Below are positions 1 through 64,000 of a stretch of 64,000 nt of DNA, in pieces (position 1 is the stretch's first letter; the number at the start of each line of letters is the position of its first letter). The notes under the pieces are model-generated. The model did not search any database, was not told the DNA's origin, and saw nothing but the letters and a program-made list of their open reading frames with translations. The position numbers and the translations under genes were made by a program. The stretch is from Sulfurirhabdus autotrophica. Lineage in GTDB: Bacteria > Pseudomonadota > Gammaproteobacteria > Burkholderiales > SMCO01. Location: positions 434,001-498,000 of the forward strand of contig NZ_SMCO01000001.1 in the NCBI RefSeq assembly GCF_004346685.1, written 5' to 3'.

Positions 1-38
1 CCAATGTAACCATTACACGCTAATTATATGGAAAATCA

Positions 39-374
39 ATGAAATTTCACGAGCTCGCTATAGGCCAAAAATTTGAATTTCAGGGAACTGCTTTTGTTAA
101 AAGCACCCCCATGATCGCGAGTGCATTAGATACATCAACGCAAAAATTCATGGCACGATCAGCAACTGTCAAGCCCCTAGACATAATGGTGGCATCCAGT
201 AGCACAAACCCTTCCAAATTATGCGTTGATGTTGTTAACAACGCTTTTGAGATTTTTTATGCCAGTTGTCAGGCAACATTGGAAGAAATTCATAGAGAAC
301 TGAGCGCTGAATCTTTTTTATTAGTTAAAGAAAAGCTAAAAAATGAGCGTCAGATTTTCCTGAATTCGATTTAA
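39..374 (+). CDS. conserved hypothetical protein, 111 aa
   Basis: I do not recognise a named family with a function. The protein is small and soluble, with no signal peptide or membrane segment. The N-terminal half contains a short aromatic/basic stretch (IGQKFEFQG near residues 8-16, then RSATVKPL near 40-47). The C-terminal half looks helical (residues 72-108). From memory, similar short proteins of unknown function occur in other betaproteobacteria, but I could not check this. It ends 19 bases before the downstream TSUP exporter gene on the same strand, so the two are probably co-transcribed. No clear Shine-Dalgarno is seen before the ATG (the upstream bases are ggaaaatca). Confidence 0.6.
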   Translation: MKFHELAIGQKFEFQGTAFVKSTPMIASALDTSTQKFMARSATVKPLDIMVASSSTNPSKLCVDVVNNAFEIFYASCQATLEEIHRELSAESFLLVKEKLKNERQIFLNSI

Positions 375-393
375 GAAAGCGCTTTGCCTGACC

Positions 394-1143
394 ATGCTTC
401 TTGATTTTAATATTTACCAAACCGTCGCTATTGCCTTGCTCTTTATATGGACTGGATTTGTTCGTACTGGCCTGGGATTTGGCGGAGCTGCATTAGGTCT
501 GCCGCTGCTTCTGTTTATCAGCGATCAACCCTTATTATGGCTGCCCATTATAGCGGTTCATTTATTATTCTTTTCTGGACTGACGCTACGCACACGTCTG
601 CACAACGTTGACTGGGCCTATTTGCGTTATGCATCCCTGTTTATCGTGCCGCCTGCGATTATTGGTGTCTTTGGACTGGTTAGCCTGCCCACCCTGTGGC
701 TGAATATTTTCATTTACTCTATCACGCTGTTTTACGGCATTATCTGGTTGTTGAACCGCGCTATTGAAAGCCGTCACAAAGGGGTGGATAAACTGCTATT
801 AATGCTAGGCGGCTATATCGCTGGCACCTCTCTAACTGGTGCGCCATTAATGGTTGCCGTATTTATGCGCAATGTGCGCAAAGAACAATTACGCGACACT
901 TTGTTTGTTTTATGGTTTGCTTTGGTCAGCATCAAGATGACAACGTTTATCATGTTATCGGTGAACTTGCACTTTCTGATTGCTTTAAGCTTGATACCTA
1001 TTGCCTTCATTGGTCACTATATTGGATTGAGGGCACATGAAACTATCAGCAAAAATGATATTATTTTTAAACGATGGATGGGTGGTGGACTGGTTATTAT
1101 CAGTTCGATGGGTTTATGGGGACTGATATCACCCTTGATTTAG
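394..1143 (+). CDS. TSUP (TauE/SafE) family sulfite/sulfonate exporter-like permease
   Basis: Predicted inner-membrane permease of 249 aa with about seven or eight hydrophobic segments. Two internally related glycine-rich motifs mark the TSUP family: GLGFGGAALGLP near residues 27-38 and GTSLTGAPLM near residues 144-153. Family members export sulfite, sulfoacetate or other organosulfur anions, or import related compounds; the substrate here cannot be read from sequence. It is preceded by a small unknown gene on the same strand and converges on the AddA-like gene. A second, larger TSUP protein is encoded at 51733-52809 in a different context. Confidence 0.8.
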   Translation: MLLDFNIYQTVAIALLFIWTGFVRTGLGFGGAALGLPLLLFISDQPLLWLPIIAVHLLFFSGLTLRTRLHNVDWAYLRYASLFIVPPAIIGVFGLVSLPTLWLNIFIYSITLFYGIIWLLNRAIESRHKGVDKLLLMLGGYIAGTSLTGAPLMVAVFMRNVRKEQLRDTLFVLWFALVSIKMTTFIMLSVNLHFLIALSLIPIAFIGHYIGLRAHETISKNDIIFKRWMGGGLVIISSMGLWGLISPLI

Positions 1144-1197
1144 ACAATTGCGCTTAATCTTGTTTCGGGTTGGCAGATACTATAGTACTCGGACTTT

Positions 1198-4100
1198 TTA
1201 ATTGCCCTTATACTCCCACTCGCGCCAGCCACCCAATACCGGAAAATACAACCCCAACCGAATTGGCCGATCATCAAGATGGGACATCAACGCTGCATAC
1301 CGCTCTAACTGGCCTCTGTAACGCAGTTGTTCGTTATCCAGAAATCCTTCCAGATTACCCCCTTCATGGGCACTGGTTTTGTAATCAATTATCCATCGGA
1401 CACCTTGATCATCAACAAATGAACGATCGATTATAATATTCACCAACTCGTCGCGATAAATCCCGGTCAACGCATATTCCGCCTGCGATTCATGATGGCG
1501 GCTATCCAGCACCCATCTACCACGCTGGTCGTCCAAAGTAAGGCTCAGGGCATGTACAGTTTTATCCACGGCGACGTGTAGTTCATTACGAGGCACACCA
1601 AGATTTAAAAGCGTATTAGTAAAGGAAGCGCGCAGATTTTCCACACGAGCAAGGTCCCATGCCTGCGCTCCTTCCTGCACAATTATTTGCAGCCATTTAT
1701 GGACTACTATCCCGATAAATTTTGCAGTTTCGCTGGCCCATTCAAACTCAACCTCGTCCTGATCTATCAAGGGTTCTTCGTCCCTCTGTTCACTTTCAAC
1801 CCATTGCACAGCAAGGGGTGGCGGAGTTAACACCCAGCCGGCTTTCAGCCGCTGAATGGTGCTTGAAAAAACCATGGGAGGTTGCCCAGCTTCATTTTCT
1901 GCTTCTTCCGCAAGTTTTGCCGCCTGATCAGAAGCTGCACTGGTATACAAAGGACCTACAACAGGCCATAACTGATTGAGTAAAGAATGAGAGGATACGC
2001 TGACTTCCACCTCACCCTTCTTAAGCTTTGCCGTAGCGCTGCCTAGTAGATGCAGATGATGCTTCGCCCGCGTACAGGCAACGTAAAGCAACCGACCATC
2101 TTCATTTTTGCCTCTGCGCTTATTCAGGAGCTGCAGATAAGTGTAAACCGAAGTATTTGAATCATTACTACCTGCTGCTTTGATAGGTGCAAGCAATAAG
2201 TCGCTTTGACCATGTTCAGTCGGGTGCTCTGCCCAAATCAGTAATTGCGATTCCGATGTCCGGGGTGTTCTGCCCAATCCTGGCAGAATCACAGTTTCAA
2301 ATTCCAATCCTTTGGATTTGTGAATGGTCATAATCTGCACCGTATCGTCTGCCTGAACATCAGGCAAAGCGAACAGTTTGGCTACCCGGTCTGCCAACCC
2401 TGAAAAGTCCGCGAGGTTACCCCCGGTATTGAATTTTTCCAAAACATCAAAAAAAACATTGGCATCTTCCAGGGCGGTTTCATCATTCACGGCAGCAGGG
2501 CCACCCAAAGCAAGCCACACGCCTTCAATCCAGCGACGTAATGGCAACCGCTGGCGCTGCGAAATTGCATCAAACAAAACACTACGAACTCTGCTCAGTC
2601 GATGCTGTCCGTTTTGTGACATACGATTAAAAATCGCTTCCTGCTGCATGAGATCCCATAGCGTACTGCGATGATCGTCACCCGCAAGCACATGCAAATC
2701 TGCCAGGGTTAAACCGCACCAGGGAGCGCGTAGTACAGCAAGCCATGCCAATCTGTCTGCCGGGTGTGATAGTGCGCGTGTGAGTGAAAGCAAATCCTGA
2801 ATAATGGGTAAAGTCCCCAGCTGTTCGATTTCAATCGCGCGAAAGCGCAATCCAGCTTCTTTCAGCGCAGGAATAATCTCTACCAAATGGCTCCTGTTAC
2901 GAACCAATATGGCCACTTTAGCTACAGAATCAGTAATTTTAGCGGCTTTTACCAACTCAACCACTTTTATCGCTTCTCTCACGTGGTCTTTAGTAAAAAA
3001 GGGGTGCATCATGACAGCAGGTAGACCCAGATCATGCTTATGGGCAACCGACTCTGAATAAGAAACGGCCCCACTGGCAATATCTTCGCGCTGAGGAAAT
3101 ACTGCCGCGAAGGTACTGTTCACCCATTCTACAATCCCTTGTTGGGAACGAAAATTCACACTCAAGGTAACAGGCTTCAGGTAAATAGTTCCGATACCTT
3201 CATGGCGTGCGCGCAAATACAAGCCCACTTCTGCTTCGCGAAAACGATAGATGGATTGCATGGGATCTCCCACTACAAACATAGTACGGCCATCGCCTTC
3301 TTCCCATCCCGCAGTCAATTTGCTGAGCAAGGCATATTGACTGAGCGAAGTATCCTGAAACTCATCCACCAGCAGATGCCTAATTCTGTAATCAAGTGCC
3401 AGTGCAAGATCAGTTGGGTTATCTTCTTCCCCTAATGCCCTGATCGCTGCCTGCGATACCTCTGTAAAATCCACCTGGCCTTGTGCCAGAAACGCCAGCC
3501 TCAGTTGTGCTACTGCAAGCGGCAACATTTCAAACAGTGCTTCCATCACTTGCCATTGAGATTCTTCATACTTGACGGGTGGCAAAGTGCGTAATCCATC
3601 GAGTTGATCCTGAAGGAACTCAGACTCCGCCATCCGAGCTATAAGCACATCCAGCCTGTCTTTCATTAATTGACGGCGCGCTTTTTCGGTTTTATCTGTT
3701 ACCTTGCTGGGCGGTAACATGCCAATGGAGGCATCCAGTCGCTTGCGCCAGCCACCTTCATTGGTCAATACCAATTGAACGACCCCTCGCCAGGCAGGCA
3801 GATCATCCGGGGTAGTACCGGGCAATTCAATGCAATCCAGACTGTGCAAGATTTCAGATGAAGAAGAGGCTTCCGCTTCATTCAAGTTCCCAGCTGCATA
3901 ACGCAGAATTTCCACGAGTTCACTGCCCACTTCATCAGAAATTGCTGCCTGCAATCTCTCTAGCGCCTCACATACTACTGTCTCCAAAGCGGTTTCAAGA
4001 CTTTCGCGCTGTATGCGTTCATCCGAGTGAACGGCAATATGCCGCAACCACTGGTCACGCCTTGCCAACATGGCAGCCAGTAGTCCTTCTACCGTTTGTA

Positions 4101-4656
4101 GATTATTATCCAGATATGCTAACAGCCGCCGCACCGATTCCGACCAACTATTCCCCGACTCAAGCAAAGCCAGGGTACCGCGCGCAGCTTCTATATAAAG
4201 CGCAGAAGGATCTTCAGTGACACCCGGTTGCGCACCAAAATTAGAAAGCACTGGCATTTGACGAGTGAGCGAAGAACAAAGCGAATCGATAGTCTGCATT
4301 CTGAGACGTAAAGGGTTGTCTTGAATGTGCCAATCCTTTTTCTCATCTCTTTGCAGCACTGCCTTTGCCAGCAACCACGTTCTTCGTTCGTGTTCATTTT
4401 CCGGTTCTGGATCAATGCGCGCCTTGACCAGAGCAGACAACACCCGCTCACGCATTTCCCCTGCCGCTTTGCGCGTAAAGGTAATCGCCAGCACTTCTTC
4501 CGGTACTTCCACACTGCCAAGCAAGGTCAAGAATCGTTGAATCAAAAGACCTGTTTTACCTGACCCTGCAGGAGCCTGCACGATAAATGATTGCGTTGAA
4601 TCTAACGCAATTTCACGCGCCAGTTTGTCCGCTTGCAAGATGTCAGAAGGGTTCAT
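1198..4656 (-). CDS. AddA/UvrD-like helicase-nuclease (RecBCD-type double-strand break repair)
   Basis: A 1152-aa superfamily 1 DNA helicase fused to a C-terminal RecB-type nuclease domain. Visible signatures are Walker A (APAGSGKTGLLIQRF, residues about 28-42), the DEFQDTS Walker B/motif II near residue 435, UvrD C-terminal helicase motifs including TIHKSKGLEFE and LLYVACTRAKHHLHL, and a C-terminal PD-(D/E)XK signature (WIIDYKTS near residue 1096). This architecture fits AddA. It is predicted to unwind and resect broken DNA ends for RecA loading with the AddB-like partner encoded 83 bases upstream in transcription order. The pair replaces RecBCD in many betaproteobacteria. Start: ATG at 4656, with the Walker A motif at the normal distance from the N terminus. 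Confidence 0.88.
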   Translation of the reverse strand: MNPSDILQADKLAREIALDSTQSFIVQAPAGSGKTGLLIQRFLTLLGSVEVPEEVLAITFTRKAAGEMRERVLSALVKARIDPEPENEHERRTWLLAKAVLQRDEKKDWHIQDNPLRLRMQTIDSLCSSLTRQMPVLSNFGAQPGVTEDPSALYIEAARGTLALLESGNSWSESVRRLLAYLDNNLQTVEGLLAAMLARRDQWLRHIAVHSDERIQRESLETALETVVCEALERLQAAISDEVGSELVEILRYAAGNLNEAEASSSSEILHSLDCIELPGTTPDDLPAWRGVVQLVLTNEGGWRKRLDASIGMLPPSKVTDKTEKARRQLMKDRLDVLIARMAESEFLQDQLDGLRTLPPVKYEESQWQVMEALFEMLPLAVAQLRLAFLAQGQVDFTEVSQAAIRALGEEDNPTDLALALDYRIRHLLVDEFQDTSLSQYALLSKLTAGWEEGDGRTMFVVGDPMQSIYRFREAEVGLYLRARHEGIGTIYLKPVTLSVNFRSQQGIVEWVNSTFAAVFPQREDIASGAVSYSESVAHKHDLGLPAVMMHPFFTKDHVREAIKVVELVKAAKITDSVAKVAILVRNRSHLVEIIPALKEAGLRFRAIEIEQLGTLPIIQDLLSLTRALSHPADRLAWLAVLRAPWCGLTLADLHVLAGDDHRSTLWDLMQQEAIFNRMSQNGQHRLSRVRSVLFDAISQRQRLPLRRWIEGVWLALGGPAAVNDETALEDANVFFDVLEKFNTGGNLADFSGLADRVAKLFALPDVQADDTVQIMTIHKSKGLEFETVILPGLGRTPRTSESQLLIWAEHPTEHGQSDLLLAPIKAAGSNDSNTSVYTYLQLLNKRRGKNEDGRLLYVACTRAKHHLHLLGSATAKLKKGEVEVSVSSHSLLNQLWPVVGPLYTSAASDQAAKLAEEAENEAGQPPMVFSSTIQRLKAGWVLTPPPLAVQWVESEQRDEEPLIDQDEVEFEWASETAKFIGIVVHKWLQIIVQEGAQAWDLARVENLRASFTNTLLNLGVPRNELHVAVDKTVHALSLTLDDQRGRWVLDSRHHESQAEYALTGIYRDELVNIIIDRSFVDDQGVRWIIDYKTSAHEGGNLEGFLDNEQLRYRGQLERYAALMSHLDDRPIRLGLYFPVLGGWREWEYKGN

Positions 4657-4739
4657 GGTGGTTTTGATTCTTTTTCAAAAATAAAGTAGTAGCAATTGCA
4701 GTTATTTGAATTTGTCTATCTAAATACCAGCAAAAAATT

Positions 4740-7478
4740 TCAGTCAGGTTCTGTAAGTGATTCATCATTATCAAGCAGGCTGGCTTTGCCTGATTCATTG
4801 ACACGACAAAGCGGGCCGAGATCACAATAGGCGCAGGTTTTAGGATAATGTTTTGGATCAACGACAGCTTTTCCTGATCTGAAATCCTCTCCCAACTGAT
4901 TTAAGACCCTTTGCCAGGATGCAACCATCTGCTCCCATGTTCCAAACTCCTTTCCAGCTTCTGTATCGGCAAATGAAGCAATACCGGGTACCGCACCTTC
5001 GCTTGCAGAAAGTCCTTTAAAACCCATATCACCCAGCTTGATTTGTGCAAAATACACTGATCTGACGTTTTGTCCGGAAGCTGTGCAATAAAGTGGAAGT
5101 TGTGGTTCTTCCGGCCTGTCACTAAACCAGTGCTTCACATTGGGTACATTGGTTTTATAATCAATAATCGCCTGAGTGCCATCGGCCAGCGTATCCATCC
5201 GATCTATTTTCGCATTGACACTGATCCCACCTATCGTCACGGCTTGTTGGCGTTCAGATGCCAGCACCACAAAGGGGGAGCGCTGTTTTTCAATCGCCAG
5301 CCATTGCAGCAGCAAATTCACCAAACGCCGGCACTCCAGTTCAGCAAAGCGTTTTGTAAAGGTGTTGGGGCGATTTCTTGCCAACTCTTCTGTCGCTTTG
5401 TTGGCGGCCACTCGCACCACCTCATCAATTTGGCTATCCGTTGCGTCACATAGTTGTGCGTGGCTTTTTAGCTCATCCCAAGTCAGTTCAAGGGATCTGT
5501 GTAATAGTGTTCCGCGTTCAGCAGGTGATAAGCCAATACGCCCTTCCTCCAACGTTTCCGCACCTAGCCGGTATTCACCAAAAGCACGAAACGGGCAGGC
5601 AGCCTGCTGTTTGAACAAACCTGTTCCCCCACGCGTAAGCCCTTTATCCTGCAACGCAGGGCCCTGGCTATCTTCCAGCATTTCCAGATCATTAGTTGTG
5701 TGGATTAAACGGGCATAGTTTGAAGTGAAAACAGCTACTAATGCTGCGCCTTCCACTTCCGGTAAATCCTGAATCAACGGCGAGGGACGTAAAGCGCGGT
5801 CCCCATCCCGTTCGGGGTAGCTGAAAATCACATAAGGAGCAGATGATCGCAAGCGCGAAGTAATCTGTTGAGAAAATCTCAATTCACGGGAAGCTGATGA
5901 ATGCGGCAATCCCAAATTACGCTGCAAATTGATCGGCAAGAATGGATTGGGGTGAGCTGCTGCCGGCCACACTTCATCATGCACGCCCATTACCCACAAA
6001 TGATCAAACAACATATTGGCGGCTTCCAGCGTTCCCAGAATTTGCACAGGGACAGCATCTGTTTCTGGTTGAAACATCGCTTCTGACGTCATACGCCTCA
6101 GATAGCCAAGCGCATCAAGAAAACCTATGTCTGTGAGTACTAAATCCAGAGAGGAATATTCATTCAGCAAATCGCGCCATGCGCCAGCTGCCTGATATTC
6201 CTCACTACTCAAGGCACGCTCACCTGGCCATCCCATATCATTCAATATTTGCTTAAACAGACTTCCCCACTTACCAGGCGGCTGCTTCAAGTACTGAATT
6301 TGGGAAGAAATGGGGAGCATCTTATCAATGCTCTCTGCAAAAATCGGCGTAGTGTAGGGCCGCACTACCCCCTCTTTGTCCACTGATTTTGAGAGTGACC
6401 ACAAAGTAGGCAAGGAAATTTCAAGCTCACCAATGCTGCGTAGTTTGGCATCCAGCAAGCAGCGCTTTGCCATTTCAGATTCTGCACCAGCTATAAAAGC
6501 TGTACGCAGCAAAATCCCCATCTTTTCTAAAGAGAGCTTTCCCTCTAACAACTCAAGTACAAGTAATGCACCATGAATAATGGGGAAATCTATCAAACCA
6601 TTCCCCATAGACATATTATATGGCCGTTTAATCTTGTCAGCCGGTTTGGGCAAGACAAGCTGAGGCTGTAAAATATCATCAAAACGATGGGTAATAGCTT
6701 CCTGGAGAGCGCTTAAATCCGGCACAACAATACCAATTGTTTCCCCGGTATTTTTTTCCAGTAAGTCACGAACCCAAACTGCTGCTGCTGAAATTTCTGC
6801 TGCTGCATCTGTAAATCGGGTTCTTACCGCTTCTTTATTATTTGCTTCTGGTTCCAATTCCGTACATTGGCACCCCAATACTTGCAAAGTAGCAAGTAAT
6901 TGACGCTGTTGCGGCGTCAATTCATCAAATCCTGCCAAAACAAGACGACCAGGCAATGCAATTTTCCCTGCCTTATACCCGTCTTCAACCAAGTCAGGGA
7001 GGCGCGCATGATCCAGCCAACCCTGCTTGACACATACCTCTTTGAATTTTTTTGCCCAGCCAGAAAAAACTTGCACATCTGCGCTTGACAGTGCCTGATC
7101 CACCGGCAATTTCAAATGCCATGCCTGCATCAACTGCCAGGCGGCAGCCGCATTTTTTGCCGTAGCAGGCACCTGCAACAGACGACTTTCCGCATTGGAA
7201 TACTCAGCTACAATATTTTCCCATAAAGATTTTTCCTGAATTGCATTCAGCAACACCCCCGTTTGAAATCCAGCACCCATGGATCTCTGGTTGGCCATTA
7301 CTTCCCAACTGCGTTCTATCCAGGATGACCACGGCAATATATCCGGGCTGTGCCATGCCATTCGGCCACGAGATTGTTGAACCGTATCAAACTGCGACTT
7401 GAGAAAACGCGCCAACCGACGATTAGCGGTCAAAATAGTGGCGCCGGATTCGATGGCTTCAATAATATCAGCGTGCAT
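4740..7478 (-). CDS. AddB-like PD-(D/E)XK nuclease, iron-sulfur type
   Basis: A 912-aa partner of the AddA-like helicase. The N-terminal half is helicase-like but lacks a canonical Walker A (ILTANRRLARFL near residue 15 occupies the position), as expected of an inactivated motor. The C-terminal third carries a RecB-family nuclease (GTLLHRSLELTWDEL, then AIIDYKTN). Cysteines in QAACPFRAFGEYRLG and in CAYCDLGPLC near the C terminus form the four-cysteine set that in AddB holds a 4Fe-4S cluster. It precedes the AddA-like gene with an 83-base gap, and both follow metZ and a periplasmic protein on the same strand. Expected role: 5'-strand cleavage and recombination hotspot recognition during break repair. 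Confidence 0.85.
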   Translation of the reverse strand: MHADIIEAIESGATILTANRRLARFLKSQFDTVQQSRGRMAWHSPDILPWSSWIERSWEVMANQRSMGAGFQTGVLLNAIQEKSLWENIVAEYSNAESRLLQVPATAKNAAAAWQLMQAWHLKLPVDQALSSADVQVFSGWAKKFKEVCVKQGWLDHARLPDLVEDGYKAGKIALPGRLVLAGFDELTPQQRQLLATLQVLGCQCTELEPEANNKEAVRTRFTDAAAEISAAAVWVRDLLEKNTGETIGIVVPDLSALQEAITHRFDDILQPQLVLPKPADKIKRPYNMSMGNGLIDFPIIHGALLVLELLEGKLSLEKMGILLRTAFIAGAESEMAKRCLLDAKLRSIGELEISLPTLWSLSKSVDKEGVVRPYTTPIFAESIDKMLPISSQIQYLKQPPGKWGSLFKQILNDMGWPGERALSSEEYQAAGAWRDLLNEYSSLDLVLTDIGFLDALGYLRRMTSEAMFQPETDAVPVQILGTLEAANMLFDHLWVMGVHDEVWPAAAHPNPFLPINLQRNLGLPHSSASRELRFSQQITSRLRSSAPYVIFSYPERDGDRALRPSPLIQDLPEVEGAALVAVFTSNYARLIHTTNDLEMLEDSQGPALQDKGLTRGGTGLFKQQAACPFRAFGEYRLGAETLEEGRIGLSPAERGTLLHRSLELTWDELKSHAQLCDATDSQIDEVVRVAANKATEELARNRPNTFTKRFAELECRRLVNLLLQWLAIEKQRSPFVVLASERQQAVTIGGISVNAKIDRMDTLADGTQAIIDYKTNVPNVKHWFSDRPEEPQLPLYCTASGQNVRSVYFAQIKLGDMGFKGLSASEGAVPGIASFADTEAGKEFGTWEQMVASWQRVLNQLGEDFRSGKAVVDPKHYPKTCAYCDLGPLCRVNESGKASLLDNDESLTEPD

Positions 7479-7525
7479 TTAATCCAAGTCTGAGTGCATT
7501 CGATTTAATATGGAACATGGTTAGC

Positions 7526-8206
7526 TTATTTTGCACCCCGAATATCATCCAGACTCACGGTTCGGTATTGTTTTGGCAATGTAAAAAGCTGACTATCCAT
7601 GTTGATCATATGGTAACCCACCATGCGACGCGTATTGCCGCTGTGATAAGTAGCCTCAAGAGGTAATCCATATTTCAGTTCCCGTCCAAACTCAAATACG
7701 GTCTGCGCGAGATCACAATCGTTCTGTAACTCAGGTGGCGTCGCCATGAAAGTTTGAGCTTGAACCTGCGCCAGAGTCTCGTTATAGCGACGCAATGCAC
7801 TTACTGCATCCGGCAGGAACCCTTCAACAGCCGTAATTTGCATGCACATCGTATCATTCACGAAAATATTTACCTTTTTAGCGCCTTTACCTTGCTTTGG
7901 CAAATCAGTTACTTCCTCGCGGACGACCCATTTTGCGGGCTTTTGCATTGTGACCACACCTGCATCGATTTTGAGAATTTCCTGACGATCGTGTGTCACA
8001 TTGAAAATGCGCTTTTCCTGACGATCCAGCAATAAAAAATCGCTCTTGTTATTCCCATCATCAATCCGCATGAATTGATCTGTAATCAGAATACGCATCG
8101 GTACAGCTGGCGTTCCTTTTTCCTGATCCAGATAGTTCAACTCCAGCATTTGCGAAGCCCATGCCGGCATTGCCAGCATCCATAAAATCAGAATCTTTTT
8201 AAGCAT
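7526..8206 (-). CDS. predicted periplasmic protein of unknown function
   Basis: A 226-aa protein with a clear Sec signal peptide (MLKKILILWMLAMPAWA then SQ, cleavage likely after the Ala near residue 18). The remainder is hydrophilic, with beta-rich character (RILITDQFMRIDDGNNKSDFLLLDR) and two cysteines (near 118 and 161) that could form a disulfide in the periplasm. I do not recognise a named domain with confidence. Its first 8 bases overlap the end of metZ, so it is translationally coupled and in the metZ transcription unit. It therefore probably shares control by the metZ leader riboswitch, although no link to methionine metabolism is visible in the protein. Confidence 0.7.
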   Translation of the reverse strand: MLKKILILWMLAMPAWASQMLELNYLDQEKGTPAVPMRILITDQFMRIDDGNNKSDFLLLDRQEKRIFNVTHDRQEILKIDAGVVTMQKPAKWVVREEVTDLPKQGKGAKKVNIFVNDTMCMQITAVEGFLPDAVSALRRYNETLAQVQAQTFMATPPELQNDCDLAQTVFEFGRELKYGLPLEATYHSGNTRRMVGYHMINMDSQLFTLPKQYRTVSLDDIRGAK

Positions 8207-9371
8207 TTAACCCCCGTGCCAAATCAGCTTGAATATCGCCAATCGCTTCCAGACCTACTGCAACACGCAGCAAACCATCACCAATCCCCGATGCAGCTCT
8301 TGCTTCTGCCGTTACCCTGCTGTGCGTGGTTGTAGCTGGATGCGTAATCGTCGTTTTGGTATCCCCCAGATTTGCGGTAATGGAAAGCATTCTGGTGTGA
8401 TCTACAACTCGCCACGCAGCATCCTTACCTCCCTTTACATCAAAGGAAAGTATCCCTCCCCCGCTCTTCTGCTGTTTCATTGCCAGATCATGTTGAGGAT
8501 GTGATGCCAAACCTGGATAATAAACACGATCCACCTGCGGATGTTGCTCCAGCCATTGCGCTAAAGCCAAAGCGTTTTGTGAATGTGCATCCATTCTGAT
8601 TTTAAGCGTTTCCAGTCCCTTTAATATTACCCAGGCGTTAAATGCACTCAGGGTGGGACCAGCTGTACGCAAAAATCCGTATACACCTTCCATTAATTCC
8701 TTCTTACCCAGCACAGCCCCACCCAGCACGCGACCCTGTCCATCCAGATATTTGGTTGCGGAATGAATCACGATGTCAGCACCCAGATCCAACGGACGTT
8801 GCAACATGGGCGTGCAGAAACAATTGTCCACAGCCAGCCATGCACCCGCCTGTTTTGCTACGCTGCTTAATGCACCGATATCGCATACTTCGGTCAATGG
8901 GTTGGATGGTGTCTCAACAAACAACAACTTAGTGTTTGGCTGAACAGCCGCTTGCCATGCGCTCACATCAGTCAATGAAACAAAAGTCGTCTCAATACCA
9001 AAGCGCTTCAAAATATTGCCAAAGAGCTGCACGGTTGTACCAAAAATGCTGCGCGAGGCAATGATATGATCACCAGCGGACAAAAGCCCCATGACGCAAG
9101 ACAATATGGCGGACATCCCGCTGGAAGTAGCCACGCAAAACTCGGCGCCCTCAAGGGCGGCTAAGCGTTCCTGAAATACGGTCACTGTCGGATTGGTAAA
9201 TCGCGCATAAATATTCCCTGGCTCCTGACCAGAAAAGCGGGCTGCTGCCTGCGCTGCATTCTCAAAGACAAAACTTGAAGTGAGGTACATTGCCTCAGAA
9301 TGCTCATTGAATTGACTGCGGTGGATGCCGGCTCGCACGGCCAGCGTTTCTAGTTCGAAATCATCAGACAT
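8199..9371 (-). CDS. metZ: O-succinylhomoserine sulfhydrylase
   Basis: A PLP-dependent Cys/Met-metabolism enzyme (390 aa from the ATG at 9371) expected to make homocysteine directly from O-succinylhomoserine and sulfide. Family signatures seen are SSFVFENAAQAAARF, TSSGMSAILSC, the DNCFCTP segment and the PLP-lysine motif HSATKYLDGQGRVLGGAV. A longer reading to a TTG at 9386 is possible, but that TTG lies inside the perfect Shine-Dalgarno GGAGGTG, which sits 5 bases before the ATG at 9371, so I choose the ATG. The gene follows purF, as in the pseudomonad/betaproteobacterial block, but here it has its own promoter, SAM-II aptamer and terminator. It overlaps the next gene by 8 bases. Confidence 0.93.
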   Translation of the reverse strand: MSDDFELETLAVRAGIHRSQFNEHSEAMYLTSSFVFENAAQAAARFSGQEPGNIYARFTNPTVTVFQERLAALEGAEFCVATSSGMSAILSCVMGLLSAGDHIIASRSIFGTTVQLFGNILKRFGIETTFVSLTDVSAWQAAVQPNTKLLFVETPSNPLTEVCDIGALSSVAKQAGAWLAVDNCFCTPMLQRPLDLGADIVIHSATKYLDGQGRVLGGAVLGKKELMEGVYGFLRTAGPTLSAFNAWVILKGLETLKIRMDAHSQNALALAQWLEQHPQVDRVYYPGLASHPQHDLAMKQQKSGGGILSFDVKGGKDAAWRVVDHTRMLSITANLGDTKTTITHPATTTHSRVTAEARAASGIGDGLLRVAVGLEAIGDIQADLARGLNA

Positions 9372-9388
9372 ATTATTCACCTCCAAAT

Positions 9389-9421
9389 AAAAAAACCCGT
9401 CCAGCTTGCGCGGAACGGGTT
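9389..9421 (-). terminator. intrinsic terminator in the metZ leader (riboswitch expression platform)
   Basis: On the minus strand AACCCGT (9421-9415), a 14-nt loop, ACGGGTT (9400-9394) and a run of T residues (9395-9389). The U tract ends about 17 nt before the metZ start codon and just before its Shine-Dalgarno. Placed downstream of a SAM-II aptamer, it looks like a transcription-attenuation platform rather than only a purF terminator. The loop contains CGCAAGCTG (9410-9402), perfectly complementary to CAGCTTGCG inside the aptamer (9461-9453). Confidence 0.85.
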
Positions 9422-9424
9422 ATT

Positions 9425-9476
9425 CCTCGTTTAGCTGGATTTATAAAGCGCCCGCAAGCTGAAATCAAATCGGCGC
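9425..9476 (-). ncRNA. SAM-II (SAM-alpha) riboswitch aptamer upstream of metZ
   Basis: Seen: P1 strands GCGCC (9476-9472) and GGCGC enclose a loop beginning GATTT. The 3' strand is followed by TTTATAAAT and then CCAGCTAAACGAGG. These match the SAM-II landmarks in order: P1, GAUUU, UUGC before the P1 3' strand, AUAAAU, then AGCUAAA. The class binds S-adenosylmethionine through an H-type pseudoknot and turns off methionine genes; it is best known from Alphaproteobacteria upstream of metA, metX/metZ and similar genes. The position directly before metZ and about 3 nt after a predicted transcription start fits this function. Recognised by motif order only; no covariance model was run. Confidence 0.88.
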
Positions 9477-9485
9477 ATGAATATA

Positions 9486-9514
9486 AAGTTACGCTTCCCG
9501 CATAACGATGTCAA
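9486..9514 (-). promoter_or_regulatory. sigma-70-type promoter of metZ
   Basis: TTGACA (9514-9509), a 17-nt spacer and TAACTT (9491-9486) on the minus strand. The -35 is consensus; the -10 is weak (three of six positions). It starts 8 bases after the purF stop codon and places +1 near 9479, immediately before the SAM-II P1 stem. That arrangement suggests the riboswitch is at the very 5' end of the metZ transcript. Confidence 0.6.
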
Positions 9515-9521
9515 TTATTTT

Positions 9522-11048
9522 TCAGGATTCCGCCGAGCTGAGATTAAGATCAAGCTGTCGTGTGGACACAGATGCTTTATCGTCGTCATTACCGTCATTC
9601 CGGTTTGATTCAATCATCGCAAGATATTCTGGCGTAACATCACCCGTAATATAGTCGCCGTTAAAGCAGGACGATTCAAAATGTGTAATGAGCGGATTGG
9701 CCTTTGTGACGGCCGCTATCAATGCATCAAGGTCCTGATAGAACACCGCATCGGCTCCGATTTCCAGTGCGATCTGATCATCCGTACGGCCAGTTGCCAG
9801 CAGTTCCTGACGCGTTGGCATATCGATACCATAAACGTTCGGAAAACGCACTGGCGGTGCGGCAGAAGCCAGATAAACTTTACGCGCACCCGCTTCACGT
9901 GCCATTTGGACGATCTGCTTGCTGGTAGTACCTCGAACAATAGAATCATCCACCAACAACACATTTTTATCTTTAAATTCAATCCCGATCGGATTTAACT
10001 TTTGACGCACAGACTTTTTACGCATCGCCTGGCCTGGCATAATAAATGTACGGCCAATGTAGCGATTCTTTATAAAGCCTTCACGATAAGTTACCCCTAA
10101 TCGGTTCGCCAATTGCAAGGCACTTGGGCGACTGGTATCCGGAATGGGAATCACCACATCGATATCTTCAGGACTCAGGGTTAAACGAATTTTTTCAGCA
10201 AGACTTTCCCCCATGTATAAACGGGTTTCATACACAGAAATACCATCAATCACTGAATCGGGTCTGGCCAGATACACATATTCGAAAATACAAGGATAAT
10301 ACTTTGGATTCATCGCACATTGCTGGCTATAAAATTCACCAGTCTGCTCTACCAATATTGCCTCGCCTGGCGCAACATCTCTCATCAGCTGGAATCCCAA
10401 CGTATCCATAGCGACACTTTCTGAAGCAACCATATATTCAGTGCCACTCTCAGTCTCAGTCTTGCCAATCACCATTGGGCGAATACCATAAGGATCACGA
10501 AAAGCCACCAAGCCATATCCCGCAATCATTGCCACCACAGCGTAAGCACCACGGCAACGGCGATGCACCCCAGCTACTGCAGAAAATACGGCGGCAGCGT
10601 TAAGCTTGTGGTTGTTTGAGCTTTCTTGCAATTCATGGGCCAAAACATTTAACAGCACTTCAGAATCAGAGTTAGTGTTAACGTGTCTTAAATCCTGCTG
10701 AAAAAGTTCTTCTTTCAACTGTTCAGAATTTGTCAGGTTGCCATTGTGTGCAAGGACAATGCCAAAGGGCGAGTTTACATAGAAAGGTTGTGCCTCAGCA
10801 GAGGAAGACGCGCTGCCAGCAGTCGGATAGCGAACATGAGCAATGCCCATGTTACCCTTTAACGAGCGCATATTACGAGTTCTAAACACATCCCGCACCA
10901 TGCCATTCGCCTTGTGCATATGAAACGTATTACCCTCAGCAGTGACAATGCCAGCGGCGTCCTGACCGCGATGCTGTAGCACCTGCAACCCATCATAAAG
11001 CACCTGATTAACGGGGGACTTTGCAACGACGCCTATAATTCCACACAT
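9522..11048 (-). CDS. purF: amidophosphoribosyltransferase
   Basis: Catalyses the first committed step of purine synthesis (PRPP + glutamine to phosphoribosylamine), in the cytoplasm. From the ATG at 11048 the protein begins [10 protein letters not shown], so that processing leaves the essential N-terminal nucleophile cysteine; upstream in-frame codons run into cvpA and are not part of the gene. The N-terminal glutaminase (Ntn hydrolase) domain has HRGQDAAGI and HNGNLTN. The C-terminal phosphoribosyltransferase domain has the PRPP loop [18 protein letters not shown]. 508 aa is the usual length. It is the last gene of the trpF-to-purF run, 37 bases after cvpA. Confidence 0.96.
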
Positions 11049-11085
11049 ACCCGATTTACTCGAAAAATAAAAATTTTGAAACTGC

Positions 11086-11580
11086 TCACATATCGTATTT
11101 GATTCGCCTGGACAAATCATCCGGCAACCAAGGTTTGATACTGACAGCTAACGCTTCCAGAGGTGCACTAAACATCGCATTTTGCCAGAATCTCTGACGT
11201 GGAATAGCAGTAAGGCCAGCCAACAATACCAGCACAAGAACAATCAACAGCCCTCTTGCCAACCCAAAAAAAGCACCTAACCCTCTATCCATCATGCTCA
11301 ACCCGATCGTTTTAACCAATTCAGACAGGGTAATAGTCAACAGGCTCATCAGTAGCAGCGTCACCAAAAACAAAATCACAAAAGCCGCTAAAAAACGGAG
11401 GGATTCATCAGGTATGGCATTTGGCAGTATAGGCTCAAATTGCACTGAATAAATGTTCGCAATCCAGAAAGCTACAAACCAGGACAAAAGCGCTAAAACT
11501 TCTCGTACCATGCCTCGCATGAGGCTCAGCAAAATAGAAAAGCCGGTTATCAGCAATACTGCGTAATCGAATGCCGTCAT
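11086..11580 (-). CDS. cvpA: CvpA family membrane protein (colicin V production protein)
   Basis: A 164-aa inner-membrane protein with four hydrophobic segments (residues about 3-20, 28-47, 62-85 and 103-125) and the family opening [20 protein letters not shown]. The molecular role is unknown; in other proteobacteria CvpA is linked to envelope stress tolerance and colicin V export. It sits between a SPOR-domain protein and purF, the conserved context of the family, with short gaps on each side (25 and 37 bases). Confidence 0.92.
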
Positions 11581-11605
11581 ATCAACATCAGGTTAATAGA
11601 TAAAC

Positions 11606-12310
11606 TCACTCTTTCATTTCAGCAATAATACCATCCTGAATGCCTGCGGCTTTCAGTTTTTCCTGTAATTTTTCTGCATCCTGGCGAGTAGCAAACGGAC
11701 CTGCTCGCACCCGCAACTTTGCTCCGGTCGGTGTTTTAAGCGTTTCAGTGTAAAACTTTACGCCTATCGAAGAGAGTTTGGATTGTCTTTGCTTGGCATT
11801 GTCCAGATTTGAAAAGGCACCCAACTGAACAACAAAACCTGATGATGCCTTTGTGCTTGACTCGGCCTTGTGCACAGGCTCAGATTTATGCACTGGTTCA
11901 GCCTTGTGCACCGGCTCTGGTTTATGAACCACTTCAGCTTTCGGCGACTTAGCTTCAGCTTTTTGAACAGGTTTTGGGGTAGGCTTAGCTTCTACTGCTT
12001 TTACTGGTGGGGCTAGATGTTTTGAAGGTGCAACGGGTTCAGGTTCAGCAACAGGCGCTTGTACCTCTACGCTGGGGGGAGGCGCTTCAAGAGCAGGTTT
12101 ATCTTGAGTAGGTACGGTATTGGACGAGAAATCTGTTCCATCTCGGGAAGGAATATGAATAGCAATATCCTGACTGACAGGCTTGGGTTCATTATCCAAT
12201 ACCATTGGCAGGAAAATAACGACTATCAGGACCAATGCAATGGCCCCAACTAAACGACGTCTTGCGCGTTTTTTCAGTTGAATTTCTTCATCAGTGATAG
12301 ATTGAGCCAT
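11606..12310 (-). CDS. SPOR-domain inner-membrane protein (DedD-like)
   Basis: 234 aa from ATG 12310, preceded by AGGGATG about 10 bases upstream; a TTG eight codons further up is also in frame but less likely. Layout: short basic cytoplasmic segment (KKRARRR), one transmembrane helix (residues about 23-41), a long Pro/Lys/Glu/Ala-rich periplasmic linker with near-repeats of VHKAEP (three or four copies), and a C-terminal SPOR domain (SSGFVVQLGAFSNLDNAKQR to the end) that binds denuded glycan strands at division sites. The position between folC and cvpA is that of dedD in related genomes. Confidence 0.87.
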   Translation of the reverse strand: MAQSITDEEIQLKKRARRRLVGAIALVLIVVIFLPMVLDNEPKPVSQDIAIHIPSRDGTDFSSNTVPTQDKPALEAPPPSVEVQAPVAEPEPVAPSKHLAPPVKAVEAKPTPKPVQKAEAKSPKAEVVHKPEPVHKAEPVHKSEPVHKAESSTKASSGFVVQLGAFSNLDNAKQRQSKLSSIGVKFYTETLKTPTGAKLRVRAGPFATRQDAEKLQEKLKAAGIQDGIIAEMKE

Positions 12311-12378
12311 GTACTTTACATCCCTAGTGGCCAATTATATTGACCAAATATTGTTAGTTTCAATGCCACATCAGCATG

Positions 12379-13650
12379 TTAAGTTAAATGCAATTCCCGA
12401 AGCGCGTCCGCTACCGTATGAAATGAACCGAAAATGATAATTCTATCATTTTCGGAAGCAAGGATACAGGCTCGACGATATGCAATGCCAACGGATTCAT
12501 ATTCCTCGGCCACCACATCGCCAATTTCCTTTCTTATAACCTGCAGCAAATGCTGAGCAGTTGCACCGCGCATTTCCTTAATATCTGCCAATAACCAAGT
12601 GTTAACCTGCGCCTTTACTTCATTTATTACACCTACAATGTCCTTATCACCCAGCATGGCAAATACTGCTATCGTTTTGCCTGTACATGGCATGTTTTGC
12701 AAATTAACCGCAAGCGCCTTTGCTGCATGTGGGTTATGAGCCACATCCAGTACAACAACCGGTCTGCCGGGCCGGACTTGAAAACGACCTGATAAACGCG
12801 TATCCAGCAAACCGTTACGTATATTATTAACCGTTACCGGCAATTGCGACTTTAACTCATCAAGTGCAGTTAAACAGGCAGATGCATTAGCCAACTGAAA
12901 CTTTCCACGCAATACCGGATAAGGGAGTGCGTGACGACTACCGCGAGGACCATCAAACCGCCATTGCGTATCTAACTGAGTAAAACCAAAATCACGACCA
13001 ATTTGATAGAGCCTGGCACCAATGGTTCCAATAAATTTCTCAACAACTACCGGTAAATCCGGTTCAGCGCAGATAACCGGCTTTCCGGCACGAACAATCC
13101 CCGCTTTTTCCAGGCCAATAGCTTCGCGCGTGTCCCCAAGATAATCCATATGATCCATATCGATGCTGGAAATAATGGCACAATCTGAATCAAACACATT
13201 CACAGCGTCCAAACGACCACCAAGACCAACTTCGAGAATAGCAACGTCCACTTCCTGCTGAACGAAATGTCTGACTGCTGCAAGCGTCCCAAATTCAAAA
13301 TACGTAAGAGAAATTTTGTTTCTGGCTTGTTCAACCGCAGCAAACGCATTACACAACTCTGCGTCAGAAGCATCCTCACGCCCCACCCTTACTCTTTCGT
13401 TGTAGCGCAACAAATGGGGGGATGTATAACATCCAACGCGAAAACCAGCATCACTCAGAATAGCTTCCAGCATGGCACAGGTGGACCCTTTACCATTGGT
13501 CCCACTAACTGTAATTATTGGGAAACCGGGTTCAAGCTGCATCTCCCGTTTAACTTTTTCTACACGTTCAAGACCAAGTTCAATGGTTTTCGGATGCAGT
13601 TGCTCAAGATAGGACAACCAATCGGGAAGGGTCTCGAATTCGAGCTTCAC
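12379..13650 (-). CDS. folC: bifunctional folylpolyglutamate synthase / dihydrofolate synthase
   Basis: A 423-aa Mur-ligase-family enzyme that adds L-glutamate to dihydropteroate and to folates. The ATP-binding P-loop VSGTNGKGSTCAM lies near residues 48-60; downstream motifs EVGLGGRLDAVN, ISSIDMDHMDYLG and VLDVAHNPHAAKAL are typical. It is 21 bases downstream of accD and followed after 68 bases by the SPOR gene, matching the conserved accD-folC-dedD order. The start ATG follows AGCTCGAATTC-region DNA without a strong Shine-Dalgarno in the accD-folC gap. Confidence 0.95.
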   Translation of the reverse strand: MKLEFETLPDWLSYLEQLHPKTIELGLERVEKVKREMQLEPGFPIITVSGTNGKGSTCAMLEAILSDAGFRVGCYTSPHLLRYNERVRVGREDASDAELCNAFAAVEQARNKISLTYFEFGTLAAVRHFVQQEVDVAILEVGLGGRLDAVNVFDSDCAIISSIDMDHMDYLGDTREAIGLEKAGIVRAGKPVICAEPDLPVVVEKFIGTIGARLYQIGRDFGFTQLDTQWRFDGPRGSRHALPYPVLRGKFQLANASACLTALDELKSQLPVTVNNIRNGLLDTRLSGRFQVRPGRPVVVLDVAHNPHAAKALAVNLQNMPCTGKTIAVFAMLGDKDIVGVINEVKAQVNTWLLADIKEMRGATAQHLLQVIRKEIGDVVAEEYESVGIAYRRACILASENDRIIIFGSFHTVADALRELHLT

Positions 13651-13671
13651 AGGTCGATGATAATCAAAAAA

Positions 13672-14538
13672 TTAGGCAACTCTTGGTACTTTCATCATCA
13701 TGGTGAGCAAATTAGCCAATTTGGCACGCATTTCGCGGCGATCCACAATCATATCAATTGCACCATGCTCTAACAAAAACTCTGCTCGCTGAAAACCGTC
13801 AGGTAGCGTTTCACGCACGGTCTGTTCTATTACACGAGGACCAGCAAAGCCGATTAAAGCACGAGGTTCCGCAATGATCACATCGCCAAGCATGGCGAAA
13901 CTGGCAGAAACACCCCCCATGGTCGGATCGGTTAATACTGAAATGAAAGGTAACTTTTCCTGTGCCAGTTGCGTCAATGCCGCACTGGTTTTTGCCATCT
14001 GCATCAAGGAGTACAGACCTTCCTGCATGCGGGCACCTCCACTTGCAGAGAAGCAGACAAAGGGGAGTTTATGTTCTACACATACTTGGACAGCACGTAC
14101 AAAACGCTCCCCAACAACAGAACCCATTGAGCCACCCATGAATTTAAACTCAAATGCAGCAGCTACCAGGGGCACATTTTCAACACTGCCCTGCATAACT
14201 ATGAGGGCATCTGATTCTTCCGTATCCTTTTGCGCTGCAGTTAAACGGTCCGAATAACGCTTGCTGTCTTTGAATTTAAGCACATCAACTGGTAATACTT
14301 CTGCACCAATTTCATAACGACCTTCTGGATCAAGCAACATATCCAGCCTGTTACGACCTGTTAAACGGTTATGGTGGTCACACTTGGGACAAACTTCCAG
14401 ATTTTTTTCCAGATCAGCACGATACAACACAGATTCACAGGTTGGACATTTATTCCATAAACCTTCAGGAACTACCTTTTTGGCACCACTGATCTTGCGC
14501 TTGATTTTTGGGGGTAATAATTTTTGAAACCAGCTCAT
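13672..14538 (-). CDS. accD: acetyl-CoA carboxylase carboxyltransferase subunit beta
   Basis: The 288-aa beta subunit pairs with AccA (not in this window) to transfer carboxyl from biotin to acetyl-CoA in fatty acid synthesis. The N-terminal C4 zinc ribbon is intact (CPTC near residues 32-35 and CPKC near 51-54). The crotonase-fold core shows [20 protein letters not shown] and the oxyanion-region [17 protein letters not shown]. It lies 39 bases after trpA and 21 before folC, the standard arrangement that links tryptophan, lipid and folate genes in one transcription unit. Confidence 0.96.
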
Positions 14539-14577
14539 AATCTATTCCTTAATCCATGACATTAATTTCATGGGTTA

Positions 14578-15378
14578 CTATTTTTCATCCATTGCAGTGC
14601 GGATATCCCTGAGCAAAGTGGAAACATTTTCCAGCAGCTTTTCTTTAGGGGACGCTTCAATTTCCTGAATAATACGACTGCCAATAACCACGGCATCAGC
14701 AAAAGCTGCAATTGCCTTTGCGGTTGCTGCATCACGAATACCAAAACCTACACCCACTGGCAGACCCGAAGCGGCTTGAATTTCAGGAATTTTTTTGCCT
14801 ACAGCATCCAGATCCAGATTTGCCGAACCGGTAACACCCTTGAGCGAAACATAATATAAAAAGCCGCGAGCCATTTTAGCGACCAGTTCAAAACGCGCTT
14901 CCGGTGTCGTAGGGGACAACAGGAAAATCGGATCAAGGCCGTATTGATGGAGCAATGTGACAAATTCAGCACTTTCTTCGGGTGGGTAATCAACTGTCAG
15001 CACACCATCAACGCCAGCCAATGCAGCCTGTTTTGCAAACTCGGCTTGTCCCATTCTTTCAATAGGATTTGCGTATCCCATCAGCACAACTGGCGTGGTC
15101 ATATTGGTTTTGCGAAACTCAACCACAAAATCCAAAACATCTTTTAATCCTGTACCAAATTTCAGTGCGCGTTCACTGGAGCGCTGAATGGTAGGACCAT
15201 CTGCCATAGGATCAGAAAAAGGTACGCCAAGTTCCAATATATCAGCACCAGATGCCACCATGGCGTGCATCAAAGGCACCGTTATTGAAGGCTCTGGATC
15301 ACCTGATGTAATAAAAGGGATCAGTGCTTTACGCCCTTGCGCTTTTAACTGCTTAAAAGTTGTTTCGATACGAGACAT
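14578..15378 (-). CDS. trpA: tryptophan synthase alpha subunit
   Basis: A 266-aa TIM-barrel enzyme that cleaves indole-3-glycerol phosphate and passes indole to TrpB. Signatures: [11 protein letters not shown], the catalytic-Glu segment [20 protein letters not shown] (Glu near residue 50, Asp near 61) and [14 protein letters not shown] in the phosphate-binding part. It starts 7 bases after trpB, so the two subunits are translationally close. Confidence 0.96.
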
Positions 15379-15385
15379 GATTTTC

Positions 15386-16585
15386 CTAAAACTGGAGGCC
15401 AGACAACTCAGCCACTGTTGCCATATCTTTATCTCCCCGACCAGAGAGATTAACCAGCAAAATCTGATCTTTTTTCATGGTCGGTGCTATTTTGGCTGCA
15501 TGGGCCAGGGCATGGCTGGACTCAAGTGCCGGTATAATACCTTCAAAATGGCACAGATCGTGGAATGCCTGAAGTGCTTCATTATCTGTGACAGTAACAT
15601 ACTCAGCACGACCGCTGTCTTTCAGATACGAATGTTCCGGGCCGACACCTGGATAATCCAGGCCGGCAGAAATAGAATGTGTTTCAATAATCTGGCCATT
15701 ATCATCCTGCATAAGATAAGTACGATTTCCATGCAGAACGCCTGGTGTACCTGCAGATAACGGTGCAGCATGCTTACCACTGTTTAAACCTAACCCACCG
15801 GCTTCCACACCGATCAACCGCACATCAGCCTCTTCAATGTATGGGTAAAACAGCCCTATCGCATTAGACCCACCACCCACACAGGCAATTAACGCATCTG
15901 GCTGACGCCCGGCAATTTCGACCATCTGAAGCTTGGCTTCCTGACCGATCACTGCTTGAAAATCTCGCACCATCATAGGATAAGGATGAGGACCTGCAGC
16001 TGTGCCAATAATATAAAAGGTGTTTTCAACATTCGTTACCCAATCTCGCATTGCCTCGTTCAGTGCATCTTTCAATGTTTTAGAACCGCTTTCAACAGGC
16101 ACAACTGTAGCCCCTAGCAGTTTCATGCGATAAACGTTACTGGCCTGACGCTTGATGTCTTCAGAGCCCATATACACGACACATTCCAAGCCATACCGCG
16201 CCGCCACGGTTGCACTCGCAACACCATGCTGGCCAGCGCCGGTTTCTGCTATCACGCGCGGTTTGCCCATTCGGCGTGCCAAAAGCGCTTGCCCGACGGT
16301 ATTATTGATCTTATGTGCGCCAGTGTGGTTCAAATCCTCACGCTTGAGATAAATCTGTGCGCCACTCAATTCATCAGACCAGCGTTTTGCGTGATAAATT
16401 GGGCTCGGACGCCCTACATAATGCTTTAGTTCGCGCGCAAACTCTGCTTGAAATTCAGCATCTTTGGCATAAAACTCATATTGCAATCTGAGTTCATCCA
16501 ATGCCTTAATTAAGGTTTCAGCAACAAAAATACCACCATAGGGACCAAAATGGCCCTTTTCATCCGGTTTATCATACATCTGCAT
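15386..16585 (-). CDS. trpB: tryptophan synthase beta subunit
   Basis: A 399-aa PLP enzyme condensing indole with serine. The PLP lysine is in [14 protein letters not shown] (Lys near residue 92); [14 protein letters not shown] and the phosphate-binding [10 protein letters not shown] are present. I start it at the ATG at 16585, 6 bases after GGAG; an in-frame GTG at 16588 is closer to the Shine-Dalgarno. The start overlaps the end of trpF by 14 bases, indicating translational coupling. Confidence 0.96.
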
Positions 16586-17195
16586 CACGCACTCCTTTCA
16601 TAAACGCAGCCATTTGAGCTGCGTCCTTAATCCCTTTTGAGGCTTCTACCCCGCTGCTTACATCTACCGCCCAGGGTCTGACATGCTGTATTGCAGCCAT
16701 CACATTTGCTGCGTTCAACCCACCTGAAAGCACAACGGGTAAGGATAATTGATCTGGAATCAAGCTCCAGTCAAAGCTTTTCCCTGTCCCACCGTGGGTG
16801 CCTTCTACAAATGCATCCAGCAACAAACCCTTTGCGTTCGAATAAGCCAGGGCGTATTGTACCAAATCTATACCCGGTTTGACTCGGACTGCTTTCAGAT
16901 AAGGCAAGCCAAACTGTTCACAGAATTCAGGCGATTCTTCTCCGTGAAATTGCAACAAATCCAGTCTGACATGGCCCATAATATCCAGAACGTCCTCAGA
17001 CGTTGGATTCACGAAAAGACCTACATTGGTAATAAATGGAGGTAAATTTCGAAGAATGGTATCAGCTTGATCAGAAGTCACAAAACGAGGACTTTTAGGA
17101 TAAAACACCAGACCAATTGCATCCGCACCAACTTCAGATGCAAATAGCCCATCCTGAACGCGCGTGATGCCACAAATTTTAACACGGGTTTGCAT
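16572..17195 (-). CDS. trpF: phosphoribosylanthranilate isomerase
   Basis: A 207-aa TIM barrel carrying out the Amadori rearrangement in tryptophan synthesis. The catalytic Cys is in [12 protein letters not shown] (residue 8) and the catalytic Asp in the [20 protein letters not shown] segment; the phosphate-binding [10 protein letters not shown] and [10 protein letters not shown] follow. First gene of the trpFBA-accD-folC run; the preceding 118-base gap after truA probably holds its promoter or a processing site, but I see no clear consensus. Confidence 0.95.
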
Positions 17196-17313
17196 AATTC
17201 TATCCGGCTATGGGACGTTTTACAGTACGTTGCATATGCGCATCAGAAAGCATCATATTTTCTTCAATCAATTCCGAAGAAATACAGCGTTACTGAAAAC
17301 ACTAAAAAAGCGA

Positions 17314-18096
17314 TTATGCCAGTAACAGGTGAGAGTTGGCGAATTCTGGCAATTGAAATTTAGGGTCATAGGCTATTTTTGCAAGATACAGACCATCAGG
17401 AGCGAATGTAGGCGCAGCTTTTTTACGGTCGGTAGATTCAAGAAGCACTTTCATCCAGGAAGGCACTTGTTTACCATTTCCCACATAAATCAAACTACCC
17501 ACTATATTACGCACCATATGATGCAAAAAGGCATTTGCACAAAGATCAAAAATAAAATAGTTGCCATGCTGAGTAATCTCAAGCTTGCGCAAATTTTTAA
17601 CCGGGGATTTAGCCTGACATTCAGCTGCACGGAAAGCACTGAAATTATGCTCACCTATCAACATGTTTGCCGCTTCCTGCATTTTCACAATATCCAGTGG
17701 TGCATGGTACCAACCTACCTTCCCCTGAAGAATTGCGGGCCGCACAGGCTGATTAAGTAATATATAACGGTAACATCGATCCATCGCACTGAAACGCGCG
17801 TGAAACTCATCAGGCACCAATTGCATCCATTGTATGGAAACGGATTTAGGTAACAAAGCATTTACACCACGAACCCAGGCCGTGTCAGCGCGCGCAACAT
17901 CAGTCTCAAAGTGAACAACCTGGGCAAATGCATGCACACCTGTATCTGTTCGACCGGCCGTTATCACCCGTATCGGGTGGCAAGCAATTTGTGTCAGCGC
18001 CTGTTCGAGTATGTCTTGTACGCCACACCCTGAAGGCTGACTTTGCCAACCACAGAAATGGCTCCCGTCATATTCCATTCCAAGTGCAATTCTCAC
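17314..18096 (-). CDS. truA: tRNA pseudouridine(38-40) synthase
   Basis: A 260-aa enzyme modifying U38-U40 in the tRNA anticodon arm. The catalytic Asp is in the motif AGRTDTGVHAFAQVVHFET (Asp near residue 52); N-terminal ALGMEYDGSHFCGWQSQ and C-terminal FLHHMVRNIVGSLIYVG are characteristic. It overlaps the upstream membrane-protein gene by 4 bases (ATGA-type junction), so it is translationally coupled to it. Confidence 0.95.
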   Translation of the reverse strand: MRIALGMEYDGSHFCGWQSQPSGCGVQDILEQALTQIACHPIRVITAGRTDTGVHAFAQVVHFETDVARADTAWVRGVNALLPKSVSIQWMQLVPDEFHARFSAMDRCYRYILLNQPVRPAILQGKVGWYHAPLDIVKMQEAANMLIGEHNFSAFRAAECQAKSPVKNLRKLEITQHGNYFIFDLCANAFLHHMVRNIVGSLIYVGNGKQVPSWMKVLLESTDRKKAAPTFAPDGLYLAKIAYDPKFQLPEFANSHLLLA

Positions 18097-18731
18097 AGTC
18101 TCAACAAACCCAAAACCAGCGCCATAACACTTACCATTGCCACTAAATCAATTAAATTAAATCGGTCAACCGTCAGAATCAGCTCTTCGTTTTTAATCTG
18201 GGTTCTTTCCGACATTTCAAAAACTTCGCGCCACGACTTCCTGCTTCCCTTCTGTATGGGCAGATCGGCATATTGCAATGTTAACCATATGCGAACTGCA
18301 ATCTTGTCAACATTGACACCTAAATATTTAAGCGGAGTCATCAGTATATACAGCCCACTTAACAAGTCATTTCGGGGGGTAGTACGAAACAATAGCGCGA
18401 GGCCTGCAAGCAATACAAGTAATCTCCACGCTTGCACATAACCTAATTGCAAACCTTCTAAGCTCGGGCTAAAAATCCCTGCCGCTGGATAAATTAATTC
18501 ACCGGGTGTGGCATATCCATAAATCAATAGTAGTGAAATAAGTAGATAGCGAGTTCGACGAATCAGGCGAGAAAATTCATTTGCTTTGAAATAAACCAGG
18601 AGCACCAGCAAGATGAAACTCAAAATCAGTAAAGACGAGGGTTGCATCCATTGAGTAAAAATTGCCAGAATCAACCACATAGCAATCTTGGTTGCAGCAT
18701 GGAGTGACATTTGAAGCGCTTTAACATTCAA
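18093..18731 (-). CDS. CbiQ/EcfT-like transmembrane protein, orphan
   Basis: 212 aa with about five hydrophobic segments. The region LFRTTPRNDLLSGLYILMTPLKYL followed by a second basic amphipathic stretch resembles the coupling-helix region of CbiQ/EcfT transmembrane subunits of energy-coupling-factor transporters, but no ATPase or substrate-binding S component is encoded nearby. The match is moderate, so it may have another role. Start uncertain: TTG at 18731 has a strong hairpin two bases upstream; an ATG at 18710 is the alternative, with no good Shine-Dalgarno for either. It overlaps truA by 4 bases and follows fimV. Confidence 0.6.
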   Translation of the reverse strand: MNVKALQMSLHAATKIAMWLILAIFTQWMQPSSLLILSFILLVLLVYFKANEFSRLIRRTRYLLISLLLIYGYATPGELIYPAAGIFSPSLEGLQLGYVQAWRLLVLLAGLALLFRTTPRNDLLSGLYILMTPLKYLGVNVDKIAVRIWLTLQYADLPIQKGSRKSWREVFEMSERTQIKNEELILTVDRFNLIDLVAMVSVMALVLGLLRL

Positions 18732-18732
18732 T

Positions 18733-18758
18733 GCTGGCTACCCGAATGGGTAGCCAGC
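18733..18758 (-). repeat. perfect 11-bp hairpin between fimV and the CbiQ-like gene
   Basis: GCTGGCTACCC and GGGTAGCCAGC separated by four bases. On the minus strand the T run lies before, not after, the stem, so it is not a canonical intrinsic terminator in the direction of transcription. It could be a 3'-end stabiliser or processing site for fimV mRNA or an element limiting translation of the next gene. Confidence 0.7.
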
Positions 18759-18765
18759 AAAAAAA

Positions 18766-21705
18766 TCAACCTAATTCAGCAAGCAGGGATTTTGCATCGT
18801 CTTGTTGTTGCTGGTCTCCTTCGCTCACAACTTCCTGCAGAATTTCACGGGCGCCCTCAGCATCACCCATTTCTACATAAGCTTTTGCCAGATCCAGTTT
18901 GGTAGAAACTTCCTGCCAATGATCGCCGCTTTCAACCTTGCTTTCCACATTTGGCGCAGCGATTGTAGGAGACTCATCCATATCCAGGGTAATTCCGGAA
19001 AGATCCAGTCCCAATGATTCTGATTGCTGCACTTGTGTAGATTCAGCAGGTTCTGGAGATTCCTCATCTAAATTAAAGTCGAAGTCCAAATCCGAATCAT
19101 CGCTGGGCGCTTCAAGAGAGATAGCTTCTTCTTCAGACACAGGAGCCAGACCAATATCAGACTCCGAAGGCAATTCAAGGTCCAGATTACTTCCTAATTC
19201 AAATGCATCTTCGTTTGAATTAAGCTCAGCTTCTTGTTCTTCCTGAGCTGCAGCTTGTTTCTTTTCCAAGGCTTGAGGAATGATAGTATCCATATCAAAA
19301 TCCAAACCAAAATCCTCAAGAACGGGTGCATCAGCTTGTGGCTGCTCTTCTACATCAAGAGGAGATTCTTCTAATGCATCAGCAATACCAGTTTCAGCCT
19401 CAACATCGGAACCTGGCAATTCCATATCAAAATTCAGGATTCCTTCATCTTCATTCTCACTTTCCGATTCAAATAACGGTGCTTCTTCAGGTTCAACCAC
19501 CATATTTGTGTCAGCATCAAGAGAGAAATCGAGGTCTGGCGTTGTGTCATCTACCATATCACTCATTTCAGCAACCGCACCTGCTGTACCAGCCACCGCA
19601 GCCGCAACCATTCCTGCTTTCACGAGGCCGGAATCTTCTTTGGAGGACTCACCGTGCGCTTCAGAAGAAGCAAAACCAGCTGCATAAAGCGGATTTTTAG
19701 GATCCAGTTCCCGACCCATTTCTGCTGCCTTTTCCCACACTGCTCCAGGCTTGCCACTTTGAGCTGCATACAGTTCGCTAGCCAATGTTTCATATGCCTG
19801 AGCATTCTTGCGTGAGGCATAAATCTCCAGCAATTTAAGTTGAATTTCATGCCTGTTTGGATCTTTAGACATCGCTTCATTCAAAATTTCTTCAGCTTGC
19901 GCATCACGGCCGTAAGCCATATAAACTTCTGCTTCAGCTATGGGGTCAACATCGTTGGTATCAATCGTACCCAAACCTGCCTGACTGAAATCAGTGAGGA
20001 AGGAAGTATCACCCGTATCAATCACGCCACCACCGGTATTACCCAAAACGGTATTAGGTTTCAAATCACCACCAGTCATAATACTGTCTTCAAAACTGGT
20101 CAATTTCTTTTTACGTCTGCTACCTGCCACAAACAGACCTGCCAGGCCTGCAAGCAACACAGCACCTGCACCACCTGCCAGATACAGCGGATTATCAATT
20201 ATCTCGTCATACCATGATGCAGCAGGTTTTACTGGTTCTGCTGGCTTGGCTTGCTCTACAGGTGTAATTTTTTCTGGTTCAGGTTTTTTCTCAGGCTCTA
20301 ATTTTGTTGCTTCAACTGGCTTAGCCTCTACAGCTGGTTTTTCTGCAACAACGGGGGCAGGTTCCGCTGCTGGTTTAGCTTCTACTACAGGCGCAGGTTT
20401 CACTTCTTCAGCTGGCTTTGTAACTGGCGGCACTGCTGCTGGACGTTCTTTAGTTGCAGCAGCCTGCTTTTGTAAATCAGCAAGATTTTGGCTCTTAACA
20501 TCCAAAAGCTTTTGCATTTCCTTGATATTTTTTTCCAATTCTGAAATACGTGAACTGGATTCTTTAATTGTTTTTTCTTTCGCTGTTGCTTCTTCTTCCA
20601 GCGAATGAATTCTATCTTGCAAACCTTTCTCATTCTTACCTGCAGCAGCACCCTTGCCTGCTACCACTTCACCCTTGGAAAGTTTCAGTACGTCTTTGCT
20701 TGGCTCAGGCTTAGCGGCTGCTTTATCTTCCGCAGAAGCAATTTTCCCTGTTACTGTCTGGGTCGGTGCCTTTTCTTTCTCGACTTCAGAACCCGCTACA
20801 ACAGCGGCAAGTTTCTGCCTGTAAGAATTCCAGTCCGCAGAATGTACTTTTACTTCTTTTGCTGCTTCTGACTTATCGATTGCGGCCAATTTTTCAGCTT
20901 CTGGTACGCGCAATATCTGACCCGTTTTCAGGCGGTTCATATTACCTGCAAAAGCTTGTTTATTGTTTTGATACAGACCGACAAGCATCTGATCCAGATT
21001 AACGCCTTCTGATTTCAGATTTCCGGCGATCTTGCTTAAGGTATCGCCTTTCTTTACAGCATAATTTTCCGCTTCTTGTGGTGATGCAGTCTGGGAAACA
21101 CCGGAATCTTCTGTTTTTGCCGCTTTTTGTTTAGGGAATGTTCTCTCAGCGGGAGTCATTTTGGAAGACTTAGCGGCGTTAACCGGCTTAGTTGCAGGTG
21201 CAGCACCTTCTGACATATCCGATTTTGGCTTAGCAATTGGCGCTTCCGTGGATATTGCCTTTACCAGGGGGACGGCTACTGGTGATACTGACTGACCTTC
21301 ACCAAAACCTGGTGGATCTAATAACACGCTGTATTCGCGCAGCAAACGACCCGATGACCAGTTCAACTCAATTAACATATCCAGGAAGGGATCATTTACC
21401 GGCGCAGTTGAGGTTATTCTGAGATAAACCTGCCCACCTGGTTTTCTTTCAACACTGAATTTAAGGCTGGAAAGAACTGAAGCCCGTTCAAGTTTAGCGT
21501 CGCGGTATGCTTCTTGCGACGCTAATTTGGCGACGAATGAAGCTACATCTTCTTTTTGATCAGCCATTACGACGGCTTCTGCCCGTAATGGCTGACCAAG
21601 CGCTGAAGTTACTGTTAATTTTCCTAACCCAGCCGCATTCGCTGACAAAGGTAATAGTAACAATCCCGCTGCTATCAGACTTTTTCTAATGATATATTTT
21701 TGCAC
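18766..21705 (-). CDS. fimV: FimV-like polar/type IV pilus-associated peptidoglycan-binding protein
   Basis: A 979-aa envelope protein. It begins with a GTG preceded by GAGG. Layout: signal peptide (residues 1-24), N-terminal FimV domain (LGKLTVTSALGQPLRAEAVV...), a LysM domain near residues 215-270 (YAVKKGDTLSKIAGNLKSEG), a coiled coil (about 355-415), a Pro/Ala/Glu/Lys-rich linker, a transmembrane helix (YLAGGAGAVLLAGLAGLFVAG, near 505-527), a long acidic cytoplasmic region, and a C-terminal TPR-like FimV domain (LDLAKAYVEMGDAEGAREIL). Known members position type IV pilus and polar machinery and bind peptidoglycan. Its location beside asd and truA is conserved. Confidence 0.93.
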   Translation of the reverse strand: MQKYIIRKSLIAAGLLLLPLSANAAGLGKLTVTSALGQPLRAEAVVMADQKEDVASFVAKLASQEAYRDAKLERASVLSSLKFSVERKPGGQVYLRITSTAPVNDPFLDMLIELNWSSGRLLREYSVLLDPPGFGEGQSVSPVAVPLVKAISTEAPIAKPKSDMSEGAAPATKPVNAAKSSKMTPAERTFPKQKAAKTEDSGVSQTASPQEAENYAVKKGDTLSKIAGNLKSEGVNLDQMLVGLYQNNKQAFAGNMNRLKTGQILRVPEAEKLAAIDKSEAAKEVKVHSADWNSYRQKLAAVVAGSEVEKEKAPTQTVTGKIASAEDKAAAKPEPSKDVLKLSKGEVVAGKGAAAGKNEKGLQDRIHSLEEEATAKEKTIKESSSRISELEKNIKEMQKLLDVKSQNLADLQKQAAATKERPAAVPPVTKPAEEVKPAPVVEAKPAAEPAPVVAEKPAVEAKPVEATKLEPEKKPEPEKITPVEQAKPAEPVKPAASWYDEIIDNPLYLAGGAGAVLLAGLAGLFVAGSRRKKKLTSFEDSIMTGGDLKPNTVLGNTGGGVIDTGDTSFLTDFSQAGLGTIDTNDVDPIAEAEVYMAYGRDAQAEEILNEAMSKDPNRHEIQLKLLEIYASRKNAQAYETLASELYAAQSGKPGAVWEKAAEMGRELDPKNPLYAAGFASSEAHGESSKEDSGLVKAGMVAAAVAGTAGAVAEMSDMVDDTTPDLDFSLDADTNMVVEPEEAPLFESESENEDEGILNFDMELPGSDVEAETGIADALEESPLDVEEQPQADAPVLEDFGLDFDMDTIIPQALEKKQAAAQEEQEAELNSNEDAFELGSNLDLELPSESDIGLAPVSEEEAISLEAPSDDSDLDFDFNLDEESPEPAESTQVQQSESLGLDLSGITLDMDESPTIAAPNVESKVESGDHWQEVSTKLDLAKAYVEMGDAEGAREILQEVVSEGDQQQQDDAKSLLAELG

Positions 21706-21851
21706 GTCGCCACCCTCTATTAATCTTTGGCATGGATTTGTAAAAAATCCTGTCTCACTCTTTCATAAATTATGTGCGCATTTCGAGCCAAGTTATAACT
21801 TAACATCATGAAGTTAGAGATGCAAGCTAATCTTTGACCTCACATTGCCAT

Positions 21852-22877
21852 TTACATTAAATATTTTTTAATCAGAATTTCAGCAATCTGTACACTATTA
21901 AGCGCCGCCCCTTTACGCACATTGTCTGAAACCACCCATAAATCAAGGCCCATAGGATGTGAGATATCCTCGCGAATGCGTCCTACAAACACGGGATCAT
22001 TATCAGCGGCTTCGGTAAATGGCGTTGGATAACCACCAGGCACACGCTCGTCATACACAGCTACACCAGGTGCATTTTCCAGCAAAGTGGTAGCGGCTTC
22101 AGCAGAAATTTTCTTACATGTTTCAATATGCACGGCTTCTGAATGCCCAAAAAATACGGGTACACGCACCGCTGTAGGATTAACCATCACTGTTTTATCT
22201 TCGAGAATTTTTTGGGTTTCCCACACCATTTTCATTTCTTCTCGGGTGTAGCCGTTTTCCATAAACACATCAATTTGTGGCAGTACATTGAATGCTATCT
22301 GTTTGGGATAAATATGGGGATCATGAGGATTCTGGTTAAAAATCCCCATTGTTTGCTGAGCCAATTCTTCAATCGCTTCTTTTCCTGTGCCTGAAACTGC
22401 CTGATAAGTGGCCACATTAATACGGGCAATACCCACAGCATCATAAATTGGCTTCAGTGCAACCAGCATTTGAATCGTCGAACAATTCGGGTTGGCAATA
22501 ATACCGCGATTTTTATACTGCCCGATGGCGTGCGCATTAACTTCAGGAATAACCAATGGCACATCGTCTTCATAACGAAATTCAGAAGTGTTATCAATTA
22601 CCACGCAACCTGCAGCCACTGCCTTGGGCGCATATTCTTTAGAAACGCTATCACCAGCCGAAAACAAGCCAATTTGTACTTTTGAAAAGTCAAACTCGGC
22701 AACATCCAGCACAGTTATCTCTTCATCACGAAAATGGATTGTTTCTCCAGCTGAGTGACTTGATGCCAATAGAAAAAGATTACGTACAGGGAAAGACCGG
22801 CTTTCCAGAATTTCGATTATCGCATTGCCGACTGTACCAGTCGCACCCAGAACGGCGACATCGTATTGTTTGGTCAT
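21852..22877 (-). CDS. aspartate-semialdehyde dehydrogenase, second paralogue (Usg position, Gram-positive-type)
   Basis: 341 aa, NADP-dependent reduction of aspartyl phosphate. Rossmann motif VLGATGTVGNAI near residues 9-20. The catalytic cysteine is kept in ANPNCSTIQMLVALKP (Cys132) and the segment TYQAVSGTGKEAIEEL follows. It occupies the position of usg between asd and fimV; unlike enterobacterial Usg it retains the nucleophile, so it is probably a working enzyme. It diverges strongly from the other paralogue just upstream and looks closer to the type found in Gram-positive bacteria. It could be annotated asd2 or usg; I leave the symbol empty. Confidence 0.88.
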   Translation of the reverse strand: MTKQYDVAVLGATGTVGNAIIEILESRSFPVRNLFLLASSHSAGETIHFRDEEITVLDVAEFDFSKVQIGLFSAGDSVSKEYAPKAVAAGCVVIDNTSEFRYEDDVPLVIPEVNAHAIGQYKNRGIIANPNCSTIQMLVALKPIYDAVGIARINVATYQAVSGTGKEAIEELAQQTMGIFNQNPHDPHIYPKQIAFNVLPQIDVFMENGYTREEMKMVWETQKILEDKTVMVNPTAVRVPVFFGHSEAVHIETCKKISAEAATTLLENAPGVAVYDERVPGGYPTPFTEAADNDPVFVGRIREDISHPMGLDLWVVSDNVRKGAALNSVQIAEILIKKYLM

Positions 22878-22990
22878 TAATTAAAACCTATTGAATAAGT
22901 GAGTGAGAATTTGCTGAGCAGCCCATTTGGGTTGTTCAGCAAGGGTACTGAAGTGATAACGACTAAAAACTGAAAAAGTTTAGAAATGGT

Positions 22991-24103
22991 TTAAGCTTCT
23001 ATCAAAATACGCAACATGCGACGCAAGGGTTCTGCAGCACCCCACAAAAGTTGATCGCCTACAGTAAAGGCAGAAAGATACTGCGGCCCCATGGTCAATT
23101 TGCGCATTCGCCCAACAGGCACGTTAAGTGTACCGGTCACTGCGGCTGGCGTGAGTGCTTTCATTGTCAGCTCACGATCATTTGGTATTACCTTCACCCA
23201 CTGGTTGTGACTGGCGATGATATCGTTGATTTCATCCAGGGGAATATCTTTGGTCATTTTGATGGTTAATGCCTGGCTATGGCAACGCATTGCACCAATA
23301 CGCACACACAAACCATCAATCGCAATCGGATTGGCGCTACTACCAAGAATCTTATTTGCTTCAACCTGTGCTTTCCATTCTTCTTTGCTCTGACCTGACT
23401 CAAGCTGAACATCAATCCATGGAATCAACGACCCGGCCAATGGAACAGGCCAGGCTTCGACAGGATAGCGATCGGAGTTGATAAAGTCAGCTACTTTTTT
23501 GTCGATTTCAAGAATAGCCGAAGCGGGATCATCAAGCAGCGATTTTACTTCACCGTTGATTGCGCCCATTTGCTGTATCAATTCACGCATATTACGTGCA
23601 CCAGCGCCAGAAGCCGCCTGATATGTCATAGGGCTGATCCACTCAACCAGTCCCTTATCAAACAAACCACCTATCGCCATCAACATGAGACTAACCGTGC
23701 AATTACCACCAACATAGGTTTTTACATTACTAGCAAGCCCTTTCTTGATCACATCTTTATTCACTGGATCAAGAATGATGATCGCCTCTTCTTTCATGCG
23801 TAGTGTTGAAGCAGCATCAATCCAGTAGCCTTTCCAGCCAGAATTTCTCAGTTGGGGGTAAATCTCACTGGTGTAATCTCCACCCTGACAAGAAATGATG
23901 GCGTCCATTGCCTTGAGTTCTACGATATTTTTGGCATCTTTGAGTGGAGGAACATCCTTTCCAATATTGGGACCTTTTCCGCCAGGATTGGAGGTTGTGA
24001 AAAAAACCGGATCAATCAGGTCGAAATCTTTCTCCTGCTGCATGCGCTGCATGAGTACCGAACCAACCATACCACGCCATCCAATCAGACCTACTCGCAT
24101 CAT
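22991..24103 (-). CDS. asd: aspartate-semialdehyde dehydrogenase
   Basis: 370 aa, of the proteobacterial type, for lysine, threonine, methionine and diaminopimelate synthesis. N-terminal Rossmann [18 protein letters not shown]; catalytic Cys135 in [32 protein letters not shown] next to it; His in the segment [16 protein letters not shown] near residue 277. Second in the order leuB-asd-asd2-fimV. The 113-base gap to the paralogue contains an imperfect 12-bp hairpin at 22913-22940. Confidence 0.95.
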
Positions 24104-24181
24104 AAATTCCCTAAATCAAAAAATTCTTTCATCACAGAAAAGGCTGAGCGTTATACCTTTTCATTGAAATGGTCACAACTA

Positions 24182-25246
24182 TCACAATGCTGCGACTACC
24201 GCCTCACCCATTTCAACGGTACCTACCTTTCTTGTCCCTTCCACGTAGATGTCCGCAGTACGATAGCCTTGTGAAATAGCGCTTTTTACCGCAGCTTCAA
24301 TACGCAAGGCACTTTCTTCCTGGTTAAAGGTGTAGCGCAACATCATGGCAACCGACAAAATAGTTGCTAATGGATTAGCAATATTTTTGCCAGCAATATC
24401 GGGTGCAGAACCATGTATCGGTTCGTACATACCCTTATTATTTTCGTTCAGTGAGGCAGACGGCAACATACCGATGGAACCTGTCAGCATAGAGGCTTCA
24501 TCAGATAAAATATCACCAAATATATTACCCGTTAAAATCACATCAAATTGCTTGGGGTTACGCACAAGCTGCATGGCTGCGTTATCTACGTACATATGAG
24601 ACAATTCAACTTCCGGATATTGCTTAGCCACCTCCAGCACCACTTCCCGCCAGAGTTCGCTTGTTTCCAGCACATTTGCCTTTTCAACCGAACACATTTT
24701 TTTCCCGCGCTTCATCGCTATCTGGAAACCTGTATGTGCTACGCGTCGCACTTCAGACTCACTATAGAGCATGGTGTTAAAGCCTTCACGCTCACCATTG
24801 GCATTCACCCGAATCCCGCGAGGCTGACCAAAATACAGATCACCAGTTAACTCACGCACTATCATGATGTCCAGGCCGGCTACAATTTCCGGTTTGAGAG
24901 AAGAGGCATCAGCCAGCTCTTCATACAAAATAGCGGGGCGTAAATTCGCAAATAAATTCAATTCTTTGCGAATACGTAACAGTCCTTGTTCAGGGCGCAT
25001 CGGACGAGGCAACTTGTCATACTGGTAACCCCCTACAGCTCCCAATAGAACCGCATCGGCAGCATTTGCCAACTTGAGCGTCGCTTCTGGCAAAGGATCG
25101 CCGGCTGCATCATAGCCTGCACCTCCGATAGGGGCTTCTTCCATTTCAAATTTCAAGCCATCGCTTTGTATTGCCTTTAAAACCTTAACCGCTTGAGCGG
25201 TCACTTCCGGACCAATACCATCACCTGGCAAAACCGCAATTTTCAT
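24182..25246 (-). CDS. leuB: 3-isopropylmalate dehydrogenase
   Basis: 354-aa enzyme oxidatively decarboxylating 3-isopropylmalate in leucine synthesis. Features: [22 protein letters not shown] at the N terminus, the substrate-arginine region [17 protein letters not shown], metal ligands in [11 protein letters not shown] and [21 protein letters not shown], and [18 protein letters not shown]. It is 123 bases after leuD and 78 bases before asd. Confidence 0.96.
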
Positions 25247-25369
25247 ATTTTTTCCTAATCAATATCTGTGAAACCAAGAGGTGTCGATAAACCACCTCCT
25301 TTAAAAATTCAAACCACAACGTGCAGGCGTTATATCCGCAATTTCAGAACCAAGCGCTTTAAACCAAAA

Positions 25370-26008
25370 TCAAGTAAACAGCCAGGAGGCCTCTTGCTGA
25401 CGTTTATCTTCATAAGCCTTGATTTTATCAACGTGACGCAGTGTCAAACCTATGTCGTCCAATCCATTCAGCAGACAATATTTACGAAACGCATCCACCG
25501 AAAATGCAAATACCTTCCCCGATGGCGTGGTCACCGTTTGTGCTTCAAGATCGATTGCTAAACGATAACCTTCTATTTCACTCGTTTCACGAAATAACAT
25601 ATCTACATCTTGCGCATCCAGCACAATGGGCAATATTCCGTTTTTAAAACAATTATTGAAGAAAATATCTGCAAAGCTTGGCGCGATAATGGCACGAAAA
25701 CCAAAATCTTCCAAAGCCCAGGGCGCATGTTCACGAGATGAACCACAGCCGAAATTTTCACGTGCCAATAGCACCTGCGCACCCTGATAGCGTTCCAGAT
25801 TCAGAACAAATTCGGGGTTAACGGGGCGATTGGGGTTATCCATACCAGGTTCGCCATGATCAAGATAGCGCCATTCATCAAATAGATTGGGGCCAAACCC
25901 GGTACGTTTAATTGACTTCAGAAATTGCTTGGGAATGATTGCATCCGTATCAACGTTGGCCCTGTCAAGGGGTGCAACCAAACCATCAAGCCGAGTGAAC
26001 TTATCCAT
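25370..26008 (-). CDS. leuD: 3-isopropylmalate dehydratase small subunit
   Basis: 212 aa, the swivel-domain subunit that completes the LeuC active site. Conserved [20 protein letters not shown] and [15 protein letters not shown] motifs present. Separated from leuC by the small lipoprotein gene only, so leuC-ecn-leuD is one transcription unit. Confidence 0.96.
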
Positions 26009-26010
26009 TA

Positions 26011-26154
26011 CTACCTCTTTTTCTCGTCAGCTTTTTTTTCAATCTTGTCGCCCAGCTTGGACACATCCTTGCCAAAACCTTCCACAGTGTTACAACCTGC
26101 CAAACCCATCACAGAGAGTGTTAACACAAACAAAAATACTTTCTTCATCAACAT
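26011..26154 (-). CDS. entericidin-like small lipoprotein
   Basis: A 47-aa lipoprotein starting at ATG 26154, 7 bases after AGGAG; longer in-frame readings upstream run into leuC and are not supported. Lys-Lys signal peptide, hydrophobic core, lipobox LAGC (Cys near residue 21), then a short hydrophilic helix ([26 protein letters not shown]), the form of the entericidin EcnA/EcnB family of envelope lipoproteins. In E. coli these are a bacteriolytic lipoprotein and its antidote; only one member is present here and a toxin role is not implied. Placement between leuC and leuD recurs in betaproteobacteria as far as I remember. Confidence 0.85.
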
Positions 26155-26173
26155 GAAACTGCTCCTAAAAGTG

Positions 26174-27583
26174 TTATGCCGGCATATTTCGAACATCAGC
26201 GAAATGCCCGGCAATAGCCGCAGCAGCAGCCATTGCCGGGCTAACCAGGTGCGTTCTACTCCCTGGCCCTTGGCGTCCTTCAAAATTTCGATTGGAAGTC
26301 GATGCGCAGCGTTCACCTGGCTCAAGTTTGTCCGCATTCATTGCGAGACACATGGAACAGCCCGGCTCACGCCACTCAAAACCTGCAGCCACGAATATTT
26401 TGTCCAGCCCTTCCAGTTCAGCCTGCTTTTTTACCAGTCCAGATCCTGGCACCACCATTGCCAATTTAATGTTTTTAGCAATATGCCTGCCTCGCGCCAC
26501 ATCTGCTGCCGCGCGCAAATCTTCAATTCTGGAGTTGGTGCATGAGCCAATAAACACCTTGTCAATCTGAATGTCAGTGATAGGTGTGTTAGGTTGCAAG
26601 CCCATATATTTTAACGCGTGTTCAATACTGCTGCGCTTTACTGGGTCACTTTCCTTTGCAGGGTCAGGTACTTTACCATCTACGGTCGTAACCATTTCTG
26701 GTGAAGTACCCCAGGTAACCTGTGGCAAGATCTGGGCGGCATCCATTTTGATGACCTTATCAAATTGCGCTTCAGGATCGCTCACCAAAGAACGCCAGTT
26801 AGTGACAGCCTGATCCCACATTTCCCCTTTTGGTGCAAAGGGGCGACCTTTTACATAATCGATGGTTGTGTCATCAACAGCGACCATTCCGGCACGCGCA
26901 CCAGCTTCAATAGCCATGTTGCACAGTGTCATGCGCCCTTCCATGGAAAGACTGCGAATGGCACTGCCTGCAAATTCGATAGCAAAACCTGTGCCGCCTG
27001 CTGTTCCGATATGCCCAATAATCGCGAGTGCTATATCTTTTGCAGTGACACCAGCTCCAAGGGTACCCTCAACCAGTATTTGCATGGCTTTGGATTTTTT
27101 CTGGAGCAAACATTGCGTCGCCAGGACATGTTCAACCTCGCTGGTACCGATACCTTGGGCCAGTGCTGCAAAAGCGCCATGAGTACTGGTATGGGAATCT
27201 CCGCATACCACGGTCATTCCGGGAAGTGTCGCACCCTGCTCTGGTCCAATAACATGCACGATACCCTGACGCACGTCATTCATTTTAAATTCAGTGATGC
27301 CGAATTCTTCGCAATTCTGGTCCAGTGTTTCCACTTGCAATCGTGAAATCGGATCAGCAATACCATGGCTGCGGTCAGTTGTAGGAACGTTGTGGTCAGC
27401 CACAGCGAGATTAGCGTTAATCCGCCTGGGCTTGCGACCTTCAAGGCGTAACCCTTCAAAGGCCTGGGGGCTGGTTACTTCATGCACCAAATGACGGTCT
27501 ATATACAGCAATGCTGTTCCGTCTGATTCCTCATGCACTACATGTTGCTGCCACAATTTATCGTAAAGGGTTTGCTTGCTCAT
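26174..27583 (-). CDS. leuC: 3-isopropylmalate dehydratase large subunit
   Basis: 469-aa aconitase-family enzyme. 4Fe-4S ligands are in [15 protein letters not shown] (one Cys) and [11 protein letters not shown] (two Cys, CxxC). [30 protein letters not shown] region is present. First gene of the leu run; the 78-base gap to the upstream MFS gene contains no obvious terminator. Confidence 0.97.
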
Positions 27584-27661
27584 AATGGTTGGGGCAATAA
27601 AATAGTAAATTATTACATAATGGTGATCGAAGGGGTAGAGCCCGTGGTTACAAACTGTTCA

Positions 27662-28816
27662 TCATGCAACCTGCTTATCATTTAATCCCACCTTCCAGAT
27701 CAGCAGAACCATTGCAAGAAATGCAAAACCTGATGCAATGGTGAAGGTCACATTAGGCCCCAGCGAATCCCAGCTGTACCCACTATACAGGCCGCCAAGT
27801 GTACCACCGGCACCAAATGCTACGCTGTTGTAAATACCTTGCCCCTTGGATTGGTGTTTACCTTTAAAGTGGTGATGTATCAAAGCTACAGCAGATGCAT
27901 GGTAAGAGCCAAAACTGGCAGCATGCAGAATTTGTGCAAACAGGATTACCCCTAACCATTTCACTCCCCATGCAATCAATAGAAAACGCAACACCGCCAT
28001 GGCAAAGCTGAACAGCAATATTTGCTGCAGCGTGAAAATGCGAAATAGCTTCGGCATCCAGATAAATACGGCGATTTCACAAATAACGCCTAATGCCCAC
28101 AACCAACCCACGCTGCTTTTACTATAGCCGTTATCCACCAGATAAATCGAATAAAAGGTGTAATATGGTCCATGTGCAGCTGCCATCAAAAAACAGGCTG
28201 CAATCAATATAAATACTTCTGGTTTTTTTATGATGTGCCAGACTGAAAGATGGTCTGTTTCATGGGCAATCATCTGCGCTTCGGGGATATAACGGGAAAA
28301 AAGAACTAACCCTGCCATCATTCCCAATATTGCCCATAGTAAAAAGCGGATCGGCATGAAATCCAGCAAATAGCCCAACCCGACTACAGCCAGAATAAAG
28401 CCGATTGAACCCCACAGGCGAATTTTACCGTATTGGTCGGTTTTTTTGCCCAGATGACTGAGGGTAGTCGCTTCAACGAGAGGCAGTGATGCACTCCAGA
28501 AAAAACTCATCAGTGACATCACAATAAACAACCAGAGAAAACTGGTTCCGAAAAACACACCAATATAGCTTGCCATGCTGGCCATTGCTGCAATCTGTAC
28601 GATCAAAACCCGCTTGCCATGACGGTCAGCAATCCAGCTCCAGATATTAGGCGCAAAAATTCGCATAACCTGAAGCAAAGACATCAGTACGCCAATCTGA
28701 AAAGCGTTAAATTCGAGCGATTTTAGATATAGGCCCCAGAATGGAGCCATAGCGCCGACGAAGGCGAAATAGAAGAAGTAAAAGCCAGAAAGGCGCCAGT
28801 AAGGCAAGTTTTGCAT
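27662..28816 (-). CDS. MFS transporter, HcaT/nucleoside:H+ symporter-like
   Basis: 384 aa, 12 predicted membrane segments. The motif A-like loop between helices 2 and 3 reads IWSWIADRHGKR. The overall layout (N terminus YWRLSGFYFFYFAFVGAMAPFWGLYLKSL) is that of the MFS_1-like branch that includes the putative 3-phenylpropionate transporter HcaT. Substrate unknown. It is on the leu strand but separated from leuC by 78 bases; probably not part of leucine metabolism. Confidence 0.75.
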   Translation of the reverse strand: MQNLPYWRLSGFYFFYFAFVGAMAPFWGLYLKSLEFNAFQIGVLMSLLQVMRIFAPNIWSWIADRHGKRVLIVQIAAMASMASYIGVFFGTSFLWLFIVMSLMSFFWSASLPLVEATTLSHLGKKTDQYGKIRLWGSIGFILAVVGLGYLLDFMPIRFLLWAILGMMAGLVLFSRYIPEAQMIAHETDHLSVWHIIKKPEVFILIAACFLMAAAHGPYYTFYSIYLVDNGYSKSSVGWLWALGVICEIAVFIWMPKLFRIFTLQQILLFSFAMAVLRFLLIAWGVKWLGVILFAQILHAASFGSYHASAVALIHHHFKGKHQSKGQGIYNSVAFGAGGTLGGLYSGYSWDSLGPNVTFTIASGFAFLAMVLLIWKVGLNDKQVA

Positions 28817-28826
28817 AAAATTATTT

Positions 28827-28942
28827 CACCGCAGAAGCGCTGAGGCACGGAGAATTCTTCAAACCAAAGCTGGCAAGTAGAAAAATTGATACGTCGTATT
28901 GTCTAACCGTACGTACCCGAAGTCCTCCGTACCTCTACGGTT
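28827..28942. repeat. intergenic imperfect inverted repeat (CAGAGG-type element)
   Basis: Fills the gap between aroC and the MFS gene. Left arm ACCGCAGA...GAGGCACGGAG (28828-28852), right arm CTCCGTACCTCTACGGT (28924-28940 region). The arms pair with one 6-8 base insertion; the centre is unrelated. Related arms occur at 32970-33076 and 47341-47427. Confidence 0.55.
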
Positions 28943-30050
28943 AATCAGCTTTTTTAACTGAGCCGGGAATTTTCGGCGTCGTGCACACCACATCCGCATT
29001 TTGCGCGCGATGACGCAAAGCCTGATCCATCAGAACAATAGCGACCATTGCTTCCGATATAGGTGTGGCGCGAATACCCACACAGGGATCGTGCCGCCCT
29101 TCCGTGGATACCATGACCGGATTACCCGCCTTATCTATAGAGCGACGGGGCAAACGGATACTCGAAGTGGGTTTGATCGCGATATGCGCAATGATATCCT
29201 GCCCGGTAGAAATACCCCCCAGAACACCACCAGCATGATTACTCAAGAAACCTTCTGGTGTCAGTTCATCTCCATGTTCAGTGCCTTTTTGATTGACACA
29301 ATCAAATCCGGCACCGATTTCGACCCCTTTGACTGCATTAATACTCATTAACGCATATGCAAGGTCAGCATCCAGCCGGTCATAGACAGGTTCACCCCAG
29401 CCCACGGGAACATTTTCTGCCACTACACTGATTTTAGCCCCTATGGAATCACCGGATTTGCGCAACTGATCCATATAGGTTTCCAGTTGTGGAACAAAGC
29501 TTTCATCCGCCACAAAAAAGGGATTGTCATTGACTTTGTCCCAGCTATTGAAGGGAACAACGATTGGGCCTAACTGTGAAAGATAAGCACGGATCGTGAC
29601 ACCGAACCGTTCATGCAGCCACTTTTTAGCGACGGAACCCGCCGCAACCCGCACTGCAGTTTCACGCGCAGAGGAACGTCCACCACCACGATAGTCGCGG
29701 ATACCGTATTTTTGCCAGTATGTGTAATCGGCATGCCCCGGACGAAACGTTTCAGCAATATTTCCATAATCCTTGCTGCGTTGGTCTTCATTACGTATTA
29801 ATAACGCTATCGGCGCACCGGTAGTTTTGCCTTCAAACACGCCCGACAAGATTTCAACCGTGTCGGATTCCCGTCTTTGGGTCACATGGCGAGAAGTACC
29901 CGGCTTGCGGCGATCCAGATCTAATTGAATATCTTCTTCAGACAAAGCCATTCCTGGAGGACAACCGTCTACAACACAACCAATCGCTGGGCCGTGAGAT
30001 TCACCAAAAGAAGTCACACTAAATAATTTGCCTAGGGTATTTCCCGACAT
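28941..30050 (-). CDS. aroC: chorismate synthase
   Basis: 369-aa FMN-dependent enzyme converting EPSP to chorismate, the branch-point precursor of the tryptophan made by trpFBA in this window. Signatures [18 protein letters not shown] (residues 15-32), [33 protein letters not shown] and C-terminal [24 protein letters not shown] are all present. Usual length. Monocistronic by appearance. Confidence 0.97.
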
Positions 30051-30330
30051 CGCTATTCATCTCGCAATAAATAAAAGTTGATTAGCAGTTTAACATAGGC
30101 AGATTCAATCCAATGAGCGTCTTGGCAGGAAAATTTTGGTCCATTGGATTCGTAATACGCAACAAGGCTTGTGTTTCATATTTTCAATCTCAGTGAAAAC
30201 CATATTAATGGCTGTTGCAGGCAATCCAGATGAACTGCAATCCAAAATCACCTACACCTGATTTACCCAGCCCAAACCTCTGGTTGAGCGTTTGTATGCT
30301 GCATATCGACTAACCACATAATCTCATAGG
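30051..30330. other. 280-base gap between aroC and the M17 peptidase gene
   Basis: No supported gene. On the plus strand an open stretch from about 30208 (MAVAGNPDELQSKITYT) is stopped by TGA and continues in the same frame as FTQPKPLVERLYAAYRLTT before TAA; this might be a decayed short gene or chance. No tRNA-like fold or strong terminator is seen. The aroC promoter should lie at the right side of aroC, within the first 100 bases. Confidence 0.3.
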
Positions 30331-31809
30331 TCATTCTGTTAGCTTCAACATGCGCATTCCCCAAGCCACACCAAACCCGGTAACATCGCTAGCCACCGCT
30401 CCCAACCCGCCATCGCAACGGCTGGCAGACAGATCCATATGTATCCAGGGAGTATCGTCAACAAAACGCTGCAGGAACTTGGCCGCAAGGATATGATCAG
30501 CCTCACCATCCAGAGTGCATTGCTTGATATCTGCCACTTTGCTGTCCAGGGCAACCTCGTAGTCGCTGTCCATCGGGAACGCACAAACCCGTTCACCCGA
30601 TTCGATGCCCGCATCCAGTGCTTTGCTTATTAACGCATCCCGATTACTGAAAACACCACTATATCGATTACCCAGAGCAGTGACGCAACTGCCTGTCAAA
30701 GTTGCAAAATCAATCATGAAATCAGGTTTCTCACTAGAAGCAAGCGTCAGCGTATCTGCCAGCACCATGCGCCCTTCCGCATCGGTATGAATAATTTCAA
30801 TGGTCGTGCCGTTTAACGCTGTTACCACATCATTTTGTTTGTATGCCTTAGGACTGATATGGTTTTGCGCAAGCGCTACCCAGCAATCAATATTAACAGG
30901 CAGTTTTTGACGCGTTGCAGCCAGCAATATTCCCAATGCGACTGCCGAACCATTCATATCCTCATGCATGCCATGCATATACTTGGCAGGTTTCAGATTG
31001 TGCCCGCCCGTATCAAAACAAATGCCCTTACCTACAAGCGCAACTGTCTTTTTTGCATCTTTATGGGTATAACGAACGCGCACAATTGCAGCATCTTCAT
31101 CAGCGCTGCCCTGTGCAACCGCAACAAAAGCACCTGCACTCAGCTTGCGCAGTTTTTTCATATCAAATTCAATTACTTTCCAGCTATTTACTTTTGCAAG
31201 GTGACGAATTCGTTCACGATAAAGTCCCGGCGTCAGTTCGTTTGCAGGTAGCAAAGTCAACTCTCGAGCAAGCAGATTTCCATCCGCCTTTGCCTTCAAA
31301 TCTGCAAATTTCCCGGGATCTTTATAACCAAATAAAGTAATACTCTTCAGGGGTTTTGGAGGCATCTTCTTTTTGCGTACCATCAAACGCGCCCCATTCA
31401 CCCAAGCTGTGTAGAGTCCAACAGATGCTGCATTTCGCCTTTCCTTTTCATTACCATAAACGCTAATAGCCAATTGCTGCGGATGTTCCGTCAACAGCAA
31501 ATCAAGCGCTTTTCGCATAATGGTCAATTGTTCAAACCTGGATTTGCTGATATCAAGCATCACCCATACAGCCATCGCACCATGGTCAAGATCGCAACTG
31601 ATTGGATTTTCGATCAATTCATTCATTTTCATACCGCGACGAGTGACCGCTGCATTCAATTTTTCATGGTAGGGAATTGCGATCCCAGCTAAGCCATTTT
31701 CTCTGACTGGTAAAACAAACAGAATATGCGAATATTCGCCACCATTAATTTCCGACATTACCTTTTGATTTTGTATTAATTTTTCAACCACACGCACCCC
31801 CAAAGACAC
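30331..31809 (-). CDS. M17 leucyl aminopeptidase family protein
   Basis: A two-metal cytosolic aminopeptidase. Metal and catalytic residues are readable: VGKGICFDTGGHNLKP (Lys and Asp ligands), HEDMNGSAVALG (Asp) and IHTDAEGRMVLADTLTLA (Asp, Glu and the catalytic Arg), with TLTGSCVTALG after them. It belongs to the divergent M17 branch (FDTGG...KYMHGMHEDMNG) rather than classical PepA. Start is uncertain: the longest reading begins at a GTG (31809) with poor Shine-Dalgarno; an ATG at 31758 (MSEINGGEYSH) is the main alternative. Divergent from the pdh operon, 192 bases away. Confidence 0.85.
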   Translation of the reverse strand: MSLGVRVVEKLIQNQKVMSEINGGEYSHILFVLPVRENGLAGIAIPYHEKLNAAVTRRGMKMNELIENPISCDLDHGAMAVWVMLDISKSRFEQLTIMRKALDLLLTEHPQQLAISVYGNEKERRNAASVGLYTAWVNGARLMVRKKKMPPKPLKSITLFGYKDPGKFADLKAKADGNLLARELTLLPANELTPGLYRERIRHLAKVNSWKVIEFDMKKLRKLSAGAFVAVAQGSADEDAAIVRVRYTHKDAKKTVALVGKGICFDTGGHNLKPAKYMHGMHEDMNGSAVALGILLAATRQKLPVNIDCWVALAQNHISPKAYKQNDVVTALNGTTIEIIHTDAEGRMVLADTLTLASSEKPDFMIDFATLTGSCVTALGNRYSGVFSNRDALISKALDAGIESGERVCAFPMDSDYEVALDSKVADIKQCTLDGEADHILAAKFLQRFVDDTPWIHMDLSASRCDGGLGAVASDVTGFGVAWGMRMLKLTE

Positions 31810-32001
31810 CCTATGGGCTACAGTAAAAACTTGACCAAAACGGTTAAGTTGGTAATGATAGCAAGTTTATTCAGCTAGCCAACAAGGCAAATTACAAGCA
31901 GGAACAAAGAAGTAGCAAGAATTATCGCTATTTGCCGGGCTTTAAGGCAAGTTACTGAAAGCACAAGCTCGGCGCAAGGATTAATTAATAAGGAATTACC
32001 C

Positions 32002-32961
32002 ATGAAATTGGAAGATAAAAAACGCATCCTGCGCGGAATGGTGCTAGCACGCCGCTTTGAAGAACGCTGTTACCAAGCGTTTATCGAACGCAAAATTGGT
32101 GGTTTCATGCACCTCTATCCTGGTCAGGAAGCATGTGCAACGGCTGTAATGGAAGCAGCTCGCCCAGGAGAAGATTATGTGATCACCGGTTACCGCGATC
32201 ACATCCATGCCATGCTGTGTGGTACTGACCCAAAAGCTGTAATGGCTGAATTGTACGCCAAAGAAACCGGTTGCTCCAAAGGCCGCGGTGGTTCCATGCA
32301 TATTTTCGACGTAGAACACCGTTTCATGGGCGGCTACGCACTGGTTGGCGGTCCGTTTCCACTCGCTGCCGGCATCGCAAAAGGCATTCAATTGAAAGGC
32401 GGCGATGAAATTGCAATTTGCTTCCTGGGTGACGCTGCCAACAACCAGGGCACATTCCATGAAACCATGAACATGGCTAAAGTGTATAACCTGCCTGTCC
32501 TGTTTGTATGCGAAAACAACCAATATGGTATCGGAACAGCAATTCATCGCTCCACAGCCGTTCTTGATCAGTTCAAGCGTGTCTGCGCCTACGACATTGA
32601 AGCTGCGCAGTGCGATGGCCAGGATTTCGACATTGTTTATGAACACGCCAAAAAGGCGGTTGATCATGTACGCAGTAAAAAAGGGCCTTATTTCCTTGAA
32701 CTGATGACCTACCGTTATCGCGGCCACTCCATGTCTGACTCCCGCGGCTACCGTACTCGCGAAGAAGAGGAACTGTGGAAGCAACGCGACCCGATTCTGA
32801 TTCTGCGTGATCGTCTGCTCGATGCAAAAACACTCTCCATGGACGAATACACTACCATGGAAAAAGAAATCGACGCTTACATCGAAAACGAAGTCATCAA
32901 ATTCGCTGAAGAGTCACCGGAACCGGATGTAGCTGACCTCGAAAAATACGTGTTAGCTTAA
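32002..32961 (+). CDS. pdhA: pyruvate dehydrogenase E1 component, alpha subunit
   Basis: 319 aa; with PdhB it forms a heterotetrameric thiamin-diphosphate E1 that decarboxylates pyruvate and acetylates the lipoyl group. The ThDP/Mg motif is GDAANNQGTFHETMNMA (near residues 147-163, GDxAxxxG...N type). Phosphorylation-loop-like segment YRYRGHSMSDSRGYRTREE is also present. Shine-Dalgarno AAGGA precedes the ATG. The E1 alpha/beta type differs from the single-chain AceE usual in many betaproteobacteria. Confidence 0.92.
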   Translation: MKLEDKKRILRGMVLARRFEERCYQAFIERKIGGFMHLYPGQEACATAVMEAARPGEDYVITGYRDHIHAMLCGTDPKAVMAELYAKETGCSKGRGGSMHIFDVEHRFMGGYALVGGPFPLAAGIAKGIQLKGGDEIAICFLGDAANNQGTFHETMNMAKVYNLPVLFVCENNQYGIGTAIHRSTAVLDQFKRVCAYDIEAAQCDGQDFDIVYEHAKKAVDHVRSKKGPYFLELMTYRYRGHSMSDSRGYRTREEEELWKQRDPILILRDRLLDAKTLSMDEYTTMEKEIDAYIENEVIKFAEESPEPDVADLEKYVLA

Positions 32962-32969
32962 ATATATTA

Positions 32970-33076
32970 ACCACAGAGACTAAGAGACAAAGTGAGTTCA
33001 TTGCAAAGCAAGGTTTGACAAACTCAACCCTGTTTAACGATGTACTTCTACAAGTAAGATTGCGTGCCTCTGTGTC
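32970..33076. repeat. intergenic inverted repeat between pdhA and pdhB (CAGAGG-type element)
   Basis: ACCACAGAGAC (32970-32980) and GCCTCTGTGTCT (33065-33076) share a CACAGAG/CTCTGTG core at the borders of the 145-base gap. The bases between them show no coding potential. Same core as the elements near aroC and before nth. Confidence 0.5.
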
Positions 33077-33106
33077 TATGTAGCAAAAGATTGAAAGGAT
33101 AACAAT

Positions 33107-34090
33107 ATGGCAGAAATTATGTACTGGGAAGCGATTCAGCGTGCCCATGATGAAGAAATGGCCCGCGACCCGCTAGTCATCTGTATGGGTGAAGATATCG
33201 GCGTTGCCGGTGGCACGTATAAAGCGACCAAAGGTCTGTTTGAAAAATACGGCCCCCTTCGCGTGATGGACACCCCTATTTCCGAGAACGGTTATACCGG
33301 CCTGGGTATTGGTGCATCGTTCCTGGGTGTGCGCCCCATTATTGAAATCATGTCAGTCAACTTTGCCTGGCTCGCCATGGACCAGATTTTTAACTCGGCA
33401 GCGAAAGTACGCTACATGTCCGGAGGTCAGTTAACTTCGCCAGTGGTAATCCGTTCTCCAGGCGGAACAGCTCATCAGCTAGGTGCCCAACACTCTGCAC
33501 GTATGGAAAAAGTATTTATGGGGATTGCTGGCCTGCGCGTGGTCACGCCTAGCAACCCAAAACAGGCTTATGGTCTGCTTAAATCTGCGGTCCGTTCAGA
33601 TGATCCTGTATTTATCAACGAACATGAGCTGATGTACAACATGAAAGGCGAAGTGCCTGACGAAGAATACTTCATGCCTCTGGAAGGCTCTGAAGTGACT
33701 CGCGCAGGTACGGACGTCACCTTGTTCGGTTATAATATTTCCGTACACTGGTGTATTAAGGCGGCAGAAATTCTGTCCAAGCAGCATGGCATCAACGCGG
33801 AGATCGTAGATCTTTATTCGCTCTCTCCGCTTGACCGTGCCGGCATCAAAAAATCTGTCAGTAAAACGCACCGCGCAATCGTTATAGAAGAAGATGAAGC
33901 ACCGGTTGGTGTTGGTTCTGAAGTCATGGCCATCATTAATGAAGAGTGCTTTTTTGAACTGGATGCCGCACCTGTGCGTGTGCATGCAGTCAACGTGCCG
34001 ATTCCATACAACCACAAGCTTGAAAAAGCAGCGATCCCTGATCATGAAGATGTGGTCAAGGCAGTATTGAAGATGTTTGGCAAAGCGTAA
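33107..34090 (+). CDS. pdhB: pyruvate dehydrogenase E1 component, beta subunit
   Basis: 327 aa transketolase-like subunit that completes the ThDP site of PdhA. Conserved segments: ICMGEDIGVAGGTYKATKGL, VMDTPISENGYTGLGIGASFLG, VVIRSPGGTAHQLGAQHSA and the C-terminal EIVDLYSLSPLDRAGIKKSV. Good Shine-Dalgarno (GAAAGGA, 6 bases before ATG). Lies between pdhA and the E2-E3 fusion, each separated by about 100-145 bases holding inverted repeats. Confidence 0.93.
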   Translation: MAEIMYWEAIQRAHDEEMARDPLVICMGEDIGVAGGTYKATKGLFEKYGPLRVMDTPISENGYTGLGIGASFLGVRPIIEIMSVNFAWLAMDQIFNSAAKVRYMSGGQLTSPVVIRSPGGTAHQLGAQHSARMEKVFMGIAGLRVVTPSNPKQAYGLLKSAVRSDDPVFINEHELMYNMKGEVPDEEYFMPLEGSEVTRAGTDVTLFGYNISVHWCIKAAEILSKQHGINAEIVDLYSLSPLDRAGIKKSVSKTHRAIVIEEDEAPVGVGSEVMAIINEECFFELDAAPVRVHAVNVPIPYNHKLEKAAIPDHEDVVKAVLKMFGKA

Positions 34091-34102
34091 CATATCAACA
34101 TT

Positions 34103-34171
34103 GGACGCAGATGCGCGCTGATTGACCAGGAAACCCCTAGAATCTGCGCACATCTGTGAAAATCCGCGTCC
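34103..34171. repeat. intergenic inverted repeat between pdhB and the E2-E3 gene (GCAGAT-type)
   Basis: GGACGCAGATGCGCGCTGATT on the left and, read in reverse complement, GGACGCGGATTTTCACAGATG with more GCAGAT units on the right. The arms pair imperfectly and could fold in the mRNA between the E1 beta and E2-E3 coding regions. Different sequence family from the CAGAGG elements. Confidence 0.5.
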
Positions 34172-34194
34172 TGTAACACAACTAGGAATTCAGC

Positions 34195-37173
34195 ATGTCT
34201 GCACATTACGTTATCACTATGCCGCAGCTATCCGACACCATGACAGAAGGTGTCGTTGTTACGTGGGAAAAAAATCCCGGAGATAAAGTATCTCGTGGCG
34301 ACATCGTCGCCACCGTTGAAACAGACAAAGCCATCATGGATGTCGAAGTATTTACTGAGGGTTACCTCGTAGGCCCGATGGTCGAAGTTGGCGCAACCGT
34401 ACTAGTGGGTGGCGCGCTTGGCTATATCAGCGACACCCAGGGCGATGTATCCGTTGCGGAAGACGAAGTCGTCACCAACAAGGTATCTGTCGAAATCGTC
34501 CCTCACGATTCAGGCACCCCCATCCTGATGCCTCAGCTTTCAGACACCATGACGGAAGGCACAGTGGTGACATGGGATAAAGCCATTGGAGACAAAGTTT
34601 CCCGTGGTGACATTGTGGCTACGGTTGAAACAGACAAAGCCATCATGGATGTTGAAATTTTTACAGATGGCTTTTTATCCGGTCCGCTAGCAGGGGTTGA
34701 TAGTGTAATTCAAGTGGGTCACCCCATGGCTTTCATCGTCGCTGATCAAGAAAAAGTCAGCACATCAGAAGTCACTATTTCAGCAAATCACCAGGTAGCC
34801 GAAAAATCTGCAAAAACAGAACATGTAGCGGTTTCAAAACCTGTTACTGCACCTCAGTCAGTGGTTCAAACAGATATTTCCCAAATACCGCAAACCAGTG
34901 CAAAACCAGCTGCCCGCCCTGCTAACCGCTATGCCAGCCCTTATGCCCGCAAGATTGCATCTCAGATGGGTGTGGATCTGAATCAGGTTTCTGCAACGGG
35001 CCCTAACGGCGTAATTGTCTCGGCCGATGTAGCCAAATCCCGACCAAGCATGGCCGAAGTTGCCCATCAGTTGCCTCAAGTGCAGGTACCTGGACAAGGC
35101 CGCGCCATGACATCCATGGAAAAAGCTGTCGCCCACTCCATGACTGCCGCACTGACACTTCCTACATTCCATGCAACTTTCAACATCAAACCGGAGAAAT
35201 TGATTGCAGCAGCTAAAGCGCGCAGTATTTCAGTCACGGTAGCCATTGCCAAAGCCTGTTCAGTGGCAATGCAAAAGCATCCCATGCTGAATTGCACCTA
35301 TCAACCTATCGACAAAATCGTTGAAAGAACCAACCACGATTTTGGTTTGGCTGTAGCTGCAGATGGCGGCGGGCTCGTCGTTCCTATCCTGCACAATGTA
35401 GAACAGAAGTCACTTGAGCAATTACAGGCAGAGTGGAGTGATTTGATGCCACGCGCCCGTATGCGCAAACTCGCTCCAGCAGAATATGCGAACCCGACCT
35501 TTACCATTTCCAATATGGGTATGTTTGGTGTAACCCATTTCACAGCCATTCCAACTCCAGGAATTGCTGCAATCATGGCCATTGCAGCAAATGGCCCGGA
35601 AGGCATGCCAGTCACCATCACCGCTGACCACCGCGTAGTGAATGGGGCGCATGTTGCTGCTTATTTAGCTGATCTCAAGAAAATTATTGAAAGCCCTGAA
35701 ACCTGGATGTCCGAAGGTTCACAAGCACCGGCATCTCCAATTCCTGAAGGCAACTGGGATGTACAAGTTGTTGTGATTGGTGGCGGCCCTGGCGGAGAAG
35801 ATTGTGCCCGTGACCTGGTTGAACATGGCGTTAAAGTCGCCATGATCAACAATGCTCCGCTACCTGGTGGTGAATGCCTGTGGCGTGGTTGCATACCGTC
35901 CAAGGCATGGCGTCACGCTGCGGATATCATCCGCAACCGAACTCATGATGCAGCCATTGGTATAACCGGCACAGACAAGCCTAAACTTGCCTGGGATGCA
36001 CTGGAAACCCATCGTAAATCCGTGCTTCAAACCCGCGGTGAAATGGCACTTAAAACCGACATAGGCGTTAAAATTGACGTGAGGGAAGGATTTGCCAGCT
36101 TCGTTGATGATCACACCATTGAAATCAAACCTGCTGAAGGCAAGCCATACAAAATGACGTTTGGTGCCGCAGTTATCGCCACTGGCGCACCTCCATTTGT
36201 GCCCCCTATTCCAGGTGCTAAAGAATGCCTGGCTACAGGTGGTGTCATCACCTCCGACACTGTGTGGAATTTGCCGAAGCCGCCAAAAAAACTGGGGGTA
36301 ATTGGTGGTGGTGCCATTGGTATTGAGATGGCCCAGATTTTCCACGATTTCGGAACAGAAGTGATTCTGCTGGAAGGCAAAGACCGCCCTCTCATGGAAG
36401 TTGAAGAGGAAATTGCCAAACACCTGAATGAAATCCTGAAGCAGGAATTCAAAGTTGAAACTTCTGCCAAAATCATCGACATTTCTGGCAAACCAGGCAA
36501 AATGGCTTTGAAATACACCAATGCAGAAGGTACAGAAGAAACCTTTGCTTGTGATTACGTGTTGATGGCAACCGGCAAACGGCCGGACACCGCTGCACTC
36601 AATCTGGAGAAAGCCGGCGTGGTTCTGGATGGTGCCGCAATCAAAGCAGACACCCAGTGCCGCACCAATGTACCGCACATCTATGGCGTAGGCGATGTTA
36701 TCGGTGGTTATATGCTGGCTCATACTGCTGCTACTCAAGGCCGCGTCGCTGCAGCCAACCTGACAGGCGAAACACTCAAATATAATCAGGATCTGGATTG
36801 CGGTGTTATTTTCAGCCGTCCAGAAGCTGGTTTTGTCGGGTTATCTGTTGCACAAGCGAAAGCCAAAGGCATAGACGCTGTTGAAGCAAAAATGCCTATG
36901 AGCATTGACGCTAAAGCCATGATCAGCCTGGAAACTCAAGGCATGATCAAGCTTGTAGCTGATAAAGCCACACAAAAAATCATCGGCGTACATTTCCTGG
37001 CTGACCATACCGATACTTTGATTGGCGAGGCCGTTATGATGGTATCTGCCGGCATAACGCTGACACAGGCTGCACAAGCGATTCATCCACACCCAACCCA
37101 GACTGAATTATTTGGGGAATTGGCTAGAAGATTGCAGGCACGGCTACGGAGAACATCTAAAGCCAAAGCCTAA
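34195..37173 (+). CDS. fused dihydrolipoamide acetyltransferase (E2) and dihydrolipoyl dehydrogenase (E3)
   Basis: A 992-aa single polypeptide that joins the last two activities of the pyruvate dehydrogenase complex. Order: lipoyl domain 1 (lipoyl Lys45 in ETDKAIMDVE), lipoyl domain 2 (Lys148, nearly identical motif), Pro/Ala-rich linker, peripheral subunit-binding domain (residues about 245-280, RYASPYARKIASQMGVDLNQ), E2 acetyltransferase core (about 300-505), then E3 (about 521-992) with FAD motif VIGGGPGGEDCARD, redox pair Cys561/Cys566 in GGECLWRGCIPSK, NAD motif GVIGGGAIGIEMAQ and the C-terminal catalytic HPHPTQTE. The E2 motif is DHRVVNGA, with Asn483 where DHRxxDG has Asp. The reading frame is continuous through the junction. 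Clear Shine-Dalgarno AGGAATTC. E1 subunits are just upstream. Confidence 0.92.
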   Translation: MSAHYVITMPQLSDTMTEGVVVTWEKNPGDKVSRGDIVATVETDKAIMDVEVFTEGYLVGPMVEVGATVLVGGALGYISDTQGDVSVAEDEVVTNKVSVEIVPHDSGTPILMPQLSDTMTEGTVVTWDKAIGDKVSRGDIVATVETDKAIMDVEIFTDGFLSGPLAGVDSVIQVGHPMAFIVADQEKVSTSEVTISANHQVAEKSAKTEHVAVSKPVTAPQSVVQTDISQIPQTSAKPAARPANRYASPYARKIASQMGVDLNQVSATGPNGVIVSADVAKSRPSMAEVAHQLPQVQVPGQGRAMTSMEKAVAHSMTAALTLPTFHATFNIKPEKLIAAAKARSISVTVAIAKACSVAMQKHPMLNCTYQPIDKIVERTNHDFGLAVAADGGGLVVPILHNVEQKSLEQLQAEWSDLMPRARMRKLAPAEYANPTFTISNMGMFGVTHFTAIPTPGIAAIMAIAANGPEGMPVTITADHRVVNGAHVAAYLADLKKIIESPETWMSEGSQAPASPIPEGNWDVQVVVIGGGPGGEDCARDLVEHGVKVAMINNAPLPGGECLWRGCIPSKAWRHAADIIRNRTHDAAIGITGTDKPKLAWDALETHRKSVLQTRGEMALKTDIGVKIDVREGFASFVDDHTIEIKPAEGKPYKMTFGAAVIATGAPPFVPPIPGAKECLATGGVITSDTVWNLPKPPKKLGVIGGGAIGIEMAQIFHDFGTEVILLEGKDRPLMEVEEEIAKHLNEILKQEFKVETSAKIIDISGKPGKMALKYTNAEGTEETFACDYVLMATGKRPDTAALNLEKAGVVLDGAAIKADTQCRTNVPHIYGVGDVIGGYMLAHTAATQGRVAAANLTGETLKYNQDLDCGVIFSRPEAGFVGLSVAQAKAKGIDAVEAKMPMSIDAKAMISLETQGMIKLVADKATQKIIGVHFLADHTDTLIGEAVMMVSAGITLTQAAQAIHPHPTQTELFGELARRLQARLRRTSKAKA

Positions 37174-37181
37174 GCAACTAA

Positions 37182-37236
37182 AATGACATGGAACAAACCT
37201 AATATGAAGATAAGTTCTGGTTTATTCCATGTCATT
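37182..37236. repeat. long inverted repeat after the E2-E3 gene (possible terminator)
   Basis: AATGACATGGAACAAACC (37182-37199) and GGTTTATTCCATGTCATT (37219-37236) pair over 18 positions with one mismatch, 19-nt loop. A short T run (TTTTT, about 37243-37247) lies a few bases beyond, so it may terminate the pdh operon. It also occupies the space where a longer reading of pyrD would begin. Confidence 0.6.
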
Positions 37237-37285
37237 GCGGTGCTTTTTACCCCCCAACTTTCATATTTCCGGCAATAATTGCGCC

Positions 37286-38299
37286 ATGCTTTATTCCATA
37301 CTGCGCCCTCTCCTTTTCAAGCTAGATCCGGAATCAGCCCATCATTTCACACTGGATGCCCTGGAAAAAGCACATAAGCTTGGCCTATTACGGCTAATCA
37401 AACCCGGACATAAATGTTTGCCTCGCAGCGTCATGGGGCTCTCTTTTCCGAACCCAGTTGGATTAGCTGCTGGGCTAGACAAAAATGGCGATTACATCGA
37501 TGCACTGAGTGATTTAGGATTCGGCTTTATTGAAATCGGGACTGTGACACCACGTCCACAGCCAGGCAACCCTAAACCCCGATTATTTCGCATCCCAGAA
37601 GCCAATGCCATTATCAACCGCATGGGTTTTAACAACAATGGCGTTGACAGTCTGATCGCCAATGTTGAAAAAGCGCGATACTCTGGTATTTTGGGTATCA
37701 ACATCGGCAAAAACTTCGATACACCTATTGAAAAAGCTGCTGACGATTACCTGATAGGTCTCCGCAAGGTTTACCCTTACGCCAGCTACATTACAGTGAA
37801 CATTTCATCCCCTAACACCAAGAACCTGCGCCAATTGCAGCAAGCTGACGAATTAGGTGCCCTGCTTGACCAATTAAAAACAGCGCAAGACAAACTTGCC
37901 AGCGACCATGGTAAATATGTGCCAATTGCACTTAAAATTGCACCAGACTTGGAAACCGAACAAATCATTGAAATTGCAGAATTGCTTCTGCAATATAAAA
38001 TCGACGGCGTCATTGCTACCAACACCACCCTTTCACGGGAAGGGGTGGAAAGTTTGAATCAAGGCAATGAAACTGGTGGACTCAGCGGTGCACCTGTACG
38101 CATCAAATCAACAGCAGTGATTAAACAACTCAGTTTGGCGTTGCAAAAGAAAATCCCCATCATTGGAGTCGGTGGCATTTTGAACGGATTGGATGCGGAA
38201 GAAAAATTTAAAGCAGGTGCAGACTTGGTCCAGATATACAGTGGTCTTATATATCGTGGCCCGGAACTCATTAAAGAAATTCTCCAAACGATACGTTAA
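37286..38299 (+). CDS. pyrD: dihydroorotate dehydrogenase (quinone), class 2
   Basis: 337 aa from the ATG at 37286 ([20 protein letters not shown]), the normal class 2 N terminus with membrane-associating helices; an in-frame ATG 19 codons upstream lies inside an inverted repeat and is rejected. Oxidises dihydroorotate at the inner membrane using quinone. FMN/substrate signatures: [44 protein letters not shown] (catalytic Ser) and [21 protein letters not shown]. Confidence 0.95.
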
Positions 38300-38430
38300 T
38301 CGGTGACAAAACAATGCCCTATTTTCCCAGTATCAATTTTATTGCCACACCAAAAAAAACCGGAAATTTTGCATTAGAACGCCTAGAATACACACGACTA
38401 GTCCTGAAAAAATCAAAAATGTGAGGATGC

Positions 38431-40326
38431 ATGCAGCAAACCAATGATGAAGTCAGCTCGCACCAGAAACAAAACCTGACAGCGCTATCTATTGCTGCAA
38501 TCGGGGTGGTTTATGGTGATATTGGTACCAGTCCCCTTTACACGCTAAAAGAAGTATTCAATGGGGTTCATAGCATCCCGGCGAACCATGCTAATGTGCT
38601 TGGCATCTTGTCTTTGATTTTCTGGTCTTTACTGATAGTTGTGTCCCTCAAGTACGTTGTATTCATTATGCGTGCAGACAACAAAGGTGAAGGCGGAATT
38701 ATGGCGTTGATCGCCTTGATGCAGCGCGTCACAGAGAAAGACTCCCGGTTGCGCTGGATTCTACTGGTTTTAGGTATATTTGGAGCAGCGCTCTTTTTTG
38801 GTGATGGTTTGATCACCCCTGCAATCTCAGTACTTTCGGCGGTTGAAGGTTTAAACGTTGCCACACCTACGCTTGAGCCTTATGTTATCCCTATTTCATT
38901 GGGTGTGCTGATCGCATTATTCAAAATTCAGCGTAATGGCACGGCTAGCGTTGGTGCGTTATTCGGCCCTGTCATGATCATCTGGTTCTTAACACTTGCA
39001 GTTCTGGGTGTGATTAAAATATTTCAATATCCGGATGTTTTGTACGCTATCAACCCGATGTATGCCGTGGACTACTTTCTGGTCCATGAGTGGCATGGTT
39101 TTTTAGTACTAGGGGCTGTTGTACTTGCGTTGACGGGTGCAGAAGCGCTTTATGCTGATATGGGCCATTTTGGGAAACATCCCATACGCGCCGCCTGGTT
39201 TTTGTTTGTTTTGCCATCTCTATTGCTAAACTATTTTGGTCAGGGTGCGCTACTCATCCATGACCCCAGCGCTGCAGTAAACCCATTTTACAAGATGATC
39301 CCCGAATGGGGTATCTACCCGATGATAGCCCTGGCGACAATAGCAACAGTCATTGCTTCCCAGGCAGTGATCACTGGTACTTTTTCAGTCACGCGGCAAG
39401 CCATTCAACTGGGCTTCATGCCCCGTATGGAAATATTACATACATCAGCTAAGGAAATCGGCCAGATTTACATTCCTTTCATGAACTGGGGTATGTTGGT
39501 AGGCATTATTCTGCTTATCCTCGGTTTCCAGTCATCAAGCAATCTTGCCGCTGCTTATGGGGTTGCCGTAACCGGAACTATGGCGATCGATACTATTCTT
39601 GCATTCGTTGTAGTACGTGGACTATGGAAATGGAGTTGGCCAACCACATTAATTGGCATGGCCTTTTTCTTATCCATTGATCTAGCGTTCTTTAGTGCCA
39701 ATTCCATGAAAATTGTACAAGGCGGCTGGTTTCCGTTAGCCATTGGTATTGGCTGGTTTACATTGATGTCCACCTGGAAGCGGGGGCGGCAAATTCTCTT
39801 TGAACGCCTGCGTGAAGGAGCCATAGCTCTTGAACCTTTTCTTGCCAGTATTGCTGAACATCCCCCGATACGCGTACCGGGTATTTCAGTATTTTTGACT
39901 GCCAGCCCGGAAGGTGTGCCACACGCATTGCTCCATAATCTGGTGCACAACAAAGTATTGCATGAAAAAGTGGTATTACTCACAGTGCAAACCATGGATG
40001 TCCCTTGGGTACCCAATGAAGAGCGACTGGAAATACATCCATTGGGAAATGAATTTTATCGCGTAGTCATTTACTACGGCTTTAAAGATGACCCGGACAT
40101 TCCTGATGCACTTTCCCAGTGCAAAATTGAAGGAATGGAATTTAATATGCTGGAAACCTCATTTTTCTTGAGCAGAGAGACACTGATTCCCACAAAAATG
40201 CCGGAAATGGCTTTATGGCGAGAAAAAATATTTGTTCACATGGCTCGTAACGGCAGTAGCGCAACAGCCTTCTTCAAAATTCCAACCAATCGAGTCATTG
40301 AGCTAGGCTCACAAGTTGAACTTTAG
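38431..40326 (+). CDS. kup: Kup-type potassium uptake protein
   Basis: A 631-aa K+/H+ symporter with 12 predicted membrane segments and a cytoplasmic C-terminal domain. Family signatures: GVVYGDIGTSPLYTLKEVF near residues 26-44, RADNKGEGGIMALIAL, FFGDGLITPAISVLSAVEGL, TGAEALYADMGHFGK. GAGG Shine-Dalgarno 5 bases before ATG. Stands alone between pyrD and ald. Confidence 0.96.
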   Translation: MQQTNDEVSSHQKQNLTALSIAAIGVVYGDIGTSPLYTLKEVFNGVHSIPANHANVLGILSLIFWSLLIVVSLKYVVFIMRADNKGEGGIMALIALMQRVTEKDSRLRWILLVLGIFGAALFFGDGLITPAISVLSAVEGLNVATPTLEPYVIPISLGVLIALFKIQRNGTASVGALFGPVMIIWFLTLAVLGVIKIFQYPDVLYAINPMYAVDYFLVHEWHGFLVLGAVVLALTGAEALYADMGHFGKHPIRAAWFLFVLPSLLLNYFGQGALLIHDPSAAVNPFYKMIPEWGIYPMIALATIATVIASQAVITGTFSVTRQAIQLGFMPRMEILHTSAKEIGQIYIPFMNWGMLVGIILLILGFQSSSNLAAAYGVAVTGTMAIDTILAFVVVRGLWKWSWPTTLIGMAFFLSIDLAFFSANSMKIVQGGWFPLAIGIGWFTLMSTWKRGRQILFERLREGAIALEPFLASIAEHPPIRVPGISVFLTASPEGVPHALLHNLVHNKVLHEKVVLLTVQTMDVPWVPNEERLEIHPLGNEFYRVVIYYGFKDDPDIPDALSQCKIEGMEFNMLETSFFLSRETLIPTKMPEMALWREKIFVHMARNGSSATAFFKIPTNRVIELGSQVEL

Positions 40327-40347
40327 CGTTAGCCATTAGGTAAAAAC

Positions 40348-41466
40348 ATGCGCATAGGCATACCAAAAGAGATCAAGGATCAGGAGTATCGAGTAGGCGC
40401 CACACCTGCGGGTGTAAAAGCACTGGTAACGGCTGGCCACGATGTCATTGTTGAAACATCCGCCGCATCCAGAATTGGCTTTAGTGATGAAAACTATCTT
40501 GCTGCCGGAGCAAACATCGCTCAATCAGCCAAAGCGGTTTACGATGCTGATTTGATTATTAAAGTCAAAGAGCCTCAACCCACTGAATTCCCTTATTTAA
40601 AAGAAGGGCAGATACTTTTTTGCTACTTGCATTTGGCTCCTGCACCAGACCTCACCCATGCGCTATTGCAAAACAAAGTAATTGGCATCGCATACGAAAC
40701 TATCACCGACGCTCATGGCACCCTTCCCTTATTAACGCCCATGTCTGAAGTTGCAGGCAGAATTTCTATCCAGGCAGGTGCAACGGCGCTTCAAATGGAA
40801 CACGGGGGCAATGGCACGTTACTGGGAGGCGTTCCAGGTGTGCCCCCTGGAAAAGTACTGATACTGGGAGGCGGGATAGTTGGCACTAATGCTGCAAAGA
40901 TGGCAATAGGCCTGGGTGCAGACGTTACTTTACTCGATATTAATGCAACACGGCTCCGCTATCTGGATGATATTTTTGGTTCGCGACTGAAAACTGCCTA
41001 TTCAGATCCCCATACTATCGAAACACTGGCTCAAGAAGCGGATATAATTATTGGATCGATTTTATTGCCCGGGAAAAAAGCACCGAAATTACTGACCCGC
41101 AAAATTATTGCTTCCATGAAACAGGGATCAGTGTTGGTCGATGTTGCGATTGATCAGGGAGGATGTGCTGAAACATCCCGGCCGACAACGCACACCAATC
41201 CTACCTACATAGAAGAAGGGGTAGTACATTACTGTGTAACAAACATGCCTGGAGCAGTTGCACGCACATCAAACTTCGCACTGACGCATGCCACCCTCCC
41301 TTATGCATTACAGATTGCCGGAAAAGGCTATCAGAAGGCGTTTACGGATAATCCAGGTTTCCTCAACGGACTGAACGTGCATTTCGGAAAAATTACGCAT
41401 CCGGCCGTCGCCTCAGATTTAAATAGTCCTTTCACGCCCCCCGCTGTCGCATTCAAAGACATTTAA
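40348..41466 (+). CDS. ald: alanine dehydrogenase
   Basis: 372 aa, reversible NAD-dependent deamination of L-alanine to pyruvate. N terminus MRIGIPKEIKDQEYRVGATP with substrate Arg15; Lys74 in LIIKVKEPQ and the catalytic His in FCYLHLAPAPDL; NAD-binding VLILGGGIVGTNAAKMA (residues about 170-187). 21 bases after kup, same strand. It produces pyruvate, the substrate of the Pdh complex encoded nearby; a functional link is only inference. Confidence 0.94.
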   Translation: MRIGIPKEIKDQEYRVGATPAGVKALVTAGHDVIVETSAASRIGFSDENYLAAGANIAQSAKAVYDADLIIKVKEPQPTEFPYLKEGQILFCYLHLAPAPDLTHALLQNKVIGIAYETITDAHGTLPLLTPMSEVAGRISIQAGATALQMEHGGNGTLLGGVPGVPPGKVLILGGGIVGTNAAKMAIGLGADVTLLDINATRLRYLDDIFGSRLKTAYSDPHTIETLAQEADIIIGSILLPGKKAPKLLTRKIIASMKQGSVLVDVAIDQGGCAETSRPTTHTNPTYIEEGVVHYCVTNMPGAVARTSNFALTHATLPYALQIAGKGYQKAFTDNPGFLNGLNVHFGKITHPAVASDLNSPFTPPAVAFKDI

Positions 41467-41502
41467 ACTCACAACACTGTGCTTCAACCCAATACCTGCT
41501 TG

Positions 41503-41519
41503 TATAATAGGGTTGCAAC
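41503..41519 (+). promoter_or_regulatory. candidate promoter of the rnf operon
   Basis: A perfect TATAAT -10 hexamer at 41503-41508 in the 107-base ald-rnfA gap; the -35 region is poor. Immediately downstream is the palindrome GTTGCAAC (41512-41519), which overlaps the expected start point and could be an operator. Confidence 0.45.
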
Positions 41520-41573
41520 ATTTCACTGAGCAGACGATAATTTCATAAATATTAGCGACCAATAATAAAGCAG

Positions 41574-42149
41574 ATGGAAAGCTATTTACTTCTATTAGTC
41601 GGGGCGGTGTTTGTTAATAACATCGTGCTCGTAAAAATACTCGGCCTATGCCCGTTCATGGGGGTTTCCAAGAAACTGGAGACCGCGATCGGCATGGGTG
41701 CAGCCACCACATTTGTCCTGACCCTGGGCTCCGGGTCCAGTTATCTGATCAATGAGTATCTCCTGGGCACTGACCTGTTCTACCTCCGCACACTGTCATT
41801 TATTGTGGTCATTGCTGGTATTGTTCAATTTACTGAAATGGTGGTGCAAAAAACCAGCCCGACGCTGCATCAGGTATTGGGAATCTATCTGCCGCTGATC
41901 ACAACCAACTGCGCGGTACTAGGCATTCCCTTGCTGAATGTACAACAGAAACATAACTTTCTGGAATCTTTGCTTTTCGGTCTGGGCGGCGCCGTTGGAT
42001 TTTCCATGGTATTGATCCTGTTTGCATCCATGCGAGAACGCCTCGATGCAGCCGATGTGCCGCCTGTATTCAAAGGTTCGGCCATTGCGATGATCACGGC
42101 AGGATTAATGAGCCTTGCATTCATGGGTTTTGCCGGGTTGGTGAAGTGA
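41574..42149 (+). CDS. rnfA: Rnf electron transport complex subunit A
   Basis: 191 aa, six predicted transmembrane helices. Opening [30 protein letters not shown] is diagnostic, and the conserved membrane cysteine pair for the in-membrane iron-sulfur centre is present (GLCPFMG and TTNCAVLG). RnfA and RnfE form an inverted pseudo-symmetric pair. First gene of an intact rnfABCDGE set. Confidence 0.96.
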
Positions 42150-42192
42150 TCGAAACGTTCATTTCAACAGCAGTAAAACACAAGGTTCAAGC

Positions 42193-42741
42193 ATGCTAAC
42201 AGCCTTGCTGGTCATGACAGGCCTTGCTTTATTACTGGGTGCAGTACTGGGTTATGCATCTATCAAATTCAAGGTAGAAGGCGATCCCCTCGTTGAAAAA
42301 ATCGACGCAATTCTACCCCAGACACAATGCGGTCAATGTGGTTTCCCTGGGTGCAAACCCTATGCAGAAGCTATCGCAAGGGAAGAAGCTGAGATAAACC
42401 AATGCCCGCCAGGGGGTGATGAGGGAGTGCGTAAGCTTGCTGAATTGCTAGGCAAAGATTTCAAACCCCTGAATGCTGAACACGGCACGCCCAAGCCTAA
42501 GTCTGTCGCTATTATTGATGAACCAACCTGCATCGGCTGCACATTATGTATTCAGGCTTGCCCTGTAGATGCTATTTTAGGCGCGCCAAAGCAGATGCAC
42601 ACCATTCTGGCAGCCGAATGTACCGGATGCGAATTATGCGTTGCGCCTTGCCCGGTGGATTGCATCAGCATGATAGAAATTCAACCTGATATCAGCACAT
42701 GGAAATGGCAGTACCCGATATATCAAATAAAATCGGTATGA
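42193..42741 (+). CDS. rnfB: Rnf electron transport complex subunit B (iron-sulfur)
   Basis: 182 aa. N-terminal transmembrane anchor, then the 4Fe-4S binding segment [17 protein letters not shown] and two ferredoxin-type clusters ([14 protein letters not shown] and [15 protein letters not shown]). It passes electrons between ferredoxin and the membrane core. AAGG Shine-Dalgarno 8 bases before ATG. Confidence 0.96.
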
Positions 42742-42757
42742 CCACATATACATACAT

Positions 42758-44431
42758 ATGACGAACCTGCGATCTCTCTACAATTTTAATGGTGGTGTCC
42801 ACCCGCCCCAACATAAAGAAGTATCTGCGGGACGGCCAATCGTTAAAGCGCCCATTCCTTCACGTTTGACAATCCCTTTGCACCAGCATATTGGCAATGT
42901 TGCCAAGCCAATCGTCCAGGTTGGCGAAAAGGTATTAAAAGGGCAAATGATTGCTCAGGCCGAAGGCTATGTCTCAGCATCAGTACATGCATCCACTTCT
43001 GGTACGGTCAGTGCAATTGAGATGTTGTCAGTCCCACATCCATCGGGACTACCGGATTTATGTATCGTTTTAGAGTCCGATGGTGAAGACACCTGGGCAG
43101 AACGTATTCCACTAAATTACCGTGAGATGGATCTCAGTGCCTTACGCAACAGATTACGTGATGCTGGCGTGGTCGGATTGGGTGGCGCCGTATTCCCCAG
43201 TTTTATCAAATTGAATCCTGGACCCCAGCAAAAAATCCAGACATTGATTATTAATGGTGCGGAATGCGAGCCCTGGATTACCTGCGATGACATGCTGATG
43301 CGTGAACGTGCTGATGAAATTGTTCAGGGCATCGAGATCATGCGGTATCTGATGCGTCCGGAAGAAATTCTGATAGGCATTGAAGATAACAAACCGGAAG
43401 CCATCGCTGCCATGCAGGCAGCCTGCAGCAATTTGCATTTTCAGATTGACGTCATCCCCGTTCCTACAATTTATCCAGGTGGAGGTGCCAAGCAGCTGAT
43501 TAAGGTGCTTACCAATAAGGAGCCCCCTTCTGGTGGACGTTCAACCGATATCGGCGTGCAGTGTTTCAACGTAGCTACCGCCTATAGTATTCACCGTGCT
43601 ATTAACCATGGTGAACCCGTCATCTCACGCATCGTCACTGTGACGGGAAATGTCACCCTTCCCCAGAATTTTGAGATGCTCATTGGCACGCCTGTCAACG
43701 AACTGGTTGCACTAACCGGTACGCCAAAAGCGGACACAAACCGTTACATAATGGGCGGACCCATGATGGGATTTGACCTGCCATCTGATCGGGTTCCAGC
43801 AATCAAAGCCACCAATTGCATTATTGCTGCATCACCCAGGCTTTTCCCTCAGCCCCCTGCTCCAATGCAGTGCATCCGTTGCACCCGTTGTGCGCAAGCC
43901 TGCCCTGTGGATCTTCAACCACAGGAGCTATACTGGTTTGCACGTGCCAAAAACCTTGGTAAAGCACAGGAGTATTTCCTTTTTGACTGTATCGAGTGCG
44001 GTTGTTGCAGTTACGTTTGCCCAAGTAACATACCACTTGTGCAATACTACCGTTTTGCCAAAAGTGAAATCTGGGCGCGGGAAAAGGAAAAACAGGCATC
44101 AGACCTTGCCAGGGAACGACATGAATTCCGCCAGCTCAGAATTGATCGGGAAAAACAGGAACGCGCCGAAAAACTGGCTAAAAAGGCAGCTGCCGCAAAA
44201 GCAGCTCCTACCCCAGCGGTTGAGGGAACTGCAAACCCATCTGGGATTGACAGTGATGCCGCCGCTAAAAAGGCAGCAATTCAGGCTGCTATCGAGCGCT
44301 CCAAGGCCAAGAAAGCAGGCATTGCGCCAAAGAACGTTGATAATCTCCCACCGGACAAACTAAAAGAAATTCAGAACATCGAAGCCAGAAGAGAAAAAAT
44401 TCGTGAATTGGCTCAAAAAGAAATTGAGTGA
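42758..44431 (+). CDS. rnfC: Rnf electron transport complex subunit C (NADH/ferredoxin module)
   Basis: 557 aa. Barrel-sandwich lipoyl-like N-terminal region, a flavin/NADH-binding Rossmann-like domain (GLGGAVFPSFIKL, ALIINGAECEPWITCDD), two 4Fe-4S clusters (CIRCTRCAQACPVD, CIECGCCSYVCPSN), and an Ala/Lys/Glu-rich helical C-terminal tail from about residue 440. Peripheral, cytoplasmic side. The tail is variable in the family; here it is moderately long. Confidence 0.95.
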   Translation: MTNLRSLYNFNGGVHPPQHKEVSAGRPIVKAPIPSRLTIPLHQHIGNVAKPIVQVGEKVLKGQMIAQAEGYVSASVHASTSGTVSAIEMLSVPHPSGLPDLCIVLESDGEDTWAERIPLNYREMDLSALRNRLRDAGVVGLGGAVFPSFIKLNPGPQQKIQTLIINGAECEPWITCDDMLMRERADEIVQGIEIMRYLMRPEEILIGIEDNKPEAIAAMQAACSNLHFQIDVIPVPTIYPGGGAKQLIKVLTNKEPPSGGRSTDIGVQCFNVATAYSIHRAINHGEPVISRIVTVTGNVTLPQNFEMLIGTPVNELVALTGTPKADTNRYIMGGPMMGFDLPSDRVPAIKATNCIIAASPRLFPQPPAPMQCIRCTRCAQACPVDLQPQELYWFARAKNLGKAQEYFLFDCIECGCCSYVCPSNIPLVQYYRFAKSEIWAREKEKQASDLARERHEFRQLRIDREKQERAEKLAKKAAAAKAAPTPAVEGTANPSGIDSDAAAKKAAIQAAIERSKAKKAGIAPKNVDNLPPDKLKEIQNIEARREKIRELAQKEIE

Positions 44432-44467
44432 TGTTGTATCCCTATTTAACGTATTGAAATTGATTTC

Positions 44468-45508
44468 ATGAATTCACCCTACATCAAAGAAACAACCAGT
44501 GTCAGCATCATCATGCTTAAGGTGCTGCTCGCCCTGGTGCCTGCGATCGGGCTATACGTCATGTATTTCGGACCAGCTATTCTGGTAAGCATCATGCTGG
44601 CCATTGCAACTGCGTTAGTTTGCGAATCGATGATGCTCAAATTTCGCAGTTATGCCGTAAAACCATTTTTACTGGATGGGAGCGCAACAGTTACGGCGGT
44701 GCTTCTGGCGCTTTCCATGCCACCTTTGGCACCCTGGTGGCTAATCGTCATAGCAACCGCATTTGCCATTATCGTCGCCAAACATTTATATGGCGGATTG
44801 GGAAACAACCTGTTCAATCCTGCCATGGTCGGATATGCCGTCATGATCATTTCCTTCCCGGTGCATATGACGCAATGGCCCGCGCCGGAAATGCTTGCGA
44901 GTGCACATCTTACATTTACTCAAGAACTGCAATATATCTTTGCGGGCATCATGCCAGATGGCCTGAATCTCGATGCTGTCAGTATGGCTACACCATTAGA
45001 TACTTTAAAAACCCAGCTCAAGCTTGAACATACTATTAACGAGATACTTCAAATGCCCATTTTCAGCTGGGGCAGCGGCAAGGGAACAGAAATAATCGCA
45101 CTGGGGTATTTGGCAGGTGGATTAATATTATGGCAGCAACGCATCATCACCTGGCATATTCCTGTTGCTTTCCTGTCCGGACTATTTCTCACAGGCAGCT
45201 TATTCCATATTTACGATACCGATCGCTACATTTCTCCGTGGTTCCATCTGTTGAGTGGCGGTGCCATGCTGGGCGCATTTTTCATTGCGACCGATCCTAT
45301 CACCGGCGCAACGACTCCCAAAGGCAAACTGATCTTTGGCGCGGGAATCGGCTTTCTGACTTACGTTATTCGATCAATGGGTGGATATCCTGATGGTGTG
45401 GCTTTTGCTGTACTCATCATGAATATTTGCGTTCCACTCATCGATGCGTACACACAACCTAAGGTATTCGGTCATAAAAGCGTGCAACCCGATGCACAGG
45501 AAAAATGA
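44468..45508 (+). CDS. rnfD: Rnf electron transport complex subunit D
   Basis: 346 aa, about ten hydrophobic segments. Contains the covalent-FMN threonine motif SMATPLD (Thr near residue 178) that in RnfD and NqrB carries phosphoester-linked FMN. DGSATVTAVLLAL and ATDPITGATTPKGK are also conserved. Confidence 0.94.
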   Translation: MNSPYIKETTSVSIIMLKVLLALVPAIGLYVMYFGPAILVSIMLAIATALVCESMMLKFRSYAVKPFLLDGSATVTAVLLALSMPPLAPWWLIVIATAFAIIVAKHLYGGLGNNLFNPAMVGYAVMIISFPVHMTQWPAPEMLASAHLTFTQELQYIFAGIMPDGLNLDAVSMATPLDTLKTQLKLEHTINEILQMPIFSWGSGKGTEIIALGYLAGGLILWQQRIITWHIPVAFLSGLFLTGSLFHIYDTDRYISPWFHLLSGGAMLGAFFIATDPITGATTPKGKLIFGAGIGFLTYVIRSMGGYPDGVAFAVLIMNICVPLIDAYTQPKVFGHKSVQPDAQEK

Positions 45509-45509
45509 A

Positions 45510-46154
45510 GTGAATGAATTCATCATCAAAATAGCAGCGCGTACTGCTGCAACAATGATCGCATTTACGATTGTTGGCACTGCATTGCTTGCCTTCACTG
45601 CCAATAGCACTAAAGACATCATCAGCAAGAATGTAGAACAGGAAAAAATGGCCTTAATCAGCCAAACTCTACCCCATGCGCTATTTGATAATAATCTGGT
45701 ACAGGATGCGTTCATTTTACAACCTGATGATAAACTAGGAAATGATGAGCCTACTTTTGCCTATCCTGCTCGCCTGCATGGCAAAACTACGGCTGTAGTA
45801 CTGGAAGTTATTGCTCCAGATGGCTATAGTGGAAAGATAAACTTACTGGTTGCCATACTGGAAAATGGCGAAGTAGCAGGTGTCCGTGTAGTTGCGCATA
45901 ATGAAACACCGGGTCTGGGAGACTATATAGATATTGCCAAAAGCGATTGGATTACCCATTTCGATCATACTTCACTGAAAAAAATCCCCTCCCAGGACTG
46001 GAAGGTAAAAAAAGATGGTGGCCATTTTGACAGTATGGCTGGCGCCACCATAACTCCCCGTGCTGTAGTAAAAGCAGTATTTAAAGCTTTACAATATTTT
46101 GAGAACAACAAGAACAAACTTTTGGCAGAACAGTCCAATTCAGCAGGAGCGTAA
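45510..46154 (+). CDS. rnfG: Rnf electron transport complex subunit G
   Basis: Single N-terminal transmembrane helix and a periplasmic FMN-binding domain; covalent-FMN Thr in SMAGATITPRAVVKAV near residue 190. I start it at the GTG at 45510, two bases after the rnfD stop and about 9 bases after AGGA (214 aa); longer in-frame readings overlap rnfD and have no better ribosome-binding site. A conserved cysteine is not needed in this subunit. Confidence 0.9.
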   Translation: MNEFIIKIAARTAATMIAFTIVGTALLAFTANSTKDIISKNVEQEKMALISQTLPHALFDNNLVQDAFILQPDDKLGNDEPTFAYPARLHGKTTAVVLEVIAPDGYSGKINLLVAILENGEVAGVRVVAHNETPGLGDYIDIAKSDWITHFDHTSLKKIPSQDWKVKKDGGHFDSMAGATITPRAVVKAVFKALQYFENNKNKLLAEQSNSAGA

Positions 46155-46157
46155 ATA

Positions 46158-46847
46158 ATGAGCAATCAACCAAGTTACAAAGAAATCATACGAAATGGTT
46201 TATGGAACCAAAATACCGGCTTGGTTCAGTTGCTTGGCTTATGTCCTCTGCTGGCAGTGAGCACAACCGCAGTAAACGGCATTAGCCTTGGACTGGCAAC
46301 TGCCATAGTCATGAGCATGAGCAATGGCGCTGTTTCCGCTGTGAGAAATGTTGTTCCCAATGAAATCCGCATCCCCGTTTTTATATTAATTATTGCGGTA
46401 CTGGTCACCGTGGTTCAGATGGGCATGAACGCTTTTGTGCATCCACTTTATCTCGTACTCGGCATTTTTATTCCGCTCATCGTTACTAACTGCATCGTTC
46501 TGGCAAGAACCGAAGCATTTGCATCAAAAAACCGTGTTCTGCCTTCAATGGTTGATGGATTGATGATGGGCGTGGGGCTGACTTTAGTACTGGCGGTGCT
46601 TGGTGGCGCACGTGAAATTATTGGCAAGGGCACCCTTTTTTCCGGGCTCGATATGGTCTTTGGTGAGGCTGCCAAGCACATGGTGTTACATGTCATACCA
46701 GATTACCACGGCTTTCTGCTAGCCATTCTCCCACCTGGGGCTTTCATTGGATTAGGCCTGCTGATTGCCGGAAAAAATTACCTTGAACAACGTGCAACGG
46801 CAAAACCTGAAACACACCAGCCAGACATTCAGGTTGCAACTGCATAA
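46158..46847 (+). CDS. rnfE: Rnf electron transport complex subunit E
   Basis: 229 aa, homologous to RnfA in inverted topology. [23 protein letters not shown] and the second membrane cysteine segment [17 protein letters not shown] supply the iron-sulfur ligands. AGGAG precedes the ATG by 8 bases. Completes a full rnfABCDGE operon; no rnfH is seen. Confidence 0.95.
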
Positions 46848-46894
46848 GAAGCACCTGACCATCCCTATTTGAACACTTTAAGAAGGAACTTTTT

Positions 46895-47311
46895 ATGTCC
46901 GGACACTTTCCATTCAGCGGCAATGTAAATCGCGTAAGCGTGTTTGCTTTTTACGAAAAGCATGGACTTGGACTGGTACTTCAGGAAAAATACAACCAAT
47001 GGTGGTTTAATTGGACCAAGCAGTTTGTCGCAAATGACCCAGGATTAAAGGCAGCGAAGGGCCAGGATTTCAATGAATTCCCTTATGGCCAACACGCCCA
47101 TCATGATTTTCATCTGCATAAATATCAATGGTGCACGACAATGATAGATTTAGGTCAGTTTATCGCTGGTGTCATTTTGCCCAAATTGTCAGAAGAGCAA
47201 CTTCACAAATTGGAAGAAGATCATCATCACCTACTGGAAGCCTTACACAAGGAAGCAGAACAAACACCTCGTGAAGCAACACCGGTGATTGGTTATTTCC
47301 GCCACACCTGA
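46895..47311 (+). CDS. His-rich hypothetical protein downstream of rnfE
   Basis: 138 aa, soluble, no signal peptide. I do not recognise a family. Two histidine clusters stand out: residues about 67-77 (YGQHAHHDFHLHKY) and about 108-120 (EEDHHHLLEALHKE). One cysteine only. Aromatic-rich N terminus (RVSVFAFYEKHG, KYNQWWFNWTKQF). It has a strong Shine-Dalgarno (AAGGA, 7 bases) and starts 47 bases after rnfE, so it is probably translated from the rnf transcript. The His clusters suggest metal binding (inference). Confidence 0.75.
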   Translation: MSGHFPFSGNVNRVSVFAFYEKHGLGLVLQEKYNQWWFNWTKQFVANDPGLKAAKGQDFNEFPYGQHAHHDFHLHKYQWCTTMIDLGQFIAGVILPKLSEEQLHKLEEDHHHLLEALHKEAEQTPREATPVIGYFRHT

Positions 47312-47340
47312 AGTCTTTTCAATTAATAACAATTCAAAAA

Positions 47341-47427
47341 ACGCAGAGGCAAGATAAAACAGCCTGTTATTTCCTTAATCTTCAGGGAATAACAGGCTAT
47401 TCAGCAACGCTCGCTAACTCTGTGTTT
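47341..47427. repeat. nested inverted repeat before nth (CAGAGG-type element)
   Basis: Inner arms AGCCTGTTATTTCC (47361-47374) and GGGAATAACAGGCT (47385-47398) form a 14-bp hairpin with one G-T pair. Outer arms ACGCAGAGGC (47341-47350) and AACTCTGTGTTT (47416-47427) share the CAGAG/CTCTG core with other elements in the window. No T run follows the hairpin, so a simple terminator is unlikely. Confidence 0.6.
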
Positions 47428-47443
47428 ATAGCCAGATTGACAT

Positions 47444-48076
47444 ATGAACACCCAAAAACGTCACGAAATATTTACCCGCCTTTCCTCATTAAATCCAAAC
47501 CCTACAACAGAACTGCTTTACACAACCCCTTTTGAACTGCTGATTGCTGTAGTGCTTTCTGCGCAATCAACCGACAAAGGAGTCAATATTGCCACCAGAA
47601 AACTTTACCCGCTCGCCAATACACCAGAGCTGATACTGCAACTAGGGCTGGAAGGATTAAAGCAGTACATCCAGACAATCGGGTTATACCACAGCAAAGC
47701 AAAGCACATCATGGAAACCTGCCGGCTTTTGGTGGAGCAACATCATAGTCAAGTACCTAATACTCGCGAAGAACTTGAAAAACTGCCCGGCGTAGGCAGG
47801 AAGACCGCGAACGTCATTTTAAATACAGCTTTTGGCCATCCCACAATGGCTGTAGATACCCATATTTTCCGCGTGTCTAACCGTACAGGTCTGGCACCCG
47901 GTAAAAACGTTTCGGAAGTTGAACAAAAACTATTAAAATTCATCGACAAAAAATTCCTGCTCAATGCACATCACTGGCTTATATTGCATGGTCGATATAC
48001 TTGTAAAGCGAGAAAACCTAGCTGCCCTGAATGCATTATTCGCGATTTATGTGAGTACAAATCTAAAACCCAGTAA
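47444..48076 (+). CDS. nth: endonuclease III (DNA glycosylase/AP lyase)
   Basis: 210 aa; removes oxidised pyrimidines in base-excision repair. Helix-hairpin-helix LEKLPGVGRKTANVILN, catalytic Lys in that hairpin and Asp in MAVDTHIFRV, and the 4Fe-4S loop C-x6-C-x2-C-x5-C (CKARKPSCPECIIRDLC). nth after rnf is a common proteobacterial order; here the His-rich gene and a repeat intervene. Confidence 0.96.
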   Translation: MNTQKRHEIFTRLSSLNPNPTTELLYTTPFELLIAVVLSAQSTDKGVNIATRKLYPLANTPELILQLGLEGLKQYIQTIGLYHSKAKHIMETCRLLVEQHHSQVPNTREELEKLPGVGRKTANVILNTAFGHPTMAVDTHIFRVSNRTGLAPGKNVSEVEQKLLKFIDKKFLLNAHHWLILHGRYTCKARKPSCPECIIRDLCEYKSKTQ

Positions 48077-48142
48077 ACAGGATTTGCATGAATAGCGTTT
48101 TAATCCTGTAAAATGGCTTAATTCTGTCAATTTGTTATCCAT

Positions 48143-49234
48143 ATGAAAATCGCAACAGGTCTCGCAACAGGTCAAATAGCCAGCCCGGATTTAGCTAAAC
48201 AAGCCGTGGCCCAAGCCATGGAAAAAGCAGAACTTGAAATCGCTGCAAGCGTTCTCCTATTTCTTACCCCTGATTTTGCCCGTGACCCTCAGCCTTCACT
48301 TTTAGCAGCGTCTCGCGCTAGCAATTGCACGCACATTGTGGGCTGTTCTGCTGTCGGTATTTTCACAGAAGATGACTGGGTGCTGGATTCTCCAGCAGCA
48401 GCTGCTATGGTTTTTGGAGATGGCATCAGTTTATTACCTGTTCACTCACCTCAATCTGACGACCTGATACTCACACTGGCTGCACCGAATGCCATCAACA
48501 CGAACTGGCTTTCTGAACCAGGGATACGTTATGGGGGGGTATCTGGCGATGCCACAGGACAGGGCCCATTCAAGGTCTGGTGTGGGGGCAAGGAAGTTGC
48601 TAACGGTCGATGTGAAACATTGATTAGTGGTGCGAGCGGCGCCATTGGCATTTCACAAGGAATACGTGCTCTAACACGTCCGCAAGAGGTTACTCAGGTT
48701 AATGGGTATGATGTGCAATCTCTTGGCAACCAACCTGCACTCAACACACTCATACGGGAACTCCCCTTAGAAGTACGTGAACTGGAAAGAATTCCCCTGC
48801 ATCTGATTATGGCAGGCATTACATTTGGGGAACCATCTACCGCGATTGCTGAAGGCAGATTCCATCTGACTCCTATCATATCCACCAACACTGATGACCG
48901 ATCCATTACCCTTTCCAAGCGTATTGATGTGGGCGAAAAACTTTTCTGGGCCTTCCGCCAACCCCTTGCAGCTGAACGCGATATGCGAATGGCCATTGAC
49001 CGCATGCAAGAACAATTAACAAGTGCACCGGATTTTGGCTTGCTCTTTCCTTGCACAGGGCGAGGCCCTTACTTCTATGGTGGCATAGACAGAGATCTTG
49101 AGCTAACCAAGCAGCGATTTCCAAGCATGCCCATCATCGGATTTTACGGCAACGGTGAAATAGGCCCATTAAACAATAACAATCATTTATTCCAGTACGC
49201 CGCCATTCTGGGATTATTTTCAGGCAATGTTTAA
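48143..49234 (+). CDS. FIST-domain sensory protein
   Basis: 363 aa. FIST_N region (residues about 25-220; THIVGCSAVGIFTEDDWV) and FIST_C region (about 225-350) with FPCTGRGPYFYGG and GFYGNGEIGPLNN typical of this family. FIST proteins are thought to bind small ligands, possibly amino acids, in signalling. No kinase or output domain is fused. Overlaps the next gene by 8 bases. Confidence 0.85.
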   Translation: MKIATGLATGQIASPDLAKQAVAQAMEKAELEIAASVLLFLTPDFARDPQPSLLAASRASNCTHIVGCSAVGIFTEDDWVLDSPAAAAMVFGDGISLLPVHSPQSDDLILTLAAPNAINTNWLSEPGIRYGGVSGDATGQGPFKVWCGGKEVANGRCETLISGASGAIGISQGIRALTRPQEVTQVNGYDVQSLGNQPALNTLIRELPLEVRELERIPLHLIMAGITFGEPSTAIAEGRFHLTPIISTNTDDRSITLSKRIDVGEKLFWAFRQPLAAERDMRMAIDRMQEQLTSAPDFGLLFPCTGRGPYFYGGIDRDLELTKQRFPSMPIIGFYGNGEIGPLNNNNHLFQYAAILGLFSGNV

Positions 49235-49664
49235 TCCTTCCAGAGAGGAAGCACGCCGCTTCTTCTTCGACACTTGGCGCAAATATCAAGTTAAAGAGTC
49301 TTTATCTGGCTTAGAAGGCACAGCGTTGGATATTATCCTGCAACACCCGGAATATCACGCTATGCTTTCAGATCCCGAAAAACACATAGACCGAGATTTT
49401 TTGCCTGAATTTGGTGAAACCAATCCCTTCTTGCATATGAGCATGCATCTGGCAATAGAAGAGCAGCTTTCTATTGATCAGCCTCAGGGTATTCGAAGTC
49501 ACTACCAAAACCTGCTTAAAAAGGGCAGCACAGCCCACGATGCTCAACACATCGCCATGGATTGCCTGGCAGAAATGATCTGGCAGGCTCAGCGCAATAA
49601 TAGCGCACCGGATGCTTCTGTATATCTGAATTGCCTGACAACAAAAGTACATCGCAATAGCTAA
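49227..49664 (+). CDS. DUF1841 family protein
   Basis: 145-aa cytoplasmic protein of unknown function. The family pattern is seen: FNPSREEARRFFFDTW at the N terminus, NPFLHMSMHLAIEEQLSIDQP in the middle and AQHIAMDCLAEMIWQAQR at the C terminus; the His and Glu residues in the central helix are suggestive of metal binding. Translationally coupled to the FIST gene through an 8-base overlap. Confidence 0.85.
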   Translation: MFNPSREEARRFFFDTWRKYQVKESLSGLEGTALDIILQHPEYHAMLSDPEKHIDRDFLPEFGETNPFLHMSMHLAIEEQLSIDQPQGIRSHYQNLLKKGSTAHDAQHIAMDCLAEMIWQAQRNNSAPDASVYLNCLTTKVHRNS

Positions 49665-49780
49665 ATTAATCATAGCGTTTGCAACTCTGCGTAAAATATA
49701 AGAAAATTGCAGGTTTTTTACGAGCCTTCCTGTTTTGCCATATTACAACAGGGAGCAAACTCAATTTTCAGGAATCACCC

Positions 49781-51568
49781 GTGAAAGATATTCTCGCTTG
49801 TAATCTCTGGCTTTATAAAGTCTTCCCCTTTCTTCGCTGGTGGCCGATGGTCACAAAGGAATCCAGTCGCGCAGATCTGATGGCCGGTTTGACTGGTGCC
49901 ATGATTGTGCTGCCGCAGGGCGTTGCATTTGCCACGATTGCCGGAATGCCGCCAGAATACGGTTTATATGCAGCCATGATTCCCGCCATTATTGGCGCAC
50001 TATTCGGTTCAAGCTGGCATCTGGTTTCCGGGCCAACGACTGCCATTTCCATCGCAGTCTTTGCATCTGTCAGTCCCCATGCGGCTCCTGGTTCTCCCGA
50101 TTTCATCAGTCTGGTGCTTACGCTGACTTTCATGGTTGGTCTATTCGAACTGATTCTTGGCATGGCCCGCATGGGTGCGTTAGTAAACTTTATCTCTCAT
50201 ACAGTGGTGATTGGCTTTACCGCTGGCGCTGCAATTCTGATTGCATCCAGCCAAATCAAGCACTTCTTTGGCATCAGTATCCCTCGCGGCACACCATTCC
50301 ACGAAACCATTCACCAATTATTCCTTCAAATTGGAGATATTAATCTTTACGTCACTGGTGTTGGTTTAATTACGCTCGTTTCAGGTATTTTGTTCAAGAA
50401 ATTTTATTCAAAATTTCCCTATATGATTGCGGCAATGATTATTGGGAGTCTGGTAGCAGTCATTCTGAATACTTTTTTTGGCGGTATTGATGCGACACAA
50501 ATAAAAACGGTTGGCGCTCTACCCTCAGGCTTACCACCACTTTCTCACCCAGACCTTTCGCTTACCTCACTTCAGCATGCTTTCTTTCCAGCATTGGTAG
50601 TAACAATGCTAGCACTGACAGAAGCGGTATCCATTTCCCGTGCAATTGCAGTCAAATCTGAACAGCGAATAGATGGTAATCAAGAGTTTATTGGACAGGG
50701 CCTGTCGAACATTTTTGGCAGTTTTTTCTCTGGTTATGCCTCTAGTGGCTCATTCAATCGTAGCGGTGTGAATTACGCCTCCGGTGCACGTACCCCCCTT
50801 GCTGCAGTGTTTGCATCTATATTTTTGATCATCATCCTGCTACTGGTCGCACCACTAGCCGCTTATTTACCCACTGCCGCCATGGCGGGAATTCTGTTCC
50901 TGGTCGCATGGGGGCTCATCGACTTTCATCATATTGCTTCCATTCTCAAAACCAGCCGTGTTGAAACCACCATTCTTGCGGTTACATTCATCGGTACGCT
51001 GATCGATCTTGAAAAGGGCATTTTCTTCGGTATAACACTGTCACTTGCTCTTTACCTCTATCGCACATCTCGCCCGACCGTGCGTGATATCGTACCGGAC
51101 ACCTCTAATGAAAAACGCAAATTTTCAACCCCGCGCGAAGGTATGCATGAGTGCCCTCAACTAAAAACTGTACGTATTGACGGTTCAATCTTTTTTGGAG
51201 CAGTTAATCACATCCAGACTTCCTTGCAACAAATAGACGAGTACAATCCACAACATAAACATGTGCTTGTGGTTGCAGATGGCATCAACTTTGTAGATCT
51301 TGCCGGTGGTGAAATGTTGGTTCAGGAAGCCAAGCGACGCAAAAAAATGAACGGTGGACTGTATTTTAAAGGAGTAAAAGAAGGCGCCTGCGAAATGATC
51401 AAAAAAGGGGGATATATCAAGGATATTGGCAATGACAATATTTTTAAATCCAAAACCACTGCAATTACCACCATCTACAGCAAGCTAGATTCAGAAATCT
51501 GCAGAAACTGTACAGTGCGAATTTTCAGAGAATGTCACCAATCTTTGCCTAATGGTGAACCAAGATAA
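49781..51568 (+). CDS. SulP family anion transporter with STAS domain (copy 1)
   Basis: 595 aa from the GTG at 49781, 8 bases after AGGA. The identical leader layout and identical length in copy 2 (57051-58838) support this start; a longer in-frame reading to 49679 is rejected. Domains: transmembrane SulP core (about residues 30-420; LPQGVAFATIAGMPPEYGLYA, FFSGYASSGSFNRSGVNYASGARTP in two pieces) and a C-terminal STAS domain (about 460-560, RIDGSIFFGAVNH, INFVDLAGGEML). A cysteine tail follows: CRNC then C (LDSEICRNCTVRIFRECHQ). SulP proteins carry sulfate, bicarbonate or other anions; substrate unknown. Confidence 0.92.
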   Translation: MKDILACNLWLYKVFPFLRWWPMVTKESSRADLMAGLTGAMIVLPQGVAFATIAGMPPEYGLYAAMIPAIIGALFGSSWHLVSGPTTAISIAVFASVSPHAAPGSPDFISLVLTLTFMVGLFELILGMARMGALVNFISHTVVIGFTAGAAILIASSQIKHFFGISIPRGTPFHETIHQLFLQIGDINLYVTGVGLITLVSGILFKKFYSKFPYMIAAMIIGSLVAVILNTFFGGIDATQIKTVGALPSGLPPLSHPDLSLTSLQHAFFPALVVTMLALTEAVSISRAIAVKSEQRIDGNQEFIGQGLSNIFGSFFSGYASSGSFNRSGVNYASGARTPLAAVFASIFLIIILLLVAPLAAYLPTAAMAGILFLVAWGLIDFHHIASILKTSRVETTILAVTFIGTLIDLEKGIFFGITLSLALYLYRTSRPTVRDIVPDTSNEKRKFSTPREGMHECPQLKTVRIDGSIFFGAVNHIQTSLQQIDEYNPQHKHVLVVADGINFVDLAGGEMLVQEAKRRKKMNGGLYFKGVKEGACEMIKKGGYIKDIGNDNIFKSKTTAITTIYSKLDSEICRNCTVRIFRECHQSLPNGEPR

Positions 51569-51639
51569 CCATTAGATTTTGACTGCTTTCTAGTAGTATT
51601 TAAAACATACTGCCAGGTCAGTTTTTACCATTTTGCCTA

Positions 51640-51685
51640 ACAAAATAAAACCCGCAAGTTAACCACCTTGCGGGTTTTATTTTGT
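51640..51685. terminator. bidirectional intrinsic terminator
   Basis: A perfect 19-bp inverted repeat: ACAAAATAAAACCCGCAAG (51640-51658), 8-base loop, CTTGCGGGTTTTATTTTGT (51667-51685). The GC core with T-rich flanks on both strands fits a shared terminator for the converging SulP copy 1 and TSUP genes. Confidence 0.92.
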
Positions 51686-51732
51686 AAAAAAATCACACGT
51701 AACCAATAAATGTTCAAGTAATAAACTGAATA

Positions 51733-52809
51733 TCAATCGGTTGCCATCGCTTCTTGCAACACTTTTGTCTGACGCTTGTGATCACGCATACCCTGCCAAA
51801 GAGCAAACAACACAATGCCTGCCCCCAGCAAAAGCGCCAGTATCATCACACCAAGACTGATATTTTTCAATAGTGCCATATTCTCATCCGCCATCGGCGC
51901 AATCATGTGAAGTTGGGAGAGGTAAACAGGGATAACAAATGCCCGGCTAAATAACACAGTGATCATGATGACGCCCATTACCACTTTAATCATGTAGGGC
52001 TTCACATAAGTAGTACCAATTGCCCCCAAATGGATACCGAACAAAGATCCGGCAAGAATAATCATAGCCAATCGAATATCTACATACCCGCCCCAGGCAA
52101 ACTTGATTGTGCCCCCTACCCCCATCACAAAAGCGATTACCAGTTCTGTTGCTGAAGCCATCATGCTTGGCACGCCTAGTACATACATCATTGAAGGTAC
52201 ACCGATAAAACCGCCAACAGCGATGGTTGCCGCCAGCAACCCAGTTGCAAAGCCCAAAGGAATGGTGAACAGAACAGAGATTTTTGCCTTGATGCTGGGG
52301 AAATAAACCATGGTGCCTGGAATGTAAACCGATTGAACCCATTTTGCCAATGATCCTTTTTTTTCCTCCTCGTCTGTTGCTCCTGAACGATATATCTTGA
52401 TGGCATCTCGCATGACGTAACCGCCTACAACAGCAAGCACTATCACAAATGCCACGCTTACATAAAGATTAGAACCCGCATCACCAAACGCCTTTTTAAT
52501 GGATTCCTGAATATGCGCCCCATATAACACACCGGCTTCTGCCGAAGCACCCATAACCAGTCCAAGTTTCAGATCTACCTGCCCATATTTCGCACGTTTT
52601 AACGCGCCAACCAATGCCTTGGGAAACTTATGGCACATATTACTTGCCACCGCCACGATACCTGGGACTCCCAAGCTCATCATTGCCGGCGTCAACACAA
52701 AAGCACCGCCAGAGCCAATAAACCCACTCACCATTCCTCCAACAAAACCTACAATTAACAGGAATAAGACATTCGTCACATTTAGATCAATAAAATTAAG
52801 ACCTTCCAC
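51733..52809 (-). CDS. TSUP (TauE/SafE) family transporter, large form
   Basis: 358 aa with eight or more hydrophobic segments and a short basic cytoplasmic tail (residues about 340-358). Two family repeats: GMVSGFIGSGGAFVLTPAMMSLGVP (N-terminal half, residues about 24-48) and AATIAVGGFIGVPSMMYVLGVP (C-terminal half). A charged loop near residue 145 (SGATDEEEKKG) separates the halves. It probably moves sulfite, sulfate-like or sulfonate anions. Last gene of the minus-strand cluster that begins at the sigma-54 promoter near 53788. Confidence 0.85.
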   Translation of the reverse strand: MEGLNFIDLNVTNVLFLLIVGFVGGMVSGFIGSGGAFVLTPAMMSLGVPGIVAVASNMCHKFPKALVGALKRAKYGQVDLKLGLVMGASAEAGVLYGAHIQESIKKAFGDAGSNLYVSVAFVIVLAVVGGYVMRDAIKIYRSGATDEEEKKGSLAKWVQSVYIPGTMVYFPSIKAKISVLFTIPLGFATGLLAATIAVGGFIGVPSMMYVLGVPSMMASATELVIAFVMGVGGTIKFAWGGYVDIRLAMIILAGSLFGIHLGAIGTTYVKPYMIKVVMGVIMITVLFSRAFVIPVYLSQLHMIAPMADENMALLKNISLGVMILALLLGAGIVLFALWQGMRDHKRQTKVLQEAMATD

Positions 52810-52845
52810 TTGAAATCCCCAATAAATAATGAATCAATATAGCCA

Positions 52846-53079
52846 CTATTTTTTTGCTTTAATTCCTAGCACATCCCAAAACTCGCTCGTAAATGCGCCA
52901 TGCGCAAATGAGATGACGAATGCAATGGTAATTGGAATCACAAATGCCCAATGCCCATGAGAAGTTATGTCAAGCACCTGATTTTCATTTATAAATAACA
53001 CCCCGTATAGACCGGTAGAGAGCATCCCCAAACCAAACAGTTTCACGATTTTTTTTGTATTTTTTACCTTTTCCATCAT
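52846..53079 (-). CDS. small membrane protein, unknown
   Basis: 77 aa from an ATG at 53079 (MMEKVKNTKKIVKLFG); ATG 53076 and a GTG at 53115 are alternatives, with AGGGGG lying just before the two ATGs. Two hydrophobic segments (residues about 14-32 and 41-60), basic N terminus and C-terminal KAKK. No family recognised. Sits between the UspA-like and TSUP genes, likely in one transcript; an accessory role to the transporter is inference. Confidence 0.65.
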   Translation of the reverse strand: MMEKVKNTKKIVKLFGLGMLSTGLYGVLFINENQVLDITSHGHWAFVIPITIAFVISFAHGAFTSEFWDVLGIKAKK

Positions 53080-53092
53080 TCCCCCTGAATTT

Positions 53093-53497
53093 TCATTTTT
53101 TAAAACTGTCACCACCCGTTATTACCAATGGACAACCAACCTTACCCCAATAATCACGTGTCTTCTTTCCAGGCCATCCAGCTGGTGGAGGCATGACTAC
53201 AAACAAGATGCTTTTAAAATGATTGACATAATCAGCCACTTCAGCATCAAAGCTTCCTACCTTTTTCACCAACCTGTAAAAAACTTTTTCACTTTCCAAA
53301 ACCAGTAAAAAATTTTCCAGAGCAGTGTCTTTCACGCGGCAATTTGTAACGCATAAAATATCCAAGCTGGCAGACATCCGCTTACACAGACTCAACGCTG
53401 CAAGAAATGATTCACGGTTACAGGTAGCATTACCCACAGCCAGCAATATCTTTCTTTCAGGGCATGAACCAGCCGCAGGGTTGGCAAGCTGCCCCAC
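53093..53497 (-). CDS. UspA-like (universal stress protein) domain protein
   Basis: 134 aa from GTG at 53497, 6 bases after GAGG. The alpha/beta pattern fits UspA: first strand KILLAVGNATCNRESFLAALSLC, second LDILCVTNC, later ILFVVMPPP and VGCPLVITGG. The nucleotide-binding GxxGxxG(S/T) signature of ATP-binding UspAs is not visible, so it is probably a non-ATP-binding relative. Its end overlaps the longest reading of the next gene by 23 bases. Confidence 0.6.
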   Translation of the reverse strand: MGQLANPAAGSCPERKILLAVGNATCNRESFLAALSLCKRMSASLDILCVTNCRVKDTALENFLLVLESEKVFYRLVKKVGSFDAEVADYVNHFKSILFVVMPPPAGWPGKKTRDYWGKVGCPLVITGGDSFKK

Positions 53498-53545
53498 TAA
53501 TACCTCATACTTCGCTTAGTTTGCATGCAACAAATTATCATTTTT

Positions 53546-53731
53546 CTAATGTGTATCAGCCATACCGTTTGAAGGCATTCCGCTGACAGGCACGTTCACT
53601 TTTATTTCATCCACCTTTTCTTTTGAAGCGTGGTTTTCATTCAAAATTTGCCTAACCGCATCAAAATTTCCTGCTTCTGCATAAGACATCGCCGTAAACA
53701 TCCTTCCCAATTTGCTGAATATTTTGTTCAT
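53546..53731 (-). CDS. small hypothetical protein, first gene of the sigma-54 cluster
   Basis: 61 aa from ATG 53731, five bases after GGAG (an in-frame GTG at 53737 overlaps the Shine-Dalgarno). Amphipathic N-terminal helix (MNKIFSKLGRMFTAMSYAEAG, read in two parts) and a hydrophilic rest; no family recognised. The central AEAGNFDAVRQIL resembles short TPR-like helices, but the match is weak. Transcribed divergently from the sensor kinase gene. Confidence 0.65.
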   Translation of the reverse strand: MNKIFSKLGRMFTAMSYAEAGNFDAVRQILNENHASKEKVDEIKVNVPVSGMPSNGMADTH

Positions 53732-53787
53732 ATCCACTCCAAATGAAATATCTAAAAAAACATGCGTCGTTTACTACCGTCTTATTA

Positions 53788-53803
53788 AGCAGTTACCGTG
53801 CCA
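53788..53803 (-). promoter_or_regulatory. sigma-54 promoter driving the minus-strand transport cluster
   Basis: Minus-strand TGGCACGGTAACTGCT matches the -24/-12 consensus TGGCACG-N4-TTGCW at every conserved position except one T (C at the first T of TTGC); GG and GC have the required spacing. It predicts +1 near 53777, about 46 bases before the ATG at 53731. Confidence 0.8.
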
Positions 53804-53966
53804 CATTAATATTTTTACCAACCAATTGTTATATATACATTTTTCTTAAACTATTCTCTTTCAATCAAACAGAACTACTATTTCATATTGCAACAATCAT
53901 CAACCAATAAAACACTAACTACTATCAATATATTGATTAATATAATAATTATTTAAAATTACCAAT

Positions 53967-54006
53967 GTTGCATATTTATGCGACATGTTGCTATTTGCAA
54001 TGCAAA
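53967..54006. promoter_or_regulatory. candidate enhancer sites for the adjacent NtrC-type regulator
   Basis: Two TTGCA-based inverted repeats: GTTGCAT-ATTT-ATGCGAC (53967-53984) and TTTGCA-A-TGCAAA (53994-54006). A further ATTGCAACAAT lies at 53887-53897. They are roughly 110 to 230 bases upstream of the predicted sigma-54 start, the usual distance for enhancer-binding sites, in otherwise AT-rich DNA. Binding is inference. Confidence 0.4.
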
Positions 54007-54016
54007 GATTTAGCAT

Positions 54017-55513
54017 ATGCACATGAAAATCCAATCATCCTTAAGGCAAAAAATTACATTTGGCTATTACGGTTATTACGCCATGGCAGCCTTGATCATT
54101 GGATTATCACTATTTACTTTTATGGAACTAAGGCTTATAGAGGGAAAGATTCACTCTGGTACAAGAATTACTGAATTTTTTGACGTCACACTGGAAATCA
54201 GAAGATTTGAAAAGAATTATTTCCTGTACCGACAACTAGCTGATTATTGGGAAAATGTAGGCTATATCGAAAAAGCTCAATCACTATTAGACAAACACGG
54301 AAATGATTTTGAATCACTGACCTCACACAAGAACATCACCAACCTGCGTTCGAATTTAGTCAATTACCGCCTGCTCTTAGAACAGTATTCGCAACACGCG
54401 CTTTTATCTCCACCACAATTGGAGCAGCTTGAAGCCAGGATTCGTAACATCGGCAGAGCGATCACTATTGAAGGCGAACATATCGCCAACTCGGAAAGGT
54501 TAATGCTTCAAAAATCCCTGGATAGAGCCCGGACTTTTTTCTTTGGATATTTAGCACTGATAGCACTGGTGATGATTGCGATAGGCATGACACTGTCAAA
54601 AATGGTGGTTCGCCCCTTGCGTCACATGGAAACCTGCATAAATGGTTTAACTGGTGGCCGACTTGAAAAGCTTAAAATTGATTCCAATGAGCATGAAATC
54701 ATTTCAATTACCCACGCTTTTAATCACATGATTGAAGAACTTGAAAAACGGCAACAGTGCATCACCCGTTCCGAAAAACTAGCTTCGATGGGGACACTCC
54801 TTTCCGGCGTAGCACATGAACTGAACAACCCGATATCCAATATATCCAGCTCCTGTCAGATTCTCCAGGAAGAACTGGGACACGCAGACATCGTTTTCCA
54901 GAAAGAAATGCTTGAGCAAATTGATAATCAGACTGACCGTGCACGCATCATCGTCAGGTCATTACTTGATTTCGCCCGGGATCGTGAATTTAAACATTCC
55001 GACATTGCACTGGATAAGTTGGTAGCGGAAACCATTCGTTTCAGCAAAGGCATGATACCGCCAAACGTGACTCTCACCAGCGACATCCCTGAAAACCTGA
55101 TGATTACGGCTGACTGCCAAAGACTGCAGCAAGCTTTGCTCAACTTGCTTCAAAACTGCCTGGATGCATTGGGTGGAAAAGGAAAAATCCACATAATGGC
55201 AGAGAAACGGTTTATCACCGCAAACGATAAAAATGACATTACGTTTCATGGCAGATGTGAAGCGCACATAGAAGTGGTCGATTTAGAAATCCGGGACAAC
55301 GGAACAGGAATTGCTGATGACGTTCTGCCCCGCATTTTTGATCCGTTCTTTACAACAAAAGATGTAGGACAAGGTTCCGGGCTAGGCCTTTCTATCGTGC
55401 ATGACATTATTGAACAACATCACGGTTGCATTGCCGTGAGTTCTGCAAGCGGTGGCGGCGCCACGTTCACAATTCGCCTTCCCGTACAGATATCCACTTT
55501 ACAACCTAATTAA
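54017..55513 (+). CDS. sensor histidine kinase (NtrB/ZraS-like class)
   Basis: 498 aa inner-membrane kinase. TM1 residues about 21-38, periplasmic helical sensor domain (about 40-170), TM2 about 174-195, HAMP (about 196-250), HisKA with phospho-acceptor His267 in GVAHELNNPISNIS, then HATPase_c with NLLQNCLDALGG (N box), DNGTGIADD (G1) and GSGLGLSIVHDII (G2). Six bases before the response regulator, so one operon. The periplasmic domain gives no clue to the ligand. Weak Shine-Dalgarno. Confidence 0.92.
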   Translation: MHMKIQSSLRQKITFGYYGYYAMAALIIGLSLFTFMELRLIEGKIHSGTRITEFFDVTLEIRRFEKNYFLYRQLADYWENVGYIEKAQSLLDKHGNDFESLTSHKNITNLRSNLVNYRLLLEQYSQHALLSPPQLEQLEARIRNIGRAITIEGEHIANSERLMLQKSLDRARTFFFGYLALIALVMIAIGMTLSKMVVRPLRHMETCINGLTGGRLEKLKIDSNEHEIISITHAFNHMIEELEKRQQCITRSEKLASMGTLLSGVAHELNNPISNISSSCQILQEELGHADIVFQKEMLEQIDNQTDRARIIVRSLLDFARDREFKHSDIALDKLVAETIRFSKGMIPPNVTLTSDIPENLMITADCQRLQQALLNLLQNCLDALGGKGKIHIMAEKRFITANDKNDITFHGRCEAHIEVVDLEIRDNGTGIADDVLPRIFDPFFTTKDVGQGSGLGLSIVHDIIEQHHGCIAVSSASGGGATFTIRLPVQISTLQPN

Positions 55514-55519
55514 TTCAGC

Positions 55520-56890
55520 ATGAATATCATGACAACACCAGGTACGCTTCTTATTGTGGACGATGAAAAAGCCGCACTTAAAAACCTTGAACACATAATG
55601 AAAAAAGAAGGATATGAAGTCACAACGACTCAAAGCGGTCCCAATGCGCTGACATTACTCGACACTCAAAATTTCGACGTCGTTTTGACAGATTTACGTA
55701 TGGAGAAAGTCGATGGCATGCAGATCCTTCAAAAATGCCGCGCAATTTCACGGAATACTGAAGTCATCATGATCACCGGTTTTGCCACACTGGAATCAGC
55801 TGTAGATGCCATGAAATATGGCGCCTTTCATTACATATCCAAACCGTTTCGTCTGGATGAAGTAAGAAAAGTTGTCGCTGAAGCCATAGAAAAGGTACGC
55901 CTTAAAAAGGAAAACCAGGCGCTTAAATCGCAAATTGATCTTTATCATGGAAAGGTAAAAATCGTAACGCAAAACCCCACCATTCAGCGCATGCTTGAAA
56001 CCGCAAGACAGGTTGCGCCCACAGACTGCAATATCATTATTACAGGGGAAAGCGGCACAGGAAAGGAATTATTCGCACGATACCTTCATGACAATAGCGA
56101 AAGACAAAATGGGCTGTTCCTGGCCGTTAACTGTGGCGCCTTTAATGAAGAATTGCTCTCAAATGAACTGTTCGGCCATGACAAGGGCGCATTTACCGGC
56201 GCAAGTTCGAGCAAAAAGGGTCTCATAGAGGCCGCCTCTGGCGGAACACTATTTCTTGATGAAATTACTGAAATGTCCCCTTCCATGCAAGTCAAATTAC
56301 TTCGTGTAATACAGGAAAGGGAAATCCTTCATCTGGGTGGTACCGAGCCGATAAAAGTCGATGTACGTTTTATTGCCGCCTCTAACCGGGATTTGCAAAC
56401 AGCCATGAAAAGTGGGGAATTTCGTCAGGATTTATACTTTCGCCTGAACGTAGTTAACCTCTCCATCCCTTCGCTCTCAGAGCGATTGGAAGACATTCCC
56501 ATGCTCAGCCTGCACTTTTTAAAAAAATATGCCTCTTTGATGAAAAAGGAAGTTACAGAAATCTCCAAAGAAGCAATGGAACTTCTGATTGGATATGACT
56601 TCCCTGGTAACGTACGAGAACTTGAAAACATTATTGAGCGTGGCGTCGCCATTACCCATAGTGACACTATTGAAAGCACACACCTGCCAGATGATTTGAG
56701 AGAAATGACTTTCCGCACATTTCGCAAAAAAAATGGACGTATCCTGCCTCTGGAAGAGCAAGAGAAAGATTATATACTGTGGGTATTAAGTGAATCCATG
56801 GGGAATCAGACCGTGGCAGCACAGGCCCTTGGCATTGATCGGGTTTCACTATGGCGCAAGCTAAAAAAATATCAGATAGCGCCAATATAA
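55520..56890 (+). CDS. NtrC-family sigma-54-dependent response regulator
   Basis: 456 aa. Receiver domain (residues about 9-120) with phospho-acceptor Asp58 in VVLTDLRMEKVDG and Lys108 in ISKPF. AAA+ domain: Walker A GESGTGKE (176-183), sigma-54 contact loop GAFTGA (223-228), Walker B GGTLFLDEI. C-terminal Fis-type helix-turn-helix (about 428-452; NQTVAAQALGIDRVSLWRKL). Pairs with the kinase six bases upstream. Most likely target is the sigma-54 promoter at 53788-53803, and possibly the SulP genes on either side. Confidence 0.95.
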   Translation: MNIMTTPGTLLIVDDEKAALKNLEHIMKKEGYEVTTTQSGPNALTLLDTQNFDVVLTDLRMEKVDGMQILQKCRAISRNTEVIMITGFATLESAVDAMKYGAFHYISKPFRLDEVRKVVAEAIEKVRLKKENQALKSQIDLYHGKVKIVTQNPTIQRMLETARQVAPTDCNIIITGESGTGKELFARYLHDNSERQNGLFLAVNCGAFNEELLSNELFGHDKGAFTGASSSKKGLIEAASGGTLFLDEITEMSPSMQVKLLRVIQEREILHLGGTEPIKVDVRFIAASNRDLQTAMKSGEFRQDLYFRLNVVNLSIPSLSERLEDIPMLSLHFLKKYASLMKKEVTEISKEAMELLIGYDFPGNVRELENIIERGVAITHSDTIESTHLPDDLREMTFRTFRKKNGRILPLEEQEKDYILWVLSESMGNQTVAAQALGIDRVSLWRKLKKYQIAPI

Positions 56891-57011
56891 TGACTCATAC
56901 TACCTATAGCTTAAAGTGAGTCGGTCTGATTACACACCTTGCTTCTAGCCACAGCATGGTTTGCAAGAACTTCATTTTTAAACGATAATTATTGCTTATT
57001 GAAATAGACTA

Positions 57012-57026
57012 GTTGCAATTTGCAAC
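57012..57026. promoter_or_regulatory. palindrome upstream of SulP copy 2
   Basis: GTTGCAATTTGCAAC, a perfect 7-1-7 inverted repeat 24 bases before the GTG start of copy 2. It shares the TTGCAA core with repeats in the kinase/cluster intergenic region, though spacing differs. May be an operator for the same regulator or a separate repressor site. Confidence 0.4.
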
Positions 57027-57050
57027 ACATTTAACCTTGGAATTACACCT

Positions 57051-58838
57051 GTGAAGTCACTTCTCGCATGCAACCTCTGGCTCTATAAAGTTTTCCCGTT
57101 TCTGCGATGGTGGCCTATGGTCAACAAAGAGACTGCCCGTTCCGATTTAATGTCGGGATTGACTGGCGCCCTCATTGTATTACCCCAAGGTGTCGCTTTC
57201 GCGACTATTGCAGGCATGCCGCCAGAATATGGTTTATATGCTGCGATGGTTCCTGCAGTGATAGGAGCATTATTCGGCTCCAGCTGGCACCTTGTCTCAG
57301 GGCCTACGACGGCCATTTCCATTGCTGTGTTTGCATCCGTCAGCCCATATGCTCATGCAGGAACCCCCGAATTTATCAGCCTGGTACTCACCCTGACTTT
57401 TCTGGTCGGATTATTTGAACTATTAATGGGTCTGGCAAAACTGGGCGCGCTAGTCAACTTTATCTCACACACAGTGGTTATTGGCTTTACTGCTGGCGCG
57501 GCAATCCTCATTGCTTCCAGTCAAATCAAACACTTTTTTGGCATTCATATTGAACGCGGCACAGCTTTCTACGAAACAATCCATCAATTATTTCTGCAAT
57601 TTAATGATATTAATATCTATGTCACTATTGTCGGCGCTCTAACATTGATATCAGGTATTCTGGTTAAAAAATTCGTACCAAAATTCCCTTATATGATTGC
57701 GGCCATGATTATCGGCAGTATCGCAGCGCTCATTATTAACCAGTTTGCCGGGGGTATTGACGCTACCCATATAGTCACAGTCGGGGCACTTCCTTCTGGA
57801 TTACCCCCCTTGTCTCACCCTGACTTGTCCATCCATTCAATTCAACAGGTATTCTTTCCTGCACTCGTTGTCACTATGCTGGCATTGACTGAAGCCGTTT
57901 CTATATCCCGAGCTATATCTGTCCGTTCCGAGCAGCGTATTGATGGCAATCAGGAGTTTATTGGCCAAGGCTTGTCTAATATGTTTGGCAGTTTTTTTTC
58001 AGGATACGCTTCAAGCGGATCGTTCAACCGAAGTGGCGTTAACTATGCTTCTGGCGCCAGAACCCCGCTTGCAGCAGTATTCGCATCATTTTTCCTGTTA
58101 CTGATATTACTGTTGGTAGCACCACTCGCTGCTTATCTGCCCACAGCAGCAATGGCTGGCATCCTCTTCCTGGTTTCCTGGGGTCTGATTGACTTTCATC
58201 ACATGTCATCCATCATGAAAACAAGCCGATCTGAAACGGCTATTTTGTGGGTCACACTGATTGGTACGCTAATCAATCTGGAAAAGGGGATATTCTTTGG
58301 CATCATTTTGTCATTAATCACTTATCTTTACCGTACTTCTCGCCCAAGCATAACTGCATTCGTGCCCGATACTGAAGAAGGAAGTTATCATTTCATTCCT
58401 GCCGACAACATGCCTGAGTGCCCGCAACTGAAAATTGCCCGTGTGAATGGCTCAATATTTTTCGGTGCAGTTAATCATGTGCAACAGCATCTCCAGCACT
58501 TTGATGAAGAAAATCCACAAGCCAAGCATGTCCTCATTCTCTCCAGTGGAATCAATTTCGTTGATATCGCTGGAGCAGAAATGCTTACCCAAGAAGCAAA
58601 ACGTCGTAAAAAAATGGGTGGGGGACTTTACTTCTATCGTGTTAAAGAAAAGGTTTACCAGTTGTTTAATAAGGGACATTACATTGACGATATTGGCAAA
58701 GAGAATATCTTTGAGGCAAAAATGCACCCAATTTCTAACATTTATCCCAAATTAGATTCTGAAGTTTGTCGTACTTGCAAAGTAAGAATATTCAATGCGT
58801 GTAAAGTTGCGTTGCCTAACGGAGAAGCTTTGCAGTAA
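57051..58838 (+). CDS. SulP family anion transporter with STAS domain (copy 2)
   Basis: 595 aa, start GTG at 57051 preceded by TTGGAATTACACCT, nearly the same leader as copy 1. The two proteins look close to 80% identical by eye from LACNLWLYKVFPFLRWW to the end. Transmembrane core (LPQGVAFATIAGMPPEYGLYA, GASGARTP-type motif), STAS domain (VNGSIFFGAVNHVQ, INFVDIAGAEML) and the cysteine tail (CRTC then C). It lies 160 bases after the NtrC-type regulator on the same strand. Divergence from copy 1 is spread along the whole gene, so the duplication is not recent. Confidence 0.92.
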   Translation: MKSLLACNLWLYKVFPFLRWWPMVNKETARSDLMSGLTGALIVLPQGVAFATIAGMPPEYGLYAAMVPAVIGALFGSSWHLVSGPTTAISIAVFASVSPYAHAGTPEFISLVLTLTFLVGLFELLMGLAKLGALVNFISHTVVIGFTAGAAILIASSQIKHFFGIHIERGTAFYETIHQLFLQFNDINIYVTIVGALTLISGILVKKFVPKFPYMIAAMIIGSIAALIINQFAGGIDATHIVTVGALPSGLPPLSHPDLSIHSIQQVFFPALVVTMLALTEAVSISRAISVRSEQRIDGNQEFIGQGLSNMFGSFFSGYASSGSFNRSGVNYASGARTPLAAVFASFFLLLILLLVAPLAAYLPTAAMAGILFLVSWGLIDFHHMSSIMKTSRSETAILWVTLIGTLINLEKGIFFGIILSLITYLYRTSRPSITAFVPDTEEGSYHFIPADNMPECPQLKIARVNGSIFFGAVNHVQQHLQHFDEENPQAKHVLILSSGINFVDIAGAEMLTQEAKRRKKMGGGLYFYRVKEKVYQLFNKGHYIDDIGKENIFEAKMHPISNIYPKLDSEVCRTCKVRIFNACKVALPNGEALQ

Positions 58839-58847
58839 CCATTCAAT

Positions 58848-59018
58848 CTATTTAAAAGCATAACGCTCAACAAACCGATGACTGAAAAGGGGATCTAACG
58901 CATCCAATACGCGATGCGTACCCCTGGCCAGTAAAGCAAAACTGCTTATTTCCTGATTCAAAGTGTTGCATTCACCCCATCTGACTTTGTCTAATTCAAA
59001 TTCCAAATACTTCTCCAC
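58848..59018 (-). CDS. possible small antisense-oriented ORF or gene remnant (56 aa)
   Basis: In the 230-base gap between SulP copy 2 and the adenosyltransferase gene the minus strand is open for 63 codons, ending at TAG (58850-58848); with a GTG start at 59018 it gives 56 aa. The translation has protein-like composition (EKYLEFELDKVRW..., then FALLARGTHRVLDALDP and ending FVERYAFK). No Shine-Dalgarno is visible. It could be a real small gene or the C-terminal remnant of a lost one; I recognise no family. Confidence 0.35.
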   Translation of the reverse strand: MEKYLEFELDKVRWGECNTLNQEISSFALLARGTHRVLDALDPLFSHRFVERYAFK

Positions 59019-59068
59019 AGCTGCACCGCTGCGGTAAAATCAAGTTTTATCACATTTATGGTTTATTT

Positions 59069-59626
59069 ATGGGCAACCGCCTCAGTAAAATTTATACTCG
59101 CACCGGAGACGATGGCACAACTGGTCTCGGCGATGGCGCTCGCACGCCCAAAGACAGCTTGCGCATTAATACGATAGGTGAAGTGGACGAATTGAACAGC
59201 CACATCGGGGTGTTGCTCACTGAAAGTTTGCCGGAAATAATCCGCAACTGCCTTATCAATGTTCAGCACAAGCTTTTTGATCTGGGTGGGGAACTGAGTA
59301 TGCCCGGTTCTGGCTACATTGGCATTTCTGCCGATCACACCACCCAACTGGAGTCAATTCTCGACAAGCTGAATACCCCTCTGCCACCACTGAAGGAATT
59401 CATCCTGCCTGGAGGCTCTCGCGCTGCGGCACTCTGCCATGTGGCACGAGCTGTTTGTCGGCGCACCGAACGCAGTATCACATCATTGGCAAAGGCGGAA
59501 GATGTCTCTACTGCAAGCCTTATATATCTGAATCGGCTATCTGACCTGCTTTTTGTAATGTGCCGAGCACTGAATGTATATCATGCTCAGGAAGATGTGT
59601 TATGGAAGCCAGGCAAAGCAGATTAA
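59069..59626 (+). CDS. PduO-type cob(I)yrinic acid a,c-diamide adenosyltransferase
   Basis: 185 aa. Converts cob(I)alamin to adenosylcobalamin. Signatures IYTRTGDDGTTGLGDGAR (ATP-binding N terminus), EVDELNSHIGVLL and the C-terminal RRTERSITSLAKAEDVSTASLIYLNRLSDLLF in pieces. No other cobalamin gene is adjacent; may serve salvage. Weak ribosome-binding site. Confidence 0.92.
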   Translation: MGNRLSKIYTRTGDDGTTGLGDGARTPKDSLRINTIGEVDELNSHIGVLLTESLPEIIRNCLINVQHKLFDLGGELSMPGSGYIGISADHTTQLESILDKLNTPLPPLKEFILPGGSRAAALCHVARAVCRRTERSITSLAKAEDVSTASLIYLNRLSDLLFVMCRALNVYHAQEDVLWKPGKAD

Positions 59627-59701
59627 CCCCTTTCAGGATTCGACTTGCCCACTGTTTTCATAACTGAATACAGTCCACCATATTGGCCTTTTATATTGAA
59701 G

Positions 59702-60589
59702 TTAAGCTGGAAATACCCCGGTAGAAAGATAGCGGTCACCCCGGTCGCAGATGATTGAAACTATCACTGCGTTTTCTACCTCATCAGATAATTTTAGCGC
59801 AGCAGCCAGCGCGCCTCCTGATGAAATACCTGCAAATATCCCTTCTTCCTGAGCCAGGCGCCTCGTCATGATTTCTGCCTCTGACTGAGTTACATAGCGA
59901 ATAACATCTACGCGTTCTGGATCATAAATTTTAGGCAAATATTCCTCGGGCCATTTTCGAATCCCCGGTATTTGCGAGCCTTCCTCCGGTTGAACACCCA
60001 CAATTTGAATGTTGGCATTCTGTTCCTTCAAATAACGCGAACATCCCATAATCGTGCCCGTTGTGCCCATGCTTGATACAAAATGGGTGACTTCACCTTG
60101 GGTGTCGCGCCAGATTTCCGGGCCTGTACTATCAAAATGCGCTAGTGGATTATCCGCATTACCAAACTGGTTCAGAATAAACCCTTCACCAGCAGCCTGC
60201 ATACGGTTGGCAGTATCAATTGCCTCTTCCATGCTGCCTTTTTTTGAAGTTAATACAATTTCTGCGCCAAAAGCGCGCATTACCTGTCGTCGCTCCACGC
60301 TCATGTGCTCAGGCATGACTAAAATCATCCTGTACCCACGCATAGCAGCAGCCATCGCCAGTGCAATGCCGGTATTTCCACTTGTCGCTTCAATCAGGGT
60401 ATCGCCTGGCTTGATGTCGCCTCTGATTTCAGCATGCATAATCATCGATAGCGCTGGCCGATCTTTCACTGACCCTGCAGGGTTATTTCCCTCCAGTTTA
60501 ACCAGAATGATATTGCTCGTATTACCGGGCAAGCGTTTTAGTTTAACTAACGGTGTATTTCCTACAAAATCCTCAATACTTTTATACAT
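59702..60589 (-). CDS. cysM: cysteine synthase B
   Basis: 295 aa from ATG 60589 (MYKSIEDFVGNTPLVKLKRL); longer in-frame readings enter the GGDEF gene. PLP enzyme making cysteine from O-acetylserine and sulfide or thiosulfate. PLP Lys42 in NPAGSVKDRPALSM; EATSGNTGIALAMAAAMRGY and GTTGTIMGCSRYL are conserved. The thiosulfate-using ability of CysM is notable next to the sulfur-anion transport genes, but the link is inference. Overlaps the GGDEF gene end by 8 bases. Confidence 0.94.
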   Translation of the reverse strand: MYKSIEDFVGNTPLVKLKRLPGNTSNIILVKLEGNNPAGSVKDRPALSMIMHAEIRGDIKPGDTLIEATSGNTGIALAMAAAMRGYRMILVMPEHMSVERRQVMRAFGAEIVLTSKKGSMEEAIDTANRMQAAGEGFILNQFGNADNPLAHFDSTGPEIWRDTQGEVTHFVSSMGTTGTIMGCSRYLKEQNANIQIVGVQPEEGSQIPGIRKWPEEYLPKIYDPERVDVIRYVTQSEAEIMTRRLAQEEGIFAGISSGGALAAALKLSDEVENAVIVSIICDRGDRYLSTGVFPA

Positions 60590-61577
60590 CGTTTGCTTTC
60601 GTCTGCTCAAAATTAATACCTTGGTAGAGATGATCGCATTCACCAATCACGCCTGCCATGGTTACGCAATTTTTACCCGTTGTCTTAGAGTTTTTTGCGG
60701 CCCTTTCTGCGCGTGAGCAAAATTCTGTCCGTGTCTCATCAGGCAGCAGAGTAGCCACCCCAAAGCTGGCTGTAATTGGTTTCACCATAGGCAAAATGAT
60801 TTGATCTCCCAATTCCATACGCAATCTTTCAGCAGCAATCAATGCGCCAATTTCATTGGTTTCTGGTAACAAAATTGCAAATTCTTTACCACCATACCGA
60901 ACAGCCAAATCCAGAGTACGAATAGACTGCTGAATCACTGTAGCGACATGCGTCAATATTTCATCCCCTGTCTCACGTCCATAGGACTCATTCACCTGAC
61001 TGAAGTTATCAATATCCAAAATCACCAAAGCCAGTGGTCGGCGGTAACGCTCCCAGCGTTCCATCTCCTCATCCAGTTGTGAATCCAGTTTGCTGCGAAT
61101 GGGCAACCCCGTCAGAGAATCCTGAGATTTTAATGCCATATTTTCTGACAGGACTTTCTGTAACGTCAACGAACGTTGCGTCAATTGGGCTTTGGCCTCA
61201 TTGTAGCCAACCGTTAAATTGTCTATCTCATTACTCATGCGTTCAAACGCAGAAATATCCATTTCAGCAACCAGCAGCACCATCTGATTGCGCAAAAAAA
61301 TACTTCCAGAGAAAGTTCGCCGCATGCCATTTAGTTTACCTAATGTAACCAGGCCTGAGTGGAGGAGACCTCCGTCACCCGGTTCTTTTTTTAGCAAACT
61401 AAAAAAAGGGGGATCAATAAAGATGGCGCCCGCACTTTCAGCCGGCAAGTCACCTAGAACCGATAAAAAACCTTGATTCGCTTCAACCAATTCGCCTTGC
61501 TTAGTCATCAAAGCAACAGAAATAGCGCGAAACTCAAGCAACCATACAGGCAAAAAACTAATTGGATTGGCGCTCAA
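60582..61577 (-). CDS. PAS-GGDEF protein with degenerate GGKEF motif
   Basis: 331 aa from a TTG at 61577, 8 bases after AAGGGG. An N-terminal PAS-like region (residues about 15-115), a helical linker (120-165), and a GGDEF domain (about 170-325; SQDSLTGLPIRSKLDSQL, ILDIDNFSQVNESYG). The signature reads RYGGKEFAIL: the third position is Lys instead of Asp/Glu. The inhibitory-site RxxD is not obvious. It may be an inactive or altered diguanylate cyclase used as a sensor or scaffold. Sits between manC and cysM in one run. Confidence 0.85.
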   Translation of the reverse strand: MSANPISFLPVWLLEFRAISVALMTKQGELVEANQGFLSVLGDLPAESAGAIFIDPPFFSLLKKEPGDGGLLHSGLVTLGKLNGMRRTFSGSIFLRNQMVLLVAEMDISAFERMSNEIDNLTVGYNEAKAQLTQRSLTLQKVLSENMALKSQDSLTGLPIRSKLDSQLDEEMERWERYRRPLALVILDIDNFSQVNESYGRETGDEILTHVATVIQQSIRTLDLAVRYGGKEFAILLPETNEIGALIAAERLRMELGDQIILPMVKPITASFGVATLLPDETRTEFCSRAERAAKNSKTTGKNCVTMAGVIGECDHLYQGINFEQTKANDV

Positions 61578-61607
61578 AATAAATACCCCTTCTGCTTCAT
61601 GGCAATC

Positions 61608-63107
61608 TTAAGGCGTAACTGGCGCGCGACCATAGACATCATCAAAACGAACAATATCATCTTCCTCCAAATACGGTCCACTTTGGATTTCAATAATTTG
61701 CAAAGGAATTCTGCCCGGATTCTCCAAACGATGACGATTGGTTTGAGGAATATAAGTAGACTGATTTTCTTCAAGAAAAATTTCCTTATCGCCATTAGTA
61801 ATCTTAGCCGTCCCTGCAATGACCACCCAATGTTCTGAACGATGAAAATGCATTTGCATGGAAAGCTTTGCACCAGGATTAACCACAATCCGTTTTATCT
61901 TGTAACGCGCGCCTTCTTCCAGAATCGTATAGCTGCCCCAGGGGCGAGTGACGGTCATGTGAATTTCAGTGAGGTGCTGGTGCGTCTCTTTCACAGAGGC
62001 TACCAACTGTTTTAAATCCTGCACCCTGTCACGCGGGCAAACCATGGTTGCATCCCGTGTTTGCACCACCGCTAAATTTTGCAAACCCAATGTAGCAATC
62101 AGGCCATGTTCACTCCATAACAAGTTGTCCTGGCTATCTACCGCCAGTACTTCACCCTTGACCATATTCCCCTGCTCGTCTTTATCGCGCTGTTGATAAA
62201 TTGCTTCCCAGCTGCCAAGATCATTCCATCCCATATCAACGGGAACAACAGCCACTTTGTCTGCTAACTCAAGCACACCGTAATCGATTGAGAGATCGGG
62301 TAAAGCAGCATAGGTATCAAAATCAGCTACTTTGCCGCCCCCATTTGAAAGTGACAACGCCGCAATATGAATTGCAGGCTGGTATTTCTTCAACATGGCG
62401 AGGAAGATATCCGCACGAAATACGAACATGCCGCCATTCCAGTAATAACCGCCTTGCTTCAGATAGGCTCGCGCGGTTTTTGCATCTGGTTTTTCAACAA
62501 ATCGCGATACGCTCATTGCGCCAGAAGCTTTACTCGAAGTTTTCTTTTTCAGCGCAGAGCCAGCCTGAATATAGCCGTAACCTACCGCAGGCTCGGTGGG
62601 CTGCATGCCAAATAATGTCAGATATCCATCCAGCGCAGCTTCTTCGGCAGATTCCCAGGCCTGATTAAATGCAACCTGATCTGAAACAGCATGATCCGAA
62701 GAAAAAACCCCAATTAAGGCTTTGGGGTCTTTTTCAGCAATACTGGCAACTGCCCAGGCAATCGCAGGCAACGTGTTGCGGCCAATAGGTTCCGACAAAA
62801 CATTATCTGCGAGAGAAGCATGGATAGAATGTAGTTGCCCCATCACCTCAAACCGATGATCAGCGTGGGTGACAGTGATTAATTTGTCATGGGCAACTCT
62901 AGGCAGCAAACGACGCGCAGTTTGCTGAAGCAGTGAATCCTCACCGTTAAGCGCCAGCAACTGCTTGGGCATAGCCGATCTGGATAAAGGCCAGAGACGA
63001 GTTCCTGAGCCCCCTGCGAGTATGATCGCGTAGCGCTCGCCAGCAGGTTTAATGGATGGTACGTTTTTATTCTTTACTGACGCCTGTTTAGCTGAAGAAG
63101 TACCCAT
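61608..63107 (-). CDS. mannose-1-phosphate guanylyltransferase / mannose-6-phosphate isomerase (type II, ManC/AlgA-like)
   Basis: 499 aa bifunctional enzyme supplying GDP-mannose for exopolysaccharide. Nucleotidyltransferase domain: ILAGGSGTRLWPLSRSAMPKQ near residues 29-49, FVEKPDAKTARAYL, NGGMFVFRADIFLAML. C-terminal cupin isomerase domain: GARYKIKRIVVNPGAKLSMQ, HFHRSEHWVVIAGTAKIT with metal-binding His residues. First gene of the manC-GGDEF-cysM run. It and the PEP-CTERM tail at the window end suggest an exopolysaccharide/exosortase context. Confidence 0.92.
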   Translation of the reverse strand: MGTSSAKQASVKNKNVPSIKPAGERYAIILAGGSGTRLWPLSRSAMPKQLLALNGEDSLLQQTARRLLPRVAHDKLITVTHADHRFEVMGQLHSIHASLADNVLSEPIGRNTLPAIAWAVASIAEKDPKALIGVFSSDHAVSDQVAFNQAWESAEEAALDGYLTLFGMQPTEPAVGYGYIQAGSALKKKTSSKASGAMSVSRFVEKPDAKTARAYLKQGGYYWNGGMFVFRADIFLAMLKKYQPAIHIAALSLSNGGGKVADFDTYAALPDLSIDYGVLELADKVAVVPVDMGWNDLGSWEAIYQQRDKDEQGNMVKGEVLAVDSQDNLLWSEHGLIATLGLQNLAVVQTRDATMVCPRDRVQDLKQLVASVKETHQHLTEIHMTVTRPWGSYTILEEGARYKIKRIVVNPGAKLSMQMHFHRSEHWVVIAGTAKITNGDKEIFLEENQSTYIPQTNRHRLENPGRIPLQIIEIQSGPYLEEDDIVRFDDVYGRAPVTP

Positions 63108-63382
63108 TTCTCTCCCTTATGTTGCATCCTCAAAGTTTGCGTTTTCTGAACACAACTCTCAATAGCTTATTATGATTTCACTACTATAGCGTATTGCAGC
63201 CCGTCGGCAAACAGCCCCTAGTATAAAAATAAACCCTTATAAGTAAATATTACCAAAAGTTACAATGCAATTAAAAACCAATTGAATTTACTATCAGATG
63301 AATATCCAGCATTGCAGCAAACCGATTGAATCAACTGGATAGGATGGCAAGGTAAAAATATGAAGGTTTTGAGACGGTGAAT
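63108..63382. other. 275-base gap between the comEA-like gene and manC
   Basis: AT-rich DNA with no convincing gene; the longest plus-strand ORF is about 14 codons. It should contain the manC promoter on its left side. No hairpin terminator is seen after the comEA-like stop (63383). Confidence 0.4.
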
Positions 63383-63715
63383 TTAACGAATAACCCCTTT
63401 CCAGTTTCCTGCAGAATCAATTTTGTTCGTTGAACTTGCACTATCTGAAGCGACCTTCGGCTTAGATGCAGTAATCTTTGAACGAATTTTATCAATTGTT
63501 TTGGGACCGATGCCTGCTACATTATCCAGTTCATCCACATTCTTGAACGGGCCATGCTCTTTTCTATACGCTATTATTGCCTTAGCCTTTCCCGGTCCAA
63601 TCCCAGGCACAGATTCCAGATGTGTACGACTGGATGTATTGATATCAACCGGCGCAGCAAAAACAGGACTGACAAATAAGCAGCAGAGAGCAATAACAAT
63701 AAATATCGTGTTCAT
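63383..63715 (-). CDS. ComEA-like helix-hairpin-helix protein
   Basis: 110 aa from the ATG near 63715 (MNTIFIVIALCCLFVSPVFA, a signal peptide cleaved near residue 20); an in-frame TTG upstream is rejected. The mature part is a compact ComEA domain with two helix-hairpin-helix motifs: LESVPGIGPGKAKAIIAYR and LDNVAGIGPKTIDKIRSKI, followed by a Ser/Lys-rich tail. Such proteins bind periplasmic DNA during natural transformation; type IV pilus-linked FimV is also in the window, but no other competence gene is seen. Confidence 0.88.
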   Translation of the reverse strand: MNTIFIVIALCCLFVSPVFAAPVDINTSSRTHLESVPGIGPGKAKAIIAYRKEHGPFKNVDELDNVAGIGPKTIDKIRSKITASKPKVASDSASSTNKIDSAGNWKGVIR

Positions 63716-63872
63716 TTTCAAATTTCCAAAAGTAGTGCAGTCAAACAAATAATATTTAGCATTATCATGTTATTGTCATTATAATTCAAATTCAAAACCT
63801 AAAATAGTGAATATGGCATCGTGACACTAGCTCATTTTGAAGCCTGTTAAAAGCAGACCATTTTCGCCCTCC

Positions 63873-63905
63873 ACAAAAAAAAACGACAACCAATTGGCTG
63901 CCGTT
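63873..63905 (-). terminator. intrinsic terminator of the right-edge PEP-CTERM gene
   Basis: On the minus strand AACGGCAGCC-AATT-GGTTGTCGTT forms a 10-bp stem (two G-T pairs) with a 4-base loop, followed by nine T residues. It lies about 20 bases after the stop of the partial gene at the window end. Confidence 0.88.
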
Positions 63906-63926
63906 ATAGTGCACAAGAAAAATCTG

Positions 63927-64000
63927 TTATGTTATTTTGCACCGAGTAACACCTATCAACCCCAGCAGGCCGGAGGCAAGGAGCCATACAGCTGCAGGCA
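63927..64000 (-). CDS. C-terminus of a PEP-CTERM-type sorted protein (partial)
   Basis: The gene enters from beyond the window. The last 24 codons read PAAVWLLASGLLGLIGV then TRCKIT before TAA: a VPxPAAxWLxxSGLLGL membrane helix followed by a basic tail, the hallmark of the PEP-CTERM/VPLPA exosortase-recognition signal. The body of the protein is not visible, so its function is unknown. Confidence 0.8.
   Translation of the reverse strand, partial: PAAVWLLASGLLGLIGVTRCKIT

Follow-up and report, generated by a model that had tools for sequence, protein, structure and literature searches.

A SAM-II class riboswitch 5' of metZ in Sulfurirhabdus autotrophica, with a predicted nested antiterminator

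Results

The purF-metZ gap and its promoter

The window, i.e. the whole 64,000-nt stretch of Sulfurirhabdus autotrophica DNA analysed here, carries metZ downstream of purF on the minus strand, both genes being named after their NCBIfam matches (Table 1). As purF ends at 9522, the gap between them is exactly 150 nt. A first-pass annotation of the sequence had placed in this gap a promoter, the core landmarks of a SAM-II aptamer, and a terminator hairpin with its T run, and all of these were found at the positions it had given. The leader lies in sense, 5' of a methionine gene according to the NF006003 match. At the other end of metZ, an overlapping gene (7526-8206, minus strand) encodes a 226-aa protein for which no Pfam match was found.

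From the two promoter hexamers, transcription would be expected to start near 9479-9478. The TTGACA-17-TAACTT arrangement was absent from the output of a generic promoter scan, whose scanner needs four matches per hexamer. Among 87 distinct related leaders, parsed from RF00521 loci and metZ loci, a promoter score of at least 8/12 was reached in 77, versus 5 of 87 after shuffling. The relatives have TTGAC(A/G/C) followed by a TAnnnT-like element, with a spacing of 16-18 nt and at a similar distance from P1. This conserved layout agrees with where the promoter was placed in the 2005 description of SAM-II (PMC1273637).

Table 1. Coordinates of the metZ leader and its neighbours in the window, and of the matches to RF02424.
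Feature	Position	Strand	Basis
metZ, O-succinylhomoserine sulfhydrylase	8199..9371	-	NF006003, 729 bits (cut-off 522); ATG at 9371
Shine-Dalgarno GGAGG of metZ	9380..9384	-	sequence; outside aptamer and terminator
U tract (7 U)	9389..9395	-	sequence
Intrinsic terminator hairpin	9394..9421	-	-16.3 kcal/mol, z -3.65; terminators 3' of 82/87 related aptamers
Proposed nested antiterminator	9400..9439	-	-16.7 kcal/mol, z -3.7; co-adaptation across leaders
CGCAAGCUG, partner of 9453-9461 in the antiterminator of the first-pass annotation (alternative pairing)	9402..9410	-	duplex -18.8 kcal/mol
GGAAU, candidate P2a 3' strand with AUUUC 9461-9465; pairs GUUCC 9412-9416 in the other fold	9422..9426	-	sequence; folds
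SAM-II aptamer (P1, L1, P2, GCUAAA)	9422..9476	-	matches to RF00521 and to the relatives' model R1
P2b 3' strand GCUAAA	9430..9435	-	sequence; R1 match
P1 3' strand GGCGC	9448..9452	-	fold; 100% paired, two covarying pairs in 26 relatives
P2 5' strand CAGCUUGC, part of the 9-nt strand 9453-9461	9454..9461	-	GCTTGC in 85/87 leaders
L1 GAUUUGA, SAM-pocket strand	9465..9471	-	GATTT in 84/87 leaders
P1 5' strand GCGCC, pairs with 9448-9452	9472..9476	-	fold; 100% paired, two covarying pairs in 26 relatives
-10 element TAACTT, 17-nt spacer	9486..9491	-	sequence; layout conserved in relatives
-35 element TTGACA	9509..9514	-	sequence; TTGACN at the corresponding position in most leaders of relatives
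purF, amidophosphoribosyltransferase, upstream gene	9522..11120	-	TIGR01134, 541.5 bits (cut-off 350)
RF02424 match, window	9390-9510	+	
RF02424 match, L154	182-318	-	
RF02424 match, L023	1420-1603	+	

Assignment to the SAM-II class

An Rfam search at gathering thresholds reported nothing on the window. By E-value, the SAM-II model RF00521 matched positions 9415-9486 with 29.3 bits (E 5.9e-5 in 301 nt, and 1.8e-4 when the whole genome was searched). The covariance search proposed in the first-pass annotation therefore gave a significant match by E-value, but one below the gathering cut-off of 36 bits, which is an operational threshold and no structural feature. Among 100 genomes of the same order, RF00521 had matches in 44 and exceeded its cut-off in 16 of them only, so that a low score is typical of the order.

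We therefore rely as well on an independent model, R1, built from an alignment of 26 same-order relatives from which the window was left out. R1 matched the window's aptamer over 9423-9479 with 64.2 bits (E 1.5e-17), its next-best match in the 64 kb scoring 14.4 bits, and had matches in 71 of the 100 genomes. In addition to the P1 pairs (Table 1), P2b was invariant in the 26 relatives and P2a had one covarying pair. When partners were slid by one to three columns, the proportion of paired cells fell from 96.5% to 32-55%. In the wider leader set, the P2a position was Watson-Crick in 55% of cases, versus 32% expected. By both models the element is a SAM-II riboswitch in class, as had been proposed, and it would be expected to bind SAM as the family does.

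The P1 stem of the window has 5 pairs in the fold, and the conserved pocket bases (L1 U run, CUUGC, GCUAAA) are all present, with GCTTGC at 9459-9454 (minus strand). In the P2 pseudoknot, P2b (UUGC/GCUAA) is present and P2a can be drawn in two ways. In 82 of the 87 leaders GCUAAA is followed by a G, which is missing in the window, as in four other parsed leaders (L134, L144, L148, L160); its loss could weaken SAM binding. The window thus resembles SAM-II/SAM_alpha (RF00521, PMC1273637) in its P1, in the motifs GAUUUGA of L1, GCUUGC and GCUAAA, and in having its promoter just before P1 and its terminator between P2 and the methionine gene. It differs by a short P2a, by the lack of the G after GCUAAA and by a score below the Rfam cut-off, the last as for most matches in the order.

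The strand opposite SAM-II leaders is matched by RF02424 (Bp2_287, a predicted Burkholderia sRNA), whose consensus includes the SAM-II core in reverse complement. This family probably represents the SAM-II leader, assigned to the wrong strand. A real antisense sRNA of this family in the window was rejected, its match reaching 22.7 bits where the cut-off is 70.

Distribution of the leader in the order

An intrinsic terminator follows the aptamer in 82 of the 87 leaders, which makes transcriptional SAM-II the rule in the order. Downstream genes sampled were the methionine genes metZ, metX and metH, and a cystathionine gamma-synthase-like gene. The relatives of the window's genome are betaproteobacteria, and the closest relatives of its metZ (84-87% identity) belong to Sulfuricellaceae and allied Nitrosomonadales. 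Covariance matches and the relatives' loci thus agree with the first-pass annotation that a SAM-II aptamer with a terminator platform precedes metZ in a betaproteobacterial background. Among close relatives the leader is patchy: it is found in L034-L036 and L112-L114, and is missing in L031 and L032 (near relatives, including a Sulfurimicrobium MAG), where metZ lies directly 3' of purF. The latter arrangement suggests loss or replacement of control. The window's genome has one SAM-II riboswitch and one SAH riboswitch (G000:C10:24985-25066, L169; RF01057, 67.9 bits).

Other leaders of the collection showed unusual arrangements. Four of them (L013, L023, L025, L154) are tandem: about 90-170 nt 3' of a normal SAM-II aptamer lies a second one that is SAM-II-like, and these second aptamers have an altered loop in common (AATCGACAACTTGC in three cases). 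They may differ from the normal aptamer in ligand or affinity. The short ORF 3' of this second aptamer (starting MYDC in some) matched no NCBIfam or Pfam family. Paired R1 matches were also found in G004, G045 and G031. Finally, SAM-II-like leaders with unusual targets were found at L150 2-346 (minus strand), before a threonine ammonia-lyase-like gene, and at L163 311-679 (plus strand), before an OsmC-like gene; the aptamer of L163 has atypical features and could have matched by chance.

Two candidate antiterminators

The first-pass annotation had noted that CAGCTTGCG (9461-9453), in the aptamer, is perfectly complementary to CGCAAGCTG (9410-9402), in the terminator loop, and had proposed this 9-nt helix as the antiterminator. 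The complementarity was confirmed. The second strand is indeed in the terminator, but extends beyond the loop, since it begins with the final base of the 5' arm, spans the GCAA loop and runs into the 3' arm.

Folding revealed another candidate, a nested hairpin in which UCCAGCU (9439-9433) pairs with AGCUGGA (9406-9400) and encloses GGAAU (9426-9422) paired with GUUCC (9416-9412). This hairpin is built with the P2 3' strands of the aptamer itself, leaves P1 in place, and is complete before the 3' arm of the terminator. Its energy and that of the terminator are nearly equal (Table 1), the two are mutually exclusive, and each lies far beyond its shuffles; the stability of the whole-leader fold was unremarkable relative to shuffles (z about -1). 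For transcripts with a 3' end between 9402 and 9395, the minimum-energy fold was P1 plus the nested antiterminator, and from 9394 on it was P1 plus the terminator, in folds that ignore the pseudoknot, the ligand and kinetics. As the antiterminator takes strands needed by the SAM-bound P2, ligand and antiterminator would be in direct competition.

Co-adaptation of aptamer strands and terminators

For each candidate strand, the duplex energy with the leader's own terminator, truncated ahead of the final five pairs of the 3' arm, was compared with that obtained with swapped terminators, taken either from other leaders or from a background of 108 terminators, the latter from the collected loci only. 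In 75 leaders, the P2 3' strand plus linker gave -15.6 kcal/mol with its own terminator, -13.4 with those of other leaders (p 2e-6) and -11.6 with the background (p 9e-11). The P1-loop strand, i.e. the one of the 9-nt helix, gave -12.6, -11.7 (p 0.13) and -10.7 kcal/mol (p 3e-4), respectively. When each similarity cluster was reduced to a single leader, both strands were significant by permutation, the P2 3' strand plus linker more so. Composition was then controlled for by subtracting composition-matched shuffles: over 51 de-redundant leaders, the P2 3' strand plus linker scored -5.94 versus -4.02 (5.5 sd, 0/5000 permutations), and the P1-loop strand -1.81 versus -0.93 (3.7 sd, p 0.0004). The relatives are non-independent, and de-redundancy lowers the effect of kinship without removing it.

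In the window itself both pairings are extreme. The P2 3' strand plus linker ranks at 0.00 against either set of swapped terminators, and few leaders have a better antiterminator. At the level of single bases, covariation in the antiterminator was nominal (p 0.02-0.04, with short motifs and several tests); among these, a stricter test of motifs within the variable bases 5' of GCUAAA gave 23 versus 16.4 expected (p 0.019, uncorrected).

Discussion

Proposed mechanism and its rivals

We consider it likely that the leader is a SAM-II (SAM_alpha) riboswitch acting as a transcriptional OFF switch for metZ by means of the nested antiterminator. What follows on ligand binding, on the direction of control and on kinetics is inferred. 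RNA polymerase would start near 9478, just 5' of P1. At high SAM, the ligand would fix the P1/P2 pseudoknot, in which GCUAA(A) and the P2a strand 3' of it are held; the terminator would then fold and stop transcription in the U tract. At low SAM, P1 would still form, and the free P2 3' strand would pair with the nascent terminator (UCCAGCU/AGCUGGA, GGAAU/GUUCC). Since this antiterminator would be finished at 9400, with six bases of the terminator 3' arm still to be made, metZ would be transcribed. The attenuator would also gate read-through from purF. Reading of metZ at low SAM only, the logic put forward in the first-pass annotation, is thus plausible.

The same OFF switch could instead flip through the pairing of CAGCUUGCG (P1 loop, P2 5' strand) with CGCAAGCUG, possibly as a pseudoknot with P1 intact. 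We regard this as unlikely. The helix is strong in the window, where its 9 perfect pairs extend to 11 with an added U-G and U-A and its duplex energy beats all 108 background terminators (rank 0.00); its co-adaptation is weak but significant after composition control, and four leaders (L001, L005, L095, L151) have a match of similar length. However, the advantage over the terminators of other leaders was not significant in the 75 leaders, and at least 8 contiguous pairs were seen in 6 of 82 leaders, in a rough count whose background contained unrecognised leaders. As a nested fold, moreover, this pairing comes at the expense of P1, and at every transcript length the alternative is more stable. 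Part of the match is accounted for by CAGCU, present in both aptamer strands, so that AGCUG of the terminator can pair with either, including the P2 3' strand. The nested hairpin, favoured in nascent folds and more strongly co-adapted, appears to be the better model from folding and sequence comparison, and the 9-nt helix possibly acts as a competitor or folding intermediate.

Could the switch itself have decayed? A degenerate riboswitch having lost SAM control, its hairpin serving as a constitutive attenuator or as the purF terminator, would be consistent with the missing G and with an RF00521 score below that of most relatives; the near relatives L031 and L032, which do without the leader, suggest in addition that the switch is dispensable. 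All other pocket positions are nevertheless intact, the R1 score is 64 bits, four further leaders lack the same G, and platform, promoter and antiterminator are preserved, the latter among the best of the collection, which makes decay very improbable. Less credible still, to the point of being nearly negligible, is a translational control in which the pseudoknot masks the ribosome-binding site. Although this is the mode of the Sargasso metX type of SAM-II (PMC10907184), the Shine-Dalgarno sequence of metZ lies downstream of aptamer and terminator, outside P2.

Relation to known systems

SAM-II binds SAM and often lies 5' of terminators (Corbino 2005, PMC1273637), and a 2007 paper had already reported terminator-linked SAM-II from both alpha- and betaproteobacteria (PMC2258182). 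A 'novel' metXZ element, with six conserved sequence blocks, a pseudoknot and a terminator 5' of metX or metZ in betaproteobacteria, is described in Leyn 2014 (PMC4239095). There it sits before metZ in Methylophilales, Nitrosospira and Thiobacillus, it is listed separately from SAM_alpha, and its conserved leader regions are speculated to pair with the terminator stem. The window likewise has a metX/metZ leader of a betaproteobacterium followed by a terminator. It shares with the element the single metX/metZ leader, the terminator and a putative antiterminator, and probably also conserved blocks and the pseudoknot. Judged by genes, lineages and layout, SAM-II and the metXZ element are very probably the same RNA. 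The first-pass annotation had deemed a transcriptional SAM-II in betaproteobacteria informative, but it is not new, given the reports of 2007 and, for the class, 2014, and it is common in the order.

In Sinorhizobium meliloti, high SAM raises the terminated leader RNA of the metZ SAM-II and lowers metZ mRNA (Scheuer 2022, PMC9373788). That leader is also a SAM-II before metZ with an intrinsic terminator; S. meliloti is an alphaproteobacterium, unlike the window's organism, and the likeness is one of layout.

Beyond the window, we lean towards the view that betaproteobacterial SAM-II leaders have a common nested design, in which the P2 3' strand (nCmGCUAAA) plus linker is kept while terminators differ by genus, the metXZ element being the same riboswitch. 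With this strand as antiterminator, the strand that binds SAM would also be the one that opens the terminator.

By itself, the metZ leader is one further SAM-II riboswitch, of a kind already described and common in related bacteria; what is fresh is only a better-supported prediction of how it flips. For the order, the Rfam cut-off misses most SAM-II members. And where the literature examined offers speculation only, comparative evidence now points to the strand that would serve as antiterminator.

Follow-up and report, generated by a model that had tools for sequence, protein, structure and literature searches.

A conserved sigma-54 promoter and a predicted two-component transporter switch in Sulfurirhabdus autotrophica, whose rpoN gene appears interrupted

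The described systems closest to the locus presented here come from Desulfovibrio vulgaris, E. coli and Acidithiobacillus ferrooxidans. According to the available parts of the published accounts, D. vulgaris has nine sigma-54 operons that include TSUP or PSE transporters whose substrates are not known (PMC4641369), and the TSUP operon DVU0132-DVU0133 is bound by the regulators DVU0110 and DVUA0057 (PMC4641369; PMC3333781). The available text on E. coli glnA describes NtrC as activating the sigma-54 promoter glnAP2 and repressing the sigma-70 promoters glnAP1 and glnAP3 (PMC4287178). In the accessible portion of the work on A. ferrooxidans, the tetH operon (AFE_0026/0027) is presented with a two-component pair by a mapped sigma-54 promoter and a predicted IHF site (PMC5506826).

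The locus analysed here lies in a 64,000-nucleotide stretch of the S. autotrophica genome (the window), to which coordinates refer unless a contig or related locus is named; related loci carry L numbers. As in the DVU0110 and DVUA0057 regulons, a two-component enhancer-binding regulator is predicted to control a TSUP operon, while the parts of the D. vulgaris account available to us mention neither a USP-like gene nor a SulP operator nor a divergent geometry (PMC4641369). As at glnA, one NtrC-type regulator is predicted to combine sigma-54 activation with sigma-70 repression (PMC4287178); the glnA promoters, as that text presents them, serve one gene, whereas those of the window would serve two transporter units flanking the regulator genes. 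The tetH locus offers a chemolithotroph two-component pair beside a sigma-54 promoter and an IHF site, both of which are predicted in the window, although its target is described as tetrathionate hydrolase and not a transporter (PMC5506826). Neither this kinase/regulator family nor its palindrome turned up as the subject of a paper in a search of the open-access literature, with most subscription papers outside its scope.

The -24/-12 promoter and its conservation

A sequence-only reading of the window had proposed TGGCACGGTAACTGCT (53788..53803, minus strand) as a near-perfect sigma-54 promoter with a leader of about 46 bases, a Shine-Dalgarno sequence, an ATG and an adjoining GAFTGA regulator, and each of these elements was found in the sequence. 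Read from 53803 to 53788, the 16-mer has GG-N10-GC spacing and boxes resembling TGGCAC and TTGC, with a single deviation from the consensus TGGCACG-N4-TTGCW, a C for the first T of TTGC. Transcription would begin ∼12 nt past the GC, near 53777, which is 46 nt 5′ of the ATG at 53731, and a GGAG lies upstream of this ATG. The GAFTGA motif is present in the regulator (55520..56890), and a consensus scan of the divergent region (53500-54060) returned no sigma-70-like promoter, against a shuffle mean of 3.6.

Judged by sequence quality, the promoter has company. It is the single exact match to TGGCACGN5TGCW in the window, where five more sites carry one mismatch and 65 carry two or fewer, compared with 41.4 ± 6.8 in shuffles. 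Across the genome (3,861,719 bases in 59 contigs) there are 15 exact matches, where ∼2.8 would be expected from the window base composition, and 264 sites with at most one mismatch, compared with 72 for the reversed pattern. Only seven of the 15 exact matches lie outside every ORF of at least 70 aa. The genome is thus clearly enriched in sigma-54-like sites, and the site at 53788-53803 is not singled out by sequence alone, having 14 equally strict counterparts. These counts, and the location of several matches inside ORFs, are what a fortuitous origin would lean on, the site then being a single near-match among the genome's several hundred, placed fortuitously in an AT-rich intergenic region.

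The case against chance comes from related loci, in which the site is conserved at the same position. Relatives were found by the small protein encoded by the first operon gene (10 of 300 genomes of the order, own genome included) and by the kinase (9 of 100 relatives and 14 of 369 genomes of the class, own genome included in each), and five named loci (L111-L114 and L121) were added from a genome-collection search, among at least 80 matching loci listed. The resulting set of 30 comprises 21 loci from the kinase search, three from the small-protein search (L058, L062 and L066), the five named loci and the window; 26 of the 29 non-window loci were reached via the neighbouring histidine kinase and three via the small protein. 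L115 was left out as it was taken to be the same record as L108, and L116-L120 and L122-L190 were excluded for low kinase identity, a partial match, or an orthologous regulator not having been sought, while L098 was kept although its kinase frame holds one TAG. We scanned the 400 bp 5′ of each kinase (195 bp in L105) with a hand-weighted consensus score, rather than a trained matrix, with a maximum of 21 and a threshold of 18.

A site reaching the threshold and pointing away from the kinase occurs in 24 of the 30 loci (the window and 23 of the 29 others, which were picked irrespective of the site), with shuffles averaging 0.96 and never exceeding 4, and the opposite strand reaches 18 in just two. 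L097 has the identical 16-mer 5′ of a USP-like/membrane/TSUP operon. In an alignment of the six closest loci, the -24/-12 boxes form one of three clearly conserved blocks, the other two being palindromes. No site scoring at least 18 was found 5′ of the kinase in L100, L110, L111, L112, L114 or L121, which includes four of the five named distant loci, and L121 nonetheless carries a TSUP gene whose product is 75% identical to that of the window (83% in L061 and 61% in L097). A good site is also missing from all five small-protein paralogues that do not sit beside the kinase (L059, L060, the second L062 copy, L064 and L065). This pattern leads us to reject a chance match as the origin of the promoter, an origin that we regard as exceedingly improbable. 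The earlier judgement that chance was unlikely is strengthened by this conservation and weakened in one respect, that the sequence is not unique in the genome, while the assignment to the small-protein/TSUP operon agrees with the site in 24 of 30 loci, the palindrome they share and its absence without an adjacent kinase and regulator.

Operon genes, regulator and activator palindromes

The predicted operon runs on the minus strand from a small protein (53546..53731, 61 aa from the ATG), which has no Pfam or NCBIfam match, through a 134-aa protein (53093..53497) and an 89-aa membrane-protein-like ORF (52846..53115), kept beside TSUP in L061, L097 and L121, to a TSUP/TauE family transporter (51733..52809; PF01925, E 7.2e-37, 127.8 bits against a cut-off of 32.6). 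No Pfam profile, that of USP included, matches the 134-aa protein at E up to 1. The AlphaFold2 model of this protein is modest (mean pLDDT 66.7), and with that reservation its best Foldseek match is the USP domain of KdpD (E 6.3e-4, TM 0.55). Eight of the ten best-ranked PDB matches of this modest model are titled universal stress protein, and one of its matches is TeaD, described as a TRAP-transporter USP. The protein probably has a universal-stress-protein fold, as judged from this predicted structure. In eight loci (L096, L101-L104, L106, L107 and L109) a single protein of 173-205 aa begins with a similar short motif followed by a second domain, and L108 has a 162-aa form. The small protein and the 134-aa protein are likely, rather than proven, to be the two halves of this longer protein (53093-53731), because identity is low.

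The cargo of the divergent operon varies between loci, and was counted only where a profile or BLAST match agreed, as the simple ORF caller gave out-of-frame ORFs in GC-rich loci (e.g., a 649-aa ORF in L094). TSUP is found in the window, L061 and L097, SulP in others (e.g., L058, L063, L104 and L106-L109), CitMHS in L102 and DUF599 in L094 and L095. FIST, DUF1841 and SulP genes adjoin at 48143-51568 of the window, and the first two are again found close to the locus in L058, L059 and L092. In two loci a complex-I/Hyf-like cluster follows TSUP or SulP on the operon strand (L061:7029-15616 and L063:8832-18277). Elsewhere in the window, two different aspartate-semialdehyde-dehydrogenase-like ORFs, named by eye, stand in tandem (21852-22877 and 22991-24103). 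Inorganic-carbon uptake was considered as the operon function and set aside, as the clues go no further than hints. Two RuBisCO large-chain genes were found, and a carbonic-anhydrase-like gene is preceded by an exact sigma-54 site (L009, contig C8:63652-63667 of this genome), with an activator gene nearby (C8:61284). In L061 and L063 a hexapeptide protein accompanies the complex-I/Hyf-like cluster behind the TSUP or SulP gene, and L113 gives a sub-threshold carbonic-anhydrase match (E 0.0026).

On the plus strand, the sensor histidine kinase (54017..55513) contains HisKA and HATPase_c domains, with motifs conserved in a 10-sequence alignment, and the response regulator (55520..56890) has a receiver, a Sigma54_activat (AAA+) domain with GAFTGA and a Fis-type HTH, the architecture of an NtrC-type enhancer-binding regulator. 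The best NCBIfam model for the regulator is AtoC and the second ZraR, while the kinase is matched best by AtoS and fourth by ZraS, all from E. coli AtoSC and ZraSR. The scores are far below the equivalog cut-offs and fall short of orthology (456.2 against 714 bits for AtoC, 398.9 against 760 for ZraR and 188 against 646 for AtoS).

A de novo palindrome-constrained search of the 24 promoter-bearing regions yielded TGTTGCA-N3-TGCAACA, with a log-likelihood of 215 compared with 23 and 29 for two shuffled sets. Within three mismatches the palindrome is present in 27 of the 30 loci, most often twice, where shuffles average 0.41 and reach 2 at most; at that limit it is absent from L105, L112 and L114. 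Its recurrence suggests that it is likely the activator site of the NtrC-type regulator; the binding site of NtrC itself differs from it. Both copies in the window are imperfect. The predicted proximal site, TATTTCATATTGCAACA (53879..53895), identified by motif search and alignment, has two mismatches and lies 75 bp upstream of the -24 box, and the predicted distal site, TGTTGCTATTTGCAATG (53986..54002), has three mismatches and lies 107 bp from the proximal site and 14 bp before the kinase start. These palindromes, at 53879 and 53986, would supply the upstream enhancer sites of a sigma-54 promoter. The two copies are spaced by 101-109 bp in the window, L058, L061, L062, L063 and L066, the second copy in L063 being weak, with five mismatches.

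Between the two sites lies an exact match to the IHF consensus, WATCAANNNNTTR (53923..53935, plus). Exact IHF matches total 11 in the 24 regions, compared with 0.35 in shuffles, and a common IHF site across loci was rejected, as such matches occur in some regions only and many have none. A further dyad of 22 bases, ATGTTGCATATTTATGCGACAT (53965..53986), overlaps the edge of the distal site and appears terminator-like in a scan. Genome-wide, the palindrome occurs 338 times per strand with at most three mismatches, compared with 108 per strand for the reversed pattern. A regulon defined from all of these matches was rejected, since palindromes are naturally over-represented relative to their own reversal, and few of the 19 best loci (L191-L209) have a sigma-54-like site at a suitable distance.

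A predicted second output at SulP2

Downstream of the regulator gene lies SulP2 (57051..58838, plus), a SulP-family transporter that scores above the TIGR00815 cut-off. It is preceded by a sigma-70-like promoter, TTGCAA-17-GATAAT (56961..56989, plus), and by a pair of predicted operators. Operator 1 (56990..57006, four mismatches) lies immediately 3′ of the -10 box, and operator 2 (57011..57027, one mismatch) ends 23 bp before the SulP2 start. A palindrome pair spaced by exactly 21 bp is found between the regulator and SulP in five of the seven loci with SulP at that position (the window, L061, L062, L063 and L092), with summed mismatches of 4-6 compared with a shuffled minimum of 10-11. L096 has one copy after the regulator and L097 a 26-bp pair. 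With at most three mismatches, the palindrome follows the regulator in eight of 13 loci (the window, L061, L062, L063, L092, L094, L096 and L097) and was not found there in L058, L066, L093, L095 or L099. SulP genes that do not lie behind the regulator, namely SulP1 of the window and the second SulP of L062, have no 21-bp pair, and the SulP gene of L059, likewise placed, has a single copy with three mismatches.

Relative to the -10 hexamer of the best sigma-70-like promoter, the pair begins 0, 1, 1, 1 and 11 bp past it in the five loci. From these paired palindromes just 3′ of a sigma-70-like -10 box, together with the palindromes upstream of the divergent promoter, it follows that the regulator probably activates the divergent operon via sigma-54 and represses SulP2. 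The regulator could instead only activate, with the SulP2 pair acting as a second enhancer for a distant or unrecognised sigma-54 promoter and not as an operator. Sigma-54 enhancers do work over distance and from downstream positions, which lends this arrangement some plausibility, but no -24/-12 site scoring at least 17 was found on the SulP2 strand between 56700 and 57400, and the position of the pair just past the sigma-70-like -10 box recurs in all five loci. Activation alone is, in our judgement, quite unlikely, and repression of SulP2 is the reading that we carry forward. The sequence-only reading had predicted which genes the two-component system controls; for the divergent operon this gains comparative support, while SulP2 as a probable repressed target, and the rpoN insertion described below, had been overlooked.

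An interrupted rpoN and the proposed circuit

The genome contains 12 strong Sigma54_activat genes (E 4.4e-45 or better) and a single sigma-54 N-terminal domain. The DNA-binding domain of this rpoN is split between the ends of two contigs, C31 carrying positions 3-115 and C39 positions 111-159 (L031 and L032). The first half ends after a few foreign residues, while the second half is still open and carries ARRTIAKYRES, which we take to be the RpoN box. The RpoN box is needed for -24 recognition. The element adjoining both halves is seen by its left end at six places and its right end at five, every one of them identical to its counterparts and falling where a contig ends, and it bears inverted repeats and a TA at every border, as in IS630-like elements. 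The simplest reading is that rpoN was cut before the RpoN box by one multicopy IS630-like insertion, as read from contig ends rather than within one contig; the family name is deduced from these borders, the interior of the element not having been recovered, and a search of the plasmid collection gave no copy of it. No uninterrupted rpoN copy was found in the genome contigs, which bears on the activity of the promoter and not on its identity, and the Sigma54_DBD match is in one piece in all 24 relatives checked.

As the only rpoN found is interrupted, the promoter is probably silent in the sequenced strain while being real by ancestry, and a transcript start at 53777 is not expected in this strain unless the insertion is not fixed. 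The persistent enrichment of intact sigma-54-like sites suggests that the event is recent, and a mixed population or a recent culture event is possible. The promoter might still be active if the interruption is a variant that arose in culture or in assembly, or if the truncated sigma-54 is functional enough. That the remnant past the element is open and keeps the RpoN box, that the copies of the element share identical ends, a sign of a recent event, and that sigma-54-like sites remain strongly over-represented all accord with continued activity. Set against this, the two contigs that carry the rpoN halves both end in the element, the gene was not found uninterrupted elsewhere in the contigs, and the missing part includes the box on which -24 recognition depends. 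On balance continued activity seems rather unlikely, and we retain the silent promoter as the better account. The promoter claim holds and is extended, and any prediction for this strain is to be tempered by the broken rpoN.

From the sites, genes, conservation and gene interruption read in the sequence, we infer a circuit of binding, activation, repression and silence, which as a whole we hold to be highly probable. The adjacent kinase would sense a signal and phosphorylate the NtrC-type regulator, which would bind the two upstream copies of TGTTGCA-N3-TGCAACA, with IHF probably bending the DNA. The bound regulator would open sigma-54 polymerase at the 53788-53803 promoter, from which four genes would be transcribed as one operon, those of the small protein, the USP-like protein, the small membrane protein and the TSUP transporter. 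On the other side, the regulator would occupy the 21-bp-spaced pair over the start of the SulP2 sigma-70 promoter and repress SulP2. A single signal may thereby put one anion transporter in place of another, similar to the way NtrC acts at the glnA sigma-54 and sigma-70 promoters, with the output in the sequenced genome probably locked off by the insertion in the only rpoN found.

A single promoter guess has in this way become a testable circuit with named predicted binding sites, belonging to a sensor-regulator family that spans from the window's own order to Desulfocapsa, and TSUP and SulP transporters gain a common regulatory handle. The broken rpoN calls for care: a missing predicted transcript in this strain would not disprove the promoter. 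More tentatively, and with somewhat more doubt than confidence, the locus may exemplify a sigma-54 two-component switch, widespread yet undescribed, by which anion transporters (TSUP or SulP) are exchanged through two opposite outputs and which is frozen here by a recent insertion in the sole rpoN. If so, one regulator and one palindrome would govern the handling of perhaps an inorganic-carbon or sulfur anion in lithoautotrophs, and this genome would be full of intact but orphaned sigma-54 promoters. It is possibly a natural case of recent sigma-54 loss in which the promoters have not yet decayed.
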